Source: Phaeobacter inhibens DSM 16374
Lineage (GTDB): Bacteria > Pseudomonadota > Alphaproteobacteria > Rhodobacterales > Rhodobacteraceae
Assembly (NCBI RefSeq): GCF_000473105.1
Contig: NZ_KI421498.1
Span: forward strand, 3,143,009 to 3,207,008
Direction of reading: 5' to 3'
Length of the DNA: 64,000 nucleotides
In this document: positions 1-64,000 of the stretch, piece by piece
How positions within the stretch are numbered: position 1 is the stretch's first letter
Layout: each line of letters starts with the position of its first letter
The notes under the pieces: generated by a model
The model's database searches: none
What the model was told of the DNA's origin: nothing
What the model saw: the letters and a program-made list of their open reading frames with translations, nothing else
Position numbers and translations under genes: made by a program

Positions 1-553
1 GCGCTTGGGTTTCGGTGGCACAGGCGTCTGTGATTTGCGTGACCAAATACCCCAGATCGCAGGCGTCGCGGATGGCGCTTTCGACACATTGATCTGTCAA
101 TAAGCCGCTGATGACCAGTTGTTTGACGCCAAGATTGCGCAGGACATAGTCGATATGGGTTGAGACAAACACCGAGGACGAGGATTTCGGCAATACGATC
201 TCATCCTCAGCCGGGGCGATCTGGTCAATGACCTTGCCGTCCCAGGATCCCTTGGCCACGTTGAAGCCGGTGATTTTGTAATCAAGGCTACGGTCTCGCC
301 CGTCTTTGGTCAGGCTTTCGATAGTGGTGTACATCACTTCTATCTGCGCCTTGCGAAACGCTGTTTGTAGGGCCTGCATACGGGGGATGACCGTTTCCAA
401 CTGTTGGAATAGCCAGCCGTGTTTTTGGGCGAACTGGGCGTCGCTCAGGCCAGCAAACTCGCCGCCATCCCGATGGGCCGAGAAGTTCTGAACATCAATG
501 AACAACAGTGCCGATTGCGACGGCACCAGGGCGAGGTTTCGGGTCAGGGTCAT
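1..553 (-). CDS. Isochorismatase-like cysteine hydrolase (C-terminus cut by window edge)
   Basis: The reading frame opens with ATG at 553 and runs off the left edge after about 184 codons, so it is partial. It matches the isochorismatase/nicotinamidase-like amidohydrolase fold. The triad is visible: Asp20 in FIDVQ, Lys123 in LPKSSSS and the nucleophile Cys156 in LTDQCVESA. Family members hydrolyse amides, ureido groups or vinyl ethers; the substrate here is not known. The ATG overlaps the stop of the upstream amidohydrolase gene by four bases (ATGA), which suggests translational coupling as the last visible gene of a six-gene operon. The neighbours suggest action on a nitrogen compound imported by the adjacent ABC transporter. 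That is inference. Confidence 0.85.
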   Translation of the reverse strand, partial: MTLTRNLALVPSQSALLFIDVQNFSAHRDGGEFAGLSDAQFAQKHGWLFQQLETVIPRMQALQTAFRKAQIEVMYTTIESLTKDGRDRSLDYKITGFNVAKGSWDGKVIDQIAPAEDEIVLPKSSSSVFVSTHIDYVLRNLGVKQLVISGLLTDQCVESAIRDACDLGYLVTQITDACATETQA

Positions 554-1308
554 GCGGTGTCCTTTAGGTATTGGTTCACAGCAGATACAAGCATATCCGC
601 CCAGGTGGATTGCCCATTGTCATCACGGATCAGGTCGTTCCTGATTTCAATCAGGCTATGTGGCAAATTTCTCGCTTCGCCGTGTTGGGGCACAAACCAA
701 TCGGACGCATCTTCGATCTGATAGGGTTGGTTCATGCCGATGGTCAAATCGGGTTTGGTTGCGGCGATGAACTGGCTCAGCCGGGTTGAAGTTTCGGTGT
801 CCTTGCGAAACAGCAAACCCACGTCCCAAGGCCGTTGAACTCCTGCCAGTGACGGCGTGAAGCTATGGATAGAGAGCACGATACGGCGCGGTTGACGGTC
901 AAAAAGCGTATCCACTGTGGTGTGAAATGGGGTGAAAATCTCATCAACACGGGCTTTGCGGTCTGCTGCGTCCAGGTTCTGGTTTCCGGGGACAGTAATG
1001 CCGTGATTGTGAGCGGGCATGGCATCCGCCGCGTCTGGCGGACGATTGCAATCTATCACCAGACGGCTGTAGCGCTGGATCACAGCCGGGGCGCCCAGAG
1101 CCCGCGCCATTTTCCGCGTGACCGCCTCGGCGCCGATGTCCCAGCCCACATGGCTTTGAATTTCCTCGCCCTTAAGGCCAAGGCCATGCAGTGCTTGCGG
1201 CACCGCTTGCCCGGCGTGTTCGCACACCAGCAGCAGCGGATGGTCGCTGTCGGGGTTCAGCAGATCAACGGGAGACGGATCGCCTTTTTGCAGCAGCGTT
1301 GCATTCAT
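550..1308 (-). CDS. N-formylglutamate amidohydrolase family protein
   Basis: This 252-residue protein belongs to the N-formylglutamate amidohydrolase (HutG-like) family, zinc enzymes that cleave N-formyl or related N-acyl bonds. Seen in the sequence: CEHAG near residue 30, GWDIGA near residue 55, YSRLVIDCNRP near residue 80, and a late SIHSFTP segment. These are the family's conserved blocks. No histidine-utilisation genes are nearby, so a role in histidine breakdown is unlikely. It lies between livH and a cysteine hydrolase, with ATGA overlaps at both ends. I infer a hydrolytic step on the transported substrate or on a glutamyl conjugate made by the nearby glutamine-synthetase-like enzyme. 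Confidence 0.85.
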   Translation of the reverse strand: MNATLLQKGDPSPVDLLNPDSDHPLLLVCEHAGQAVPQALHGLGLKGEEIQSHVGWDIGAEAVTRKMARALGAPAVIQRYSRLVIDCNRPPDAADAMPAHNHGITVPGNQNLDAADRKARVDEIFTPFHTTVDTLFDRQPRRIVLSIHSFTPSLAGVQRPWDVGLLFRKDTETSTRLSQFIAATKPDLTIGMNQPYQIEDASDWFVPQHGEARNLPHSLIEIRNDLIRDDNGQSTWADMLVSAVNQYLKDTA

Positions 1309-2201
1309 ACTTTTTCACTCTTGAGAGAGGCGGCAGGGATCAGCCCGTTTGGCCGGAACAACAGCACGACAACCACAAGGCTCAACCCAATCGGTTCGCG
1401 GAATTCCTGCAATTCAGGGGGCAGGAAGGCAGCGAGGTATATTTCGATAAAGCCCAACAAGAAACCACCGGCAACCGCGCCGCGCAGGCTGCCCAGCCCC
1501 CCAAGGATCGCGGCGATAAAGGCTTTGACCACGGGCAGGAACCCCATATGCGGATCAACGGAGGAGCGTTGCGACACCCAGAGAACGGCGGCTACACCGG
1601 CAAGCATGCCCGACAGCGCAAAGGCCCCCGCGATGACGGTGTTGGCGCGGATCCCCATAAGGCGCGCGACGTTGAAATCTTCGGCGGCAGCGCGCATCGC
1701 AATGCCTGTCTTCTGGCGCTTCATGAAGATATCCAGAAACACCAGCATCACAATCGTGGTCGCGATGGCTGCGATTTTGTTCACGCCGATGATCAGTCCA
1801 AAGACATTCACGGAATCCGACAGGATCTGCGGCAGCAGCACAGGCTGCGAACGGGTGGAAATAAAGTTCTGAAACAGGACCTGCAGGATCATGGAAACCG
1901 CAAAACTGGTCACCAGCATCGTCGCGCCGGAGCTGTTGCGCACGGGGCGAAAGGCGATGCGTTCCATCAGGATGGCCGCGATCATGGCCACCGCAATGGC
2001 CAATGGGACAGCCAGCACAAAGGAGACGCCCGCGATCCCACAATACATCAGCGTATAGCCGGAGATCGTCATCAATTCGCCATGGGCAAAGTTGATCAGC
2101 CCCATGATCGAAAACACCACCGCCAGACCCAGCGCCAACAGGGCATAGGTGCCGCCAAGGGCAAAGGCGTTCACGGTTTGCTGCAACAGTAAATCCATCA
2201 C
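1305..2201 (-). CDS. livH: Branched-chain amino-acid-type ABC transporter permease, LivH
   Basis: This 298-residue integral membrane protein has a run of hydrophobic segments and the LivH-typical opening MDLLLQQTVNAFALGGTYALLALGLAVVF. The motif GLINFAHGELM follows near residue 35, and the late GGLGSLRGAVAGG loop contacts the ATPase. It is one of the two permease subunits of a HAAT-family importer. It overlaps livF upstream and the amidohydrolase downstream by four bases each, so translation is probably coupled. The transported compound cannot be read from this subunit; HAAT systems also import amides, urea and other polar nitrogen compounds. Confidence 0.92.
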   Translation of the reverse strand: MMDLLLQQTVNAFALGGTYALLALGLAVVFSIMGLINFAHGELMTISGYTLMYCGIAGVSFVLAVPLAIAVAMIAAILMERIAFRPVRNSSGATMLVTSFAVSMILQVLFQNFISTRSQPVLLPQILSDSVNVFGLIIGVNKIAAIATTIVMLVFLDIFMKRQKTGIAMRAAAEDFNVARLMGIRANTVIAGAFALSGMLAGVAAVLWVSQRSSVDPHMGFLPVVKAFIAAILGGLGSLRGAVAGGFLLGFIEIYLAAFLPPELQEFREPIGLSLVVVVLLFRPNGLIPAASLKSEKV

Positions 2202-2914
2202 GCGGCCCCCAGATAGGCAGATTTCAATGCATCGGACCGGGCCAGTTTCGATGCCGCGCCGGAAGCGACGATTTCTCCACTGGCAAGCACATACCCCCGG
2301 TCCGCGACCTCCAGCGCTATTGAAACGTTCTGTTCGACAACCGCCAGCGTGACGCCCTGATCGCGCAGCAGCGATATCAGATCGAACACCTGACCGATGA
2401 TCTTGGGGGCAAGACCCAGTGACGGTTCATCCAGCAACAACAGTTTTGGGCTGCTCATCAAAGCGCGCCCGACGGCCAGCATCTGTTGCTGGCCACCGGA
2501 CAGAGTTCCGGCGAATTGGTCACGCCGCTCGTGAAGAATGGGGAACAGGGAATAGACGCGGTCCCACGCGGCCTCAATCGCCGCTTTGTCCTTGATGGAA
2601 AAGGCCCCCATGCGCAAATTCTCGGCCACACTTAGCGCGCCAAAGACGCGCCGTCCTTCGGGGGATAATGTCATGCCCGCGGGGGCCAGGCTTTCCGGCG
2701 GCCAGTCGGTGATATCCTGCCCTTTGAAACTCACCTTGCCACTGGTCACAGGCACCAGCCCAACCAGGGCGTTCAGGGTAGAGGATTTTCCCGCCCCGTT
2801 TGCGCCAAGGAAGGCGACGATCTCGCCTTCCTTGATGTCAAAATCAATCCCTCGCACCGCTTCAATCGGGCCATAGTTGATGCTGAGCGATTGTACTGAA
2901 AGAAGCGATGTCAT
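2198..2914 (-). CDS. livF: ABC transporter ATP-binding protein, LivF
   Basis: This is a 238-residue ATPase of the LivF type. Walker A is GANGAGKSS near residues 36-44, the signature is LSGGQQQ near 138 and Walker B is LLLLDEPSLGL near 158, with the switch His region replaced by VVEQN as usual in LivF. It pairs with the LivG domain fused to LivM in the same operon to energise import. The start at 2914 lies 13 bases after the stop of the substrate-binding protein gene, and its end overlaps livH by four bases. Confidence 0.93.
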   Translation of the reverse strand: MTSLLSVQSLSINYGPIEAVRGIDFDIKEGEIVAFLGANGAGKSSTLNALVGLVPVTSGKVSFKGQDITDWPPESLAPAGMTLSPEGRRVFGALSVAENLRMGAFSIKDKAAIEAAWDRVYSLFPILHERRDQFAGTLSGGQQQMLAVGRALMSSPKLLLLDEPSLGLAPKIIGQVFDLISLLRDQGVTLAVVEQNVSIALEVADRGYVLASGEIVASGAASKLARSDALKSAYLGAA

Positions 2915-2926
2915 GGGATGTGTGCC

Positions 2927-4084
2927 TTACTGCATACGTGGGGCTGGGATCAGATCAGCCGTTGGGCTGGGCTGGCCAATCAATTCACGTTCGCCGTCCT
3001 TTACGCGGATCAGCGTGACTTCACGTACAGGCATGCCGTTGGTGCCTTTGTATGTGATCAGGCTGGTTGCACCGCGCACATTTTCAAGCTCTGCCATGGC
3101 AGTGCGAATGGCCACAGGATCGGTGGAGCCACCTGCGGCTTTGACCGCTTCGGCCACAACAATGATCAGATCATAGCCCACCGCGTTGAACACCGTTTCA
3201 GACGCACTGCCGGTGGCGGCTTCATATTTGGCGTTGAAGTCTGCCAGTGGGCTGCCCTCCGTCGCGTGACCGGCTGTTGTGAACACCACGCCTTCGCCCG
3301 TGTCCCCCAGTGAGAAGGTCGTTGGGCTGTCGATCCCGTCTGATCCGATCATCTGTGCCGTCACACCTGCAGCGCGAAGGGCTTTCAGCATGGACGGGAA
3401 ATCAGGCTCGTAAGACGAGGTCATGATGACATCCGGCTGCGGATTAAGTGCGGCAATGCGCGTGGCAATCGCTGAGAAATCCTGCTGGCCGATGGAGTGT
3501 GTGTCCTCACCCAGCATCTCGCCCCCCAGTGCCTTGAACACATCTGCGAAGTAGAGCGGCATGGTCGTGTACTGGCTATCTGGAGAATAGATGATGTAAG
3601 CCGATTTGTGGCCTTGCTGATGTGCCCATTCCGCGCTGACCGTGGCCTGTACATTGTCGCCTGGGAAGTTGGCGAACATGAAGTCACCCCCGATCATCGG
3701 CAATGTGGGTGACGAGGCGCATGTCGAAATCGCCGGGATCTGGGCCGAGGTCACCGTGCCGATTGCGGCCAGTGATGGGTCCGCGTCACAGGGCAGTACA
3801 AGGACAGAGACGCCTTCATCGGCCAGTTCCTGCACCGCAATCGCTGTTTGTGCAGCGTCAGAGCGAACATCTTTTTCGATCAACTCAATCTTGATGTTGC
3901 CATTGATGCCACCCGCTGCGTTGATCTCATCCACCGCGATGTGCAGGCCTTCGATGACGGGGCCGTCATATCCCGCAAGCCCGCCCGTTTGGGCCGTTGC
4001 GAGGCCGATCTTCAGCACCTCGGCAGAGACAGGTGCGGCTAGCGTCGCAACTGCCATGGTTGATGCAAGCAATATTTTTTTCAT
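2927..4084 (-). CDS. Periplasmic substrate-binding protein of HAAT-family ABC transporter
   Basis: The protein has 385 residues and a clear Sec signal peptide (KK followed by a hydrophobic run, likely cleavage after VSA near residue 21). The mature part resembles LivJ/AmiC-type periplasmic binding proteins: KIGLATAQTGGLAGYDGP, then a central GVSVLVLPCDADPS and a late VFNAVGYD. It captures the ligand and delivers it to LivH/LivM. The ATG overlaps the end of the livMG fusion gene by four bases. Specificity cannot be deduced; the operon's two hydrolases and the facing ligase argue for an amide or amine rather than a simple branched-chain amino acid. Confidence 0.9.
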   Translation of the reverse strand: MKKILLASTMAVATLAAPVSAEVLKIGLATAQTGGLAGYDGPVIEGLHIAVDEINAAGGINGNIKIELIEKDVRSDAAQTAIAVQELADEGVSVLVLPCDADPSLAAIGTVTSAQIPAISTCASSPTLPMIGGDFMFANFPGDNVQATVSAEWAHQQGHKSAYIIYSPDSQYTTMPLYFADVFKALGGEMLGEDTHSIGQQDFSAIATRIAALNPQPDVIMTSSYEPDFPSMLKALRAAGVTAQMIGSDGIDSPTTFSLGDTGEGVVFTTAGHATEGSPLADFNAKYEAATGSASETVFNAVGYDLIIVVAEAVKAAGGSTDPVAIRTAMAELENVRGATSLITYKGTNGMPVREVTLIRVKDGERELIGQPSPTADLIPAPRMQ

Positions 4085-5901
4085 TGTTTTTCCTCCGGTT
4101 GGTTTCGTTCGTCCTGTCGACTGGGGCCAAGATAAGCTTCGATCACGTCGGGGTTGTTTTGAATGTCTTTGGGGGTGCCTTCGGCGATCAGGCGACCTTC
4201 GTTCAGAACGGCGATCCGGTCACAAAGCTGATTGATCAGTTTCAGATCGTGATCGACCAGCAAGATGCCGAGACCCAAATCGCGGGTCAGGCGGCGCAGG
4301 GTTTCCATCAGGCTGTCGGTTTCTTTGCGGTTCATGCCTGCGGCGGGTTCATCAAGAAACAAGAGTGATGGCTCACAAGCTAATGCACGGGCAATCTCAA
4401 CCCGCCGCTGGTCCCCATAGGACAAGGTCCCCCCATCTGCATTGGCGTGGCATTCAACCCCCATACGGGCAAGGGCGGCATTGGCCCGCCCTTCGGCATT
4501 TTCACCGCCGCGCGTGGACAGGGCCGCGACGAGCACGTTTTGAAAAACGCTCAGATTGTCGAACAGGCGGATGTTCTGAAAGGTCCGGGCGATGCCGTGA
4601 TCCGCGATCTGATGTGAGGTTAAGCCAGAGAGCTCATCCTTGCCCTGGAAAAACTGACCTTTCGTCGGCACCAACACGCCTGAAAGCATGTTCATCAGCG
4701 TTGTCTTGCCAGAGCCATTCGGACCGATCAGCCCGGTGATCTCTCCGGGCTTCAAGGTAAGGTTCACATCGTTCACCGCGATCAATCCGCCAAATTGCAT
4801 TGTCATGCCCGTGGCCTTCAGTGGCACGGCCTGTGTGATGGTGCGCATGTCAGACTGGGAATGCGGTTCGCGTCTGTCCGGAAAAACCCGTTCCTCCCAT
4901 TCCTTGAGACCGGCCAAACCGTTCGGTTTACGGAACATGGCAAACAGAATAATCAGACCAATCCCGATCTGCGTGGTGCCAAAAACCGCAGGCATCTCCA
5001 AACCCGCCAGCGAAAAACCGCCCTCAAACCGGCGCAAAATCTCGGTGACGATTGTGATCGCGACAGCCCCTGTAATGGCGCCGGTCACGGTGGTCATGCC
5101 GCCAACAATCAACATGGCGAGCAGCAGGAAGGTATCAGTGAAATAAAATTTCTTTGGGCTGATTGCGCCTAGGAAATGGGCTATCAACGCGCCTGACAGG
5201 GCCATCAGGGCGGCACTGATCACAAAGGAAACCAGCCGTTCCCGTCGGATGCGGATGCCTACGGCACTTGCCGCGATCGCGTTTTCCCGTCCCGCACGCA
5301 GGCGCAGTCCAGAGACGGAATCGCGATAAAGCCGGGCCACGATCAGCGCCACGACAACACCCGTAGCTGCCACCCAAAGCGAGGTTTCGCGTGGAATGCC
5401 GAAGAACGTTTGCGAGCCACGGGTGACATCGCGCCAGCCAATGGCGATGCCATGAACGATGATCAACAGCCCAAGGGTTGAGATCACAGCGGCGGAGCCT
5501 TCCAGCTTGCCGATGGCCATCCCGATCAGCAGAGCCACAACGCTGGTCAAAAGGACTGTCACTAAGGTCGCAGGCAGAAGGCCCAGTTCGGTTGTCGCCA
5601 GCCAGTCGGGTAGTTTGGGAAGGGTCGCGACCTTCAGTTGCGCAGGCAAGGTCAGTAGGGCGGAGGCATAAGCCCCGATGGCCATAAACGACAAATGGCC
5701 AAAGCTCAGGATGCCCGAATTGCCGCTATAGACTCCCATGCCAACCACCGCGATGAGCGAGATGAAAAACACGCTCAACACCCGTTCGCTCGCTGCGCCA
5801 AACGTCGTTGCGACCAAACAGGCAACAATCACCGCCAGAGCGATGGCGGCAACGGAGACGAGGATATGTTTGCGTGGAGCCGTGATCATGACGAATCCCA
5901 A
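4081..5901 (-). CDS. Fused ABC permease and ATP-binding protein, LivM-LivG
   Basis: A single 606-residue chain carries two normally separate subunits. Residues 1 to about 340 form the LivM permease: many hydrophobic segments and the motif GNSGILSFGHLSF near residue 60. From about residue 352 it is a LivG ATPase: Walker A GPNGSGKTT near 393-400, signature LSYGDQRRVEIARAL and Walker B LLFLDEPAAGM. It is the first gene of the six-gene operon. The start may be 5901 or, more likely, the ATG at 5889 (MITAPRK). Such fusions are known in Alphaproteobacteria. The frame is continuous across the joint, so this is not a frameshift artefact visible here. Confidence 0.92.
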   Translation of the reverse strand: MGFVMITAPRKHILVSVAAIALAVIVACLVATTFGAASERVLSVFFISLIAVVGMGVYSGNSGILSFGHLSFMAIGAYASALLTLPAQLKVATLPKLPDWLATTELGLLPATLVTVLLTSVVALLIGMAIGKLEGSAAVISTLGLLIIVHGIAIGWRDVTRGSQTFFGIPRETSLWVAATGVVVALIVARLYRDSVSGLRLRAGRENAIAASAVGIRIRRERLVSFVISAALMALSGALIAHFLGAISPKKFYFTDTFLLLAMLIVGGMTTVTGAITGAVAITIVTEILRRFEGGFSLAGLEMPAVFGTTQIGIGLIILFAMFRKPNGLAGLKEWEERVFPDRREPHSQSDMRTITQAVPLKATGMTMQFGGLIAVNDVNLTLKPGEITGLIGPNGSGKTTLMNMLSGVLVPTKGQFFQGKDELSGLTSHQIADHGIARTFQNIRLFDNLSVFQNVLVAALSTRGGENAEGRANAALARMGVECHANADGGTLSYGDQRRVEIARALACEPSLLFLDEPAAGMNRKETDSLMETLRRLTRDLGLGILLVDHDLKLINQLCDRIAVLNEGRLIAEGTPKDIQNNPDVIEAYLGPSRQDERNQPEEKQ

Positions 5902-5940
5902 AGAACAGTTGCATCACAATAATGATCTACATTTTTCAAA

Positions 5941-5988
5941 GTCAATATTTGCGTAATTGTTGACATTTTATTTTCACAATGGTTCATA
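5941..5988 (+). promoter_or_regulatory. Candidate promoter and operator between liv operon and rpiR
   Basis: The AT-rich divergent gap holds an inverted repeat GTCAA (5941-5945) and TTGAC (5960-5964). TTGACA at 5960-5965 could be a -35 box, with a weak -10 (TTCATA, 5983-5988) at 17-base spacing, reading toward rpiR. An RpiR-family regulator bound here could control both divergent operons. This rests on pattern only. Confidence 0.35.
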
Positions 5989-6006
5989 GACACGGCAGGA
6001 GGACAC

Positions 6007-6861
6007 ATGCAGGTTCGAGAACGCATAGAAAAATTGTCAGAGGATCTGACCGCGACAGAGCGTAAGCTTTCGACGGTGCTGTTGCTGGACTATCCCTTTG
6101 CCGGGCTGGAACCGATACAGGACCTGGCCAAAGCCACCAATACCTCCCCCCCCAGTATTTCTCGGTTTGTGACCAAGCTGGGGTTTCAGGGATTTCAGGA
6201 ATTTCAGCGCCATTTGATTGGCGAATTGAAACAAGGCCAGCGCTCTCCCGTTGAATTGCAAGCCTCCAGCGCGCCCATCCATGGCGCGTTTCTGGAGAGC
6301 TTTCTGGACCGGGCCAGCGCCGTGGTGAAAGGCGCAACGAAGGCCGTGTCCGAAGCCCAGTTCGAACGCGTGTCGGAAAAGCTGGCCGACGAAAAACGCA
6401 GCATCTATGTGATTGGCGGCCGGATGAGTGATACATTGGCCCAACACCTGTCACGGCACCTGCGCCAAATTCGCGCCAAGGTGTTCCATCTGCCTTCCGA
6501 CCCAGAGGTTTGGCCTGAATACCTGCTGCGGATGCGCGCGCGCGATATCTTGTTTATCGTCGATTTTCGCCGTTACCAAAATAGTCTGTCCATTTTTGCG
6601 CAAAAAGCCATCATGGCACGCAATGTGCAGGTTGTTCTGATGACAGATGCCTGGTTGTCACCAATCTCGGCGCAAGCAAGCGAAGTGCTGGCCGTATCAA
6701 TCGACAGCGGCACCCTTTGGGACAGCTATACCGGTGCATTGGCGTTGCTGGAGGCCTTATTGACCCGCATCGCCGAAGAAAACTGGGAACAAACAAAAGG
6801 CCGCATTGAGGAATGGGATTCCGTGCGGTTGGATTTTGGGGAGACTGAAGATGATCAATAA
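6007..6861 (+). CDS. MurR/RpiR family transcriptional regulator
   Basis: The 284-residue protein has an N-terminal RpiR-type helix-turn-helix (residues about 1-75; LAKATNTSPPSISRFVTKLGFQGF is the recognition region). A SIS domain follows from about residue 125 (IYVIGGRMSDTLAQHLSRHL). RpiR regulators sense phosphosugars or other small ligands through SIS. The gene diverges from the liv operon across about 105 bases and overlaps the downstream glutamine-synthetase-like gene by 11 bases. It is the obvious candidate regulator of both transcription units. The ligand is unknown. Confidence 0.9.
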   Translation: MQVRERIEKLSEDLTATERKLSTVLLLDYPFAGLEPIQDLAKATNTSPPSISRFVTKLGFQGFQEFQRHLIGELKQGQRSPVELQASSAPIHGAFLESFLDRASAVVKGATKAVSEAQFERVSEKLADEKRSIYVIGGRMSDTLAQHLSRHLRQIRAKVFHLPSDPEVWPEYLLRMRARDILFIVDFRRYQNSLSIFAQKAIMARNVQVVLMTDAWLSPISAQASEVLAVSIDSGTLWDSYTGALALLEALLTRIAEENWEQTKGRIEEWDSVRLDFGETEDDQ

Positions 6862-8164
6862 CCCTCTGATCTTTGCCGCCACCTCGGACATCGCCGGCAA
6901 GACACGCGGCAAGGCCTTTCCCCTGTCAGATCTTGAAAACCGCCTGGAAAAGGGCGTGGGCTGGACCCCGACCAATGTGATGATCACCTGCTTTGATGCC
7001 ATCGCTGACAGCCCCTTTGGCGCCTTAGGGGATTTGCTGTTGCTCCCGGATGAGAGTGCGGGCGTCACGCTGGATTTTGAAGATGGCGGGCCGGTTGAAC
7101 GCTTCATGCTAGGCGACATCACCGATCTGGACGGCACACCATGGGCGTTCTGCACACGCTCGCTGCTGAAGGCCGCGCTTGAGCGGTTGAAGGCTGCGGG
7201 TGGGGTCAGCCTGATCTCAGCATTTGAACATGAGTTTCAGTTCAAAACCGGCGGCGACCAACCGGGGCAGGCCTATGGTCACGGCGGTTTTGCCACGCGC
7301 CGCTTGTTTGGCGAAACCCTGATGGCCGCCCTTGATCAAAGCGGGCTGGGTGCGGACACCTTCATGAAGGAATACGGCGCCAAGCAATATGAGGTGACCA
7401 ACGATCCCGCCCCGGATCACCGATCCGCCGACCAGGCCGTGGTCCTGCGCGAGGTGACACGCTTGACGGCGCATCGCCTTGATGAGGATGTGACCTTCAC
7501 CCCGATCCGTGACCCCGCAGGGGTAGGCAACGGCGTGCATATCCACATGAGTTTTCTGGATGAAAGCGGCACGCCTGCCACCTATGACGAAAACGGCGTT
7601 GCAGGCATGTCGACCGTTACCGGATCTTTTATCGCCGGCGTTCTGAAACACCTCGACAGCATCATCGCGCTGACTGCCCCGTCCGATGTGTCCTATCTGC
7701 GCCTGACGCCGCACCGCTGGTCGGCGGCCTACAACAATCTGGGCTTCCGCGACCGCGAAGCTTCTGTGCGGATTTGTCCGGTGACGGCGGCGGACCCCTC
7801 TGGCATCGCCCGCCAATACAATTTCGAATACCGCGCCGCAGATGCCGCTGCCTCGCCCCATCTGGCGCTGGCAGCTATCATCCATGCTGGGGCGCAAGGG
7901 ATCGAAGACGCTTTGCCAGCGCCACACGTGACCGAAGAAGACCTATCTGTTCTGTCTCCCGAAGACTTGGAAAAACGCGGCTATGTCCGGTTGCCCGGAA
8001 CACTGGAGGACGCCTTGCAGCGGCTTGAACGCAACGAAACGGTCTGCGGCTGGTTCCCGACGGATTTCACATCTGTCTATGTAGCCCATAAACGAGGCGA
8101 GCTTGCCTATCTGGATGACATGGACACCGCCGCCCGCTGCGCGGCTTACGAAGCCGTTTTTTAA
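6851..8164 (+). CDS. Glutamine-synthetase-like ligase (gamma-glutamylamide synthetase type)
   Basis: This 437-residue protein is a glutamine synthetase family member, somewhat shorter than GlnA. Catalytic-domain marks are FEHEFQF (metal glutamates), GNGVHIHMSF (conserved His) and RLTPHRWSAAYNNLGFRDREASVRI, followed by FEYRAADAAASPHLALAA. The N-terminal domain is divergent, and there is no adenylylation-site tyrosine context that I recognise. Family relatives such as PuuA join glutamate to amines. I chose ATG 6851, which follows GGGGAGA and overlaps the rpiR stop, over an upstream start at 6806. Paired with rpiR and facing an importer plus two hydrolases, it probably activates an imported amine or related compound. 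The substrate is unknown. Confidence 0.85.
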   Translation: MINNPLIFAATSDIAGKTRGKAFPLSDLENRLEKGVGWTPTNVMITCFDAIADSPFGALGDLLLLPDESAGVTLDFEDGGPVERFMLGDITDLDGTPWAFCTRSLLKAALERLKAAGGVSLISAFEHEFQFKTGGDQPGQAYGHGGFATRRLFGETLMAALDQSGLGADTFMKEYGAKQYEVTNDPAPDHRSADQAVVLREVTRLTAHRLDEDVTFTPIRDPAGVGNGVHIHMSFLDESGTPATYDENGVAGMSTVTGSFIAGVLKHLDSIIALTAPSDVSYLRLTPHRWSAAYNNLGFRDREASVRICPVTAADPSGIARQYNFEYRAADAAASPHLALAAIIHAGAQGIEDALPAPHVTEEDLSVLSPEDLEKRGYVRLPGTLEDALQRLERNETVCGWFPTDFTSVYVAHKRGELAYLDDMDTAARCAAYEAVF

Positions 8165-8648
8165 ATATATCAAGCCTAACTTCCGAGATGATACGACGGC
8201 TCTCGACGCAGTATACGCGTTCATGCATCACGCAGCAGTGGTCAAGGGCTCTCTGAGTGGGCGCAGCCCATCGATGCCCTGCCACGACACCCGGTATATG
8301 CAATCCGAGCACGCGGGCGAAGCCGTTTATAGGTGCAGCCCTGCGTCAATTTTCTGGAGTTTTTTGCGTGGTGTCGCTGGTCCGGACTGTTGCCGGAAAG
8401 CGATTAAACCTTTGTCGTTGAAGAGCTTTGACAGATTGGAAGGTTTTATTCGTTTCCGCCTGGCAAGGGCTTCACGGCATCTCTTTGGCAAGTCGTGGTT
8501 GTAGAGATCCGATCCGCCATGCGCTCCAATATCGGCAACCCGGCGTTGGTAGAAGCACTCTATCGCAAAATACTATGCTGCCTCTGAAGCCGGGAATGCC
8601 CCCAGAGCCACCGAAGCTGTGTTTGTCACGAATGGCGGCGCTTTCGTT
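8165..8648. other. 484-base stretch without a convincing gene
   Basis: Short frames are open on both strands but none shows a recognisable motif, a good ribosome site or neighbour-like codon use. The base composition is slightly less GC-rich than in the flanking genes. A short plus-strand run around 8500-8580 could be coding relic. I see no hairpin terminator for the ligase gene. Confidence 0.4.
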
Positions 8649-8900
8649 TCAGCTGTTTGTCATACCAGCAATCATTGCGCCAAGCGCGACGAGGTGGACC
8701 AGCATTAGCGCCTTGTCATTCCACAGAGCGCCCACAGCGAACCATCCGACCACACCGACAATGAAAAGGTAGAGGTTCCAGGGTGTCCAGCCGAACCCTG
8801 TTGCAGTGTATCCCATGATCTGAACAGCGGAAGCGCCCCATTTAACCGCCAAGATAAGACGCTCACGCGATGTTTCGCGGGCAATGATATCAGACGGCAC
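8649..8900 (-). CDS. Small membrane protein (83 aa), possibly DUF6552
   Basis: A short protein with two to three hydrophobic segments: WGASAVQIMGYTATGFGWTPWNLYLFIVGVVGWFAVGALWNDKALMLVHLVALGAMIAG. This resembles a small family widespread in Rhodobacterales (I believe DUF6552; some members are misannotated as UbiE). The only fitting start is GTG at 8900, which overlaps the SDR stop by 11 bases, so the two are likely cotranscribed. Function unknown. Confidence 0.6.
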   Translation of the reverse strand: MPSDIIARETSRERLILAVKWGASAVQIMGYTATGFGWTPWNLYLFIVGVVGWFAVGALWNDKALMLVHLVALGAMIAGMTNS

Positions 8901-9603
8901 GGGTCAGGCCGCCATCTATGCGCAGGTTTTGGCCAGTCATGTAGCCACCCTCGTCGGAAGCGAGCCATGAAATCAGTGACGAAACCTCCGACACGGAGCC
9001 GTAGCGGCCCATAGGAATACGCGCTTTGCGATCTTCGGTTTCGGGCAGGCTGTCAATGAACCCGGGAAGGACGTTGTTCATGCGGATATTCTCGGGTGCG
9101 TATTTATCCGAGTAGAGCTTTGTAAATGCGGCGAGCCCGGCCCGAAAGACGCCAGACGTTGGGAAAAGGGAGTCGGGTTCGAATGCCGCAAAGGTCGAGA
9201 TGTTGATGATCGTCCCGCTGCCTTGTGCTTGCATCACTGGAGTGACCAGCCTTGTCGGGCGGATCACGTTCATCAGGTAGAATTCCATTCCTTGATGCCA
9301 ATCGTCGTCACTGATCTCAAGAACCGATCCCTTTGGTCCGTGACCCGCTGAGTTGACCAGGACATCAATACGGCCCCAACGATCCGTGGCACCCGCAACC
9401 AAGGCGTTCAACGCATCTGGGTCAAGATTGGAACCAGTCACACCAAAGCCGCCGAGTTCACCGCCTAGTGCCTCACCCTTGCCAGATGACGACAGGATAC
9501 CGACTTTGAACCCGTCTTTCGCCAACCTGCGGGCTGCGTCCGCACCCATGCCGCTACCACCTGCTGTAATCAGAGCTACTTTTTCTACTGGCATTTCGAT
9601 CAC
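8890..9603 (-). CDS. Short-chain dehydrogenase/reductase family protein with altered active site
   Basis: This 237-residue protein has the SDR fold. A nucleotide-binding loop ITAGGSGMG lies near residue 12, NSAG near 89 (the NNAG motif), NIST near 136 and VLPGFIDS in the C-terminal part. Aligning RAGLAAFTK with the usual KAGLxxFSK puts Ser where the catalytic Tyr should be and Arg where the Lys should be (SGVFR replaces YxxxK). Activity as a classical oxidoreductase is therefore doubtful. It diverges from a LysR regulator over about 90 bases, which suggests LysR control, and is followed by a small membrane protein gene. Confidence 0.85.
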   Translation of the reverse strand: MIEMPVEKVALITAGGSGMGADAARRLAKDGFKVGILSSSGKGEALGGELGGFGVTGSNLDPDALNALVAGATDRWGRIDVLVNSAGHGPKGSVLEISDDDWHQGMEFYLMNVIRPTRLVTPVMQAQGSGTIINISTFAAFEPDSLFPTSGVFRAGLAAFTKLYSDKYAPENIRMNNVLPGFIDSLPETEDRKARIPMGRYGSVSEVSSLISWLASDEGGYMTGQNLRIDGGLTRAV

Positions 9604-9692
9604 CTTTTCATGCTTGATCTCTATAATATCAATGTTTTTTAGATTTTGGATTGAGAATTGATGTTACTTGGCAGTAGATATACTATTGTTAG

Positions 9693-10571
9693 ATGGCTGA
9701 ACTTCCCCCTCTCAATAGTTTGCGTGCTTTTGATGCAGCAGGTCGCCGCCTAAGTTTCCGGGCTGCAGCAGATGAATTGGGTGTCACACAGGGGGCCGTT
9801 GCACAGCAGGTGCGACAGCTCGAAGCGCATCTTGGTGTGGTTTTGTTTGAACGTGTGCCGAAGGGCCTGGCGTTCACGTCGGTTGGGCGCAGCTTCCACA
9901 ATCGGGTCGCCGACGTGTTCGCTGACCTTCGATCCGCAACTGCTGAGCTGAAGCCTGAGCCAAATAAAGTGCTGATCAGTGTCACCCCGACCTTTGCCGC
10001 GAAATGGCTGATCCCTAATTTACCAGACTTCACGGCAGCACATCCCAATATCGATTTGCGAATTATGGCCACCGAGAAAGTTTCCAGCTTCCAGAGCGAC
10101 GGGATAGACCTTGCGGTGCGCCAAGGGTCGCCGCCATTTGGTGCATCATTGGACGTAACATTGCTGTTCAAGCAAACGCTGATCGCTGTAGCAGCGCCAT
10201 CGATTACTCGCGATGCACCACATTCGTTTGAACCAGAAACACTGTCAAAACTGCCGAAGATCCATGACGCGCATGACCTCTGGCCAAGCTATCTTGCGCA
10301 TTTGGATGTGCCAGACCAGTCGCCTCGTGGTCTTCGCCTGAGCCAGACATCACTTGCGGTGGATGCCGCTATTGCTGGCCAAGGCGTAGCCTTGGTGAGC
10401 CGCTTTTTGGTGGCTGATGATCTCGAAGTCGGTCGCTTGGTTGAGGTTGGTGAGGCTTGGGAAGCAGGCGGAAATGACTTCTACGTCCTCATGCCGCGCA
10501 CCGCAAAAAACAATACACCGGTGGTGGATGTCCTGACCTGGATCAAAGCGCGTTCCGCCGCTGCGCTCTGA
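9693..10571 (+). CDS. LysR family transcriptional regulator (GcvA-like)
   Basis: The 292-residue protein opens with a GcvA-type winged helix: PPLNSLRAFDAAGRRLSFRAAADELGVTQGAVAQQVRQLEAHLGVVLFERVPKGL. A periplasmic-binding-like effector domain follows (ISVTPTFAAKWLIPNLPDF near residue 92). LysR proteins commonly regulate the divergent neighbour, here the SDR and small membrane protein genes. The AT-rich 9604-9692 gap would hold the operator. The ligand is unknown. Confidence 0.9.
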   Translation: MAELPPLNSLRAFDAAGRRLSFRAAADELGVTQGAVAQQVRQLEAHLGVVLFERVPKGLAFTSVGRSFHNRVADVFADLRSATAELKPEPNKVLISVTPTFAAKWLIPNLPDFTAAHPNIDLRIMATEKVSSFQSDGIDLAVRQGSPPFGASLDVTLLFKQTLIAVAAPSITRDAPHSFEPETLSKLPKIHDAHDLWPSYLAHLDVPDQSPRGLRLSQTSLAVDAAIAGQGVALVSRFLVADDLEVGRLVEVGEAWEAGGNDFYVLMPRTAKNNTPVVDVLTWIKARSAAAL

Positions 10572-10936
10572 CGGCCTTAGAAGTTCAAAAGGTCAGTCAA
10601 TTGATCAAGACGACTGGCGCCATGGTCCTGGTCGAAGCCGACAGAAGCATCTTTGCATAGACTGCTTTCCTGTGCCTCAGGCGCCGCGGCCCCGTTGATC
10701 TGTGACGCGGCGAACGTAGGAGCGGCAAGGCGATGCCATTCGACGGACGATGCGCTCTTGCAGGTGCAGCCGAGGACACGGCCCGGTCTATCGGGGGCGG
10801 AGGTGGAGGGCAGCGCCATTACTTTCAGCGTCAAGGATGTTTGGAGGATCAGATATTCGCGCTGTTTTGCCGCCCCGGGGCCAATTGAGGGCGCATACAG
10901 GTCCTTGTAGGTTCGGAAAAACTATGGGGGAGGCAT
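10572..10936. other. 365-base gap; possible small minus-strand ORF at 10577-10834
   Basis: A minus-strand frame of 85 codons (10834 to 10577) converges on the LysR gene. It has a mildly hydrophobic Ala-rich middle and no recognised domain; its start lacks a clear ribosome site. I regard it as doubtful. Otherwise I see only the likely promoter region of the AraC-type gene. Confidence 0.25.
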
Positions 10937-11848
10937 GTGATGGTCAGTGGGCATGGGGCTAAGACCTACGCTGCCGCCGAGGACAAGATCCTGCTGCTTC
11001 CTGAGGGGCTTCACAGCTTCGCTGGGGCAGAGGCTATCATGACCAGTGGTCAGGCCGGGATTTTTCATAAGCTGCTGTATCAAGATGCCTTTGGGACTGA
11101 GTTTTTCTCCAATGTGCCCTTTCTTGCGTATGTGCTGCGGGGGCGCGAAACTTTTTTCGACGCGGATGGGGAAGAGACGGCTGTGGCACCGGGTGACACG
11201 CTGTTGGTGCCGCGGCATCACCACATGGTGTCTGAGTTCTCAAGTGAAACGGGACCGCTTGAGGCGGTTCTATTCTTTTTCAGCGATGCTGTGCTCACGG
11301 AGTTTCTTGCGGCCACCTCATGTGGTGTGACAACCGCACCGCGCAGCAAGACCGCCCTGTTTTCGGGGTCGCCGTCGCTGCGCGAATATGTCGGTGCGCT
11401 GCCCCGGGTATATGGCGGCCTGCAGGCCTCCCCTGCACTTGTGAAGTCGAAACTGTTGGAGCTGCTGTTGCTGCTGGATCTGCACGATCGTCAGGGGCAG
11501 CTATGGCGATTTCTGGCACATGAGAACTCCCAACGCGCCCGCCGCAATATAAAGCAGGTTATGCGAGCGCATGCGCTTGCGGATCTTTCGGTTGCGGATT
11601 ATGCGAGGCTTTCTGGGCGTTCGGTCTCAACATTTCAGCGTGACTTCAAGCGTGCCTTTGGGGAGGTTCCGAGTGTCTGGCTGCGGCGTGCGCGGCTGGA
11701 TCATGCCCGGGACCGGGTGATCGAGGGGAAAGATACGATTGCCGATATCGCGCTTGCTGCAGGGTTCTCCGACACCTCACATTTCATCAAAGCCTATAAG
11801 TCTCAGTTCGATCTTACGCCGAAGCAGCACCGGTTGCATCTGGCCTGA
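10937..11848 (+). CDS. AraC family transcriptional regulator
   Basis: The protein has 303 residues. A cupin-like sensor domain comes first (PFLAYVLRGRETFFDADGEETAVAPGDTLLVPRHHHMVSEF, about residues 55-100). The C-terminal AraC DNA-binding domain has its second helix-turn-helix as DTIADIALAAGFSDTSHFIKAYKSQFDLTPKQHR. The start is GTG 10937 or the adjoining ATG 10940, both after GGGGGAGG. It precedes a small monooxygenase gene on the same strand, a possible target. The effector is unknown. Confidence 0.88.
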   Translation: MMVSGHGAKTYAAAEDKILLLPEGLHSFAGAEAIMTSGQAGIFHKLLYQDAFGTEFFSNVPFLAYVLRGRETFFDADGEETAVAPGDTLLVPRHHHMVSEFSSETGPLEAVLFFFSDAVLTEFLAATSCGVTTAPRSKTALFSGSPSLREYVGALPRVYGGLQASPALVKSKLLELLLLLDLHDRQGQLWRFLAHENSQRARRNIKQVMRAHALADLSVADYARLSGRSVSTFQRDFKRAFGEVPSVWLRRARLDHARDRVIEGKDTIADIALAAGFSDTSHFIKAYKSQFDLTPKQHRLHLA

Positions 11849-11954
11849 TCCGGTGTGGGTAACTGACCAATAAACCCGATTTTTGAGGCTGGTTTCCTAT
11901 CTCTAAGTGCAGGTTGCGGTGACACTGCCCCTGTCACAACGAAGGAGACTATCC

Positions 11955-12245
11955 ATGACGATTTGGGTCACGCTTGAAATGCGCGTAAAGGACGGGGCGT
12001 TTGATGCATTGTCGACGTTTCTGGAAGAAAATCTGCCGAACGTGCGCGGCTTCGACGGAGCGTTGAGTGTTACGCTTTACTACGATGGGCAAACACGGGC
12101 GTTTCTCCTCCACGAAGAATGGCTGAGCCGTGAGCACCATCAGGCCTATCTCGCCTTCATTGAGGAGCGCGGAGTTATGGCAGCTCTGCTTGGCTTCATG
12201 GAAGGGCCGCCTAGGGTCACCTACTACGAACGGCTTGTGGTATGA
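11955..12245 (+). CDS. Antibiotic-biosynthesis-monooxygenase-type (ABM) small protein
   Basis: This 96-residue protein has the ABM dimeric alpha/beta-barrel pattern: MTIWVTLEMRVKDGAFDALSTFLEENLPNVRGFDGALSVTLYYDG, then FLLHEEWLSREHHQAYLAFIEERGVM. Relatives such as LsrG and YgiN act as cofactor-free oxygenases or isomerases on small quinone-like compounds. ATG 11955 follows AAGGAGA with good spacing and is preferred over an upstream frame start at 11907. Its stop overlaps the start of the next short frame (ATGA at 12242). Confidence 0.8.
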   Translation: MTIWVTLEMRVKDGAFDALSTFLEENLPNVRGFDGALSVTLYYDGQTRAFLLHEEWLSREHHQAYLAFIEERGVMAALLGFMEGPPRVTYYERLVV

Positions 12246-12643
12246 TGGCTGCGCGACTTCACCTTTCCCGGCGTAGTGTGATTGCTGCAATGGCCGCCTG
12301 TCTGCTGGCTTGCCGTGCAGGGGCTGGGGGTGCGCCTGACGCGCCTGCGTTCGGTTCTCAGCTCGTTTTGCTGATCAAAACCAGGGTATCGGAGGCTGAA
12401 GCGGCTTCTTCGGCGACCGCTTTGCGGCGCGCCGGGATGTCTGCGAGTCGATGTCCTCCAGGGGGGGGCGATCTAGATTTGCCACGGCCACGATGCGGGT
12501 TTTGCCCTGGTGCAGCTTGCCCTGCCGCTCGTGGGCGGGGTCCTCACAGCGCCGTGGGGCTTTTGCGCGACAAGGGGCGTTACGCGGCGTGGCGATCGGC
12601 AATGTCGCGGCGTCTGAGGGATCGGCGGGCGAGATCGCCGTAG
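12242..12643 (+). pseudogene. Probable truncated Tat-lipoprotein gene fragment
   Basis: The frame starts inside the ABM stop (ATGA). It encodes a convincing export signal: LSRRSVIAAMAACLLAC carries a twin-arginine-like RR and a lipobox-like LLAC. After about residue 50 the translation loses protein-like character, and the last part overlaps the 3' end of the RTX-Hint gene on the other strand. A run of eight G around 12460 is a frameshift-prone spot. I read this as the 5' remnant of a gene cut or shifted here; alternatively it is a very short lipoprotein. Confidence 0.35.
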
Positions 12644-15459
12644 GTCTTGCGGACGTGACGGCGGCCGGGCTCACCTGACAGCCCATGCACTGTTGCCAGC
12701 TCCGGGAACAGCGTCAGCAGCTCTCGCAGGTCATCTGCCGACAGGCCGCGGATCGCCTCGGGACCGGGCCAGAAGGTTTCGGTCGCGATGCCTTCTGCAA
12801 AAATGACCTCGTGTTGCTCAGTCATCAGGTGGACATAGGTGACTGGAGCCCGGTGCATTACCTGTGCGACAAAATCCTCGTCCATCTCAGCAAGGAGCTT
12901 TGCGGAAACAAAGCTTTCGTCACGCGGTTGTTCCGGCATCAGGCAGCGGTCATTGACGATCAGGCGGTGTTGCGGGGACAGCAACATCGGCCGGTCCGGT
13001 GACAGCACCCCGCCCGGGCGCAGGCAATAGGGGCGCAGCTGCGGGCGCTTTTCCAGGTCCGCCACGCTCAGAGACCGCTTGCCAACCCAGATCACTGGCT
13101 GAAACCCATTGTCTGCGGTTTGCAGCAGATCCCCGACGCGGATTTGACCGGCCGGGACAGCGCCCCGGCGTGTGGCCAGCTGCACGTCAGGCGTAAAGCA
13201 GGGAATGCCCGCCGCGTAGAGCTGGTTGTGACTGCTCATCTGTGCGGGGGTGACCCCCTGAAGCACCAGTTGCTCCCCGCCGGGGAAGGTCAGGAGCGCG
13301 TTGCCGAACCCGTCGTCGGCCACGGCGACATCGCCGGTCAGCACGGCGCCGCCGGTCCCGCTGCCGCCGGCCAGGTCAGAGACATCCAGCTGGTCATTAT
13401 AAAACCCGTTGCCATCGTCATCGTTCAGATCGAAGTCGCTGACGGTATCGACACCGCCGCCCTCCGTCAGAAGCAGGTCATCATCGCCGGCCCCACCTGT
13501 GATGGAATCGTCGCCTTCACCGAATGTGATCGTATCATCGCCAGCACCGGCATCGATATTCACCCCGGCGTTATCAGCAGAGGCATCAACCACATCCGCC
13601 TGATCGGTCAGCGTCAGCTGTTCAATCTCGCTGAAAGAGATCGTGTCGGCCCCATCGGTGATCTGGCCGGCCTCAAATCCGGAATACGTAACGCTGACAC
13701 TGCTGGTGACATTCGACATGTCGATATGGTCGGAGTCATTGCCGGCCTCACCGCCAGAGATGGTGTCATTGCCAAAGCCATCCGACATCTGGAAGGTATC
13801 AGCATCCGCTTCGCCATACATCTTGTCATCGCCGGCGCCGCCGACCAGAAGGTCATCGTCATTGCCGCCGTACATGGTGTCCGCGCCATCGCCGCCTTCC
13901 AGCGTGTCATTGCCATCGGTGGCGACAATGCTGTCATCACCGGTACCGCCGACAAGGCTGTCATCGCCCGCCGAGTTGCGCAGCGTGTCGTTACCGGCCC
14001 CACCGATGAGCGTGTCATTGCCAAGCCCGGTGGTCAGACTGTCGTCGCCGTCGCCGCCGTCAATGTAATCGTCACCATCGCCACCTGCGATGGTATCGGC
14101 CCCGAGGCCACCCATCAGGGTATCGTTGCCAACCCCGCCATCCATGACATCGTTGCCATCGCCCCCATCCAGGCTGTCGTTGCCCGTTTCGCCGTACATC
14201 AGGTCGTTGTCGGCGCCACCCAGCAGCAGGTCATCGTCATTGCCGCCGTACATCGTGTCGTCGCCATCGCCGCCTTCCAGCGTGTCAAAGCCGTCTGTCG
14301 CAACAATACTGTCGTTGCCGACCCCGCCGACAAGACTGTCATCGCCGGCAGAGTTGTTTAGCGTGTCATTGCCCTCACCGCCGAGAAGCGTGTCGTTGCC
14401 AATGCCTGTCGAAAGCTGGTCGTCACCTTCGCCCCCTTCGATGTAGTCGTCGCCGTCACCACCAGAGAGGGTATCACCACCGCTGCCACCCATCAGGGTA
14501 TCGGCACCCACACCACCCTCTATGACGTCATCGCCGTCACCACCATCCAGGCTATCGTCGCCCTCTTCCCCCAGCAGTGAGTCGTTCCCGCCCTGACCGT
14601 AAACCACGTCATTGCCATCGCCGCCCATGACAGTATCGTCACCCTGCTCGATGATTGTGGTCACCGGATCGTCCAGAACATCACCAGACAGGGTGAAACC
14701 AGCCAGGCCTGCACGGGTTTGCAAGGTGAACTCAATTGACGATCTGTCCTCGAATGAGGCGGAGAACCAGGAATCCTGGTCGGTGTAGTCGTTAAGCTCG
14801 GAACCGGTGGCCTTGACCACATTTCCATTAACGTCCGTCGTTAGCGAGGAATCGGAGGAAACGCCGAAAGATGTGAAGCTGTTGCCATCAATGATCACCG
14901 CCTCCGCGTCGCCGGAATAGCTGTTGTCGTCGATGTCATTGAAGGTCGCTGTGGAGTCTAGCAAGACGGCTTCGCCCGTTGCCGGGTCAAAGAACTCAAG
15001 CCGAAATTTGGCCTGATCCCCTGACTGATCCCCATCCAACAGGATTTCGGCGCCTGCGTCATAGCCGAAAGTAACAGACATGTTGGCATTGGATTTCTCG
15101 ACCAGAACCAATTTGCCGGAAATGCTGGTGCCGTCCTCAAGTGTGGCGACATTGCTGAACACCGCGTAGTTGCCGGCGGAGCCGTAGGCGCCATCATGGG
15201 AAACCGACTGCATGTTGTTGATGTCCAATGTCAGAGGTGACGCTTGCACACCCTGGTCGAACCCATCCCCCATATCGCCATAAACGATGTCATCCCCATC
15301 GCCTGCCGAAATGATATCGTCGCCCTCTTCACCCGCAACGGTATCGTCGCCTTCGCCGGCGTCCATGGTATCGTCACCCTTGGTGCCACCCATTTTATCC
15401 TTACCCTTACCACCTATCAGGGTCGCGAGGAGATCTTCGAGCCAACTTGGACGGGGCAT
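12580..15459 (-). CDS. RTX calcium-binding repeat protein with C-terminal Hint domain
   Basis: This 959-residue acidic protein starts with a few GGxGxDx nonapeptides (residues about 16-60). A beta-rich, non-repetitive region follows to about residue 270, then a long RTX array (about 270-560) and further repeats to about 700. A Hint_2 (hedgehog/intein-type) domain begins at GIPCFTPD with its nucleophile Cys754 and continues through LLSPQHRLIV and VTYVHLMTEQHEVIFAEG. No Sec signal is seen. RTX proteins leave by type I secretion, but no secretion genes are nearby. The array contains a 126-residue tandem duplication. The Hint domain may self-cleave or attach the protein; that is family-based inference. 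Target unknown. Confidence 0.9.
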   Translation of the reverse strand: MPRPSWLEDLLATLIGGKGKDKMGGTKGDDTMDAGEGDDTVAGEEGDDIISAGDGDDIVYGDMGDGFDQGVQASPLTLDINNMQSVSHDGAYGSAGNYAVFSNVATLEDGTSISGKLVLVEKSNANMSVTFGYDAGAEILLDGDQSGDQAKFRLEFFDPATGEAVLLDSTATFNDIDDNSYSGDAEAVIIDGNSFTSFGVSSDSSLTTDVNGNVVKATGSELNDYTDQDSWFSASFEDRSSIEFTLQTRAGLAGFTLSGDVLDDPVTTIIEQGDDTVMGGDGNDVVYGQGGNDSLLGEEGDDSLDGGDGDDVIEGGVGADTLMGGSGGDTLSGGDGDDYIEGGEGDDQLSTGIGNDTLLGGEGNDTLNNSAGDDSLVGGVGNDSIVATDGFDTLEGGDGDDTMYGGNDDDLLLGGADNDLMYGETGNDSLDGGDGNDVMDGGVGNDTLMGGLGADTIAGGDGDDYIDGGDGDDSLTTGLGNDTLIGGAGNDTLRNSAGDDSLVGGTGDDSIVATDGNDTLEGGDGADTMYGGNDDDLLVGGAGDDKMYGEADADTFQMSDGFGNDTISGGEAGNDSDHIDMSNVTSSVSVTYSGFEAGQITDGADTISFSEIEQLTLTDQADVVDASADNAGVNIDAGAGDDTITFGEGDDSITGGAGDDDLLLTEGGGVDTVSDFDLNDDDGNGFYNDQLDVSDLAGGSGTGGAVLTGDVAVADDGFGNALLTFPGGEQLVLQGVTPAQMSSHNQLYAAGIPCFTPDVQLATRRGAVPAGQIRVGDLLQTADNGFQPVIWVGKRSLSVADLEKRPQLRPYCLRPGGVLSPDRPMLLSPQHRLIVNDRCLMPEQPRDESFVSAKLLAEMDEDFVAQVMHRAPVTYVHLMTEQHEVIFAEGIATETFWPGPEAIRGLSADDLRELLTLFPELATVHGLSGEPGRRHVRKTYGDLARRSLRRRDIADRHAA
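13800..14560 (-). repeat. 378-bp tandem duplication inside the RTX array
   Basis: Two long copies, each 378 bp (126 residues), follow one another. Anchor: the segment encoding NNSAGDDSLVGG at 14351 recurs as RNSAGDDSLVGG at 13973, exactly 378 bases away. Each copy carries the same irregular landmarks (DYIxGGxGDD, IVATDG, TMYGGNDDDLL), so this is a block duplication rather than simple nonapeptide repetition. The copies have since diverged at many positions. Confidence 0.8.
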
Positions 15460-15823
15460 GGGGGTATCAATCCTTAATCAATTTATACAACTGTCGTGTT
15501 GACCAGTAAGCACGCGCTGCATGGTCGATGGTGGGGACACACATCAGCGGAAGCTTAAGCGTTTCGCGATAAAAAAGCGTAAATCAGCAAGGCTGGTGTT
15601 GCGCAGCGGTACAGCAGGCATCGCAAAACGGGATGCGAAGTCCGGTGTTTGCTCTACAGGCTGAGAAGGAGAGGCGTTGAGCCGCTGGCCAGATTTCGCC
15701 GTAAGCTCGCAACCGAAGCTGCAGTCTGGCGGCTCGAGGGGCAGCCTATATCACAAGACGCTCTCAGTGATCACAGGCATCTTCGGGAGATTGTGCTGCG
15801 ATGCTGGAAATTTTATGAGTGTT
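15460..15823. other. 364-base gap upstream of the RTX-Hint gene
   Basis: No convincing gene is present. The minus-strand RTX gene has a ribosome site AAGGA near 15469. The remainder up to the tRNA 3' end shows no clear terminator, repeat or attachment-site duplicate that I could find by eye. Confidence 0.4.
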
Positions 15824-15899
15824 TGGTGGAGCCTAGCGGGATCGAACCGCTGACCTCCTGCATGCCATGCAGGCGCTCTCCCAGCTGAGCTAAGGCCCC
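15824..15899 (-). tRNA. tRNA-Ala (anticodon GGC)
   Basis: A 76-base cloverleaf on the minus strand with CCA encoded. The acceptor stem GGGGCCT pairs with AGGCTCC (one G-T). The anticodon stem CCTGC/GCAGG encloses ATGGCAT, giving anticodon GGC. The T arm contains GGTTCGATCC. Confidence 0.96.
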
Positions 15900-16074
15900 A
15901 AACCGCCGCGTTTCGTTTCCGTCTCGCGGTGTGTCTCGGTGATTTAAGGGAGGCTGGCGCGTGCCGCAAGCGGAAAATGCACCATCGCCCTAGATTTTTT
16001 CGATACCGGTTTTCCAGCTATCTTTGGCGGTATCCGGGGGAGGTGGCAGCACCTCCCCCAAGGGCCTTGTGGCC

Positions 16075-16401
16075 TTAGGACTCGTCGTCTTCGGACGCGA
16101 CGTCGGCGATCTCGTCGAGCGAGACGTTGTCCTCGTCATCATCGTCATCCAGGACGTCGTCGCCCAGATCCAGATCGACATCATCTGCATCGTCAAGCAC
16201 CGCGTCATCACCGTCGGTGTTTTCCTTGGCCTTGCGGCTTGCCGCGTCTTCGGCGTCGGCTTCGATCATGCGGCTTTTGCCGTTGTTCAGTTCGACAACC
16301 TCACCGGTGTAGGGGCTGACGATCGGGTTCTTGTTCAGGTCGTAAAAACGTTTGCCGGTTGTCGGGCAGACGCGCTTTACACCCCATTCTTCATTGGGCA
16401 T
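16075..16401 (-). CDS. TIGR02300 (FYDLN acid) family protein
   Basis: This 108-residue protein begins with the family hallmark: WGVKRVCPTTGKRFYDLNKNPIVSPYTGEVVEL. It ends in a strongly acidic low-complexity tail of Asp/Glu from about residue 55 onward. The family is nearly confined to Alphaproteobacteria. The N-terminal part resembles a small zinc-ribbon-like fold with reduced cysteines; the function is unknown. It stands alone between tRNA-Ala and a divergent peptidase gene. Confidence 0.92.
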   Translation of the reverse strand: MPNEEWGVKRVCPTTGKRFYDLNKNPIVSPYTGEVVELNNGKSRMIEADAEDAASRKAKENTDGDDAVLDDADDVDLDLGDDVLDDDDDEDNVSLDEIADVASEDDES

Positions 16402-16501
16402 GTGGATCCCCTTGATTTTCTGCTGAGTCGGTTCGACGATTCAGGTGCCTTGCCATATGCGCCGGGTACTGTCAAAGCCTTTGCCAAAAGGGGAGGCCGT
16501 C

Positions 16502-17194
16502 ATGGCTGATCATCACCTGCCCGGAGACCCGCCGGTTCCACTGACGCTGCGCCGCTCTGCGCGGGCGCGGCGGATCAGTTTGCGTATCTCTGGGCTGGAT
16601 GGTCGGGTGACGCTGACGCTGCCCTCACGGGTTCCGGATCGCGAAGCGCTGGATTTCGCGCGGGAAAAGGAAGGCTGGATTCGCGATCACCTTGCACAGC
16701 ATCCCGAGTGCATCGACGTGGATTATGGCTGCGTGCTGCCGATTGATGGCCAGCCACGGCATGTGGTTTCCGGGCGCGGACGCAGAGTGCTGTTGGACCT
16801 GGACCAGTTGACTGTACCGGGTGCCGCCAGCGGGGCAAAGCCCGGGCGCCGGATTCAGCGGTATCTGCAGGAGCTGGCGCGCGACAGGCTGGCGGCCGCC
16901 TCTGATCACTATGCAGCGGCGCTGGGACGGCCCTACAGCCGCATCAGCCTGCGGGATACTCGATCGCGCTGGGGGTCGTGTTCGTCAGACGGGGCGCTGA
17001 TGTACTCCTGGCGGTTGATCCTGGCACCGTCTGAGGTGCTGCGCTATGTCGCCGCGCATGAGGTGGCCCATCTGGCGGAGATGAATCATTCGCCCGCATT
17101 CTGGGCCACCGTCCGGCAGCTATATGGCAACTACGACGGCGCGAGAGAGTGGCTGCGCCGCGAGGGCAATCAGTTGCATCGCTACCGTTTCTGA
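16502..17194 (+). CDS. YgjP/SprT-type zinc metallopeptidase
   Basis: The 230-residue protein belongs to the YgjP-like (DUF45, M48-related) metallopeptidases. The zinc site is HEVAHLAEMNH in the C-terminal third, preceded by the family block RDTRSRWGSCSSDGALMYSWRLILAP. The N-terminal region (RRSARARRISLRISGLDGRVTLTLP) is also typical. I chose ATG 16502, after AAGGGGAGG, over an upstream ATG at 16445. It is probably cytosolic, since no signal peptide is seen. The substrate is unknown. A GntR gene follows on the same strand. Confidence 0.88.
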   Translation: MADHHLPGDPPVPLTLRRSARARRISLRISGLDGRVTLTLPSRVPDREALDFAREKEGWIRDHLAQHPECIDVDYGCVLPIDGQPRHVVSGRGRRVLLDLDQLTVPGAASGAKPGRRIQRYLQELARDRLAAASDHYAAALGRPYSRISLRDTRSRWGSCSSDGALMYSWRLILAPSEVLRYVAAHEVAHLAEMNHSPAFWATVRQLYGNYDGAREWLRREGNQLHRYRF

Positions 17195-17252
17195 CGGTGT
17201 TGGGGCGGCGGGCCTGTGTTCGGCGAGTGGTACCGGTTGACCTGATCGGGAT

Positions 17253-17264
17253 TTGTGATCACAA
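17253..17264. promoter_or_regulatory. Perfect palindrome, candidate GntR operator
   Basis: TTGTGATCACAA is a perfect 12-base palindrome ending 7 bases before the GntR start codon. It fits the TNGT-N(3-4)-ACNA half-site pattern of FadR/FCD-type GntR regulators, so autoregulation is plausible. Confidence 0.5.
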
Positions 17265-17271
17265 CACCGCC

Positions 17272-17940
17272 ATGTCCGATCCTGCATCCAACCCCATTCG
17301 CCCGACTGTTGAGCCGCCCACGGGCTCTGCCCACGACCGTGTCTACCGCGCATTGCGTACCCGGATCATGCACGGTGAGATGGCACCGGGGGAGGCGCTG
17401 ACGCTGCGGGGGATTGGTCGTGAGTTTGATGTGTCGATGACGCCCGCCCGCGAATCGGTGCGGCGGCTGGTGGCCGAAGGAGCCTTGTTCCTGTCGTCTT
17501 CTGGGCGGGTCTCTACGCCGGAGCTGACAAACGAGCGGATTGAGGAACTGGCAGCCTTGCGGGCGTTGATTGAGGTCGAGCTGGCCAGCCGTGCCCTGCC
17601 GCGCGCGCATATCGCGCTGATCGACCGGTTGCAGAGCATCAACAGCAATGTTGCCGAGATGATCTCCAAGCGGGATGCTGTCGGTTATCTCCGCACCAAT
17701 CTGGAATTTCACCGAACGCTGTATCTGCGGGCACAGGCGCCGGCCATGCTGGCGATGGCGGAGACCGTCTGGTTGCAGCTGGGGCCGACGATGCGGGCGC
17801 TTTATGGTCGGTTGCGGCGGACCGAGCCGCCGCAGAATCACAAGTTGATCATTGCCGCGCTCAAGGCGGGGGATGAACCGGGGTTGCGACTGGCAGTGCG
17901 TTCAGATGTGACGCAGGGGCTGCGGATGCTGGCGGGGTAG
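17272..17940 (+). CDS. GntR family regulator with FCD domain
   Basis: The 222-residue protein has an N-terminal GntR winged helix: DRVYRALRTRIMHGEMAPGEALTLRGIGREFDVSMTPARESVRRLVAEGAL. An FCD all-helical effector domain follows (ERIEELAALRALIEVELASRALPRA, then LEFHRTLYLRAQAPAMLAMAETVWLQLGPTMR). FCD domains usually bind small organic acids through a metal site. I chose ATG 17272; the frame is open upstream into the peptidase gene, but a palindromic operator lies just before this ATG. No obvious target gene is adjacent. Confidence 0.9.
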   Translation: MSDPASNPIRPTVEPPTGSAHDRVYRALRTRIMHGEMAPGEALTLRGIGREFDVSMTPARESVRRLVAEGALFLSSSGRVSTPELTNERIEELAALRALIEVELASRALPRAHIALIDRLQSINSNVAEMISKRDAVGYLRTNLEFHRTLYLRAQAPAMLAMAETVWLQLGPTMRALYGRLRRTEPPQNHKLIIAALKAGDEPGLRLAVRSDVTQGLRMLAG

Positions 17941-17949
17941 GGCGTGTCG

Positions 17950-18852
17950 TCAGTTATCGCCAAGCGCATCGCCCAAGGTCTCCGTGCCGCTCTGGCTGGC
18001 CTTGGGCACAACGCGGTACAGGGCATTTATCCAGCAGAACAGGGCAAAGCCTAGAAGGCCGAGGCAGAGAGCCGTGACAAGGATCTGCCCAAAAACCTGC
18101 TCCTGCAGCCAGTCAAAGACACTGCCGATACCGTCTGGATTTTCGGCTGAGGCCGACATGGCGGCCTTTAAGATCAGCGCTCCGATAACGCCAATCACCA
18201 CGCCGTTCGCGGCGACCCCCATCTTCAGCAGGGTATTGAGGCGTCGGGTGAGCTGATTGGCCCTGAGGTGTACCCGGTAGCCTTCGTCCCATGCTTTATG
18301 AAGGTAGTAGCCGGCTGCGCCTAGGGTCAGAAGACCTACTGCGCCCAAAAGCATTGTGCCAGTTGAAGACGCTGCAAGCTCAGTAAGCGTCCCGCCGCCG
18401 GAACTGCCCTCAGATTGGTGATCGATTAGAACGGTGACGGCAAGGCCCGCCATGACGAGATGAATGAGACCTGTCACGATCATGGCTGTGCGGGCGACAA
18501 GCCCTTTCATGCCCCTGCCATAGGCTTCGAGATCCCAGATGCTGTCGACAACACGCCAGAGTGCGTAGGCCGCCAGCCCAAGAATGATGAATAGCAGAAC
18601 GATCGTGCCCCATCCGCCGTCCAGCCACTCCAAGGCCGCAGTGGTTCCCTTTGCCTCTCCTCCCTGCCAGATCGACCAAAGCGATGTGCCGGCAATCGTC
18701 AGATAGACCAGCGCCCGACCACCGTAGCCTGCACGCATGATGGGTATTGCCCAGGAAAAGTCATCCGGGTTGATCTGGTCCAGGATCTCATCGCGGGTTT
18801 GCTGCGAGGGCAGGGTGCGATTTGCGAGCCCTGATTTTAGATGGTCTAACAT
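17950..18852 (-). CDS. DUF1206 multi-spanning membrane protein
   Basis: This 300-residue protein is built of three repeated pairs of hydrophobic segments, matching the DUF1206 repeat. Examples are IMRAGYGGRALVYLTIAGTSLW, then LVARTAMIVTGLIHLVMAGLA, then LLKMGVAANGVVIGVIGALILKAA. Charged residues separate the pairs. ATG 18852 follows AGGAGC and is preferred over an upstream in-frame start at 18882. Function unknown. Confidence 0.85.
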   Translation of the reverse strand: MLDHLKSGLANRTLPSQQTRDEILDQINPDDFSWAIPIMRAGYGGRALVYLTIAGTSLWSIWQGGEAKGTTAALEWLDGGWGTIVLLFIILGLAAYALWRVVDSIWDLEAYGRGMKGLVARTAMIVTGLIHLVMAGLAVTVLIDHQSEGSSGGGTLTELAASSTGTMLLGAVGLLTLGAAGYYLHKAWDEGYRVHLRANQLTRRLNTLLKMGVAANGVVIGVIGALILKAAMSASAENPDGIGSVFDWLQEQVFGQILVTALCLGLLGFALFCWINALYRVVPKASQSGTETLGDALGDN

Positions 18853-18949
18853 GATAGTGCTCCTGACCCCGGGAAAGGGCATCTACCAGTCAAATGCGCA
18901 GAATCGGTCAATTGTTCCGAAGCGGACCTTCACTGACGGGACACGAATA

Positions 18950-18980
18950 GAAAAACCCCGGCCAAGAGGCCGAGGTTTCG
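18950..18980 (-). terminator. Rho-independent terminator of accA
   Basis: On the minus strand a GC-rich stem (AACCTCGGCC pairing with GGCCGGGGTT across TCTT) is followed by a run of T, 29 bases past the accA stop. Confidence 0.85.
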
Positions 18981-19008
18981 CATTCAGATCAGAATGTTGT
19001 GTGCGAGG

Positions 19009-19971
19009 TTACGCCGCCAACCCCTTGGAGCCGATGTCCAGGAACTTCTGGCGGCGGTCCTTGATCAGGGCCGCGGCGTCCTTGCCGTCCAGCTCTGCCA
19101 GCATGTCGGCCAGTGCGTCGCGCACCGCCTCGAAGGCGGCTTCGGCATTGCGATGGGCGCCACCCAGCGGCTCGGGGATGATTTTGTCCACCACGGCCAG
19201 CTCCTTGAGGTTCTGGGCGGTGAGGCGCAGGGCCTCTGCGGCCTCGCGCATTTTCTCGGCATCCTTCCACAGGATCGAGGCGCAGCCTTCGGGGCTGATC
19301 ACGGAGTAGACGGAATGTTCCAGCATCGCCACACGGTTGGCAGTGGCAAAGGCCACAGCACCGCCAGAGCCGCCCTCACCAATGATGATGGAGATCAGCG
19401 GTACGCCGATTTTCAGGCACATTTCGGTTGAACGGGCGATGGCCTCGGACTGGCCACGCTCTTCGGCCCCTTTGCCGGGGTAGGCGCCTGCGGTATCGAC
19501 CAATGTCACCACGGGCAGACCAAACCGGCCGGCCATTTCCATCAGGCGGATTGCCTTGCGGTAGCCTTCGGGACGGGCCATGCCGAAGTTATGGGCGATA
19601 CGTGCCTTGGTGTTGGAGCCTTTCTCATGGCCGATCACCATCACAGGCTGATCGTTGAAGCGGGCCAACCCACCCATCACAGCCAGATCATCGGCAAAGT
19701 TCCGATCGCCGGCCAGCGGTGTATATTCTGTGAACAGCGCGTCGATATAGTCGCGGCAATGGGGGCGCTCCGGGTGACGGGCCACCTGACATTTCCGCCA
19801 GGGTGTCAGATCCTTGTAGAGATCGATCAGCAGCTGCGCCGCCTTCGCATCCAGGGCGGCGGCCTCATCGGTCAGATCAGCCTCTTCATTTGCCCGTGCC
19901 AGGGCGCGCAGTTCTTCCGCTTTGCCTTCGATTTCGGCCAACGGTTTTTCAAAATCCATGTACTGGGTCAT
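19009..19971 (-). CDS. accA: Acetyl-CoA carboxylase carboxyltransferase subunit alpha
   Basis: AccA carries half of the carboxyltransferase that moves CO2 from biotin to acetyl-CoA, making malonyl-CoA for fatty-acid synthesis. The 320-residue length is normal. Family blocks are visible: [12 protein letters not shown] at the start, [12 protein letters not shown] near residue 63, [19 protein letters not shown] near 130, VDTAGAYPG near 160 and IGEGGSGGA near 198. It stands alone, as accA usually does, and has its own terminator. accB, accC and accD are not in this window. Confidence 0.97.
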
Positions 19972-20090
19972 GTCGTCTCACTCGAGCGGTTTGCCCGATA
20001 TATGGCCCCAAGGGCCGACGGATGCAACTCAGCAAGATTTGTGAAGTGCTACTATGGCATCCAAATCGGGTCAGAAGAGGGACGTTTTCC

Positions 20091-20927
20091 ATGAGCAGCT
20101 CTTATGAGAACCGCATTCTGCGGGTGCTGGGATATATCTACGACAACCCGGAGGGGGATCTGTCGCTGGATGCGCTGGCGGATGTTGCGGCGATGTCGCG
20201 GTTTCACTGGCATCGGGTGTTTCGCGCCCTGACCGGTGAGACCTGCGCGCAGGCGGTGCGCCGGATCCGGTTGCATCTGGCCGCAACAGCGCTGGTACAG
20301 GGCGCAGCTCCGATCGAGAGCATCGGTCGCGCGGCGGGGTATCCCAATACCCGATCTTTTGCGCGTGTCTTTGCCGAAGCTTATGGGGCGTCGCCCGCGG
20401 CCTTTCGCAGGAAGGGCCGTCTTCTGCCGCCCAATCCCACCCTGATGTCCCAAGGAGACCCCATGTACCCCACCATTATTCGGACTGAACCCGCCCGCAC
20501 CCTGGCTGCATTGGCTCATAAGGGGGCCTATAGCGAGATCGGCCGTAGCTTTGAGGCGTTTTCAGCGCTATGCACGGCGCGGAATCTCTGGCCGCAGATG
20601 CGCCAGATGATCGGTGTCTATCTCGACAGTCCTGATACGGTCCCCGATGCCGAGCTGCGCAGCTATGCCGGGGCCAGCATGGCCGAGGGGGTTGCCCTGC
20701 CTGAGGGTATGGAGGTGGTGACTCTTCCCGGCGGCAAGACTGCGGTGATGACCTATAAGGGACCGTATTCCGGCATTCATGCCGCCTATGGCGATCTGTT
20801 TGGAGCGTGGTTGCCACAGTCGGGCGAGGAACCCGCCGATGCGCCCTGCTATGAGATCTATCTCAATGATCCACATCAGGTCGCACCGGAGGAGTTGTTG
20901 ACGGAGATCTGCCTGCCGCTGAAGTGA
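20091..20927 (+). CDS. AraC family regulator with GyrI-like effector domain
   Basis: The 278-residue protein pairs an N-terminal AraC DNA-binding domain (LDALADVAAMSRFHWHRVFRALTGETCAQAVRRIRL; AGYPNTRSFARVFAEAYGASPAAFRRK) with a C-terminal GyrI/SOUL-like ligand-binding domain (residues about 125-278). The architecture is that of Rob/SbmC-type regulators, which respond to drugs and small hydrophobic molecules. The ATG at 20091 was chosen because upstream translation is low-complexity and runs toward accA. It converges on the LysE gene. Confidence 0.9.
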   Translation: MSSSYENRILRVLGYIYDNPEGDLSLDALADVAAMSRFHWHRVFRALTGETCAQAVRRIRLHLAATALVQGAAPIESIGRAAGYPNTRSFARVFAEAYGASPAAFRRKGRLLPPNPTLMSQGDPMYPTIIRTEPARTLAALAHKGAYSEIGRSFEAFSALCTARNLWPQMRQMIGVYLDSPDTVPDAELRSYAGASMAEGVALPEGMEVVTLPGGKTAVMTYKGPYSGIHAAYGDLFGAWLPQSGEEPADAPCYEIYLNDPHQVAPEELLTEICLPLK

Positions 20928-20930
20928 CGC

Positions 20931-21527
20931 TCAGCGCTGCAGCAGGATCGCGGCCAGCGACGCAAGAAGCAGGGCGGCCATGGTCCAGTTGAAAGCCCGC
21001 AACTGTGCGGGGCGGGTCAGCAGCCGTCGCAGCTGCTGGCCCAGCAATGTCCAGGTCGAGGCCGAGAAACAGCCCACCAGCAGATAGGTGCCGGATACCC
21101 AGAGAATAGCAGTCACATCGCGGCTGGCTGCATAAAGGGTGATCGCGCCAAGGGCCATTGCCCAGGCCTTGGGGTTGACCCATTGGAACGCGCAGGCCTG
21201 CAGGAAACTCAGCGGTGTGCCCTGTGCCTCGCCTTCACGGGGAGGCGCCGCATTGGCGACTTTCCATGCAAGCCAGAGCATATAGGCCACCGAAAGCGCC
21301 GTCATAATCCAGGTGAGCGCGGGGAAAGCATCAAAGAGCTGCATCACCCCGAGGCCGACCGGCAGAATCATCAACGGAAAACCGACCGCAACACCTGTGA
21401 GATGCGGGAGTGAGCGGCGAAAGCCGAAATTTGCACCGGAGGCCATCAGCATCAGATTGTTGGGTCCGGGCGTGAAGACAGTGCCAAAGACAAAGGCGGC
21501 GAGGGCGAGGAAGAGTTCGTAAGTCAT
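20931..21527 (-). CDS. LysE family amino-acid/metabolite exporter
   Basis: The protein has about 198 residues, six hydrophobic segments and the LysE/RhtB signature FTPGPNNLMLMASGANFGFRRSLPHLTGVAVGF near residue 20. These exporters relieve amino-acid overload. ATG 21527 fits the family start better than 21548. An Lrp-type regulator gene starts about 70 bases away on the other strand, the usual LysE-Lrp pairing, so export is probably induced by an amino acid through that regulator. Confidence 0.92.
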   Translation of the reverse strand: MTYELFLALAAFVFGTVFTPGPNNLMLMASGANFGFRRSLPHLTGVAVGFPLMILPVGLGVMQLFDAFPALTWIMTALSVAYMLWLAWKVANAAPPREGEAQGTPLSFLQACAFQWVNPKAWAMALGAITLYAASRDVTAILWVSGTYLLVGCFSASTWTLLGQQLRRLLTRPAQLRAFNWTMAALLLASLAAILLQR

Positions 21528-21600
21528 GACGATGAAAATGCAGGGCATTTGAGCGAATGAAATTGCGTTTTCTACGAATTGGCGTCATGTTTTGCAATAA

Positions 21601-22053
21601 ATGACGAAGCTGGATCAAATAAACGACAGGATATTGCAGGAGTTGAACCGCGACGGGCGGATCAGCAATCTTGAGCTGGCGGATCGCGTGGGGCTGTCGC
21701 CTTCTGCCTGTCTGCGTCGGGTGCAGGAGCTGGAGCGCAGCGGAATCATCACCGGATATCGTGCGGTGTTGAACCGGCAGGCGATGGGCGTTGGCTTCGT
21801 CACCTACATTGGGGTGGGTCTGGGCGAGCATACCAAAGAAGCGCAAGAGGCGTTTGAGGTGGCCATGCGGCGGGCGCCGGAGGTCGTGGAGTGCCACAAT
21901 ATCACCGGAACCATCGAATATCTGTTGCGGGTCGAATGTGCGGATCTGCCCAGCTACAAGCAGTTTCATACCGACATTCTGGGGACATCTCCCTATGTGA
22001 CCTCAATCACCACCTATGTGGTGATGGGATCGCCCAAGGATATGCGGGCCTGA
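21601..22053 (+). CDS. Lrp/AsnC family transcriptional regulator (LysE-linked)
   Basis: The 150-residue protein has the Lrp winged helix (KLDQINDRILQELNRDGRISNLELADRVGLSPSACLRRVQELERSGIITGYRAVLN) and the C-terminal RAM ligand-binding domain (VVECHNITGTIEYLLRVECADLPSYKQF). It diverges from the LysE gene and probably regulates it and itself. The short AT-rich gap 21528-21600 must hold the operators. Confidence 0.93.
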   Translation: MTKLDQINDRILQELNRDGRISNLELADRVGLSPSACLRRVQELERSGIITGYRAVLNRQAMGVGFVTYIGVGLGEHTKEAQEAFEVAMRRAPEVVECHNITGTIEYLLRVECADLPSYKQFHTDILGTSPYVTSITTYVVMGSPKDMRA

Positions 22054-22057
22054 AAGC

Positions 22058-22094
22058 CGGGGCGGCGTCTTTTGAGTATTTTGGGAAAGGTGAC
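22058..22094. repeat. Post-stop intergenic element, copy 1
   Basis: Right after the Lrp stop, a GC-rich segment leads into GAGTATTTTGGGAAAGGTGA (22074-22093). A near copy follows dgcN at 25125-25145 (19 of 21 bases identical). I recall similar elements after many genes in Rhodobacterales genomes; their role is unclear. Confidence 0.5.
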
Positions 22095-22104
22095 GGGGCT
22101 GACG

Positions 22105-22710
22105 TCAGTCCGCGCCTGTGAGGTTCTGCATGGCGATGGCGGGGGAGGCCAGCACCGGGATCTCTGTCTCAATCAGGGCGGCAGCTCCGGCCATGGAGGC
22201 CTGCGCCAGCACCACGCAGGAGGTATCGGCCACCAAGGCGAGGCTGGTGCTGACCCAGGTGGCGATCTGTTTATGGAACAGATCGGTATCGCCTGCGGTG
22301 AAATGTGGCCAGAGACCGGTCAGAGGCAGAGTGCGGATTTCCGCTGATTTGCCGAGGTCGCTGAAGGCGCGCTCCAACAGGGCGGTTGAGGGTGCGCGGG
22401 TGCTTTCCAGACAATAAGCAATCAGCACCGGCCCGCCGATCTGCGCTGCGGCCTGCATCATCGGCCAGTCGAGCCGGGTGGCGCCGGCGCTTTCGGCCAA
22501 CTCGCCCAATGTGGTGCAGGTGCAGAGGACAGGGCCGGTCAGGCGCTGGATTTCGGCGGTGATTTCCCGGCGAAGCGCGTCGTCGATGCCGTCTTGTGCC
22601 TGTTCCAGCCAGTCGGGACGGACGATATGATGCAGCTTTGCTGCGCCCGCCAGCGCATCGAAGCTGGCGACATGGACTTCGGCAGTATGAATCAGGGTGA
22701 GATCGACCAT
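22105..22710 (-). CDS. Asp/Glu/hydantoin racemase-like protein
   Basis: This 201-residue protein resembles the Asp/Glu racemase superfamily, which uses two cysteines in symmetric lobes. Candidates are the Cys pair in VLCTCTTLGELAE (first lobe) and Cys in LVADTSCVVLAQASM (second lobe). ATG 22710 (MVDLTLIHTAEVHV) is chosen; the upstream 21 codons lack family similarity. Typical substrates are aspartate, glutamate, hydantoins or maleate. Its place beside a D-glutamate gene cluster makes a D/L-glutamate link attractive, but it is transcribed away from it and next to mcl1. Confidence 0.75.
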   Translation of the reverse strand: MVDLTLIHTAEVHVASFDALAGAAKLHHIVRPDWLEQAQDGIDDALRREITAEIQRLTGPVLCTCTTLGELAESAGATRLDWPMMQAAAQIGGPVLIAYCLESTRAPSTALLERAFSDLGKSAEIRTLPLTGLWPHFTAGDTDLFHKQIATWVSTSLALVADTSCVVLAQASMAGAAALIETEIPVLASPAIAMQNLTGAD

Positions 22711-22791
22711 GTGCTTCGCCTGCCTTTGTCTACATCTTGACGGATCATTGTTCTTCCGGGGGCACTGTCGCACCCCCGGTTTTACAAATCA

Positions 22792-23754
22792 TTAGCCGTT
22801 CTGGGCGATCAGCTCCGATTGGGCCACGATCACCTCTGCCTGTTTGATGGAAGCGATATCGACCAGACGTCCCTTGTAGACAGTGGCCCCTTCGCCATTG
22901 GCCTTGGCTTGCTCCATAGCGGCGAGGATTTCGCGCGCCTCACCTACTGCCTCATCCGAGGGGGTGAAAACTTGATTGGCCAGTGCGATCTGTTTGGGGT
23001 GGATGGCCCATTTGCCCACCATGCCCAGCGTGGCGGAGCGTTTGGCCTGGGCGATGTAGCCTTCGTCGTCGGAGAAATCCCCAAACGGACCATCGACCGG
23101 CAGAATGCCATGTGTGCGGCAGGCAGCGACAATGGCGGCCTGCGCCCAGTGCCAGGGGTCGGACCAGTGTTTTTCGCCCGCGCGCAGCATGTAATAATCC
23201 TCCTGCGTGCCGCCGATGCCGGTGGTCTGCATGCCCATCGAGGCGGCAAAATCCGCCGCACCCAGGCTCATTGCCTGCAGGCGGGGGCTGGAGGCGGCGA
23301 TGGCTTCAACATGGGCAATGCCGGCGGCAGATTCGATGATCACCTCGAAGGATATGGGTTTGGATCGGCCCTTGGCGCGTTCAATCGCCGTGACCAAGGC
23401 GTCAACGGCATAGACATCTTCGGCGCAGCCCACTTTGGGGATCATGATCTGGTCCAACCGGTCGCCCGCCTGCTCCAGCAGATCGACCACATCGCGGTAC
23501 CAATAGGGCGTATCCAGCCCGTTGATCCGCACGGAGATGTATTTGTTGCCCCAGTCGACGGTGTTCAGGGCCTCGATCACATTGGCGCGGGCCACGTCCT
23601 TGTCCGAGGGCGCGACCGAATCCTCGAGGTCGAGGTTGATCACATCTGCTGCGGAGGCCGCCATTTTGGGAAACAGCTTGGTGTTGGAGCCGGGGCCAAA
23701 CAGTTGACAGCGGTTCGGGCGGGCCGGGGCGGCAGGTTGGATGCGAAAGCTCAT
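22792..23754 (-). CDS. mcl1: L-malyl-CoA/beta-methylmalyl-CoA lyase
   Basis: The 320-residue protein is a CitE/HpcH-family lyase closely resembling Rhodobacter Mcl1 in length and sequence: RPNRCQLFGPGSNTKLFPKMAASAADVINLDLEDSVAP at the start, FEVIIESAAG, MSLGAADFAASMG, and GKWAIHPKQI. Mcl1 cleaves beta-methylmalyl-CoA to glyoxylate and propionyl-CoA, and makes or splits malyl-CoA, in the ethylmalonyl-CoA pathway of acetate assimilation. The metal-binding acidic residues lie in VEVIIES-like and NLDLED segments. It is followed after 81 bases by the racemase-like gene, possibly cotranscribed. Confidence 0.93.
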   Translation of the reverse strand: MSFRIQPAAPARPNRCQLFGPGSNTKLFPKMAASAADVINLDLEDSVAPSDKDVARANVIEALNTVDWGNKYISVRINGLDTPYWYRDVVDLLEQAGDRLDQIMIPKVGCAEDVYAVDALVTAIERAKGRSKPISFEVIIESAAGIAHVEAIAASSPRLQAMSLGAADFAASMGMQTTGIGGTQEDYYMLRAGEKHWSDPWHWAQAAIVAACRTHGILPVDGPFGDFSDDEGYIAQAKRSATLGMVGKWAIHPKQIALANQVFTPSDEAVGEAREILAAMEQAKANGEGATVYKGRLVDIASIKQAEVIVAQSELIAQNG

Positions 23755-24069
23755 GTTGGCGACCTCTGGGTAATGATATGTCGTAATCGATTGTTGTTTT
23801 GTTATTAAATTGCAACGTGACCCGCAAGTCTTTTGTGCAGATGCAGCATTGCGCGCGCAGAAACAGTCACTGTGAGGACCGACCTGAGTGAGATCACAAG
23901 CAAGGAACGGGCGTATATTATCTATGACCGGGAGGATCTGCTGACATCACGTGCAAAATTCGAAGATTCATGCGTCAATTTTCAGATGTTGCGCAGAATT
24001 CGGGATCCTCTCGCATGGGGCCTCTCTTACACTCGCGCGGAACTCGACTTTTACTGAGGAGGCCCCGCC
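23755..24069. other. 315-base divergent promoter region, mcl1 / dgcN
   Basis: The gap separates two divergent operons. An AT-rich run at 23775-23815 probably holds the mcl1 promoter. A 74-codon frame (23833-24057) has no domain or ribosome site and is not convincing. dgcN has a strong ribosome site GAGGAGG at 24057-24063. No clear operator palindrome is visible. Confidence 0.4.
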
Positions 24070-25071
24070 ATGATCGAGACCCCATATCTGCTGTTCCTGG
24101 GCGATGCGCCCGATATGCTGGCCGCCAAGGTGGCCATCGGTATTCGCGATTGGCGTCCGGACCACGCCGTGGGCCAGATCCGCCTGCCGGGCTGTGGTGC
24201 CGATCTGGGGCTGGCCGACATGACGCTGGCCGAGGCTAAGGCGGCGGGTGCCAAAACGCTGGTGATCGGTGTGGCCAACCGGGGCGGTGTGATCTCTCCT
24301 GCGTGGAAAGAGGTGCTGATTGCGGCCCTTGAGATGGGCTATGATCTGGCGTCCGGTCTGCACAATCTGCTGCGGGACGAAGGTGATCTGGTGGCCGCAG
24401 CCCAGACCCATGGTGGCACCCTGCATGATGTGCGCGTGCCAACCGTTGGCTATCCGATCGCCAATGGGGTAAAGCGCAGCGGCAAACGCTGCCTCGCTGT
24501 TGGCACCGATTGTTCAGCGGGCAAAATGTATACAGCCTTGGCGATGGATGCCGAGATGCAGAAACGCGGCATGAAGTCGACCTTCCGCGCGACGGGTCAG
24601 ACGGGTATTCTGATCACCGGCCACGGGGTACCGTTGGACGCGGTAATCGCGGATTTCATGGCAGGGTCGATCGAATATCTGACCCCGGATAATGAGGACG
24701 ATCACTGGGATCTGATCGAGGGGCAGGGCTCATTGTTTCACGTGTCCTATTCCGGTGTGACCATGGCGCTGGTGCATGGTGGCCAGCCGGATGCGCTGAT
24801 CCTGTGTCATGAGCCGACCCGTGAGCATATGCGCGGTCTGCCGGGCTACAAGCTGCCGACCCTTGAACAACTGCGCGATACGGCGCTGCCGCTGGCGCAG
24901 GTGTCCAATCCAGACTGCAAAGTGGTCGGTATCTCGGTCAACACCCAGCATCTGAGCGAAGATGAAGCGAAATCCTATCTCGCTGAAGTTGAGGCCCGTA
25001 TGGGGCTGCCTGCGGTGGACCCCTATCGCCACGGAGCAGGCCGCCTGGTGGACGCGCTGGACGCTGTGTGA
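24070..25071 (+). CDS. dgcN: D-glutamate N-acetyltransferase DgcN (DUF1611)
   Basis: The 333-residue protein is a DUF1611 member with an N-terminal Rossmann-like domain and a P-loop-type C-terminal domain (VGTDCSAGKMYTALAMDAEMQKRG near residues 145-168; TGQTGILITGHGVPLDAVIADFMAGSIE follows). Marine members named DgcN N-acetylate D-glutamate as the first step of a D-Glu catabolic route; DgcA then racemises the product. The next gene here is an enolase-superfamily epimerase matching DgcA, which supports this reading. ATG 24070 follows GAGGAGG closely. It starts a plus-strand operon of three genes. Confidence 0.85.
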   Translation: MIETPYLLFLGDAPDMLAAKVAIGIRDWRPDHAVGQIRLPGCGADLGLADMTLAEAKAAGAKTLVIGVANRGGVISPAWKEVLIAALEMGYDLASGLHNLLRDEGDLVAAAQTHGGTLHDVRVPTVGYPIANGVKRSGKRCLAVGTDCSAGKMYTALAMDAEMQKRGMKSTFRATGQTGILITGHGVPLDAVIADFMAGSIEYLTPDNEDDHWDLIEGQGSLFHVSYSGVTMALVHGGQPDALILCHEPTREHMRGLPGYKLPTLEQLRDTALPLAQVSNPDCKVVGISVNTQHLSEDEAKSYLAEVEARMGLPAVDPYRHGAGRLVDALDAV

Positions 25072-25094
25072 TCTAACCCCTGCTGCCGCCGAGG

Positions 25095-25145
25095 GTGGGC
25101 CGAAGGGTCCGGAGCCTCCGGCGGGAGTATTTTTGGAAAGATGAC
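25095..25145. repeat. Post-stop intergenic element, copy 2
   Basis: After dgcN a GC-rich hairpin (TCCGGAG/CTCCGG region, 25108-25121) is followed by GAGTATTTTTGGAAAGATGA (25125-25144). It is 19/21 identical to the element after the Lrp gene near 22074. It sits inside a probable operon, so it may be a processing or attenuating element rather than a full terminator. Confidence 0.5.
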
Positions 25146-25230
25146 AATGGGGCGCTCGGCACCACGGGCGCGCCCTGAGCCTTATCTGGCTCTTTTGAAA
25201 AAGACCACAACCGCAGTGATGGAGAGACAT

Positions 25231-26196
25231 ATGCAGATCAGCGTGACACCCGATACTTTCAAGCTGGCGCAGGTCTTTACCATTTCCCGCGGATCACGCA
25301 CCGAGGCCAAGGTGCTGACCGTGCGTATCATACAGGACGGCGTGACCGGCTGTGGTGAATGTGTGCCCTACGCGCGCTATGGCGAGACGCTGGAGAGTGT
25401 GACGGCCGAGATCGAAGGTCTGCCAGAGACGTTCAATCGCGCAGAGCTGCAATCGCTTTTGCCTGCGGGGGCTGCGCGCAATGCGGTCGATTGTGCGCTC
25501 TGGGATCTGGAGGCGAAGCAGGCTGGCAAGCGTGTCTGGGAGCTGGCAGGTCTGCCAGAACCAAAGCCGGAAATCACCGCCTATACGCTGTCGCTGGACA
25601 GCCCTGAAAACATGCAGGCGCAGGCCGCCAAGAATGCCCATCGCCCGTTGTTGAAGATCAAGTTGGGCACCGCTGATGACATGGCCCGTCTGGAAGCCGT
25701 GCGCGCCGGTGCCCCGGAGGCCCGCATTATTGTTGATGCCAACGAAGGCTGGAGCGCCGAGGTCTACGCCGATCTGGCCCCGCATCTGGTGCGTTTGGGT
25801 GTTGATCTTGTAGAACAGCCTCTCCCTGCGGGTGAGGATGCTGCGTTGCTGGGGATGGAGCGGCCAGTGCCTGTCTGTGCAGATGAAAGCTGTCATGACC
25901 GCGAGAGCCTCGCAGCACTTGAGGGTAAATACGATGTCATCAATATCAAGCTGGACAAGACCGGCGGTCTGACCGAAGCGCTGAAATTGCGCGATGCGGC
26001 GCTCGCGCAAGGCTTTGAGGTGATGGTGGGCTGTATGGTCGGATCTTCGCTGGCCATGGCGCCTGCGACACTTGTGGCACAGGGCGCGGTGGTCACAGAC
26101 CTTGACGGACCGCTTCTGTTGGCCGAAGACCGCGAGGAACCGTTGGATTTTGACGCAGACGGCGTGCACCCGCCCAAAGCGGCCTTGTGGGGCTAA
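25231..26196 (+). CDS. dgcA: N-acetyl-D-glutamate racemase DgcA (enolase superfamily)
   Basis: The 321-residue protein has the muconate/dipeptide-epimerase pattern of the enolase superfamily. The catalytic lysines are K142/K144 in LLKIKLG. Metal ligands are D169 in IIVDANEGW, E195 in VEQPLP and D218 in CADESCH. The opposite lysine is in INIKLDKTGG (residues 237-246). DgcA racemises N-acetyl-D-glutamate to the L form. Without dgcN beside it I would call it an L-Ala-D/L-Glu (dipeptide) epimerase, which remains an alternative. ATG 25231 follows GGAGAG; the frame's upstream ATG at 25141 lies in an intergenic element. Confidence 0.82.
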   Translation: MQISVTPDTFKLAQVFTISRGSRTEAKVLTVRIIQDGVTGCGECVPYARYGETLESVTAEIEGLPETFNRAELQSLLPAGAARNAVDCALWDLEAKQAGKRVWELAGLPEPKPEITAYTLSLDSPENMQAQAAKNAHRPLLKIKLGTADDMARLEAVRAGAPEARIIVDANEGWSAEVYADLAPHLVRLGVDLVEQPLPAGEDAALLGMERPVPVCADESCHDRESLAALEGKYDVINIKLDKTGGLTEALKLRDAALAQGFEVMVGCMVGSSLAMAPATLVAQGAVVTDLDGPLLLAEDREEPLDFDADGVHPPKAALWG

Positions 26197-26206
26197 GGAG
26201 AGAACT

Positions 26207-27067
26207 ATGACCCGTACCGTATATGTAAATGGCGACTACCTGCCCGAAGGGGACGCCAAAATCTCGATCTTTGACCGCGGCTTTCTGATGGCTGATGGCG
26301 TCTATGAGGTGACCTCGGTTCTGGGCGGAAAGCTGATTGATTTTGAAGGCCATGCCGTGCGTTTGAAACGGTCGCTGGATGAGCTGGAGATGGCGGAACC
26401 CTGCTCGAAGGAAGAGCTGCTGGAGATCCACCGTAAGCTGGTCGCGCTGAACGAGATTGAGGAAGGTCTGGTTTATCTGCAGGTCACACGTGGCTCGGAT
26501 GGGGATCGTGATTTTGTCTTCCCCTCGGCGGATACCAAACCCACAATCGTATTGTTCACGCAGAACAAACCCGGCCTGGCGGATAGCCCAGCGGCCAAGA
26601 AGGGTGCCAAGATCATCTCGATCGAGGATATTCGCTGGGGTCGTCGCGACATCAAGACCGTGCAGCTGCTCTATCCGTCCATGGGCAAGATGATGGCCAA
26701 GAAGGCCGGGGCCGATGACGCCTGGATGATCGAAGATGGTCATGTGACTGAAGGGACCTCCAACAACGCTTACTTCGTGAAGAATGGCGTGATCGTCACC
26801 CGTCCGCTCACCAATGACATCCTGCACGGCATTACCCGCAAGGCGGTTCTGCGCATGGCAGAAGAGGCGCAGATGAAGATCGAAGAGCGCCTGTTCACCA
26901 TTGAGGAAGCGAAAGAGGCGGATGAGGCGTTTACCACCTCGGCCTCCGCCTTTGTGATGCCGGTGGTTGAGATCGACGGCGTGGCGCTGGGCGATGGCAC
27001 ACCGGGCCCGATCGCCAAGCGCCTGCGCGAGATCTATCTGGAAGAAAGCATGAACGCCGCGATCTGA
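26207..27067 (+). CDS. dat: D-amino-acid transaminase (class IV aminotransferase)
   Basis: The 286-residue protein is a fold-type IV PLP enzyme with the D-amino-acid transaminase pattern: YVNGDYLPEGDAKISIFDRGFLMADGVYEV at the start, the PLP lysine K150 in RRDIKTVQLL, and the cofactor-binding EGTSNNAY near residue 187. It interconverts D-amino acids and 2-oxo acids, typically using D-Glu or D-Ala. It begins 10 bases after dgcA with AAGGAGAG before ATG 26207, so the three genes form one operon centred on D-glutamate. It ends before a strong hairpin terminator. Confidence 0.88.
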   Translation: MTRTVYVNGDYLPEGDAKISIFDRGFLMADGVYEVTSVLGGKLIDFEGHAVRLKRSLDELEMAEPCSKEELLEIHRKLVALNEIEEGLVYLQVTRGSDGDRDFVFPSADTKPTIVLFTQNKPGLADSPAAKKGAKIISIEDIRWGRRDIKTVQLLYPSMGKMMAKKAGADDAWMIEDGHVTEGTSNNAYFVKNGVIVTRPLTNDILHGITRKAVLRMAEEAQMKIEERLFTIEEAKEADEAFTTSASAFVMPVVEIDGVALGDGTPGPIAKRLREIYLEESMNAAI

Positions 27068-27088
27068 TCGCGCATTCATCGCTTACTG

Positions 27089-27126
27089 AAAAGGCCGCCC
27101 GCATAAGTGCTGGGCGGCCTTTGTCT
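27089..27126. terminator. Bidirectional terminator hairpin
   Basis: AAAGGCCGCCC and GGGCGGCCTTT form a perfect 11-base-pair stem around GCATAAGTGCT, flanked by A-rich and T-rich sides. It separates the convergent transaminase and PfpI-type genes and can serve both. Confidence 0.85.
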
Positions 27127-27155
27127 TTTGATGTCGTCTATTCAGGCCGACGGCT

Positions 27156-27830
27156 TCAGAGCAAGGCGAGCAGCTGTTTGGCGGCCTCTTCCGAGGAGGC
27201 GGGGTTCTGGCCGGTGACCAGCTTGCCGTCGGTAAGGGCGAAGGAGGCCCAGTCGTCACCTTTTTCGTAGGTGGCGCCATTCTGAGCCAGCATGTCCTCC
27301 ACCAGGAAGGGCACGACATCGGTGAGGCCGACGCCGTCTTCTTCGCTGTTGGAGAAGCCGGTGACACGCTTCCCTTGCACCAGCGGCGCGCCATCCGCAT
27401 CCTTGGTGTGGCGGAACACGGCCGGGGCGTGGCAGACCGCGCCGACGGGACGGTCGCTGTGCGCGAAGGCCTCAATCAGGCGGCGGCTGTCGGCGTCTTC
27501 GACCAGATCCCAGAGAGGACCGTGACCACCAGGGTAGAATACCGCATCAAAGCCATCATCTTTGACTTCTGCCAGCCGTTTGGTATTGGCCAAGGCATCC
27601 TGCGCGGCGGTATCTACCTTGAACCGGCGGGTGGCATCGGTCTGGGCGCTTTCGTCATCGCTCTTGGGATCAAGCGGGGGTTGGCCCCCTTTGGGGGAGG
27701 CCAGTGTGATGTCGGCGCCTGCGTCTTTCAGCACATAATAAGGCGCGGCGAATTCCTCCAGCCAGAAGCCGGTTTTTTCGCCCGTGTCGCCCAGTTCGTC
27801 GTGGGAGGTGAGAACCATCAGGATTTTCAT
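27156..27830 (-). CDS. DJ-1/PfpI family type 1 glutamine amidotransferase-like protein
   Basis: The 224-residue protein belongs to the Hsp31/DJ-1 branch. It shows VLTSHDELGDTGEKTGFWLEEFAAPYYVLKDAGADITLASPKGG at the start, FYPGGHGPLWDL near residue 98, and the nucleophile Cys in GAVCHAPAVF near residue 130. Relatives act as glyoxalases, deglycases or chaperone-like stress proteins; the exact activity is debated. The gene follows curA on the same strand with a short gap, so both may respond to reactive carbonyl or electrophile stress through the TetR regulator. That link is inference. Confidence 0.88.
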   Translation of the reverse strand: MKILMVLTSHDELGDTGEKTGFWLEEFAAPYYVLKDAGADITLASPKGGQPPLDPKSDDESAQTDATRRFKVDTAAQDALANTKRLAEVKDDGFDAVFYPGGHGPLWDLVEDADSRRLIEAFAHSDRPVGAVCHAPAVFRHTKDADGAPLVQGKRVTGFSNSEEDGVGLTDVVPFLVEDMLAQNGATYEKGDDWASFALTDGKLVTGQNPASSEEAAKQLLALL

Positions 27831-27860
27831 CTCGGGTCTCCTTTGTTTTTGGAGTTCAGA

Positions 27861-28892
27861 TCAGTCGGCGAGGTGGATGACACGCTTGCCAAACGCTTCG
27901 CCTCTCAAGAGACCAACGAATGCTGCAGGCGCTTGTTCCAGGCCTTCGATCATTTCTTCGCGGTATTTCACTTTGCCATCCTGCACCCAGCCGGTCATCT
28001 GCTTGGCAAATTCCGGGTAGAGATGACCGAAATCGTCAAAGACGATGAAGCCGCGCATGGTGATGCGTTTGCGCAGCAGCTGGCCCATCAGATAGTTCAT
28101 CCGGTCGGGGCCTTCGGGCAGGGCGGTGGCGTTATATTGGGAAATCAGGCCGCAGAGCGGGATGCGGGCAGAGGGGTTGAGGAGTGGCATCACCGCGTCA
28201 AAGACGGCGCCGCCGACGTTTTCAAAGTAGATATCGATGCCATCCGGAACCGCCTTGGCGAGGTCGTCAGCAAAGCCGTCTGCCTTGTAGTCAATGCAGG
28301 CGTCAAAGCCCAATGTGTCGATGACGTGCTGGCATTTCTCGGCCCCACCGGCGATGCCCACGACGCGCAGGCCGAGGATCTTGCCGATCTGGCCGACAGT
28401 TGCGCCAACCGGGCCGCTGGCGCCTGCGACAACCAGTGTTTCGCCTTCTTTGGGCTGGCCGATCTGAGTGAGACCCGCCCAGGCGGTGAGGCCCGGCATG
28501 CCCAGAACGCCAAGCGCCCAGGAGGGGTTCTGCGGGTTCTTGCCCATGTTGATCACGCCGGTGCCGTCCGACAGCGTGTAGTCCTGCCAGCCGCCGAATG
28601 CGACGACCCAGTCGCCTTTTTCATATCCCTTGACGTTGGAGGTGACGACCTCGGCCACGGTGCCGCCAACCATGACTTCGTCGATTTCGACAGGGGCGGC
28701 ATAAGAGGGCGCGCTGCTCATCCGGCCACGCATATATGGGTCCAGCGACAGATACTCGTTGCGCAGCAGCATCTGGCCTTCACCCGGGGTGGGTACTTCG
28801 GTGGTTTCCAGGCGCAGGGTGCTGTCTGTCGGCTCTCCCTTGGGGCGTTCGGCGAGGACGAACTGGCGGTTGGTGGTGGATGTCTGTGTCAT
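27861..28892 (-). CDS. CurA-type NADP-dependent oxidoreductase
   Basis: This 343-residue medium-chain reductase belongs to the zinc-free leukotriene-B4-dehydrogenase/CurA group: NEYLSLDPYMRGRMS near residue 46, GMPGLTAWAGL, and the nucleotide-binding loop ASGPVGATVGQIGKILGLRVVGIAGG. Such enzymes reduce the double bond of alpha,beta-unsaturated ketones and aldehydes. The promoter region carries an operator identical but for one base to that of the nearby TetR gene, so it is very probably the TetR target. The PfpI-type gene follows downstream. Confidence 0.92.
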   Translation of the reverse strand: MTQTSTTNRQFVLAERPKGEPTDSTLRLETTEVPTPGEGQMLLRNEYLSLDPYMRGRMSSAPSYAAPVEIDEVMVGGTVAEVVTSNVKGYEKGDWVVAFGGWQDYTLSDGTGVINMGKNPQNPSWALGVLGMPGLTAWAGLTQIGQPKEGETLVVAGASGPVGATVGQIGKILGLRVVGIAGGAEKCQHVIDTLGFDACIDYKADGFADDLAKAVPDGIDIYFENVGGAVFDAVMPLLNPSARIPLCGLISQYNATALPEGPDRMNYLMGQLLRKRITMRGFIVFDDFGHLYPEFAKQMTGWVQDGKVKYREEMIEGLEQAPAAFVGLLRGEAFGKRVIHLAD

Positions 28893-28913
28893 GTTTAGAT
28901 CCTTTTCTGAAGG

Positions 28914-28933
28914 GATTAGACCGATCGTCTAGT
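28914..28933. promoter_or_regulatory. TetR operator in curA promoter
   Basis: TTAGACCGATCGTCTAGT (28916-28933) contains inverted arms TAGAC and GTCTA around CGATC, 25 bases before the curA start. The same 18-base site, with one change, lies before the tetR gene at 29594-29611. Confidence 0.75.
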
Positions 28934-28986
28934 GATCGGTAAATTTTTTTGACGGCACCCATTTGCGCCAGAACGGCTCTGACGGG

Positions 28987-29586
28987 CTAGGTTTGCCGGG
29001 GCGGGGGAAGCATGGTCCGGGTCTGGACCATGGCGGTGTCAAACGGGGTGCTGTCTTGCGACAGATGGGCCATCAGGCTGGCCCCAAGCCAGATCTGATA
29101 GAGGGATGTTGCAGTCTGGACGGGGTCGACGTCCGGGCTGAGAGAGCCGTCCTGCTGACCTTTACGCAGGCAGTCGGCGAGCCGGGCAGTAATGCCTTCG
29201 ACGGCCTGTTGCAGGATGCCACGCATCGCCGGGGAGAGATCCGCGATTTCAGCGGCCAGTTTGACGATGAGGCATTTTTGACCGGCCATGTCTGAGCTCT
29301 GCCGGTCTTGCCAGGCGGTGACATAGGACAGCACCTGATCGCGCCCTGTCAGCGACGGGTTGTTCAGCGTTGGCGCCAGCTCAATCCGGTACTGCTCCAC
29401 GTAATGGCGCAGCAGGGCGCAGCCGTAGTCCTCTTTGGAGGAGAAGTAGTGGTAGAAAGACCCCTTGGGCACCTGTGCCGTCGCCAACAGCTCCGTCAGA
29501 CCGACGGAGGTATAGCCACGCTGCGCTGTCAGGGTGCGTCCAGTATCCAGAATATGCAGTCGGGTGTCACTCATGTTGGTAGACAT
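28987..29586 (-). CDS. TetR family transcriptional regulator of curA
   Basis: The protein has about 199 residues. It begins with a TetR helix-turn-helix: RLHILDTGRTLTAQRGYTSVGLTELLATAQVPKGSFYHYFSSKEDYGCALLRHYVEQY. A helical effector domain with GQKCLIVKLAAEIADLSPAMR follows, typical of the AcuR/YcdC-like group. The start is ATG 29586 or 29574; frames further upstream read through the operator and have no family similarity. Matching operators in front of this gene and curA indicate autorepression and control of curA. The inducer is probably an electrophilic compound (inference). Confidence 0.9.
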   Translation of the reverse strand: MSTNMSDTRLHILDTGRTLTAQRGYTSVGLTELLATAQVPKGSFYHYFSSKEDYGCALLRHYVEQYRIELAPTLNNPSLTGRDQVLSYVTAWQDRQSSDMAGQKCLIVKLAAEIADLSPAMRGILQQAVEGITARLADCLRKGQQDGSLSPDVDPVQTATSLYQIWLGASLMAHLSQDSTPFDTAMVQTRTMLPPPRQT

Positions 29587-29593
29587 AAGCTCA

Positions 29594-29611
29594 TTAGACC
29601 GATTGTCTAGT
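29594..29611. promoter_or_regulatory. TetR operator in its own promoter
   Basis: TTAGACCGATTGTCTAGT, with arms TAGAC (29595-29599) and GTCTA (29605-29609), lies 8 bases before the tetR ATG. It differs from the curA site at a single base. Confidence 0.75.
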
Positions 29612-29638
29612 GGAGGTCGTAACTTTTTTCCCGTCCCC

Positions 29639-29676
29639 CAAAAACGAGACAAGGCCCCGCGTCTGCGAGGCCTTGC
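29639..29676 (-). terminator. Terminator of ald
   Basis: On the minus strand CAAGGCC and GGCCTTG pair around a 12-base GC-rich loop segment, followed by TCTCGTTTTT. It lies about 30 bases past the ald stop. Confidence 0.7.
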
Positions 29677-29705
29677 GCTGGCTGATGCCAAGTGTTCGGG
29701 AGGCG

Positions 29706-30821
29706 TTACTTGATCATCAGTTGTGGGGAGACGACGTCGATGCCGAGGGCTTTGCCGACCGCGAAATAGGTCAGCTTACCAGCATGGACGTTCAGGCCGT
29801 TCAGCAGATGCGGATCGTCAGCGCAGGCTTGCTTCCAGCCTTTGTTGGCCAAATTCAGCAGGAATGGCAGGGTCGCGTTGCCCAAGGCCTGCGTCGAGGT
29901 ACGGGCAACGGCGCCCGGCATGTTGGCCACGCAGTAGTGCATGATGCCGTCGACCTCATAGATCGGGTCGGCGTGGGTGGTGGCCTTCGACGTTTCAAAG
30001 CAGCCGCCCTGGTCAATGGCAACGTCCACGAGGACTGCGCCGGGCTTCATCTCGCTGAGTTGTGCGCGAGACACCAGTTTTGGCGCAGCAGCACCGGGGA
30101 TCAGAACCGCGCCGATCACCATGTCTGCATCACGCACCAGCTCAGCGGTGGCCCCTGCGGTGGAGTACTGGTTCTTGAAGTCACGACCAAAGACATCGTC
30201 GAGATATTTCAGGCGGGCCAAGGAACGGTCGAGAATGGTGACATCCGCGCCCATGCCAGCGGCGATCTTGGCTGCGTGAGTGCCAACGACACCGCCGCCG
30301 ATCACCACGACTTTGGCCGGGGCCACGCCGGGGACGCCGCCCATCAGGACGCCACGACCGCCATTGGCCTTTTGCAGGGTATAGGCGCCAACTTGCGGTG
30401 CCAGACGGCCGGCAACTTCGGACATCGGGGCCAGCAGAGGCAGACCGCCACGGTCGTCGGTCACGGTTTCATAAGCAATCGCGGTGCAACCGGAGTCCAG
30501 CAGGTCGCGGGTCTGCTCCGGATCGGGGGCCAGGTGCAGGTAGGTGAACAGCAGCTGACCTTCGCGCAGCATCTTTCGCTCAACCGCCTGGGGTTCCTTC
30601 ACCTTGACGATCATGTCGGCGGTGGCAAAGATTTCTTCTGCGGTGTCGATGATTGCGGCACCTGCGGTGGTATAGTCTTCGTCAGTGAAGCCTGCGCCCA
30701 TCCCGGCACCGGCCTGAATCAGGACGGTATGACCATGGTTTACGGCTTCACGAGCGGCGTCCGGCGTCATGCCGACGCGGAATTCCTGCGGCTTGATCTC
30801 TGTGGGGCATCCGATTTTCAT
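29706..30821 (-). CDS. ald: Alanine dehydrogenase
   Basis: This 371-residue NAD-dependent enzyme reversibly deaminates L-alanine to pyruvate and ammonia. Visible marks: MKIGCPTEIKPQEFRVGMTPDAAREAVNHGH at the start, KVKEPQAVE near residue 74, FTYLHLAPD with the catalytic His near 96, the NAD loop VVIGGGVVGTHAAKIAAGMGADVTILDRS near 172, and MPGAVARTSTQAL in the C-terminal part. The length is normal. An Lrp-type gene diverges from it, the usual activator arrangement for ald (AldR/BkdR-like). A hairpin terminator follows. Confidence 0.96.
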   Translation of the reverse strand: MKIGCPTEIKPQEFRVGMTPDAAREAVNHGHTVLIQAGAGMGAGFTDEDYTTAGAAIIDTAEEIFATADMIVKVKEPQAVERKMLREGQLLFTYLHLAPDPEQTRDLLDSGCTAIAYETVTDDRGGLPLLAPMSEVAGRLAPQVGAYTLQKANGGRGVLMGGVPGVAPAKVVVIGGGVVGTHAAKIAAGMGADVTILDRSLARLKYLDDVFGRDFKNQYSTAGATAELVRDADMVIGAVLIPGAAAPKLVSRAQLSEMKPGAVLVDVAIDQGGCFETSKATTHADPIYEVDGIMHYCVANMPGAVARTSTQALGNATLPFLLNLANKGWKQACADDPHLLNGLNVHAGKLTYFAVGKALGIDVVSPQLMIK

Positions 30822-30908
30822 GTAATCACTCCTCCTACATGCTTGCGCTATTGTGCCGCAGAAAGGGTGAGATTTGCTGCTTTTTTAGGCAAAATAAAAA
30901 GGTGCATA

Positions 30909-30943
30909 TCGAAGGTTCTTCGAATAAGTTCGACCTTCATCGA
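30909..30943. promoter_or_regulatory. Helically phased TCGA sites between ald and lrp
   Basis: Four TCGA cores start at 30909, 30920, 30930 and 30940, spaced 11, 10 and 10 bases, so all face one side of the helix. The first and last are parts of TCGAAGG direct repeats 31 bases apart. This fits cooperative binding of an Lrp octamer. Confidence 0.55.
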
Positions 30944-30958
30944 AGGATCTTTCACGAT

Positions 30959-31417
30959 ATGTCACTTGATCACACGGATCGTCGCATCTTGCAGGTGTTG
31001 CAGAAGCAGGGGCGGATTTCGAATGCAGAGCTCAGCGAGCAGGTCAATCTGTCTGCATCGGCCTGTCACCGGCGCGTGCAGCGGCTGGAGGCAGATGGAT
31101 ATATCCGTAATTACGTCGCTCTCTTGGATGCGCGCAAGATGAACCTGCCGGCAACCGTCTTTGTGGAGATCACGCTGCAAAGCCAGGCGGATGAGTTGCT
31201 GGATGCCTTTGAAAAGGCAGTGGCGCGGATCCCGGATGTGCTGGAGTGTCATCTGATGGCAGGCACTGCGGACTACATTCTGAAGGTGGTGGCTGAAAAC
31301 ACGGATGATTTTGCCCGCATCCATCGCCAGCACCTGACGCGACTGCCTGGTGTGGCCCAGATGCAAAGTTCCTTTGCGCTGCGCACGGTGTTCAAAACCA
31401 CGGCGCTGCCGGTCTGA
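30959..31417 (+). CDS. Lrp/AsnC family regulator, probable alanine-responsive activator of ald
   Basis: The 152-residue protein has an Lrp helix-turn-helix (LDHTDRRILQVLQKQGRISNAELSEQVNLSASACHRRVQRLEADGYIRNYVALLD) and a RAM domain (VLECHLMAGTADYILKVVAENTDDFARIHRQHL). ATG 30959 is preferred; the longer frame from 30839 would translate the promoter region. Divergence from ald and the phased repeats between them support control of alanine catabolism. The ligand (alanine) is inferred from the arrangement. Confidence 0.93.
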   Translation: MSLDHTDRRILQVLQKQGRISNAELSEQVNLSASACHRRVQRLEADGYIRNYVALLDARKMNLPATVFVEITLQSQADELLDAFEKAVARIPDVLECHLMAGTADYILKVVAENTDDFARIHRQHLTRLPGVAQMQSSFALRTVFKTTALPV

Positions 31418-31520
31418 TACACGTGCCCGCGCGGGTCTTCGCGTGGCTTGTCAGGCGAGGGGATCTGGGAAAGACTGCCCCGGCAGAACAAGACGGCAGG
31501 ATTGTCGCGGGTGGAGATGT

Positions 31521-33110
31521 ATGAGCTGGGATTATATCATTGTCGGAGCAGGCAGCGCGGGCTGCGTGCTGGCCAACCGGTTGAGTGCGGCAGGTCAGCG
31601 GGTGCTGCTGCTAGAAGCGGGTGGCAAAGACAACTACCATTGGGTGCACATCCCGATGGGATATCTTTATTGCATCAACAACCCGCGCACCGATTGGATG
31701 TATCGGACAGAGGCCGAAGCCGGTCTGAATGGGCGCGCGCTGATCTATCCGCGGGGCAAGGTTCTGGGCGGCTGTTCGTCCATCAACGGAATGCTCTATT
31801 TGCGCGGGCAGGCGGCGGATTATGATGGCTGGCGCCAGCGCGGGCTGACCGGTTGGGGCTGGGATGATGTGCTGCCCTATTTCAAGAAGTCCGAGGATTA
31901 CGTCGACGGCTCCTCTGACATGCACGGGGTCGGCGGCGAGTGGCGGGTGGAGAATCAACGTCTGCACTGGGATGTACTGGATGACTGGATGCAGGCCGCC
32001 GCCGAATGGGGCCTGCCGAAAGTTACGGATTTCAATACCGGCAACAATGAGGGCGTTGGCTATTTCCGGGTGAACCAGCGGAGCGGCTGGCGGATGAACA
32101 CCGCGAAGGCGTTTTTGCGCACAGCGACTGGTGAAAATCTGAAGGTAGAGACCGGCGCCCACACCCGGCGCATCCTGATCGAGAATGGCCGTGCCGTGGG
32201 GGTGGAATACAGTCAGGGCGGCGCGGTGAAAACAGCGCGGACGGAGGGTGAGGTGCTGCTGTCGGCGGGGGCCATCAACAGCCCGCAGATCCTGCAACTG
32301 TCTGGTCTGGGCCCGGCAGCGCTGTTGCGCGACCACGGGATTGCGGTGCAGCGTGACATGCCTGAGGTCGGTCAGAACCTGCAGGACCATCTGCAGCTGC
32401 GCTGCGCCTGGCGGTTGAAAGGGGCAAAGACGCTCAATACACTGGCGAATTCTTTGATCGGCAAGGCAAAGATTGCGGCTGAATATGCCATGCGCCGTTC
32501 CGGTCCGATGTCGATGGCCCCCAGTCAGCTCGGGGCGTTTCCTCGTTCACGCCCGGATCTGGCGACGCCGGATCTTGAATACCATGTCCAGCCCCTGACA
32601 CTGGAGGCTTTTGGTCAGCCGCTGCATGATTTTCCGGGGCTGACGGCAAGCGTGTGTAACTTGCGACCTGAGAGCCGGGGCGAGGTGGCGATCACCAGCG
32701 CTGATCCCGTGAAGGCGCCACGTATCGCTCCGAATTACCTATCGACCGAAGGCGACCGTCAGGTGGCGGTTGCGGCGATCCGGCAGGCGCGGGCTATTAT
32801 GGGGCAAGAGGCCATGCAGCGCTACGCGCCGGTAGAGATGAAGCCGGGCGGCGGGTCCGATGAGGAGGCGGATCTGATGCAGTCGGCAGGCGCGATCGGG
32901 ACAACCATCTTTCATCCGACCTGTACCCTGCGAATGGGGGCGGAGGAGGCGGCCCCGGTGGATGGCGCGCTGCGGTTGCGCGGGGTTGGCGGCTTGCGGG
33001 TGGTTGATGCCAGCGTGATGCCGGTGATTCCCAGTGGCAATACCAATGCGCCCACGATCATGATTGCGGAAAAGGCAGCTGACATGATTTTGAGCGATCA
33101 TCGCGGGTAA
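31521..33110 (+). CDS. GMC family FAD-dependent oxidoreductase (choline dehydrogenase-like)
   Basis: The 529-residue protein has the GMC fold: FAD-binding DYIIVGAGSAGCVLANRLS at the start, LLLEAGG near residue 30, the GMC signature PRGKVLGGCSSINGMLYLRG near 75-95, and GAINSPQILQLSGLGP near 250. The active-site histidine lies in FHPTCTLRMG near residue 463, and an Asn-containing GNTNAPTIMIAEKAAD ends it. Members oxidise primary alcohols or choline with quinone or oxygen acceptors. No betaine genes adjoin, so choline is not assumed. ATG 31521 follows GTGGAGATGT. Confidence 0.92.
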   Translation: MSWDYIIVGAGSAGCVLANRLSAAGQRVLLLEAGGKDNYHWVHIPMGYLYCINNPRTDWMYRTEAEAGLNGRALIYPRGKVLGGCSSINGMLYLRGQAADYDGWRQRGLTGWGWDDVLPYFKKSEDYVDGSSDMHGVGGEWRVENQRLHWDVLDDWMQAAAEWGLPKVTDFNTGNNEGVGYFRVNQRSGWRMNTAKAFLRTATGENLKVETGAHTRRILIENGRAVGVEYSQGGAVKTARTEGEVLLSAGAINSPQILQLSGLGPAALLRDHGIAVQRDMPEVGQNLQDHLQLRCAWRLKGAKTLNTLANSLIGKAKIAAEYAMRRSGPMSMAPSQLGAFPRSRPDLATPDLEYHVQPLTLEAFGQPLHDFPGLTASVCNLRPESRGEVAITSADPVKAPRIAPNYLSTEGDRQVAVAAIRQARAIMGQEAMQRYAPVEMKPGGGSDEEADLMQSAGAIGTTIFHPTCTLRMGAEEAAPVDGALRLRGVGGLRVVDASVMPVIPSGNTNAPTIMIAEKAADMILSDHRG

Positions 33111-33328
33111 TCGGTCGTTCGGGCACCATGCCCCCTTGCGTCCGCTGCCAATATTCGATTCCCTGTTCCAATCCGGCTGGCGCGTGGCTTGCGGGATGCG
33201 CTGACCCCTTTTCAGGGGACGGAGGAGCTGACAACAGCATTCATCGCTTGCCTCAATGTGACACGAAACGATCACATCCGCCTGCTACTGCCGCGTGACT
33301 GACCACTGACCGACCAAGGAGCCTTAGC

Positions 33329-34246
33329 GTGACCAGCGACCATGACCCTGATTCTTTTGACTGGCTGGACGCCGAACTTCAGGACACGCTGGACGAGGAT
33401 TTCGAGATCGAATTCGCCGAGCCGATGCTGTCGATGGAGCTGCGCAAGATCTATCGCTCGCAGCATCCAGAGATGCTGGATCGCAAGGTCTATTTTCGCA
33501 ACCTGCTGCGGCTGCAGGCGGAGCTGATCAAGGTTCAGGATTGGGTTCAACACACCGGGGCCAAGGTCTGTATCCTGTTTGAAGGCCGCGACAGCGCCGG
33601 TAAGGGCGGCGTGATTAAGCGGATCACCCAGCGCCTCAATCCTCGTGTGGCGCGGGTGGTGGCGCTGCCTGCGCCCAGTCGCCGTGAGCAGAGCCAGTGG
33701 TATTTTCAGCGCTACGTCCCCTATCTGCCGGCGGCGGGCGAAATCGTGCTTTTTGACCGATCCTGGTACAATCGGGCGGGGGTCGAGCGGGTGATGGGTT
33801 TTGCCAGCGATGATCAGGTCGAACAGTTCTTTCAGGACGTGCCCGAATTTGAGCGAATGCTGGTGCGGTCTGGGATTATCCTGCTGAAATATTGGTTCTC
33901 CATCACCGATGAAGAACAGCAGCTGCGGTTTCTCATGCGGATTCATGATCCGATGAAGCAGTGGAAACTGTCGCCGATGGATCTGGAAAGCCGCATCCGC
34001 TGGGAGCAGTATACCAAGGCAAAAGAGGACATGTTCGAGCGCACCAATATTCCCGAAGCGCCCTGGTATATCGTTGAAGGGAACGACAAGAAGCGCGAGC
34101 GGCTGAACTGTATTGAGCACCTCCTGACCAAGATCCCCTATTGCGATGTGCCGAGTGAGCGTGTGTCGCTTCCGGATCGCGAATACAAACCCGACTACGA
34201 GCGCAGGGTGCTGCCTGATGATCTCTATGTGCCCAAGATTTACTGA
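33329..34246 (+). CDS. ppk2: Polyphosphate kinase 2
   Basis: The 305-residue protein matches PPK2, which transfers phosphate between polyphosphate and nucleoside phosphates. Seen: Walker A-like LFEGRDSAGKGGVIKRITQRLNPR near residue 85, PSRREQSQWYFQRYVPYLPAAGEIVLFDRSWYNRAGVERVMGF covering the lid and Walker B (FDRSWYNR), and PWYIVEGNDKKRERLN near residue 250. Length fits single-domain class I PPK2. The start is GTG 33329 after AAGGAGCC. It is monocistronic as far as visible. Confidence 0.96.
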   Translation: MTSDHDPDSFDWLDAELQDTLDEDFEIEFAEPMLSMELRKIYRSQHPEMLDRKVYFRNLLRLQAELIKVQDWVQHTGAKVCILFEGRDSAGKGGVIKRITQRLNPRVARVVALPAPSRREQSQWYFQRYVPYLPAAGEIVLFDRSWYNRAGVERVMGFASDDQVEQFFQDVPEFERMLVRSGIILLKYWFSITDEEQQLRFLMRIHDPMKQWKLSPMDLESRIRWEQYTKAKEDMFERTNIPEAPWYIVEGNDKKRERLNCIEHLLTKIPYCDVPSERVSLPDREYKPDYERRVLPDDLYVPKIY

Positions 34247-34595
34247 CCAAAGCTGACGTGGCGACCTCACCGGGATCGGGCGTACATGTGCCGTGCTTTT
34301 TTTCTTCGCGCGGATGAGGCTGGGAAGAAGGAACCCGGAGCGGCAAATGCCTTGGTTGTAAGGGGGTAAGACAAGCGCCTGATGGGGGGGAGACGCTGCC
34401 TGCTCCGGGTTAGACCATCGGGTGTTCCAAATCCGATGGAGCGGGCAGCTGCTGGGGAAACGCGTCAGCCTGCCCGTGCATTAACCACACTAGCGCAGTT
34501 TGTTCAAAACGAACACACGCATTACGTGTAATTTTCGATAAAATATTAAGTTTATAGGTGGCGGATTGTCGCACTCGCTATTTATGGGGAGGCCG
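34247..34595. ncRNA. Structured non-coding stretch, candidate RNA of unknown class
   Basis: There is no gene here, but three consecutive stems occur. Arms 34332-34345 (AACCCGGAGCGGCA) pair with 34397-34411 with one bulge. CCATCGG (34415-34421) pairs with CCGATGG (34433-34439). CGGGCAG (34442-34448) pairs with CTGCCCG (34470-34476). An AT-rich, promoter-like run follows at 34525-34560. The strand is undetermined. No protein frame is convincing. Confidence 0.4.
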
Positions 34596-34635
34596 AAAAC
34601 GACAAACCCCCGCGGCTGAGCCTCGGGGGTCGTCA
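34596..34635 (-). terminator. Terminator of rpsU
   Basis: Minus-strand stem CCCCCGAGGC/GCCGCGGGGG followed by TTTGTCGTTTT, 30 bases beyond the rpsU stop. Confidence 0.85.
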
Positions 34636-34664
34636 TTTTGCGTCCAGAACTGCGGACAAAGGAC

Positions 34665-34871
34665 TCAGAGGAGGCCTTCGCGCTGTGCTTTCTTACGTGC
34701 CAGTTTACGGGCACGGCGAATCGCTTCAGCTTTCTCGCGCGCTTTTTTCTCGGACGGCTTCTCGAAATGTTGCTTGAGCTTCATTTCACGGAAGACGCCT
34801 TCACGCTGCAGCTTTTTCTTCAGGGCACGGAGCGCCTGATCGACGTTGTTGTCGCGAACACTAACCTGCAT
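34665..34871 (-). CDS. rpsU: 30S ribosomal protein bS21
   Basis: The 68-residue basic protein is bS21: [31 protein letters not shown] at the start and a Lys/Arg-rich helical tail. It sits near the anti-Shine-Dalgarno region of the 30S subunit and helps initiation. It is a single-gene unit with its own terminator. Confidence 0.97.
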
Positions 34872-35111
34872 GTGGTTTTCACCACCTTTCTAAGTTGAGT
34901 TGCAAGGATTTGCAGGAAGTGGCCATATAGCAAGGTCGTACTAGCTTGTCCAGTACCGGGCCCGTTCGCGGTTAGGGCCACAGGGTTGATTGACGGCGGC
35001 GAGCCAGTGAGACGATTGGCCCTGTGGATTTTGCCGATGTAACATTAGATATCCGGTGTCACACAGATGCGATTGCACTTAGTAAGACGTGAAATTTCGG
35101 AAGGCGAGACC

Positions 35112-35834
35112 ATGACGATTGAGGATCACACCGACCCGCGCGCTGAGCCTGAGGCTGGAGATATCATCGGGCAGCTGCTGGATGCGGCACTGTTGCATGT
35201 GCCCTTTGATGGCTGGAGCGCGCAGACGTTTGCGGCGGCTGTCGAGGATGCGGGGATTACACCCGCGCTGGCCGAGGCGCTGTGTCCGCGTGGGGCCGTG
35301 GATCTGGCCGTTGCTTTTCACAGACGCGGCGATCAGCTGATGCTTGACCGTCTGGCGGAGGAGGACATGACTGGCCTGCGGTTTCGCGCCAAGATTGCAC
35401 GTGCTGTGCGGCTGAGACTGGAAGTCGTTGATGATAAGGAAGCCGTGCGTCGCGGCACCACACTGTTTTCCCTGCCGCCATACGCTGGCGACGGAGCTCG
35501 GTTGATCTGGGGCACGGTGGATGCGATCTGGAACGCCTTGGGCGACGGATCTGAGGATATCAACTGGTACACCAAACGCGGCTCGCTTGCCGGGGTCTAT
35601 TCCGCGACCGTTCTGTATTGGTTGGGGGATGACAGTCTGGAGCATCAAGCGAGCTGGGAGTTTCTGGATCGTCGGATCGACAATGTTATGCAGTTTGAAA
35701 AGCTGAAGGCGCAGGTACAGTCCAATCCGCTGCTGAAACCATTGCTGGTGGGGCCGAATTGGCTGGCGCAGCAGATCAAGGCGCCGAGCACCCGCGATGA
35801 CCTGCCGGGCAGCTGGTCCGCGCCGCGACGCTGA
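35112..35834 (+). CDS. COQ9 family ubiquinone biosynthesis protein
   Basis: The 240-residue protein matches COQ9, which binds lipid and presents ubiquinone precursors to the hydroxylase COQ7. Seen: AAVEDAGITPALAEALCPRGAVDLAVAFHRRGDQLM in the N-terminal TetR-like half, then LPPYAGDGARLIWGTVDAIWNALGDGSEDINWYTKRGSLAGVYSATVLYWLGD, the family core. ATG 35112 follows AAGGCGAGA; the open frame upstream to 35067 lacks similarity. The downstream quinone oxidoreductase is close on the same strand. Confidence 0.93.
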   Translation: MTIEDHTDPRAEPEAGDIIGQLLDAALLHVPFDGWSAQTFAAAVEDAGITPALAEALCPRGAVDLAVAFHRRGDQLMLDRLAEEDMTGLRFRAKIARAVRLRLEVVDDKEAVRRGTTLFSLPPYAGDGARLIWGTVDAIWNALGDGSEDINWYTKRGSLAGVYSATVLYWLGDDSLEHQASWEFLDRRIDNVMQFEKLKAQVQSNPLLKPLLVGPNWLAQQIKAPSTRDDLPGSWSAPRR

Positions 35835-35925
35835 GGCGCGCAATGTTTCAGCGATCCGTGGTGGTGCGGGACCTATGACAGGTGGGCGTCCTTTGCTAGG
35901 CAGTGACAACAGCGGAGGAATGCCA

Positions 35926-36918
35926 ATGACCGAAATGATGCGCGCGATTGAGATCCAGGAGCCCGGTGGGCCAAGTGTTCTGCAGGCCTGTCAACGCCCG
36001 GTACCGTCACCCGGGCATGGGCAGGTGGTTCTGAAAGTCGCTTATGCAGGCGTCAATCGCCCCGATGCGCTGCAACGTGCCGGCAAATATGCACCACCTC
36101 CCACAGCCAGCGATCTTCCGGGGCTGGAGGCTTCGGGCGAGGTGGTCGCCATCGGCGCCGGGGTCAGCGAGCTGACTGTGGGCGACCGGGTCTGTGCGCT
36201 ACTGCCGGGCGGCGGCTATGCTGAATATGTCGCGACGCCAGCGGCGCATTGCCTGCCGGTACCTGCGGGCCTGTCGATGAAGCAGGCAGCCTGCCTACCG
36301 GAGACCTGTTTCACCGTTTGGTCCAACGTCTTTACCCGCGGGGGCCTGCAGGCCGGGGAGCGGTTTCTTGTTCACGGAGGGTCATCCGGTATTGGAACAA
36401 CCGCGATCCAGCTTGCCTCGCAGCTGGGCGCACGGGTGTTCACGACCGCTGGATCAGATGAGAAATGTGCGGCCTGCCTGAAACTGGGGGCCGAGCGGGC
36501 GATCAATTACCGGGACGAGGATTTTGTAGAGGTATTGAAGACCGAAGGTGGTGCCAATCTGATTCTGGACATGGTGGGTGGCGACTATATTCCGCGCAAC
36601 GTGCGTGCGCTCGCGGATGATGGCCGCATGGTCCACATCGCGTTTCTGTCGGGTCCGAAGGTGGAGTTGAACTTTGCTCAGATCATGGCGCGGCGGTTGA
36701 CGCTGACCGGTTCAACCCTGCGCCCGCAGAGCGATCTGGCCAAAGCGCAGATTGCCCAGGATCTGCGCGAAGTCGTCTGGCCACTTATCGAGGCGGGGAA
36801 GTTTGCGCCGGTGATGGACCAGACCTTTGCCCTGGAAGAGGCGGCGGCGGCCCATGCACGGATGGAAAGCTCCGCTCATATCGGCAAGATTGTTCTGGAG
36901 GTTGGCGGCGAGGGGTAG
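35926..36918 (+). CDS. NAD(P)H quinone oxidoreductase (PIG3/zeta-crystallin type)
   Basis: The 330-residue medium-chain reductase lacks zinc ligands and shows GVNRPDALQRAGKYAPPPTASDLPGLEASGEV, LPETCFTVWSNVFTRGGLQAGERFLVHGGSSGIGTTAIQLASQLGARVFTTAGS (NADPH loop) and the MARRLTLTGSTLRPQ block typical of TP53I3-like enzymes. It reduces quinones or related electrophiles. ATG 35926 follows GCGGAGG. The gap of about 90 bases after coq9 allows cotranscription. Confidence 0.92.
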   Translation: MTEMMRAIEIQEPGGPSVLQACQRPVPSPGHGQVVLKVAYAGVNRPDALQRAGKYAPPPTASDLPGLEASGEVVAIGAGVSELTVGDRVCALLPGGGYAEYVATPAAHCLPVPAGLSMKQAACLPETCFTVWSNVFTRGGLQAGERFLVHGGSSGIGTTAIQLASQLGARVFTTAGSDEKCAACLKLGAERAINYRDEDFVEVLKTEGGANLILDMVGGDYIPRNVRALADDGRMVHIAFLSGPKVELNFAQIMARRLTLTGSTLRPQSDLAKAQIAQDLREVVWPLIEAGKFAPVMDQTFALEEAAAAHARMESSAHIGKIVLEVGGEG

Positions 36919-36967
36919 GCACCGCCGCGCGGGCTGATCGTGCCGGCGCGGTTGTCGCTGGCACGTG

Positions 36968-37825
36968 TCATGCAACGGCACGACGATAGAGATGCCAGGT
37001 GGCGTGTCCCAAGACCGGAACGACCACGATCATGCCCGCAAACATCGGCATCGCACCAATAATCAGCAAGGCGGTGACGATGACGCCCCAAAGCAGCGAG
37101 ACGACAAGATTCTGGCGCACGACTCGCAGGGATATGGCGACTGCGATGGGAAGGCCGACATGGCGGTCCAACAACAGCGGAAAAGACACGAGGCTGACGG
37201 CCAGCGCGGCAAACGCGAAGGCGGCGCCCACTGCGCTGCCGATCACCAGCATTGCCCATCCGGGGGCGGTGGTGAAAATATCCTCTATGAAGCGCATTGC
37301 CGACTGCGGCGCCTCAGGGCCAAGGGTGCGGTTGTAGATTGCCGCAGCCATCGTCAGCCACAGGATGCAGAGTGCCGCGAGATACAAGCCCAGCATCAGG
37401 ATCGACAGGAACGCGGGAGACCGCAGCACCGCAAAGGCGTCCATCCAGTGTGGTGTGAACCCGGCCTCGCGGCGCGATGACATTTCATATAGCCCGACAG
37501 CGGCCACCGGTCCGATTAGCGCAAAGCCCAGAACCAGCGGGAACACCAATGGCAACAGGTTCATCGACAGGCTGAGAACCACCAGGGCAACGCCAATCAG
37601 CGGATAAAGAAAGACGAGCGCCATGGCATCGGAACGGCAGGCGGTGAAATCCTGCCAGCCCGCCCGCAAGGCAGCGCCCAGATCCGCGATGTCCAGTTGC
37701 AGCACGCGCGGCATGTCGCCAGTCTTGTCGCTGCCCAGATGATCCACCGATGCAGAGACGTGAGAGCCGGTCAGGCCAAGGGATTTGGCCAGCCAGCTGA
37801 TGGGATTTCCGATCGTACGTTCCAT
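36968..37825 (-). CDS. DUF2189 integral membrane protein
   Basis: The 285-residue protein has about six hydrophobic segments and the DUF2189 opening (LDIADLGAALRAGWQDFTACRSDAMALVFLYPLIGVALVVLSL). A central PVAAVGLYEMSSRREAGFTPHW loop and C-terminal PVLGHATWHLYRRAV complete it. The family is common in Alphaproteobacteria, often loosely called cytochrome c oxidase-related; its function is unknown. It converges on the quinone oxidoreductase gene. Confidence 0.88.
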   Translation of the reverse strand: MERTIGNPISWLAKSLGLTGSHVSASVDHLGSDKTGDMPRVLQLDIADLGAALRAGWQDFTACRSDAMALVFLYPLIGVALVVLSLSMNLLPLVFPLVLGFALIGPVAAVGLYEMSSRREAGFTPHWMDAFAVLRSPAFLSILMLGLYLAALCILWLTMAAAIYNRTLGPEAPQSAMRFIEDIFTTAPGWAMLVIGSAVGAAFAFAALAVSLVSFPLLLDRHVGLPIAVAISLRVVRQNLVVSLLWGVIVTALLIIGAMPMFAGMIVVVPVLGHATWHLYRRAVA

Positions 37826-38025
37826 GATCCTTCCTCTCGGATTAGCGTAGGGCGCACCGAGGGGGCAGGTGGAGGCGGGCGTGACAAGTCCGGATCAGTG
37901 ACGCCCCAAGCCGGTGCGTATCCGCAGGGTATCACAAAAGCAGCGCAAAACGGGTCACTATGGCGCGAGGGGCATCCGGGACTGGTCGGTGGGCCGAGGC
38001 TGTCGCCAGGTGCCGGGGGTGATCT

Positions 38026-38691
38026 TTACCGGATCGGCTCAAATACTGCATTTTTCTGCGTGCAATCACGGATCACGTCGCGGCCACAGGGGACCGGTTT
38101 CAGGTCGCGGGACAAACAGACACGCGCCTCCTGAATGTGACCGTCGCGGCAGGTGATGGTCAGCGTGTTGGGGGCCAAGTCAGGATTGTCCTGCAAAAAA
38201 GCCTGCTCGACCAAACTGGCAGGCAGGGTCACCGACTGCTGCAGTTTACGGAAGGCGACGGGACGTTTGATCTGCGCATAGGCCTGCCGGGAGAGTGCGA
38301 AATATGCCTGCGCGGAGAGGCCAGAGCAGGTGCCGTGTTTTTTCCACTGGTGCCAAGCGAGGCCGGCGCTGCCCATAATGTCCGTCATTTCCCGGCTCAT
38401 GGCCCGGCTGGGTGGGGCCTCGGCGGTGCGGCAGTAGCTCGGCCAGCCGCGGTGGAACTGAGGCCACAGACCATGCAATGTCCAGCCGTGATCATGTCGG
38501 GCGTCGCATTGCTCGGACCGTTTGGCATCCCCCTCCAGCACGCACCAGTTTGGCGACCAGCTGAGGCTGAGCACATAGTAGTCGAATTCACCTGCAATCT
38601 CGCCTTCGGCACGGACCTTGCCCGGTAGGGCCACGCCGACGCCCGTTACTGCAATAAGGGCCGCCATCAGGGCCTGTCTGATCCCGCGCAT
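38026..38691 (-). CDS. Ribonuclease T2 family protein, secreted
   Basis: The 221-residue protein has a signal peptide (cleavage near residue 28 after VRA). Both catalytic signatures are present: CAS-1 as TLHGLWPQ (His73) and CAS-2 as WHQWKKHGTC (residues 113-122, His119). Several cysteines for disulfides fit an exported enzyme. RNase T2 cleaves RNA through 2',3'-cyclic phosphates and probably scavenges nucleotides or phosphate in the periplasm. The CpdB-like phosphodiesterase at 45491 could act on its products, although that protein lacks a visible signal. Confidence 0.94.
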   Translation of the reverse strand: MRGIRQALMAALIAVTGVGVALPGKVRAEGEIAGEFDYYVLSLSWSPNWCVLEGDAKRSEQCDARHDHGWTLHGLWPQFHRGWPSYCRTAEAPPSRAMSREMTDIMGSAGLAWHQWKKHGTCSGLSAQAYFALSRQAYAQIKRPVAFRKLQQSVTLPASLVEQAFLQDNPDLAPNTLTITCRDGHIQEARVCLSRDLKPVPCGRDVIRDCTQKNAVFEPIR

Positions 38692-38833
38692 TCGCCTCTT
38701 TCCTTATAGAAACATCGCGACTATATAGAATTGAAGTTCCCCGACAACGGAAACCGCCCCAAATCGGGGAAGCCTCTTTCAGGCGACGGGAAAGATGTAT
38801 CTGGGACAACCGTGTTATTAAGGAGATGAGCGC

Positions 38834-39607
38834 ATGGCAAAACCGTTGATGGCCAAGGCGACCGCCGTGTGGCTGGTGGACAATACCACGATCAGCTTCA
38901 AACAGATCGCCGATTTTGTCGGCATGCACGAGCTGGAAATCCAGGGCATTGCAGATGGCGATGTGGCTGCGGGCGTCAAGGGGTTCGACCCGGTCGCCAA
39001 TAACCAGCTGACGCAGGAAGAGGTCGATAAGGCCGAGAAAAATCCGCTGCATAAGCTGAAGCTGAAGTTCAATCCGGCTGCTGCTGGTGAAGAAAAACGC
39101 CGTGGCCCGCGCTATACCCCGCTGTCGAAGCGCCAGGACCGCCCGGCCTCGATCTACTGGCTGGTGAAGTTTCACCCTGAGTTGTCGGACGGTCAGGTGT
39201 CGAAACTGGTGGGCACCACCAAACCGACCATTCAGGCGATCCGTGAGCGGACCCATTGGAATATTGCCAATATCCAGCCGATTGACCCGGTTGCTCTGGG
39301 CCTCTGCAAACAGTCCGAGCTGGATGCCGCCGTCCAGAAAGCTGCTGCCAAGAAGGCTGCCGAAGGTGGCGTGATGAGCGATGATGAGCGTCGCAAGCTG
39401 GTGTCGACTGAACAATCGCTGGAAATGGACGCGGAGCCACGCATGCCGTCTGCGATCGAAGGTCTCGAAACCTTCACCCTGGGTGGCAACGACAAGCCCG
39501 AAGCGGCCGAGGAAGAGACTGTTGTGGATGCCGACAGCTTCTTCAACCTGCCTGCCGGTGGTGACGATGAGGATGATGACGAGGATAACATCGATCCCCG
39601 TTTCTAA
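38834..39607 (+). CDS. trcR: Cell-cycle transcriptional regulator TrcR (DUF1013)
   Basis: The 257-residue protein matches DUF1013/TrcR of Alphaproteobacteria: MAKPLMAKATAVWLVDNTTISFKQIADFVGMHELEIQGIADGDVA at the start, a helix-turn-helix-like block RPASIYWLVKFHPELSDGQVSKLVGTTKPTIQAIRERTHWNIANIQPIDPVALGLC, and an acidic C-terminal tail. In Caulobacter, TrcR associates with RNA polymerase and influences cell-cycle genes. Start 38834 follows AAGGAGATGAGC. A hairpin terminator follows. Confidence 0.93.
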   Translation: MAKPLMAKATAVWLVDNTTISFKQIADFVGMHELEIQGIADGDVAAGVKGFDPVANNQLTQEEVDKAEKNPLHKLKLKFNPAAAGEEKRRGPRYTPLSKRQDRPASIYWLVKFHPELSDGQVSKLVGTTKPTIQAIRERTHWNIANIQPIDPVALGLCKQSELDAAVQKAAAKKAAEGGVMSDDERRKLVSTEQSLEMDAEPRMPSAIEGLETFTLGGNDKPEAAEEETVVDADSFFNLPAGGDDEDDDEDNIDPRF

Positions 39608-39645
39608 GATCCACAGGCCGCCGGAGTGGCGGCATGTCAGATAGC

Positions 39646-39682
39646 AAAGACCACGGTGCGTGCTGCGTTCCGTGGTCTTTTT
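39646..39682 (+). terminator. Terminator of trcR
   Basis: AAAGACCACGG pairs with CCGTGGTCTTT, followed by T residues, 40 bases after the trcR stop. Confidence 0.85.
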
Positions 39683-39862
39683 GCGTCTGGAAGTCACAGA
39701 AGTCGGCGATGCTGCCCCGGTGACTTTACGAGGCAGGATGAGGTGCGGGGAGGTCTATTAATTGACCGTCACAAAAAATTCGCCTTTCGATGCCGATCCC
39801 TGCATTTTTCTGACTTTTCCGCCTTGACGTGCGGGCGTGGCTGGCGTACCTCGCACCCCGAC

Positions 39863-39939
<77 letters not shown>

Positions 39940-40122
39940 TTCTTCTCTTGAAAATATAGACTCGACCACTGGCGGATTGCCGGGAAAACTGCTGCCCGAA
40001 CATCTGAATTTCTGTGCGCTATCGATGCTGCAACAGGGCTTTGTTCAGGCCTGATATTGCCTGTTTGTTGGGTGCTGTGGAGAAGGCCGAGCAGACCTTG
40101 CCTCTACCAGATGTCGTGACAG

Positions 40123-40722
40123 TCAGATGTCCTTGCGGGCACGCAGGGCGGCTGTGATGGTGCCCTCGTCGAGGTAGTCGAGCTCTCCGCCAATAGGCAC
40201 CCCCTGCGCCAGCGACGTCAGGCGGACTTGTCCGCTGAGCTGATCCGCGATGTAATGTGCCGTCGTCTGGCCGTCGATTGTGGCGTTGAGCGCCAGTATG
40301 ACCTCGCTGACCTGTTCGGCCTGCACCCGGTCCACCAGACGGGGAATGCGCAGATCCTCCGGACCGACCGCGTCCAAGGCGGAGAGCGTTCCGCCCAACA
40401 CGTGGTAGCGCCCCTTGAAGACGGCCGCACGTTCCATGGCCCAGAGGTCGGAAACATCCTCCACCACGCAGAGTTCGCCGTTCGCACGGGTCATATCCTC
40501 GCAGATGGTGCAGAGATCACCGGTGCCGACATTGCCACAGTTAAGGCATTCCCGCGCGGTGGCGGCTACCTCGCTCATGGTCTCGGCTAATGGGGTCAGC
40601 AGCAGGGCGCGTTTGCGGATCAGGTGCAGCACCGCCCGGCGGGCAGAGCGCGGCCCCAGCCCCGGCAGTTTGGCCATCAGGGCAATCAGGTCTTCGATAT
40701 CGGTGGTTGAGTTCTTGATCAT
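40123..40722 (-). CDS. recR: Recombination protein RecR
   Basis: The 199-residue protein loads RecA with RecO/RecF in gap repair. It has the helix-hairpin-helix [21 protein letters not shown] near residues 13-33, the C4 zinc finger [16 protein letters not shown] near 57-72 and the Toprim core [44 protein letters not shown] 40722 gives the family length. It belongs to the usual dnaX-ybaB-recR neighbourhood; the ybaB terminator lies between. Confidence 0.97.
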
Positions 40723-40837
40723 GCCTAAAACGCCCTTCTTTGCTCCGCTATATAGGCTGATTGCGACCTCCGAGTACAAGGGGGGCAGGGCAGCTGTTCA
40801 GGTTTTGTTTTACACCGCAGCTGGGCACGAGATGGGT

Positions 40838-40870
40838 AAAAGAAAAGGCGGCACCGAGGCCGCCTTATCC
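40838..40870 (-). terminator. Terminator of ybaB
   Basis: Minus-strand AAGGCGGCCTCGGTGCCGCC hairpin followed by TTTTCTTTT, about 20 bases beyond the ybaB stop and upstream of recR. Confidence 0.8.
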
Positions 40871-40890
40871 TGTCCGTGAGGCCGGGCGTA

Positions 40891-41235
40891 TCAGAACGGC
40901 AGTTTAATGTCCTTGGGCAGGCCCATGCTTTCGGTCAGGCTGGCCATTTCTTCCTGCGCCTTTTCGGCGGCTTTGGCCTGGGCATCCTTGATCGCGGCGA
41001 GGATCAGATCTTCGACCACTTCCTTGTCGTCGCCGTTGAAGATCGACGGGTCGATATCCAGCGCCTTCAGATCGCCCTTGGCCGAGGCGGTTGCCTTCAC
41101 CAGACCTGCGCCTGCTTCGCCGGTGACCATGACATTGTGCAGGTCTTCCTGCATCTGCGCCATCTTGGTTTGCAGTTCCTGTGCCGATTTCATCATCTTG
41201 GCCATATCGCCAAGACCGCCGAGGCCTTTGAGCAT
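40891..41235 (-). CDS. YbaB/EbfC family nucleoid-associated protein
   Basis: The 114-residue protein matches YbaB/EbfC, a small DNA-binding dimer: GLGDMAKMMKSAQELQTKMAQMQEDLHNVMVTGEAGAGLVKATASAKGDLKALDIDPSIFNGDDKEVVEDLILAAIKDAQAKAAEKAQEEM. It follows dnaX and a small intervening gene on the same strand, the conserved dnaX-ybaB-recR order. Confidence 0.95.
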   Translation of the reverse strand: MLKGLGGLGDMAKMMKSAQELQTKMAQMQEDLHNVMVTGEAGAGLVKATASAKGDLKALDIDPSIFNGDDKEVVEDLILAAIKDAQAKAAEKAQEEMASLTESMGLPKDIKLPF

Positions 41236-41245
41236 CTGTTTTCTC

Positions 41246-41638
41246 CTAAGTGCGAGGGCGCAGGGCGCCGTAAGTCATCACTGCACATATCGCAACTGCG
41301 AGGCCGATGAACAAGTGGGGTGGTCCCAGACAGCCTTCAGCAAGGGCGTAGGCTTCCACATAATCAAGCGCGTTTTCGTATCGGTCAACCGAAACGACAA
41401 AGGCGATCCCGGCCCAGAGTACGGCGGCGATTGCGAAGGTCGCGCGGTTTCTTGTGGTCAGAGCGATGCCCGCAAGGGCAAGCAACGCGAGGGACACGGG
41501 CAGGGTGGAGAGGCCAATCAACTCATCCCAGGCGGTGGCCGGACCATCACCCGGTTTCCAAAAAGTTTGTTCCTTATCACAGACTTCTGCAATTGCTGCG
41601 GCGGGAAACAGCGTCATGAAACCTGCAAAGCAAGTCAC
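41246..41638 (-). CDS. Small exported/membrane protein between dnaX and ybaB
   Basis: This protein of about 130 residues has an N-terminal signal-like segment (FAGFMTLFPAAAIAEVC) and at least two further hydrophobic helices (LPVSLALLALAGIALTT; FAIAAVLWAGIAFVVS; LFIGLAVAICAVMTYGAL). I chose GTG 41638, which overlaps the dnaX stop as GTGA; an ATG at 41659 inside dnaX is an alternative. I recognise no family. It interrupts the normally tight dnaX-ybaB pair and ends 10 bases before ybaB. Confidence 0.6.
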   Translation of the reverse strand: MTCFAGFMTLFPAAAIAEVCDKEQTFWKPGDGPATAWDELIGLSTLPVSLALLALAGIALTTRNRATFAIAAVLWAGIAFVVSVDRYENALDYVEAYALAEGCLGPPHLFIGLAVAICAVMTYGALRPRT

Positions 41639-43470
41639 TCTTCTTCGAAGGGATCCCATTCGTCCTCGACCTCTGGCAGGGCTTCCGCCTCGACTTCGGC
41701 GGCGAGATCTTCTGCTGTACGGATGTGTCTGATCTTTGCCTTGGGGAAGCTCTCAAGGACCGCCTGTACCATCGGGTGGGTGCTGGCTTCCGCTCGCAGG
41801 GCGTTCTCTGCGGCGTTTTCACGCTCAGTGATGGTTTCGCCGCCGCCCTCATTGGCGAGGGAAATCACCCAACGGGCATGGGTCCAGGTCTGCAACTGCT
41901 GGCCCAGACGGGCAGCGAGATCCTTGGGCGCGTCATCCGTTGGCTGGATGGTGATTCGGCCCGGCTGATAGGACACCAGGCGCAGATAGGTTTTTACATA
42001 TTCCAGCAGCAGACCGTCGCGTTTTACCCGGATCAGTTCAATTACATGCTCAAAGCTGGGATAGCGCGCAAGCGCGCTGTCCGCCTGCGGGGCGAGGGCG
42101 GTGGCCTGTCCATTGCCTGCTGACATCGTTGGCCCGCCTTGGGGACCGCCCGGCATGCCGCCCTGTGGCCCGGCCTGCTGAGGGACGTAACCGCCTGCGC
42201 TGCCGGGGCCAGATGGTCCGCCAGAGCTCCCCATCGGCGCATTCATATGCCCGCCAGGTGGCGGAGGCGGAGGTGTATCCTGCAGGGTGCGCATCAGTTG
42301 TTCCGGCGTCGGCAGGTCGGCCACATGTGTCAGACGGATCACCGCCATCTCGGCCGCCATCATAGCGTTGGGCGCGGCGGCGACCTCTTCCAACGCTTTC
42401 AGCAGCATCTGCCACATCCGCGTCAGCACCCGCATCGGCAATGCCTCGGCCATCTGGCTGCCACGGGCGCGCTCATCGGGGCTGACGGTGGGGTCTTCGG
42501 CGGCATCGGGGGTAATCTTCACCACCGACACCCAATGGGTGATTTCAGCAAGATCGCGTAGCACTGCCAGCGGATCGGCGCCCTCGGCATATTGCGCGCT
42601 GAGTTCGGTCAGCGCCGAAGCCGCGTCGCCACGCAGAATCATGTCGATGAGATCAAGGACCCGCCCGCGATCCGCCAGTCCCAACATGGCGCGGACCTGA
42701 TCAGCTGTTGTTTCGCCTGCGCCATGAGAAATCGCCTGATCTAGGAGCGAGGTGGCATCACGGGCCGACCCCTCGGCGGCGCGGGTGATGAGGGCCAGCG
42801 CATCCTCGGCGATTTGGGCATTCTCAGCGCCTGCGATCTTTTGCAACAGGGCAATCATTACCTCCGGCTCAATCCGGCGCAAATCGAACCGCTGGCAGCG
42901 CGACAGCACCGTCACTGGTACCTTGCGGATCTCCGTGGTGGCGAAGATGAATTTCACATGTGCGGGCGGTTCCTCCAGCGTCTTCAGCAGCGCGTTGAAG
43001 GCGGAGGTCGACAGCATGTGGACCTCATCGATGATGTAGATCTTGTAGCGGGCAGAGGCGGCGCGGTACTGCACCGAATCGATGATTTCGCGGATGTCAC
43101 CCACCCCGGTGCGCGAGGCGGCGTCCATCTCCATTACATCGACATGCCGACCTTCCATGATCGCCGTGCAATGTTCGCATTTGCCGCAGGGCTCGGTAGT
43201 CGGGCCACCCTGACCATCCTCACCGATGCAGTTCATGCCCTTGGCGATGATCCGTGCGGTGGTCGTCTTACCGGTGCCGCGAATGCCGGTCATGATGAAG
43301 GCCTGTGCAATCCGATCGGCGGCAAAGGCGTTTTTCAGCGTCCGCACCATGGCGTCCTGACCCACCAGATCGGCGAAAGTTTCAGGCCGGTATTTGCGGG
43401 CCAGAACCTGATATTGGCCAGACCCTTGGTCCGGTGCTTGGCCTGCTGTGTCGCCTGCTGTGTCGCTCAT
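41635..43470 (-). CDS. dnaX: DNA polymerase III subunit gamma/tau
   Basis: The 611-residue clamp-loader ATPase has YQVLARKYRPETFADLVGQDAMVRTLKNAF at the start, Walker A GIRGTGKTTTARI near residue 55, a zinc module C-x(8)-CGKCEHC, DEVHMLS (Walker B) and ATTEIRKVPVTVLSRCQRFDLRR (sensor 1/SRC). A Pro/Gly-rich linker near residues 400-450 precedes the tau C-terminal domain. ATG 43470 (MSDTAGD) is preferred to upstream 43581. I see no AAAAAAG-type slippery site for making gamma. Confidence 0.96.
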   Translation of the reverse strand: MSDTAGDTAGQAPDQGSGQYQVLARKYRPETFADLVGQDAMVRTLKNAFAADRIAQAFIMTGIRGTGKTTTARIIAKGMNCIGEDGQGGPTTEPCGKCEHCTAIMEGRHVDVMEMDAASRTGVGDIREIIDSVQYRAASARYKIYIIDEVHMLSTSAFNALLKTLEEPPAHVKFIFATTEIRKVPVTVLSRCQRFDLRRIEPEVMIALLQKIAGAENAQIAEDALALITRAAEGSARDATSLLDQAISHGAGETTADQVRAMLGLADRGRVLDLIDMILRGDAASALTELSAQYAEGADPLAVLRDLAEITHWVSVVKITPDAAEDPTVSPDERARGSQMAEALPMRVLTRMWQMLLKALEEVAAAPNAMMAAEMAVIRLTHVADLPTPEQLMRTLQDTPPPPPPGGHMNAPMGSSGGPSGPGSAGGYVPQQAGPQGGMPGGPQGGPTMSAGNGQATALAPQADSALARYPSFEHVIELIRVKRDGLLLEYVKTYLRLVSYQPGRITIQPTDDAPKDLAARLGQQLQTWTHARWVISLANEGGGETITERENAAENALRAEASTHPMVQAVLESFPKAKIRHIRTAEDLAAEVEAEALPEVEDEWDPFEEE

Positions 43471-43699
43471 GATGTCTCGTGCCAGATTCGGGGGTCGGTC
43501 GTTTGTATTCGGGTAAAGTAGGCAAGCGCGCGCGTGGCGTCCACCGCTGATGCAGATCCAAGCGGAGCAGGTGTTCATCACCGGTGTGGATCAAGAAACC
43601 ATTAGGTGCCCGGCGGGCGGACCGCTACATTGAAGGATGTGATCATCCGGGGGGATCGTAACGCAGGATTTGCGACGCACTTGGCAGTGGGGGCTGACA

Positions 43700-44251
43700 A
43701 TGGAGCATGTATCTGAGGGTGGCGATACCAAAAGTGCGGAAAAAGGCGGACCGCTGGTGTTGCACGCGCTGTCGGTGGCGGATGGCATTTTGGCGCTGTG
43801 TCCGCTGCCGGGGGCAAGCGGGGATTACTACGCCGACATAGAGCATATTCGGGAGTGGCAGCCCGGACTGGTGATCTCCATGACCACGGATGAGGAACAC
43901 GCCGCCGTTGGCGCAGAGAGCCTCGGCAGCGATCTGCAGAGCCTTGGCAGCCGATGGATCCACCTGCCGGTTCCTGATTTCAGCACGCCGCCTCCGGACA
44001 TTCTGAGCCGCTGGCCTGAGGCGAGCCATATGGCCCGCAAGGCGCTTGTCGGAGGTGGTCGGGTACTGGTGCATTGTCGAGGCGGCTGTGGCCGGTCGGG
44101 AATGGTTGTGCTGCGACTGATGACGGAATGTGGTGAGCGGCCGGATCTGGCGCTGGCGCGACTGCGCGCGGTGCGGCCCTGTGCCATTGAAACCGACGCC
44201 CAGATGATTTGGGCCTACGGCCCGAGACGGATTCCCGGCAACGCACGCTGA
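43700..44251 (+). CDS. Tyrosine/dual-specificity phosphatase-like protein
   Basis: The 183-residue protein carries the Cys-based phosphatase loop HCRGGCGRSGM (Cys126 to Arg132, CX5R) and a candidate general-acid Asp in VPDFSTPPPD near residue 93. The layout fits bacterial dual-specificity or cyclin-dependent-kinase-inhibitor-3-like phosphatases. ATG 43700 follows GTGGGGG; the frame could begin at a TTG 30 bases earlier. It is divergent from dnaX; the substrate is unknown. Confidence 0.82.
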   Translation: MEHVSEGGDTKSAEKGGPLVLHALSVADGILALCPLPGASGDYYADIEHIREWQPGLVISMTTDEEHAAVGAESLGSDLQSLGSRWIHLPVPDFSTPPPDILSRWPEASHMARKALVGGGRVLVHCRGGCGRSGMVVLRLMTECGERPDLALARLRAVRPCAIETDAQMIWAYGPRRIPGNAR

Positions 44252-44317
44252 ATTAATGCAGCTGCGGAACGCGCCACAGCAAGTTGCCAACCGTCGTCTG
44301 TGCCGCTTCATCGTGAT

Positions 44318-44343
44318 GCGGCGCCGCGCAAGCGCGGCGCTTA
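44318..44343. terminator. Hairpin between convergent genes
   Basis: GCGCCGCGC and GCGCGGCGC are a perfect inverted repeat (44321-44340) with AA between, giving an 8-pair stem with a four-base loop. The flanks have only short T/A runs, so termination strength is uncertain. Confidence 0.55.
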
Positions 44344-44372
44344 AGGCAATTTCGACAGGTTGCTTGTGCCTG

Positions 44373-44786
44373 TCAGGCAGGTACGGATTGCAGCGGCGTT
44401 GGCGCGGGCCCGGGCTGCGGTCTCAGGGGTAGAGCCTGAGCCAAGCCACAGGGGTATTCCGGCAGACGGGTGATGGGGCGGCTGTCCGCACCCTGGCAAA
44501 AAAGCGCGTCCGCGAATTGATCAAGACTGCCCTGATCTGCCTCCGGAGAGATGCCGCAGTAGATGCGGATACGATCGTGGCTGGCCGAAAACCGTGCTTG
44601 GCAGGGTCGGTCACAGGCCGTCAGTTCACAATTGCCCGCTATTTCAAAATCATCAGTTGTGACCGTACGGGCCTGTCCCAAAGCAGTGGTCAGGCGTGAC
44701 AGCATACGTTCTGCCGCAGGGCAGGGGCGCCCCAGATACTGGCAGTTGCTGAGTGAGTAGCGGTGTGTTGTATCAGTCCAGTTCAT
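44373..44786 (-). CDS. Cys-rich DUF1636-like protein under cobalamin riboswitch
   Basis: The 137-residue protein has eight cysteines. The block NCELTACDRPCQARF...IYCGISPEADQGSLDQFADALF resembles the C-terminal part of DUF1636 proteins, which look like thioredoxin-fold [2Fe-2S] or metal-binding proteins and often occur near cobalamin or CobW genes. ATG 44786 follows GGAGGG. A cobalamin riboswitch lies about 100 bases upstream on the same strand, so expression should fall when B12 is plentiful. No other cobalamin gene is in the window. The family call is tentative; the riboswitch link is strong. Confidence 0.65.
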   Translation of the reverse strand: MNWTDTTHRYSLSNCQYLGRPCPAAERMLSRLTTALGQARTVTTDDFEIAGNCELTACDRPCQARFSASHDRIRIYCGISPEADQGSLDQFADALFCQGADSRPITRLPEYPCGLAQALPLRPQPGPAPTPLQSVPA

Positions 44787-44888
44787 TGCGCCCTCCGCGC
44801 GAAGGAGGGGATGAATGGTCAGTGCTGGCAGGCCAATTGGCAGACATGCAAACGCTGCCAGAACACCCCGCCTGGTTTCGAGTTTCTC

Positions 44889-45102
44889 ATCAGATGGCAG
44901 GTCTCCTGACTTGCGGGTCGTCACATCCCCGGGGCCTTCCCAATGCGGCATGGTCCGTGTGGACGCTGGCATCAGTGGCATAATCCGAGGTTGCTCGCCG
45001 CTTACAGTTGCGGGGGCAGTCGCGGCATTGATCTGGCTGGTCTGCCATCTCGCACCGTGTTCCCTTTTCATCCTGACCACCCAAGGGCGATACAGGAACC
45101 AT
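44889..45102 (-). promoter_or_regulatory. Cobalamin (AdoCbl) riboswitch
   Basis: On the minus strand the conserved blocks appear in order: GAAAAGGGAACACGGTG, then CGACTGCCCCCGCAACTGTA, the B12-box-like ATGCCACTG, GGGAAGG, and GACCCGCAAGTCAGGAGACC with CTGCCATC at the end. This order and wording are characteristic of the cobalamin riboswitch. It lies upstream of the DUF1636-like gene. Confidence 0.93.
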
Positions 45103-45327
45103 CTGTCGAAGAGCTAGCGGTGGCAGGGGCGAGTCGTCAAGCGTTTCGTCCGGATGTACCCGGAATTATTGATCCATGATGGCGCTATATCTGGCGCTAC
45201 CGGTCGAGCCGCGTCTATATATTGTGTAGCGTGACCATTTCTTAGTCGGGCGTGATGCTCTGCGCTCACGGCCACGAACCAGTCATCTTGTAAAAGAAAG
45301 AAAGGTGAGAGGTTGGACATCGACCCA

Positions 45328-45408
45328 AGCGGGGCTCGTTGTGGCTGCTTCCTTCCGGATCTGACCAGGTTGGCGAGGCGCTTGCCCGCGCCAACCTCTC
45401 GACCCCGA
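45328..45408 (-). ncRNA. ffs: Small signal recognition particle RNA
   Basis: On the minus strand the apical SRP signature CAGATCCGGAAGGAAGCAGCC is present within a long hairpin. CGGGGTCG near the 5' end pairs with CGAGCCCCG near the 3' end, and GTTGGCG pairs with CGCCAAC. It binds Ffh for cotranslational membrane targeting. Exact ends are estimated from pairing. Confidence 0.92.
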
Positions 45409-45490
45409 TATAGGAGTGCAGGCGGGGAATGGCAAGCCCGTGCGATGCGCAATATGAAAGGAGCAGAGAGGCTGGTCTCGCGCTCTGATC

Positions 45491-47362
45491 TCACAATTTG
45501 ACGCCAATCCTTAGAAACCCGTCGGGGGTGGTGCCATGGAGGCTGTGGCGGGACGGATCAAGATCGGTGAGATAGGCGCGGGCTCCGGGCCCGGTAAAGA
45601 TCTCAACCTCTGTGGAGGGATGGCTGAACAGGCGCCAGGGAGGAGGAGCGTGTTCCAATGGGTCACGATCAAGACGCCCGGCCACGTAGTCGCGGATCGC
45701 GTCTCTCACCCGCAACGGGGGAATCGGCAGCGGCGTGGCGGCCTGGGCCATGGCGAAGTTACCGCCGCCACCGATGCGATAGCTGCTGACCGCTACCGCG
45801 AAATGCTGACTGTCGCGCACCGGCGCCCCTTTCCAGCGGAGGTTGCGGATCCGGTAGCTATCCGGATTTGCGAGTTCTCCATCGCTGGCAAACCGGGCTG
45901 GTGCGGAGACATCGATATCGTATTGGACACCGAAAATGACATCGAAATTATGGCCGGCCCGATCGTCGTCCAACAATGGGGAGCCAAAGGTGCCGGGCGC
46001 GATCTGATTGAACAACCCGGCCGACATTTCCAGCCAATCGCGCAGCTGGGCGCCATCCAGAACCACGGTGCGCAACTCGTTTGGGAAAGGCTGTATATCG
46101 ACGACATGGCGCATATACATCTGCCCGATCGGTACATCCGTGTAATTTGAGGGGCCGGAGCGTGCGCCAAATTTGCCGGGGGCCGTCGCTGAGAGCAGGG
46201 GCAGGTTGCTGGCCACGGTATCTGTCAGGGCCGGACGCACTGCAGCCGCCTGGGCCCAAGCCACCAGCGCAAGAGCCTGATCGCGGCCGAGAAAAGTGAA
46301 ATAGGAATGCAGCGGTTGGCTGGTGCGTCCCACAGGTTGCGCCATGCGGGTCCGTGTTTCGGCATGATCTTCCGCGAGCGCCGCGACCATTGCGGGATCT
46401 TCGTCCACCAGAGGCGTCAGTACGCCGCCAGCGCCGCCGATGGTTCTGCGTCGGGCGATGGGGCGGAGCGTACAGGTGGCCTTGGTCACAGCCCAGCGAT
46501 CAGAGTTCCACGTCATCCGCAAGTCGATTACGCCAAGATGTGAGCCATGGGCCCCGGGCATCACGACCGGCGCGGAAACCGGGTGGCGTGGATCGGGCAG
46601 CGTCAGATGGGTGTGGCCGCCAACTATCGCGTCCAGCACGCCAAGATTGGCCAGCTGATGGAGAGCGTTTTCAATACCGTAGGTTGCGTGTCCTTCGCCG
46701 ATCCCGGTATGAGCGAGCGCCACGATGACGTCACAGCCCTGTTCGCGTAAGGCAGCGGCATGATCGCGTGCGGATTGCACCATGTCGTCGATCGTGACTT
46801 TGCCTTGAAGTTGATGGGCCGCCCATTTGAGTGTCTGCATCGGCAGAACTGAGATCAGGCCAATGCGCAGCGGCGGTGTGCCTGAGGTATCCGGGAGTGC
46901 GCGTTCGAGCACGGTGGATTGGCAGAACGGAAGGGACAGCTGCGGGTCCAGCGCCCGCATATTTGAGCAGAGTACCGGGCAGCTGATCCGCAATAGTGCC
47001 TGCCGCAACTGATCCAACCCGAAATCGAAGTCGTGATTTCCAAGGCCGATGGCGTCATAGCTGAGCAGATCAAACGCACGCGCAACCGGCGCAGGGCGGA
47101 TATCGCTAAGCTCCAGCGGGCGCTCCGCAATCGGGGTTCCGAAAATGCTGTCGCCATTGTCTAAAAGCAGAGTGACAGCACCGTTGTCTGCGGCTTCGTG
47201 GCGCGCCTGAGCGATCAGCGTGGCCACGCGTGACAGACCCTGCGCAGGATCAGGTTTATCGGAATAGTAATCGTGACTGAGCAGGTTTGCGTGAAGATCC
47301 GTGGTCGCCAGAATGCGCAGGGATCCGACCTTACTGTCCTCGGCTTGGTCCGATCCTGTCAT
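45491..47362 (-). CDS. CpdB-like 2',3'-cyclic phosphodiesterase/3'-nucleotidase
   Basis: The 623-residue protein has a calcineurin-like metallophosphatase domain: LATTDLHANLL near residue 19, DNGDSIFG near 70, GNHDFDFG near 108, AHTGIG near 217 and GGHTHL near 249. A C-terminal 5'-nucleotidase domain follows (YTDVPIGQMYMRHVVDIQPFPNEL). CpdB splits cyclic nucleotides and then the 3'-phosphate. The usual CpdB is periplasmic, but I see no signal peptide at this start. The location is therefore uncertain: cytoplasmic, or the start is misplaced. Confidence 0.88.
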   Translation of the reverse strand: MTGSDQAEDSKVGSLRILATTDLHANLLSHDYYSDKPDPAQGLSRVATLIAQARHEAADNGAVTLLLDNGDSIFGTPIAERPLELSDIRPAPVARAFDLLSYDAIGLGNHDFDFGLDQLRQALLRISCPVLCSNMRALDPQLSLPFCQSTVLERALPDTSGTPPLRIGLISVLPMQTLKWAAHQLQGKVTIDDMVQSARDHAAALREQGCDVIVALAHTGIGEGHATYGIENALHQLANLGVLDAIVGGHTHLTLPDPRHPVSAPVVMPGAHGSHLGVIDLRMTWNSDRWAVTKATCTLRPIARRRTIGGAGGVLTPLVDEDPAMVAALAEDHAETRTRMAQPVGRTSQPLHSYFTFLGRDQALALVAWAQAAAVRPALTDTVASNLPLLSATAPGKFGARSGPSNYTDVPIGQMYMRHVVDIQPFPNELRTVVLDGAQLRDWLEMSAGLFNQIAPGTFGSPLLDDDRAGHNFDVIFGVQYDIDVSAPARFASDGELANPDSYRIRNLRWKGAPVRDSQHFAVAVSSYRIGGGGNFAMAQAATPLPIPPLRVRDAIRDYVAGRLDRDPLEHAPPPWRLFSHPSTEVEIFTGPGARAYLTDLDPSRHSLHGTTPDGFLRIGVKL

Positions 47363-47675
47363 GTGGCGTTTCTTAGAGGTCGCACGGTAATTCCCGAGGT
47401 GGCGTTGATTGCCAATTTATTAACAAGCCTGATTGCCTCTTTGAAGCAATCAAATGTGACACTCGAAAGCCGCTTATTGCTTAGAATTCATTTCAATCGC
47501 GTTGCTTTCCTCTTGAGATGCTATGGATTTACGGCTTTCACCTACGGCGAGTGGTCAGGATATTTCTAGGCCACTGTGGCGCAGAGGAAACAACTTTTCA
47601 CCTTAAGGTTGCACGTCTCTGACGGATTCAGGTGCTGTGGCACATCTGTGTGCAGACGAAAGAGCGGGGCGGGCG
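47363..47675. other. 313-base divergent gap, cpdB-like / nudC
   Basis: No gene is supported. TGATTGC (47430-47436) and GCAATCA (47446-47452) form a 7-base inverted repeat around a 9-base spacer in an AT-richer stretch, a possible operator or small hairpin. Promoters for both divergent genes must lie here. Confidence 0.4.
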
Positions 47676-48680
47676 ATGCGACAGGCAGAACATGTGACAT
47701 TTGGTGGCAGTGGTTTGGACCGGGCCGCGCATCTGCGGGATGATCCCGCGGCTTTGGCTGCGCTCTGGAGTGGCGGGGACTGTCGTATCCTGTTGATCTG
47801 GCGCGGAAAGCCATTGTGCTCTCTGCCTTCAGAGGTCGCCGTTGCATCGGATAAGGGGATTCTACCGGTGGCTTTGGCCTGGGTCCGGTCCGATCATCCC
47901 GTGGCGAAGGACGCGGCGGTGGCTGCTGTCTTCCTCGGGATCTGTACGGCAGGGCGGGCAAGGTTCTCAGTTGATATCAGTGATTGGCAGCCTGACAACC
48001 TTGACGATACGGCGTTGCGCGCCTTTGTGGATAACAGTGAACAGCGGCATCCGGATCTGCCGCAGGAGACCGGTTTTGTTGAGCTGCGACGCATCATGGC
48101 CCAGCTCAGCCGCGAGGAGGCAGAACTGGCGGCGACTGCACGGGCGGTGTTTGGCTGGCATCACTCGCATGGGTATTGCGCCTGCTGTGGCGCCAAAAGC
48201 GATATGGCACAGGGGGGGTGGCAGCGGGTCTGCCCCAGCTGTGGAGCGGCGCATTTTCCACGCACTGATCCGGTTGTCATCATGCTCATTACGCATGGGG
48301 ATGCGGTGCTGGTCGGGCGGTCGCCTGGGTGGCCCGATGGGATGTACTCCCTCCTCGCCGGTTTTGTAGAGCCTGGGGAAACACTGGAGGCCGCTGTGCG
48401 ACGTGAGACTGCGGAAGAAACCGGTGTGAAGGTCGGTGCCGTCAGCTATCTGTCCAGTCAGCCCTGGCCGTTTCCGATGTCGCTGATGTTCGGTTGCGCG
48501 GGTGAGGCATTGGGACGTGAGATCACCATCGATCCTAAAGAGATCGAAGATGCGATCTGGGTCTCGCGTCAGGATATGATGGCGATATTCGAAGGCACGC
48601 ACCCTGATATTCGCCAGCCTCGTAAGGGCGCAATTGCACATTTTCTGCTACAGAACTGGCTTGCAGATACACTGGATTGA
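47676..48680 (+). CDS. nudC: NAD(+) diphosphatase (Nudix, NudC-type)
   Basis: The 334-residue protein splits NAD(H) and removes NAD caps from RNA in relatives. It has the zinc ribbon CACCGAKSDMAQGGWQRVCPSC, the Nudix box GFVEPGETLEAAVRRETAEETGV, and the NADH-specific SQPWPFPMS motif just after it. The N-terminal domain is the usual NUDIX-like one. ATG 47676 is preferred over an earlier in-frame start at 47637. The SRPBCC gene follows closely. Confidence 0.95.
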   Translation: MRQAEHVTFGGSGLDRAAHLRDDPAALAALWSGGDCRILLIWRGKPLCSLPSEVAVASDKGILPVALAWVRSDHPVAKDAAVAAVFLGICTAGRARFSVDISDWQPDNLDDTALRAFVDNSEQRHPDLPQETGFVELRRIMAQLSREEAELAATARAVFGWHHSHGYCACCGAKSDMAQGGWQRVCPSCGAAHFPRTDPVVIMLITHGDAVLVGRSPGWPDGMYSLLAGFVEPGETLEAAVRRETAEETGVKVGAVSYLSSQPWPFPMSLMFGCAGEALGREITIDPKEIEDAIWVSRQDMMAIFEGTHPDIRQPRKGAIAHFLLQNWLADTLD

Positions 48681-48748
48681 GACGAATAGTAGCAGTCAGT
48701 ACAAGATCGCCATCGGATTTTCCGATCCGCTGTAACAACAGGACGCCC

Positions 48749-49216
48749 ATGGATTTTTCCAGCAAAGAAGACATCGACGCACCAATTGCAGAAGTCTTTC
48801 GATCGATTTCGGACTTCGAAAACATGGAGCGTATGGCGCTGCGTCGGGGTGTCGATGTGCAGCGGATGGGGGATGTTCATCACCCTGAAAACGGGCTGGC
48901 CTGGGAGATTGAGTTCCAGTTTCGCGGCAAAAAACGCAATCTGCATCTCTCGCTCAGCACCTATGAGCCGGTGACGCAAATGGTGCTGACTGGCACAGGC
49001 AGCGGCCTGGATGGCGCGATGGATGTCGAGCTGCTGGCCCTGTCGCCGCAGCGCACCCGCTTGTCGGTAACCCTATCTCTGACACCCAAGACGCTGTCGG
49101 GTCGTTTGATGGTCCAGTCCTTGAAACTGGCGCGCAGCAAGTTGAACCGCGGCTTCAAGAAACGCGTCTCCGAATTTGCCAAACAGACCGAAGACCGGGT
49201 CGGTCGCTCCGCCTGA
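48749..49216 (+). CDS. SRPBCC family protein
   Basis: The 155-residue protein resembles START/Bet v1-type (SRPBCC) hydrophobic-ligand-binding proteins: EDIDAPIAEVFRSISDFENMERMALRRG at the start, then alternating beta strands and a basic C-terminal helix (KLARSKLNRGFKKRVSEFAKQ). No catalytic residues can be named. It follows nudC by about 70 bases and converges on pheA. Confidence 0.75.
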   Translation: MDFSSKEDIDAPIAEVFRSISDFENMERMALRRGVDVQRMGDVHHPENGLAWEIEFQFRGKKRNLHLSLSTYEPVTQMVLTGTGSGLDGAMDVELLALSPQRTRLSVTLSLTPKTLSGRLMVQSLKLARSKLNRGFKKRVSEFAKQTEDRVGRSA

Positions 49217-49229
49217 CGTCGGCTACAGC

Positions 49230-50063
49230 TCAGAAACGATCATCATTCGCCGGGTAAACGCCCAGGATTTCGATGTTGGTGGTGAAATAGGCCAGTTCAT
49301 CCATGGCGAGGCGGACGTTCGGATCGTCCGGATGGCCATCAATATCAGCGTAGAACTGAGTCGCGGTGAAGGACCCATCGACCATGTAACTCTCGAGTTT
49401 GGTCATGTTGATGCCGTTGGTCGCAAAGCCACCCATCGCCTTGTAAAGTGCGGCGGGTATGTTGCGGACCTGGAACACGAAGCTGGTGATCATGCCATGG
49501 TTTCCACGGCGCTCCGTATTCGGGTCGCGCGACATGGTCAGAAAGCGGGTGGTGTTATTGCCATGATCCTCGATATGGCGGGCTAGCACCTCCAGGCCGT
49601 AGATCTCGCCCGCCAGTTCACTGGCCAGCGCGGCGTGGCTCTTGTCGCCTTGTTCAGCCACGTCACGGGCGGCGCGGGCATTGTCGGGGCTGACACGCCC
49701 GTGGATGTTATTTTCGCTCAGAAAACGGGCGCATTGCGGCAGCAGTACCAGATGCGAATGCGCTTCTTTGATGTCTTCAAGCTGGGCGCCAGGAACGCCT
49801 AGAAGATTGATGTGAACCCGCACAAAGGCTTCGTCGATGATGTGAAGGCCGCTGTGCGGCAACAGGCGGTGAATATCGGCAACGCGCCCATAGGTGGAAT
49901 TCTCCACCGGAAGCATGGCCAGTTCAGCCGCACCGCTGCGTACAGCGTTAATGGCGTCCTCGAAATTGCGGCAAGGCAGCACGTCCATGTCCGGACGTTC
50001 CTTGCGGCAGGCTTCGTGGCTGTAGGAGCCAAGCTCCCCCTGAATGGCAATTCTCTGGGTCAT
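49230..50063 (-). CDS. pheA: Prephenate dehydratase
   Basis: The 277-residue monofunctional enzyme converts prephenate to phenylpyruvate for phenylalanine synthesis. The catalytic domain covers about residues 4-180 (IAIQGELGSYSHEA; LPVENSTYGRVADIHRLL; NTTRFLTM with the catalytic Thr). A C-terminal ACT domain (about 195-275) senses Phe; the usual ESRP motif reads ESYM (LESYMVDG), a change that might alter feedback. ATG 50063 fits the family start. It diverges from a cytochrome c gene. Confidence 0.95.
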   Translation of the reverse strand: MTQRIAIQGELGSYSHEACRKERPDMDVLPCRNFEDAINAVRSGAAELAMLPVENSTYGRVADIHRLLPHSGLHIIDEAFVRVHINLLGVPGAQLEDIKEAHSHLVLLPQCARFLSENNIHGRVSPDNARAARDVAEQGDKSHAALASELAGEIYGLEVLARHIEDHGNNTTRFLTMSRDPNTERRGNHGMITSFVFQVRNIPAALYKAMGGFATNGINMTKLESYMVDGSFTATQFYADIDGHPDDPNVRLAMDELAYFTTNIEILGVYPANDDRF

Positions 50064-50182
50064 AACTGCGACATCCGTGCAAAACTTCAAAAAACGGGCG
50101 TTTCGTCGCGCTGTCTATACCTTGCCACTTGAGAGGGGAAGCCTTAGACACCCTCCCAGACAGCTGAAATGGACTCGCGATC

Positions 50183-50686
50183 ATGTTTGACACGATGACC
50201 CTTACCAAAGCGACCGCAGGCGTTTGCGGCGCGTTCCTCGTGTTCCTCTTGGGCAAATGGGCCGCAGAGGAACTCTATCATACTGAAAGCCACGGCGAGG
50301 CTTCTTATGTGATTGAAGTGGAAGAGGCAGGTGCGGAAGAAGTTGCTGAAGTCGTAGACTTCGGCGAACTGATGGCCGCAGCAGATGTTGGCAAAGGTGC
50401 CAAGGTCTTCAAGAAATGCTCCGCCTGCCACAAACTCGAAGCCGGTGAAAACGCCACCGGTCCATATCTATATGGGGTGGTTGATCGCCCGATCGCCGCT
50501 GCGGATGGCTTTGGATACTCTGCCACCCTGGCCGGTCTTGGCGGCGAATGGACCGCAGAAGAGTTGGATGCCTTCCTGACCAAACCGTCACAATATGCGC
50601 CTGGTACCACCATGAGCTTTAGCGGGCTGAAGAAGCAGAAGGACCGGGTGAACCTGATCGCCTATCTCGATAGCCTCGACGATTGA
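50183..50686 (+). CDS. Membrane-anchored cytochrome c (CycM/c552 type)
   Basis: The 167-residue protein has an uncleaved N-terminal membrane segment (TAGVCGAFLVFLLGKWAAEEL), an acidic linker of Glu/Ala, and a class I cytochrome c domain. The heme site is KCSACHKLE, and the axial Met lies in PGTTMSFSG. Relatives carry electrons from the bc1 complex to terminal oxidases. The cbb3 oxidase genes in this window could be a partner. A strong terminator follows. Confidence 0.93.
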   Translation: MFDTMTLTKATAGVCGAFLVFLLGKWAAEELYHTESHGEASYVIEVEEAGAEEVAEVVDFGELMAAADVGKGAKVFKKCSACHKLEAGENATGPYLYGVVDRPIAAADGFGYSATLAGLGGEWTAEELDAFLTKPSQYAPGTTMSFSGLKKQKDRVNLIAYLDSLDD

Positions 50687-50703
50687 TTTTGTCGCCTTAT
50701 GAC

Positions 50704-50747
50704 AGAACGAAGAGACCGCGCTATTCAGCGCGGTCTTTTTCGTTCTG
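50704..50747 (+). terminator. Terminator of cytochrome c gene
   Basis: AGACCGCGCT and AGCGCGGTCT form a perfect 10-pair stem with loop ATTC, followed by TTTTTCGTT; outer arms CAGAACGAA/TTCGTTCTG extend it. Confidence 0.9.
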
Positions 50748-50927
50748 AGGCGTGGGCGGCGCAGAAGTGATCAGGTTTGAACGCGAGTCGGCGGGTTCAT
50801 GCCCTCCTGTTTCTTGACACACGGGAAATTCAGCCAATCTGAACTTGAATGTTAGGGGGGCAGCCGCTTAGCTTTGAGTCAGACAATGATCCTGGCAGCG
50901 AACGCCGGACAATGGAGGTATTGGCAG

Positions 50928-52850
50928 ATGAAGACGCCCACCGCACCGCGCCGCGCCATTTCGGCCCGAGTGGTTGATCCGCAACCATTTTTTCGCATCG
51001 TGATGACAGGGTTTGCCGCGCTCATCATATGCGCGCTGACGGTCTCGCTGGCATTTGCTGAGGAGCGGGTGATCAAAAGCCACGGCTTCACTGAATTCGG
51101 AGAGTTGAAATATCCCGAAGGCTTTACCCATTTTGACTACGTCAATCCGGAGGCCCCGAAAGGCGGCGAGCTGTCTCTCTCGGCGGTGGGCACCTTTGAC
51201 AGTATGAACCCCTACACCCGAAAGGGGCGTGGAGGCGCCATGTCGGCCGATCATTTTGAATCGCTGATGATTGGATCCTATGACGAGCCGGGATCTTACT
51301 ATGGGCTGCTGGCCGAGAGCCTCGAATATCCGGAGAGTCAGGACTGGGTGATTTTCAACATGCGCCCTGAGGCACGGTTTTCCGATGGCACGCCGGTGAC
51401 GGCAGAGGATGTTGTCTTCTCGCATAACCTGCTGTTGGAGCAGGGGCTGAAGTCCTATGCTGAGGCCGTTAAAAAACGCATTCCCAAGGCCGAAGTGTTG
51501 GGGCCGCATCGGGTGAAATTCTATTTCTCACCGGACTTTCCGCGCCGGGCGATGATCACGCAGGTGGCAGGGACCTCTGTGTTTTCCAAGTCATGGTTTG
51601 AGGCAGACCCGGAGAACCGTCGTCTGGATGAGCCGCGGTTGGACCCTGGGATCGGGTCTGGCCCGTATGTGCTCGAAAGCGCGGACGTGAACCAGCGCAT
51701 CGTCTACAAACGCAATCCCGATTACTGGGGTAATGACGTGAATGTAAATGTCGGGCGCCACAACTACGATCGGATTCGCATCGAGTATTTCGGCGACAGT
51801 GTTGCCGCGATGGAAGGATTCAAGGCCGGGGTCTATACCATGCGCCCGGAAAACAGCTCTAAGAGCTGGGCCACCGCCTATGGGTTCGACGCGGTCAAAG
51901 AGGGCGATGTAGTGAAGGGGGAGTTCCCCGACGGCAATGTTCCGGCAGCCAGCGGGTTTGTGATGAACCTCTTGCGCCCCAAATTTCAGGATCCCCGCGT
52001 GCGTGAGGCGATCCAGCTTGCCTATAATTTTGAATGGACCAATGACAGCCTGCAATATGGGCTGTTCGCGCAGCGCCATTCGTTCTGGCAGGATTCGGCT
52101 CTTGAAGCGAAGGGGCTGCCAGAGGGACGCGAATTGGAGGTGCTGCAGGATCTGGGTGACCAGATTGATCCGGCGCTGCTGACAAGCGAACCGGTGATGG
52201 CGCATAGCTCAAAACCTGCGCGGCCAGCGGATCGGCGCAACCTTCGCCGGGCGATGAAACTGCTGGATGAGGCCGACTGGGCTGTTGGCGATGACGGGCT
52301 GCGCCGCAACGCCAAGGGTGAGGTGCTGAAACTGGAATTCCTGATCGATTCGCCCACGATTGAGCGGATCGTCCAGCCCTATATCGCCAATCTGCGGCAG
52401 ATGGGGGTAGATGCCATCTCTAATCGGGTCGATTTCGCGCAATATACCAGCCGTCGCCGTGAAAAAGACTTTGATATGATCACCTACGCCTATCCAAAGT
52501 ACCTGCAGCCCTCGACCGGGCTTTATCAGCAGTTTGGGTCTGACGCGCATGAGTTCTCAGTGTTCAACCCGGCGGGGATGGCCGATCCTGCGGTTGATAC
52601 GCTGATCGGTGCCATCGTGAAGGCGGAAGACCAAGAAGAGCTTTATGCCAATGTGCGTGCGTTGGACCGCGTTCTGCGGGCCAAGCGGTTTATGGTTCCA
52701 ACCTGGTATCTGGATGTGAATTGGGTGGCCTATTGGAACTTTTATGAGCAGCCAGAGACCTTGCCGCTGTTTGATCTTGGATTGCGCGATGTCTGGTGGG
52801 TCAACGCCGAGAAAGAAGCGGCATTGAAATCCTCCGGCGCGTTGCGGTAA
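50928..52850 (+). CDS. yejA: Peptide ABC transporter substrate-binding protein, YejA-type
   Basis: The 640-residue protein has a long signal region (hydrophobic core FFRIVMTGFAALIICALTVSLAFA, cleavage before EERV). The mature SBP family-5 domain is of the YejA type: GELKYPEGFTHFDYVNPEAPKGGELSLSAVGTFDSMNPYTRKG, then YESLMIGS-like and GPYVLESAD. YejABEF imports oligopeptides and, in enterics, microcin C. ATG 50928 follows ATGGAGG; an upstream start at 50874 is less likely. The four yej genes follow in order. Confidence 0.93.
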   Translation: MKTPTAPRRAISARVVDPQPFFRIVMTGFAALIICALTVSLAFAEERVIKSHGFTEFGELKYPEGFTHFDYVNPEAPKGGELSLSAVGTFDSMNPYTRKGRGGAMSADHFESLMIGSYDEPGSYYGLLAESLEYPESQDWVIFNMRPEARFSDGTPVTAEDVVFSHNLLLEQGLKSYAEAVKKRIPKAEVLGPHRVKFYFSPDFPRRAMITQVAGTSVFSKSWFEADPENRRLDEPRLDPGIGSGPYVLESADVNQRIVYKRNPDYWGNDVNVNVGRHNYDRIRIEYFGDSVAAMEGFKAGVYTMRPENSSKSWATAYGFDAVKEGDVVKGEFPDGNVPAASGFVMNLLRPKFQDPRVREAIQLAYNFEWTNDSLQYGLFAQRHSFWQDSALEAKGLPEGRELEVLQDLGDQIDPALLTSEPVMAHSSKPARPADRRNLRRAMKLLDEADWAVGDDGLRRNAKGEVLKLEFLIDSPTIERIVQPYIANLRQMGVDAISNRVDFAQYTSRRREKDFDMITYAYPKYLQPSTGLYQQFGSDAHEFSVFNPAGMADPAVDTLIGAIVKAEDQEELYANVRALDRVLRAKRFMVPTWYLDVNWVAYWNFYEQPETLPLFDLGLRDVWWVNAEKEAALKSSGALR

Positions 52851-52859
52851 GCGCCTGAC

Positions 52860-53945
52860 ATGGCAGCCTATATCCTTAGACGTTTCCTCCTGGTGATCCC
52901 GACGCTGTTCGGGATCCTCGTTATCAATTTCGCACTGGTGCAATTTGTACCGGGCGGACCGGTCGAGCAGATGATCGCGCAGCTGGAAGGCGGCGGCGAC
53001 GTGTTCGAAGGATTTGCCGGCGGCGGTGGTGACGCCGGCGGAGAGGCCGTCGCAGCCAATGACAATTACGCAGGCCGACAAGGGCTGCCGCCTGAGTTGA
53101 TCGCGGAGCTGGAGCAGCAATATGGTCTGGATAAACCGCCGTTGGAGCGGTTCTTCCTCATGCTCGGCAATTACATGCGCTTTGACTTTGGTGAGAGTTA
53201 TTTCCGCAAGATCGATGTGATGGATCTGGTTTTGGAGAAAATGCCGGTGTCGATCTCACTCGGGCTGTGGTCGACATTGATCGCCTATCTGATCTCCATC
53301 CCGCTGGGTATTCGCAAGGCGCTCCGGGACGGTAGCCGATTTGATACATGGACCAGTGGTCTGATTATCGCGGCCTATGCAATCCCCGGCTTCCTGTTTG
53401 CGATTCTGCTTTTAGTGCTGTTTGCCGGTGGGTCCTATTGGCAGATTTTCCCGCTGAGGGGGCTGACCTCTGACAACTGGGAGAGCCTGAGCCTTTTTGG
53501 TAAGATCGTCGACTATTTCTGGCACATCACGCTGCCGGTTGTGGCTTCGACCATTTCGGCCTTTGCTACGCTGACACTTCTGACCAAAAATTCGTTTCTG
53601 GATGAGATCAAGAAGCAATATGTGATGACCGCCCGAGCCAAGGGGCTGAGCGAGCGGAAGGTGCTATATGGTCATGTATTCCGCAACGCGATGCTGATCG
53701 TGATCGCGGGCTTTCCGGCCGTCTTTATCGGGGTGTTCTTTTCCGGCAGCCTGATCATCGAGACGATCTTCTCGCTTGATGGTCTGGGGCGTCTGGGGTT
53801 TGAGGCTGCGGTGGCGCGTGATTATCCGGTGATCTTTGGCACGTTGTTTATTTTCGGACTGATGAGCCTTGTGGTCGGGATTATCTCCGACATCATGTAT
53901 GTGATTGTCGATCCGCGTATCGACTTTGAAAAGAGAGAGGGCTGA
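52860..53945 (+). CDS. yejB: Peptide ABC transporter permease, YejB-type
   Basis: The 361-residue permease opens with [40 protein letters not shown], typical of DppB/YejB, and has a Gly-rich periplasmic insert (residues about 40-70). The permease loop [23 protein letters not shown] contacts the ATPase. It lies 10 bases after yejA and 4 bases before yejE. Confidence 0.94.
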
Positions 53946-53948
53946 CAG

Positions 53949-55055
53949 ATGGCATTGTCCCCGCTCAACCAGCGCCGCTGGAGCAATTTCTGCCGCAATC
54001 GCAGGGCTTTCTGGTCGCTTTGGATTTTTTCCGTTCTGTTCGGGATTTCGCTGTTTGCTGAGTTTGTTGCCAATGACAAACCGATGTTGGTGAGTTACCG
54101 GGGAGAATATTTTACGCCAGTATTCAACTTCTACCCGGAGACGGCTTTTGGCGGGGATTTCCAGACAGAGGCGGCCTACCGTGATCCGGAGGTGCAATGC
54201 CTGATTGCCTCTGGCGGTGTTGAGGACTGCTTTGATGATCCCGAAGGTATTCTGGAAGAGATCAAAACCGGCACGTTTGCGGCGGATAGGTTTGTGGAAG
54301 GGTGGGCGATTTGGCCGCCGATCCCCTATTCTTTCAACACCACGGTCGACCGCCCCGGCGCGGCACCTCTGCCACCTAATAGGCAAAACTTGTTGGGGAC
54401 GGATGATACCAAGCGCGACGTGTTGGCGCGTGTCATTCACGGGTTTCGCCTGTCGATCCTGTTCACCCTGATGGTCACCGGAGCCGCCACCCTGGTGGGC
54501 ATTGCGGCGGGCGCGGTTCAGGGGTTCTTCGGTGGCTGGCTAGATTTGATTTTCCAGAGGGTGATTGAGATCTGGGGCTCCATCCCGCAGCTCTATGTCA
54601 TCATCATCATGTTCGCCATTCTGGGGCGTAGCTTCTGGCTGCTGGTTGTACTGATGATCCTGTTCAGTTGGACCGCTTTGGTCAGTGTGGTCCGGGCAGA
54701 GTTCCTGCGCGCGCGAAATCTGGAATATGTGCGTGCGGCCAAGGCATTGGGGGTTGGCAATATGACCATCATGTTCCGCCATATGTTGCCGAATGCAATG
54801 GTTGCGACCCTGACATTTCTGCCGTTTATCGTGACCGGCACCATTGGAACGCTTGCGGGGCTGGATTTCCTCGGGTTTGGCTTGCCATCCTCCGCGCCGT
54901 CGCTGGGTGAGCTGACATTGCAGGCCAAGCAGAATCTGGAGGCGCCCTGGCTGGCGTTCACCGCCTTCTTTACCTTTGCCATTATGCTGTCGCTGCTGGT
55001 CTTCATCTTTGAGGGGGTGCGCGATGCATTCGATCCGAGAAAGACATTTTCGTGA
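53949..55055 (+). CDS. yejE: Peptide ABC transporter permease, YejE-type
   Basis: The 368-residue DppC-type permease has LNQRRWSNFCRNRRAFWSLWIFSVLFGISLFAEFVANDKPMLVSYRGEYFTPVF at the start, a YejE-specific signature. A large periplasmic region follows, then the core permease (DVLARVIHGFRLSILFTLMVT) and the ATPase-contact loop RAAKALGVGNMTIMFRHMLPNAM. It completes the channel with YejB. Confidence 0.94.
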   Translation: MALSPLNQRRWSNFCRNRRAFWSLWIFSVLFGISLFAEFVANDKPMLVSYRGEYFTPVFNFYPETAFGGDFQTEAAYRDPEVQCLIASGGVEDCFDDPEGILEEIKTGTFAADRFVEGWAIWPPIPYSFNTTVDRPGAAPLPPNRQNLLGTDDTKRDVLARVIHGFRLSILFTLMVTGAATLVGIAAGAVQGFFGGWLDLIFQRVIEIWGSIPQLYVIIIMFAILGRSFWLLVVLMILFSWTALVSVVRAEFLRARNLEYVRAAKALGVGNMTIMFRHMLPNAMVATLTFLPFIVTGTIGTLAGLDFLGFGLPSSAPSLGELTLQAKQNLEAPWLAFTAFFTFAIMLSLLVFIFEGVRDAFDPRKTFS

Positions 55056-55143
55056 TCAGATCAGGCCCTAACATGCACAACAGAGACGAATGGATGATCT
55101 GTTTTGTGCCGAGATGCAGTGCAACAGACAGATGTTCTAACCT

Positions 55144-56754
55144 ATGGGCAATTCGATGACCGTAACTCAAAAACCTACCCCGTTGCTGAGTGTCCGGGAT
55201 CTCCATGTCTCCTTTCGCCAGGATGGCAAGGTGACGGAGGCGGTGCGCGGTGTCTCTTTTTCCGTGGGTCGTGGGGAAACGGTCGCGTTGGTGGGGGAGA
55301 GCGGCTCAGGCAAATCGGTTTCGGCGCTGTCGACGGTCTCACTGCTGGGCGATAGCGCCACAGTGAGCGGTTCCGTTACCTATGATGGTACCGAGATGGT
55401 CGGCGCCAGTGAGCGCCATCTGCGGCAGGTGCGAGGCAACGATATCAGCTTTATCTTTCAAGAGCCGATGACCTCTCTCAACCCGCTGCATACGATTGAG
55501 AAACAGTTGGCGGAGTCCCTTGCCTTGCATCAGGGGCTGGGCGGTGCAGCGGCACGGGAGCGGATTGTGGATCTGCTGAACCGGGTTGGTATCCGGGACG
55601 CGGAGACCCGTCTCGACGCGTATCCGCATCAGCTTTCCGGCGGGCAGCGACAGCGGGTGATGATTGCCATGGCCCTTGCCAACAAACCCGATATCCTGAT
55701 CGCTGATGAGCCGACAACCGCCCTTGATGTCACTATTCAGGTGCAGATCCTCGACCTGCTTGCGGATCTGAAAGCCAGCGAGGGTATGGGGTTGCTGTTC
55801 ATCACCCATGATCTGAGCATTGTGCGCCGGATCGCGGATCGCGTCTGCGTTATGCAGGCCGGTGAGATCGTTGAAAGCGGCCCAACGGCTGAGATTTTTG
55901 CCAATCCGCAGCATCCCTATACGCGCAAGCTGCTGGACGCGGAGCCGACCGGCCAGCCTCAACCGGTGTCAAAGGACGCGAAGGAGCTGATCCGGACTGA
56001 GGATCTGAAGGTCTGGTTTCCCATTCAAAAGGGTTTTCTGAAACGCACCGTCGGCCATGTGAAGGCGGTGAATCCGACGTCTCTGTCAGTCCGCGCGGGT
56101 GAAACGTTGGGCATTGTTGGCGAAAGCGGCAGCGGCAAAACCACGTTGGCGTTGGCCATTATGCGTCTCATCGCCTCGGAGGGGCGAGTTGAGTTTCAGG
56201 GACAGGATCTGCGGCAATGGTCGACCCGTGATTTACGCCGGTTGCGGGCAGATATGCAGATCGTGTTCCAGGACCCCTTTGGGGCGCTCAGCCCGCGGAT
56301 GACCTGTGCTCAGATTATTGCCGAAGGGTTGGCTATTCACAACGTCGATCAGGACCGTGATCCGCGGGATCTGGTTGCTGAGGTGATGAGTGAGGTGGGG
56401 CTGGATCCGGCATTTATGGACCGCTATCCGCATGAATTCTCAGGTGGTCAGCGGCAGCGGATTGCGATTGCGCGGGCGATGGTGCTGCGACCTAAACTGG
56501 TGGTTCTGGATGAACCGACCTCGGCACTGGACATGACGGTGCAGGTTCAGATCGTCAATCTGTTGCGCGACCTGCAGGAGCGGTATGGGCTTGCGTATCT
56601 TTTCATCTCACATGATCTGAATGTAGTGCGGGCCATGTCGCACAAGATGATCGTGATGAAGCAAGGTGATGTGGTTGAGGCGGGCTCAGCGGCTGAGCTG
56701 TTCAACAATCCATCGGATCCTTACACGCAGCAACTTCTTGCTGCGGCCGGATAA
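55144..56754 (+). CDS. yejF: Peptide ABC transporter ATP-binding protein with two domains, YejF-type
   Basis: The 536-residue protein has two full ATPase domains. The first has Walker A GESGSGKS near residue 47, [12 protein letters not shown] and [10 protein letters not shown]. The second has Walker [10 protein letters not shown] near 325, [14 protein letters not shown] and [10 protein letters not shown]. One chain thus replaces a DppD/DppF pair. The start is ATG 55144 or 55156. About 90 bases separate it from yejE, without an obvious terminator. Confidence 0.94.
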
Positions 56755-57040
56755 CGGCGGTTCGCGCAAAATCATCTCGCGGTTTCGCAGATCGGCGGCT
56801 TGGGTCGTCGCGACAGTATGGCACATCCGATCAGGGAGCCACGGCCCATGGCCCTGCGAAGCGGATAAGCCCCTGTCATTGTTAAGAGGGGGGCTGCGAT
56901 CGCTGTAGGCGACGACGGATACATGCCCTCTGCGTTGCCCCAACAAACGCCGCGTTGCCAATTGTGATTTACGCGACGGATGTATAAATTGTCACCGGAA
57001 GGTGAGCATTAGCCTTAGTGCAGATCAAATCGGACCTCTC
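56755..57040. other. 286-base gap yejF / fnrL
   Basis: No gene is supported. AATTGTGA (near 56959) and AATTGTCA (near 56990) form an imperfect direct repeat close to the fnrL start, in an AT-rich stretch likely to hold the fnrL promoter. I find no TTGAY-N4-RTCAA box here. Confidence 0.35.
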
Positions 57041-57781
57041 ATGAACGCTCCTACCATTCAGAACGTCAATTGCGGCGATTGCCCTATTCGTCATCGTGCC
57101 GTTTGTGCGCGCTGTGATGCGGACGAATTGGAGGTGCTGGATTCTATCAAGTACTACCGCACCTATGACGCCGGCCAACCCATCACCTGGTCCGGCGACC
57201 GGATGGATTTTGTCGGCTCCGTCGTTTCGGGGATCGCAACCCTGACGCAGACCATGGAGGACGGGCGGACCCAGATGGTCGGTCTGCTGCTGCCCAGCGA
57301 TTTTGTTGGCCGACCCGGGCGCGATACGGCTGCCTATAATGTGGTGGCAACCTCAACCGTGGTCATGTGCTGTTTTCGCAAGAAACCATTTGAGGAGATG
57401 ATGGCCAAAACTCCGCATGTTGCGCATCGTCTGCTTGAGATGACATTGGATGAGCTGGACGCTGCCCGGGAATGGATGCTGGTTCTGGGACGTAAAACAG
57501 CGCGCGAGAAGATTGCAAGCTTGTTGTCCATCCTGGCGCGGCGTGATGCTTCCTTACAGCTCCACAAGGATAGCAACCGACGCGTTTTTGATCTGCCACT
57601 AACCCGCGAGGCCATGGCAGACTATCTGGGGCTGACGCTGGAAACAGTCAGTCGACAGGTCTCCGCCTTGCGTAAGGACGGTGTGATCGAACTGGAGGGC
57701 AAGCGCCATGTGACCGTGCCTGACATGGGGCGCCTTATGGAGGAGGCAGGAGATGACAGCGACGGCGGTTGCCTGATCTGA
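57041..57781 (+). CDS. fnrL: FnrL, oxygen-sensing Crp/Fnr regulator
   Basis: The 246-residue regulator has N-terminal cysteines C11, C14, C22 and C25 (NCGDCPIRHRAVCARC) and further cysteines mid-protein (VVMCCFRKK), as needed for an oxygen-labile [4Fe-4S] cluster. The cyclic-nucleotide-like sensor is followed by a dimer helix and the helix-turn-helix TREAMADYLGLTLETVSRQVSALRKDGVI, whose E-SR residues recognise TTGAT half-sites. FnrL activates cbb3 oxidase and other microaerobic genes. Three matching boxes flank the cco genes downstream. ATG 57041 is preferred over 57002. Confidence 0.95.
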   Translation: MNAPTIQNVNCGDCPIRHRAVCARCDADELEVLDSIKYYRTYDAGQPITWSGDRMDFVGSVVSGIATLTQTMEDGRTQMVGLLLPSDFVGRPGRDTAAYNVVATSTVVMCCFRKKPFEEMMAKTPHVAHRLLEMTLDELDAAREWMLVLGRKTAREKIASLLSILARRDASLQLHKDSNRRVFDLPLTREAMADYLGLTLETVSRQVSALRKDGVIELEGKRHVTVPDMGRLMEEAGDDSDGGCLI

Positions 57782-57842
57782 CCACCTCTCTAGGAGGCGA
57801 AGGGGGCGAATGTGTCGCCCCCTCTGTACCTGCGTCCCTGCC

Positions 57843-58682
57843 TTAATGGGCCATCATAACCGGCACTTTTGCCTTCTCCAGCATGTTGCGGGTTGCGCCG
57901 CCCAGGATCGCCTCGCGGAAACGGGAATGCCCGTAGGCCCCCATCACGATCAGATCTGCAGCTGTATCGACCGCATGCCGGTTCAGCACATCTGAGACAC
58001 GTGTCATCGTCTTGCTGAGCACATCAATCTCGCATTTGACCCCATGGCGCGACAGCATCTGACACAGCAGCCCGCCTGGATCTGAGCGTTCCGGCCCGTG
58101 CTGCGGCGGGTCGATGACAACGACGCGGACCACATCCGCTGCCTGTAGCATTGGCAGCGCCTTGCGAATGGCGGTCATTGCTTCGATGCTTTCGTTCCAG
58201 GCGACCAATACGGTTTTTGGCTGCGCTGGCAGAGGCGCATCATCCGGCACCACAAGCACAGGCGCACGGCCTTCAAAGAGGGCAGCTTCGACGATGGCCT
58301 CAGCCTCGGCGGGGCGATCCTTGCCATAGGGTTGTCCCAGCACCACAAGATCACAAAACCGCGCCAACCGCGCAACGTGGCGTCCGATATCAGCCATCTG
58401 TGCGACGCCTGTCTCAACGTTGAAGCCGACCGCGGATTGCGCCAACCGCTTCGTCGCTGTTGCTTCGATAGCGTTAACCTCTTCTTTGGCGCGGGCGAGG
58501 GTTTCCTGCAGCACCATCGCGTTGGCACCCGCATAATAATACCCCGTCTGCGTGCGATCTACACCGAGGCAGAGCGCGTCGACATGGCCATCGGCCAGCC
58601 GGGCCAGCGAGATCGACTGCTCCAGCTGCGTTTCGGTGTTTGCGGGGGTGGTCAGGACAGTCAGCAGTGTCTTGTAGGACAT
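57843..58682 (-). CDS. Universal stress protein, two-domain UspA type
   Basis: The 279-residue protein carries two Usp domains. The second ends with the ATP-binding motif VMGAYGHSRFREAILGGATRNMLEKAKVPVMM (GxxGHS...G-x9-G type); the first is degenerate (VVLGQPYGKDRPAE). A usp gene next to fnrL and cco is a standard Rhodobacterales arrangement. ATG 58682 is preferred; upstream codons include the FNR box. The box at 58782-58795 lies about 100 bases upstream and could act on this gene too. Confidence 0.92.
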   Translation of the reverse strand: MSYKTLLTVLTTPANTETQLEQSISLARLADGHVDALCLGVDRTQTGYYYAGANAMVLQETLARAKEEVNAIEATATKRLAQSAVGFNVETGVAQMADIGRHVARLARFCDLVVLGQPYGKDRPAEAEAIVEAALFEGRAPVLVVPDDAPLPAQPKTVLVAWNESIEAMTAIRKALPMLQAADVVRVVVIDPPQHGPERSDPGGLLCQMLSRHGVKCEIDVLSKTMTRVSDVLNRHAVDTAADLIVMGAYGHSRFREAILGGATRNMLEKAKVPVMMAH

Positions 58683-58781
58683 ATTAACCTCGCATGTGTA
58701 TGGGCGACTGCAACGAACTTGTGGTTGTGCCGCGAGTTGCGTCATTATGAAGGTGCATCTCACATTCTGCGGCAAACTGTC

Positions 58782-58795
58782 TTGATACAGATCAA
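58782..58795. promoter_or_regulatory. FnrL box upstream of ccoN
   Basis: TTGATACAGATCAA is a perfect TTGAT-N4-ATCAA FNR site, centred at 58788.5. If it sits at -41.5 the ccoN transcript starts near 58830, about 60 bases before the ATG. Confidence 0.9.
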
Positions 58796-58888
58796 GGCGT
58801 TGTTCTGCGCAGTTTTGCATTTAAGGCTCAGAAAAAACTGTCTGACGCGAGCCAGAGAATCGTGTCGGGCAAGGAAAAGGGACGCAAG

Positions 58889-60499
58889 ATGTCTAATTAT
58901 ATCAAGCTAATCGTGCTTGGTTTGGTCACGCTCTTTGCGATGATCGCGACCAATTACGCGCGGGATTTGGCCTATCAGGTTCATGCGATCATCATCATGA
59001 TCGTGGCTGGCGGGCTGTTTCTATACACCCTTCGACACACCGATGAGCCTGTGATTGCAACGGGATCGCTGCAGGGCGAGTACTTTGACAGTGTGGTGCG
59101 CGCCGGTGTGGTGGCAACCGCGTTCTGGGGCGTGGTCGGGTTTCTGGTGGGTGTCTTCATCGCCTTTCAGTTGGCCTTCCCGGTCCTGAACTTCGAGTGG
59201 GCGCAAGGCCTGGCCAACTTCGGGCGGCTGCGGCCTCTGCATACTTCGGCGGTGATTTTTGCCTTTGGTGGTAATGCGCTGATCGCGACCTCATTCTACG
59301 TGGTGCAGCGCACCTCGGCCGCCCGTCTCTGGGGGGGTAATCTGGCATGGTTCGTGTTCTGGGGCTATCAGCTGTTCATCGTGCTGGCGGCGACCGGCTA
59401 TCTGTTCGGGTCGACCCAGTCCAAGGAATATGCAGAACCGGAATGGCATGTTGATCTCTGGTTGACCATCGTCTGGGTGGCCTATCTGGCGGTGTTCCTG
59501 GGCACCGTGATCAAGCGTAAGGAGCCGCATATCTATGTGGCAAACTGGTTCTACCTTGCGTTCATCGTGACCGTCGCCATGCTGCATCTGGTCAACAACA
59601 TGACGATACCCGTCAGCATTTGGGGCTCCAAATCGGTGATCATGTGGTCAGGCGTACAGGATGCGATGGTCCAATGGTGGTATGGCCACAACGCTGTGGG
59701 CTTCTTCCTGACTGCGGGGTTCCTTGGCATGATGTACTACTTCGTGCCGAAGCAGGCTGAGCGTCCGGTTTTCTCATACAAGCTGTCGATCATCCACTTC
59801 TGGGCGTTGATCTTCCTCTACATCTGGGCCGGTCCGCACCACCTGCATTACACCGCTCTGCCGGATTGGGCCTCGACCCTTGGTATGGTGTTCTCGATCG
59901 TGCTCTGGATGCCCAGCTGGGGTGGCATGATCAACGGCCTGATGACGCTGTCCGGCGCTTGGGACAAGCTGCGCACCGACCCGGTGATCCGGATGATGGT
60001 GATTTCGATCGGCTTTTACGGCATGTCCACCTTTGAAGGCCCGATGATGTCGATCCGCGCGGTGAATTCGCTGTCGCATTACACCGACTGGACCATTGGT
60101 CACGTTCACTCCGGCGCGCTTGGCTGGAACGGCATGATCACTTTTGGTGCGCTGTACTTCCTGGTGCCGGTTTTGTGGAAACGTGAGCGTCTCTACAGCC
60201 TCAGCCTGGTGTCCTGGCATTTCTGGTTGGCCACCATTGGCATCATTCTCTACGCGGCATCCATGTGGGTGACCGGCATCATGGAAGGCCTGATGTGGCG
60301 TGAAGTTGATGCCAACGGGTTCCTCGTGAACTCCTTTGCAGACACCGTGGCTGCGAAATTCCCGATGTACGTGGTGCGCGCTCTGGGTGGGGTCATGTTC
60401 CTCGCTGGTGCCCTGATCATGTGCTACAACCTGTGGATGACTGTACGGCGTGCGCCGGCCAAAGAGGCCAGCCTGACCGTCGCAGTCCCTGCTGAATAA
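58889..60499 (+). CDS. ccoN: cbb3-type cytochrome c oxidase subunit I
   Basis: The 536-residue heme-copper subunit reduces oxygen to water with high affinity. It has about twelve membrane helices and conserved His ligands, e.g. [20 protein letters not shown] (heme b), [41 protein letters not shown] (CuB) and [15 protein letters not shown] (hemes). ATG 58889 follows AAGGAAAAGGG. It is the first gene of ccoNOQP and lies behind a perfect FnrL box. Confidence 0.97.
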
Positions 60500-60513
60500 G
60501 GAGGGCCCGAGCA

Positions 60514-61242
60514 ATGGGAATTCTCGACAAACACAAAATCCTCGAGACCAACGCGACCCTCCTGCTGGTGTGCAGCTTCCTGGTTGTGACCATCGGTGGT
60601 CTGGTCCAGATCGCACCGCTGTTCTGGCTGGAAAACACCATCGAAGAGGTGGAAGGCATGCGTCCCTACACCCCGCTGGAGCTGGCCGGGCGTGATATCT
60701 ACATCCGCGAAGGGTGCTACGTCTGCCACAGTCAGATGATCCGTCCCATGCGCGATGAGGTCGAACGTTACGGACCATATTCGCTGGCCGCAGAGTCAAT
60801 GTATGACCACCCGTTCCAGTGGGGGTCAAAGCGGACCGGTCCGGATCTGGCCCGTGTGGGCGGTCGCTACTCGGACGAATGGCACGTCGATCACCTGCGC
60901 GATCCGCAGTCGGTGGTGCCGGAATCCGTGATGCCGAAGTACGGCTTCCTTGAGAACAACCGGATTGATGGCGAATACATCGGTGATGTGATGGCGGCGA
61001 ATGCATTTGTCGGGGTGCCGTATTCCGACGGGATGTTGGAGAACGCACAGGCAGACTTTCGTGCGCAAAGCAATCCTGATGCCGACTATGACGGCCTGCT
61101 GGAGCGCTATGGCGAGAAGGTCAGCGTCCGGAACTTCGACGGTCAGCCCGGGATCTCCGAAGCTGACGCTTTGATCGCCTATCTGCAGATGCTGGGGACC
61201 TTGGTTGATTTCTCGACCTTTACCCCCGTCGCCAACCGCTGA
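60514..61242 (+). CDS. ccoO: cbb3-type cytochrome c oxidase subunit II
   Basis: The 242-residue protein has one N-terminal membrane helix ([23 protein letters not shown]) and a single heme c site, [13 protein letters not shown] near residue 69. It passes electrons from CcoP to CcoN. It starts 14 bases after ccoN with AGGAGGG. Confidence 0.97.
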
Positions 61243-61254
61243 TTGGAGGCAGAC

Positions 61255-61452
61255 ATGGACATTTATACTCTGCTTCGGGAATTCGCCGACAGTTGGATGC
61301 TACTCTTCCTGTTTGTATTCTTCCTGGCCGTGGTGGTCTGGGCGTTTCGCCCGGGCAGCTCCAAGGTCTACAAGGATACTGCCAACATCCCCTTCCGGCA
61401 CGAAGACAAACCCGCCCCAGAAATGGGTAAAGCCAAGGAGGCGCGGTCATGA
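61255..61452 (+). CDS. ccoQ: cbb3 oxidase small subunit CcoQ
   Basis: The 65-residue protein has a single membrane helix ([38 protein letters not shown]). The sequence after the helix is typical of CcoQ, which stabilises the complex. ATG 61255 follows TTGGAGG. Its stop overlaps the ccoP start by four bases. Confidence 0.95.
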
Positions 61453-62318
61453 GCAAGAAAGTGAAGAAGTTCGAGGACGATCCGAATACCACCGGCCACA
61501 GCTGGGACGGGATCGAGGAATTCGACAATCCGATGCCGCGGTGGTGGCTCTGGACCTTCTATGCGACCATTATCTGGGCCATCGGCTATACCGTTGCCTA
61601 TCCCGCCTGGCCGGGGATCCAATCGGCGACGGCTGGTGTGCTGGGCTGGAATTCCAGAGCGCTGGTCGCTGAAGAAATCGCAGCCGTGAATGAGGCCAAC
61701 GCCCCAATCAACAGCCGTTTGGAGGAGATTGAGCTGGCGTCTATTACCACCGATCCCGAGCTGAACGGCTATGCGGTCTCGGCCGGCTCTGCGGTGTTCA
61801 AGACCTGGTGCGCCCAGTGTCACGGCGCTGGCGCGGCTGGGGCGAAAGGCTACCCGAACCTGCTGGATGATGACTGGCTTTGGGGCGGGTCGATGGAGGA
61901 TATCCATGCCACCATTGCCCATGGTATCCGCAACGAAGAGAGCGACGATGCGCGCTACTCGGAGATGCCAGCCTTTGGCCGGGATGAGTTGCTGGAGAAG
62001 GAAGAGATTGATCAGGTTGTGAACTATGTGATGTCTCTTTCGGGTGAGCCTCAGGATGCCGACAAGGTCGCGCCGGGGGCAGTGATCTTCGCGGATAATT
62101 GTGCCTCTTGCCACATGGAAGATGGCACCGGTGACCGCTCTCAGGGCGCGCCGAACCTTGCAGATGCCATTTGGCTCTATGGTGGGGATCACGCGACACT
62201 GACCGAAACCGTTTACAACTCGCGTTACGGGGTCATGCCAAACTGGAACGCGCGGCTGACAGAAGCCCAGATCCGTGCGGTGACCGCCTACGTGCACCAA
62301 TTGGGTGGCGGTGAGTAA
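61449..62318 (+). CDS. ccoP: cbb3-type cytochrome c oxidase subunit III (diheme)
   Basis: The 289-residue protein has an N-terminal membrane helix ([27 protein letters not shown]) and two heme c domains, with [11 protein letters not shown] near residue 121 and CASCHMEDG near 218. It accepts electrons from soluble or anchored cytochromes c. The ATGA overlap with ccoQ indicates coupling. A hairpin terminator ends the operon. Confidence 0.97.
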
Positions 62319-62350
62319 GGCTGCGCCCTTCCATATATCATCAGCATCAA

Positions 62351-62384
62351 GCGGGGCTGCCTTCGGGCGGCCCCGTTTCGTTTC
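62351..62384 (+). terminator. Terminator of ccoNOQP
   Basis: CGGGGC-TGCC, loop TTCG, GGC(G)GCCCCG, then TTTCGTTT, about 35 bases after the ccoP stop. Confidence 0.85.
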
Positions 62385-62470
62385 AATATGTCGGCACATG
62401 GTTCATTTTCTGCTTGAAGCTACAGCTGCTGTAGAGTGCAGTAAGGGTGGGCAGCTAAATAGGTGACTTC

Positions 62471-63244
62471 ATGCCCGATACCCGTTTCCTTGACATAACT
62501 CCGATGCTCGACAGCAAGGCGCCAGCGATAACAGCGTTGATCTCAGAACGTGGCTGGCAGCGGTTGTCACCTCATGACCGGATCGGCGCAGCCTATGACT
62601 ACGTCCGTGATGAGATCCTGTTTGGCTACAATGTCGCGGACACGCGCCAAGCCTCTCTGGTTCTTGCGGATGGCTATGGTCAGTGCAACACAAAAGCGAC
62701 ATTGCTGATGGCAGTGCTGCGCGCACTTGGTATCCCATGCCGACTGCACGGGTTCACCATAGACAAGAGCCTACAACGCGGAATAGTGCCTGAGCTGGTT
62801 TATTGGATGGCGCCACGCAGCATCCTGCATTCATGGGTCGAGGTTCGTCTGGACGCCCAGTGGATCAATCTTGAGGGGTTCATCCTTGATCAGCAGGTCT
62901 TGGGTTCGTTGCAAGCGGCGTTTCCGGGCCGGACATCGTTATGTGCCTATGGGGCGGGGACCGATTGCCTGCAAGCGCCAATGATCACGTGGCAGGGACG
63001 GGATACTTATATTCAGAGAGCCGGGATCAATGCCGATCTTGGTATTTTCGACAGTCCGGATGCGTTCTTTGGCCAGCATCAGCAGGATCTCACGGGGGTG
63101 CGGGGTCGGCTCTATCGAAACATCATTCGCCATTGGATGAACCGTCGGGTGGCAGCGATCCGGCGCGGGGTTGTGCCGACCTTGCCTGGCGGTGACAAGG
63201 GGCTGAAGCCGGATGTTCCGGATCGGGTGTTCATGGATAGCTAA
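62471..63244 (+). CDS. Transglutaminase-like domain protein
   Basis: The 257-residue protein has a transglutaminase-core pattern. Cys72 lies in GYGQCNTKATLLMAVLRALGIPCRLHGFTI and His120 in SILHSWVEV. The third position reads INLEGF rather than the usual Asp-containing segment. No signal peptide is seen, so it may be cytosolic. Family members cleave or cross-link peptides; the function here is unknown. It lies between the ccoP terminator and ccoG, an insertion into the usual cco gene order, with no FnrL box directly in front. Confidence 0.82.
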   Translation: MPDTRFLDITPMLDSKAPAITALISERGWQRLSPHDRIGAAYDYVRDEILFGYNVADTRQASLVLADGYGQCNTKATLLMAVLRALGIPCRLHGFTIDKSLQRGIVPELVYWMAPRSILHSWVEVRLDAQWINLEGFILDQQVLGSLQAAFPGRTSLCAYGAGTDCLQAPMITWQGRDTYIQRAGINADLGIFDSPDAFFGQHQQDLTGVRGRLYRNIIRHWMNRRVAAIRRGVVPTLPGGDKGLKPDVPDRVFMDS

Positions 63245-63271
63245 AATCGGGGTGCCCTATTTTACGGGTCT

Positions 63272-63313
63272 TTGATCCCTGTCAAATACCCAAGCAGCGT
63301 AACCGGGTAATAT
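63272..63313 (+). promoter_or_regulatory. Class-II FnrL promoter facing a gene-free interval
   Basis: TTGATCCCTGTCAA (63272-63285) fits TTGAY-N4-RTCAA. TAATAT at 63308-63313 lies so that, with transcription starting near 63320, the box is centred at -41.5 and the hexamer at -12 to -7. This is the geometry of FNR-activated promoters. Confidence 0.7.
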
Positions 63314-63319
63314 CCCTTC

Positions 63320-63446
63320 TTGAGACAATGCCATCGGTTCGCCCTTTCCAGCGCTGATGGCTGTCCAGTTCGCTCTCCTGCTTTGCAGGGGCGGACCCGG
63401 CGTCGGCTTTTCGATCTGTTCGCGCGTTTCCTGAAAAGCCGACGCC
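63320..63446 (+). ncRNA. Candidate FnrL-dependent small RNA
   Basis: From the predicted start near 63320 there is no good frame, but GGCGTCGGCTTTTC (63399-63412) and GAAAAGCCGACGCC (63433-63446) form a perfect 14-base-pair stem with a 20-base loop. No T-run follows, so the 3' end is uncertain; the transcript could instead be a long leader for ccoG. Confidence 0.4.
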
Positions 63447-63729
63447 CTGATCCTCCCAGATGGCTGACAGGGCCGATGTGTTCTGGCGAACGTCGCGCTA
63501 CCCAGCGCGCAGCGATCGCGCTACACTCTTCTATAGCGAGAAGGTGGTCTGTAAATAAGCCTGCGCTCTGGTGTCACATCTGCGACGCGGCGACGCGGGG
63601 GTGCTCGTCGCAACAATGTGTAAACGACTGTATTATATGTGTTTATGGCGTGTATTGCGTTTCGGGACAGAATGCCGCGCCCGGTTGACGGCGTCCGAGT
63701 AGGGGCAAAGATGCGTTCTGTATATGCGT

Positions 63730-63743
63730 TTGATCCACGTCAA
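63730..63743. promoter_or_regulatory. FnrL box upstream of ccoG
   Basis: TTGATCCACGTCAA fits TTGAY-N4-RTCAA. Its centre, 63736.5, is 67 bases before the ccoG GTG, placing a start near 63778. Confidence 0.8.
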
Positions 63744-63803
63744 GGTTCGTCCGTGGCGCATCTGGGACAACCGCTGCAACAAAGCAAGATTTGGAGTGAG
63801 TCC

Positions 63804-64000
63804 GTGAGCGATTCCGATCCCGCCCCCAGCCTGTATGCCGCCCGTGAGCCGATATTCCCTCGCCGTGTGTCCGGGCCGTTTCGAAACCTGAAATGGTATA
63901 TCATGGCGGTGACGCTGGGGATCTACTACCTGACGCCCTGGATCCGCTGGGACCGGGGGCCGACACTACCGGATCAGGCGGTTTTACTGGATCTGGCCAA
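63804..64000 (+). CDS. ccoG: Cytochrome c oxidase accessory protein CcoG/RdxA (5' part)
   Basis: Only the first 65 codons are in the window: LYAAREPIFPRRVSGPFRNLKWYIMAVTLGIYYLTPWIRWDRGP, which is the characteristic CcoG/FixG N-terminus with its first membrane helix. CcoG is a polyferredoxin that reduces copper for cbb3 oxidase assembly. GTG 63804 follows TTGGAGTGAG. ccoH, ccoI and ccoS would be expected beyond the edge. Confidence 0.93.
   Translation, partial: MSDSDPAPSLYAAREPIFPRRVSGPFRNLKWYIMAVTLGIYYLTPWIRWDRGPTLPDQAVLLDLA

Follow-up and report, generated by a model that had tools for sequence, protein, structure and literature searches.

A conserved terminator-like hairpin beside the cbb3 oxidase genes of Phaeobacter inhibens as a candidate FnrL-controlled small RNA

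Among described RNAs, the one most like the element discussed here is HRC-8-4, which has 160 representatives in the Rhodobacterales (Brewer et al. 2021, RNA Biol.; PMC8632094). According to the main text of that report, HRC-8-4 lies mostly between ccoNOQP and ccoGHIS and consists of a terminator-like stem with a conserved tip, and the LysR gene hvrB is the commonest gene inserted near it, always downstream. Its authors speculate about a riboswitch-like ON switch or binding of HvrB; the main text assigns no function, and the word "FNR" does not occur there. The name HRC-8-4 appeared only in this paper in the literature searched, and a search by term through the main text of PMC4809877 and of PMC5107571 turned up no cco-linked small RNA (sRNA). 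Sources on oxygen-related sRNAs describe FnrS as an FNR-activated sRNA of enterobacteria (PMC8139620, PMC4263372), and PcrZ of Rhodobacter sphaeroides as a low-oxygen RNA of 136 nt that is influenced by PrrA and FnrL and processed to a stable short form (PMC6238624, PMC8139620, PMC10253847, PMC8307010). Further Rhodobacter sRNAs, namely CcsR1-4, SorX and PcrX, are described as 3'UTR-derived or tandem, with CcsR comprising four homologous copies (PMC8307010, PMC6238624).

Here we analyse a stretch of 64,000 nucleotides of P. inhibens DNA (the window), at whose 3' end a cbb3 oxidase region runs from ccoNOQP through a transglutaminase-like gene to ccoG (Table 1). An earlier note, made from the letters of this DNA, had proposed an oxygen-controlled transcript with no gene, and the features on which it built are all present: an FnrL box, a TAATAT hexamer at the exact class-II distance (the predicted start at 63320 places the box centre, 63278.5, at -41.5), a perfect 14-bp hairpin, and a second box, 458 nt from the first, that serves ccoG. 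Together with a box at 58782, before ccoN, these are the three perfect TTGAN6TCAA sites of the window, against 0.81 expected; three or more arise in 4 of 100 shuffles of the window, and a looser pattern with two mismatches occurs 26 times against 22.0 expected, no excess over chance. A simple sigma-70 scan of the window did not list the predicted promoter at 63308-63320, an expected outcome because it has no -35 hexamer. The small hairpin just 3' of ccoP was likewise absent from the list of that scan, and an NCBIfam search with the transglutaminase-like gene gave no match. Between the conserved hairpin and ccoG, the block CCTGCGCTCTGGTGTCACATCTGCGACGCGGCGACGCG (63559-63600) is kept in the genus genomes examined and lies 150-161 nt before the ccoG box; its GCGAC repeats are reminiscent of RegA/PrrA sites.

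Table 1. Features at the 3' end of the window, in window coordinates
Feature	Position	Strand	Basis
ccoP, final gene of ccoNOQP	61449..62318	+	NCBIfam TIGR00782, E 2.2e-123
Simple terminator-like hairpin GGGGCTGCC-TTCG-GGCGGCCCC 3' of ccoP, without conserved loop	62353..62374	+	by eye
Transglutaminase-like gene between ccoP and the RNA	62471..63244	+	Pfam PF01841, E 3e-14
FnrL box TTGATCCCTGTCAA, class-II position relative to the predicted RNA	63272..63285	+	perfect TTGAN6TCAA
-10 hexamer TAATAT	63308..63313	+	spacing to box; predicted start 63320
Stem-loop 1 of predicted RNA	63321..63367	+	folding z-score, genus alignment
Stem-loop 2 of predicted RNA	63368..63396	+	folding z-score, genus alignment
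Stem-loop 3, terminator-like hairpin with conserved loop (very probably the HRC-8-4 motif)	63399..63446	+	scan, covariation
Near-invariant loop core CTGTTCGCGCGTTTCCT, proposed active sequence	63416..63432	+	conservation in ccoP-anchored loci
FnrL box TTGATCCACGTCAA of ccoG, 3' of hairpin	63730..63743	+	perfect TTGAN6TCAA

The arms of the hairpin (63399-63412 and 63433-63446) enclose a loop of 20 nt. Upstream of it, the 5' part of the predicted RNA (63320-63397) folds better than chance (z -4.41; 0 of 200 shuffles as good) into stem-loops 1 and 2. Among other genus members the corresponding part folds well in one (z -3.22) and weakly in two (z -1.64 and -1.89), with the pairing mostly preserved across five aligned members. 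The ORF list has one frame here, of 122 aa from a TTG start (63320-63688), and a small protein read from it, or a RLFDLFARFLKSRR-like reading through the hairpin, would be an alternative to a noncoding RNA. We give it almost no credence: a Pfam search with the 122-aa frame found no match, the four congeners compared (L017, L018, L019, L020) all have stops within the equivalent frame, a start codon is missing in 50-69 of the 134 copies in each of the three frames among the matches listed, and the stem arms covary around a loop that is fixed at every codon position. A conserved ORF was therefore rejected as the explanation of the RNA, in line with the earlier view that the interval has no convincing coding frame.

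A DNA search found parts of the region in 8 of 41 genomes, comprising all seven members of the genus (one matched by short pieces only, its hairpin being read separately) and one other genus. The loop stretch TGTTCGCGCGTTTCC is identical in all eight, the FNR box begins 141-176 nt before the loop core in each, and compensated stem changes occur in the two most distant of them, a congener (G001) and the representative of the other genus (G011). Both stem conservation and compensatory changes, which the earlier note had named as a check, are thus found in relatives. A covariance model (R1) built on the hairpin alone matches 179 of 394 genomes of the family at a cut-off of E 0.01, almost all of different genera, and the hairpin belongs to an RNA found across the family, in which a covarying stem carries the 16-nt, near-invariant loop CTGTTCGCGCGTTTCC. 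By hand tally from the listings, matches occur in 177 of 355 genomes with ccoP, of which the model at this cut-off overlooks about half, versus 2 of 39 without; one of these two matches is weak and the other lies in a genome that is 73% complete. A class-wide search of 289 genomes, at least four of them from the family, gave four weak matches outside the family, none with TTCGCGCG at that place. In a search of the window's own genome for further copies, the model's second match is this palindrome read from the opposite strand, and two other matches are weak (E 0.19 and 1.65).

For a wider comparison, named genomes were scanned by the exact loop pattern, which yielded at least 118 stretches; with the earlier loci these make 140 unique instances, 134 of them cco-linked. 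Loop percentages from the 134-copy set are inflated because the stretches were drawn by that pattern, and one instance at a locus edge was dropped from the hairpin set. The six instances that are not cco-linked comprise, among the matches listed, three chance matches without a stem and three true hairpins. The latter (L084, L087, L125) have good stems and no match to ccoO, ccoP or ccoG in 8 kb each, and may be copies away from cco.

The pairing of the arms, and the strand on which it matters, can be read from these copies. Among the matches listed, the 14 stem positions are paired in 86% of cases over 134 copies, versus 38-53% after a shift of one arm by 1-2 nt, and a single position shows up to six pair types. 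G-U outnumbers A-C by 98 to 4 cells in 96 well-paired instances of the same listing, selected by an even-handed filter, and by 109 to 19 over all 134 listed instances unfiltered. Since these counts come from related, non-independent sequences, the 86 unique stems among the matches listed served as a check and gave 90 versus 4. This excess would be reversed if the opposite strand were the functional one, so the functional molecule is an RNA read in the cco direction. Comparison of sequences thus establishes, at that level, a conserved RNA structure, its strand, its linkage to cco and its wiring to the FnrL box.

The listed copies fall into two ARRANGEMENTS: class A, adjacent to ccoP and with no box, and class B, with its own box upstream, the class to which the window copy belongs. 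Class A accounts for 81 of the 134 listed hairpins, all starting within 48-105 nt downstream of ccoP. Scored for a perfect TTGAN6TCAA box in the interval 60-200 nt before the loop, 0 of these 81 and 50 of the 53 other listed copies have one; the three exceptions are a second copy and two copies close to the end of their locus. A check sample of 40 ccoP-anchored stretches was chosen independently of the loop: 37 are about every fourth row of the best ~150 of 355 ccoP-bearing genomes, hence those with the best-scoring ccoP proteins, three were hand-picked, R. sphaeroides included, and two of the 40 are shortened by contig ends. The loop core is present with all 16 letters in 26 of the 40 loci and with at least 14 in 31, and these 31 copies divide into 21 of class A (box in 0 of 21) and 10 of class B (box in 10 of 10). 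Three further loci, R. sphaeroides among them, carry degenerate forms of the hairpin, and six stretches have no element within the DNA examined. An independent promoter, as envisaged by the earlier note, is predicted for the window copy and is the minority arrangement among the copies examined, the hairpin lying mostly right after ccoP (81 versus 50 of 134 listed; 21 versus 10 of 31).

Class B copies look like promoter-bearing units. Their boxes lie 84-188 nt upstream of the loop among the matches listed, with a -10 element at class-II spacing. When the 50 listed boxes are aligned, T is found in 28 at offset 36, A in 37 at offset 37, A in 29 at offset 39 and T in 27 at offset 41, a T-A-n-A-n-T preference where a class-II -10 element is expected; 37 of the 50 also have G at offset 34, and an exact TANNNT begins at offset 36 in 8 of 50, versus 0-2 at the other offsets from 15 to 59. 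With the box present in 50 of 53 listed and 10 of 10 anchored copies away from ccoP, and with this conserved -10, comparison lends support to the earlier proposal of an FnrL-dependent RNA. On a ccoG tree of 71 rows, drawn from the matches listed, the arrangement changes about 9 times, versus 19-21 with shuffled labels, and well supported branches force 6-7 of these changes.

Copy number varies as well. Two hairpin copies are present in three loci of the 134 instances listed, and L285 (G207:C42:9800-11400) has three tandem hairpins after ccoP that share the loop, each on a different, compensated stem. Each of these tandem hairpins is preceded by a similar stretch, GATCC...CCCCTCCCGG. Inspection by eye of the interval from the ccoP stop to the hairpin in 28 class A loci showed, in the usual case, a short stem-loop rich in GC ahead of the conserved one; an A-rich, AAGAAT-like stretch, which may be a site for RNase E, often comes before this short stem-loop. 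In the R. sphaeroides-type chromosome (L252) the hairpin after ccoP is degenerate, with the loop CAGTTCGCGCGTTCC, so that in the most thoroughly studied relative it is either decaying or diverging.

A terminator-like hairpin with a conserved loop could also be an attenuator, a terminator-embedded riboswitch or protein sensor in which a ligand or HvrB holds the loop and opens the terminator for transcription into ccoG or hvrB. The neighbourhood lends this some weight: of the genes tested for, a LysR gene comes first within the next 700 nt in 50 of the 134 listed instances. Against it, where ccoG is present a box separates it from the hairpin in 104 of 107 listed instances, the hairpin persists whether ccoG, LysR or other genes come next and in three tandem copies, and 81 of the 134 listed copies sit right after ccoP while the moved copies carry an FnrL box, which an attenuator of a downstream gene would not need. 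We consider an attenuator unlikely; the box count speaks against control of ccoG by read-through, and a LysR gene downstream might yet be controlled in this way.

The 3' end of the window copy bears on another alternative, in which the distal box of this genome serves only to give ccoG a long leader, of which the hairpin would be a structural part. The sequence directly 3' of the window hairpin, CTGATCCTCC, has no U-run, so that the 3' end is a putative one and transcription may read through towards ccoG, which follows about 357 nt downstream in the same direction. The congener G005, however, has TTTTTTT right after the hairpin at the same locus, and at least four T in an 8-nt stretch after the stem are found in 38 of the 50 box-bearing and 45 of the 81 ccoP-adjacent copies among the matches listed. 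Moreover, ccoG has its own box, here at 63730 as in 104 of 107 listed instances, so it does not need read-through, and the next gene is LysR or another, not ccoG, in 28 of the 50 listed class B copies. A leader of this kind seems to us very improbable.

The reading we favour, and regard as probable on these comparisons, is a trans-acting sRNA under FnrL control that acts through its terminator loop and has two alternative sources, the ccoNOQP 3'UTR and a promoter of its own. FnrL, active at low oxygen, would bind 63272-63285; transcription would start near 63320, and the RNA would end at or soon after the hairpin, giving about 130-140 nt. Relatives may produce the same RNA by this route; the commoner route would be its release, presumably by RNase cleavage, from the 3' end of the ccoNOQP mRNA, which we take to be FnrL-driven as well, as the box before ccoN in the window suggests. 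Seated on a variable stem, the terminator loop of 20 nt with the near-invariant CUGUUCGCGCGUUUCC most likely pairs with target mRNAs, and its UUUCCU half could cover ribosome sites of the AGGAAA type, so that gene expression would be adjusted during the switch to the cbb3 oxidase. We infer the discrete small transcript, the binding of FnrL, the pairing in trans and the identity of any targets.

Searches for such targets were made at several levels. Complements of the loop with up to three mismatches occur at 21 places in the own genome, the RNA itself included, versus 16 for a backward control, none convincing at a start. Across seven congeners, with 29 of 55 places read, no start-site complement stood out for GGAAACGCG before ATG; one GGAAACGCG site recurs in five of the seven and appears internal to a coding sequence. 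Within the cco loci, the search for cis targets yielded just one recurrent site, a weak loop complement near ccoQ, AGGGAATTCGCGGACAGC, which lies between ccoO and ccoP, about 1150-2340 nt before the loop, in the five loci L059, L105, L144, L153 and L158. Exact 13-mer complements in 31 genomes fell on the RNA itself at 16 of 21 places and elsewhere at five, and with the ctaC and hemF leaders of 30 genomes, start codons being roughly placed, the real loop paired no better than shuffled loops did (better in 11 of 30 and 5 of 30). None of these searches, in the own genome, congeners, cco loci, 31 genomes or ctaC/hemF leaders, supported a target.

That outcome would also suit an element of the mRNA 3' end only, a strong terminator and stabiliser of ccoNOQP that presents its loop to an RNA-binding protein or an RNase and has no action in trans. 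Conserved loops can be protein sites, and 81 of the 134 listed copies directly follow ccoP. The 50 listed box-bearing copies at places other than next to ccoP tell against it, since their stems end 67-171 nt after the predicted start, which leaves no mRNA to stabilise, and we hold an exclusively 3'-end role to be decidedly unlikely.

The window hairpin is very probably the HRC-8-4 motif, an assignment that rests on place, taxon and shape, not on the published consensus letters. Like HRC-8-4, it lies between ccoNOQP and ccoGHIS in Rhodobacterales, a taxon read from named records of related loci, has a strong stem whose tip carries conserved nucleotides, and is confined to that order, the 289-genome class search having given no extra-family match with TTCGCGCG. 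It differs in the U-run after the stem, which the window copy does not have; as the wording of PMC8632094 is "generally conforms", this lowers and does not exclude membership. The locus-specific candidate of the earlier note is thus a real element and not a unique one, very probably already published under this name. New relative to PMC8632094 are the two mutually exclusive, box-wired arrangements, the strand test, the tandem copies and the upstream stem-loops.

Homology to PcrZ was rejected. The PcrZ stretch was located on the R. sphaeroides-type chromosome by its published 5' end (PMC6238624), with a PufX match and a -10-like TAATGA in place. It is a different locus, 128 kb from ccoP, and shares no loop with the window RNA; 487 of 500 shuffles align locally as well as the two RNAs do. 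CcsR1-4, SorX and PcrX resemble the element, by description, as sRNAs from the 3' part of an mRNA, and differ from it in their host genes and regulons.

Whether HRC-8-4 is the Rhodobacteraceae counterpart of FnrS, and not a riboswitch, we regard as evenly poised. Such a counterpart would be a family-wide sRNA of the FnrL regulon, with the loop as one fixed targeting sequence, FnrL control kept through repeated moves between 3'UTR and own promoter, and tandem multiplication in some lineages. An orphan motif of an RNA catalogue would then gain a testable function and an inducing condition, and the marine Roseobacter group and its relatives would share a branch of the oxygen response, so far unassigned, that acts after transcription. 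An RNA that keeps its transcription factor while its production route changes between mRNA 3' end and own promoter would, in addition, be an evolutionary test case for 3'UTR-derived sRNAs. In sequence the RNA shows no match to FnrS, as the earlier note had expected: Rfam covariance models gave nothing at gathering threshold on this stretch (best 23.3 bits, for an unrelated family with a cut-off of 40), and the conserved part of the window RNA is, in distinction to FnrS, the terminator loop. What the two would have in common is that the window RNA, too, is probably an FNR-activated, free-standing sRNA for oxygen limitation.
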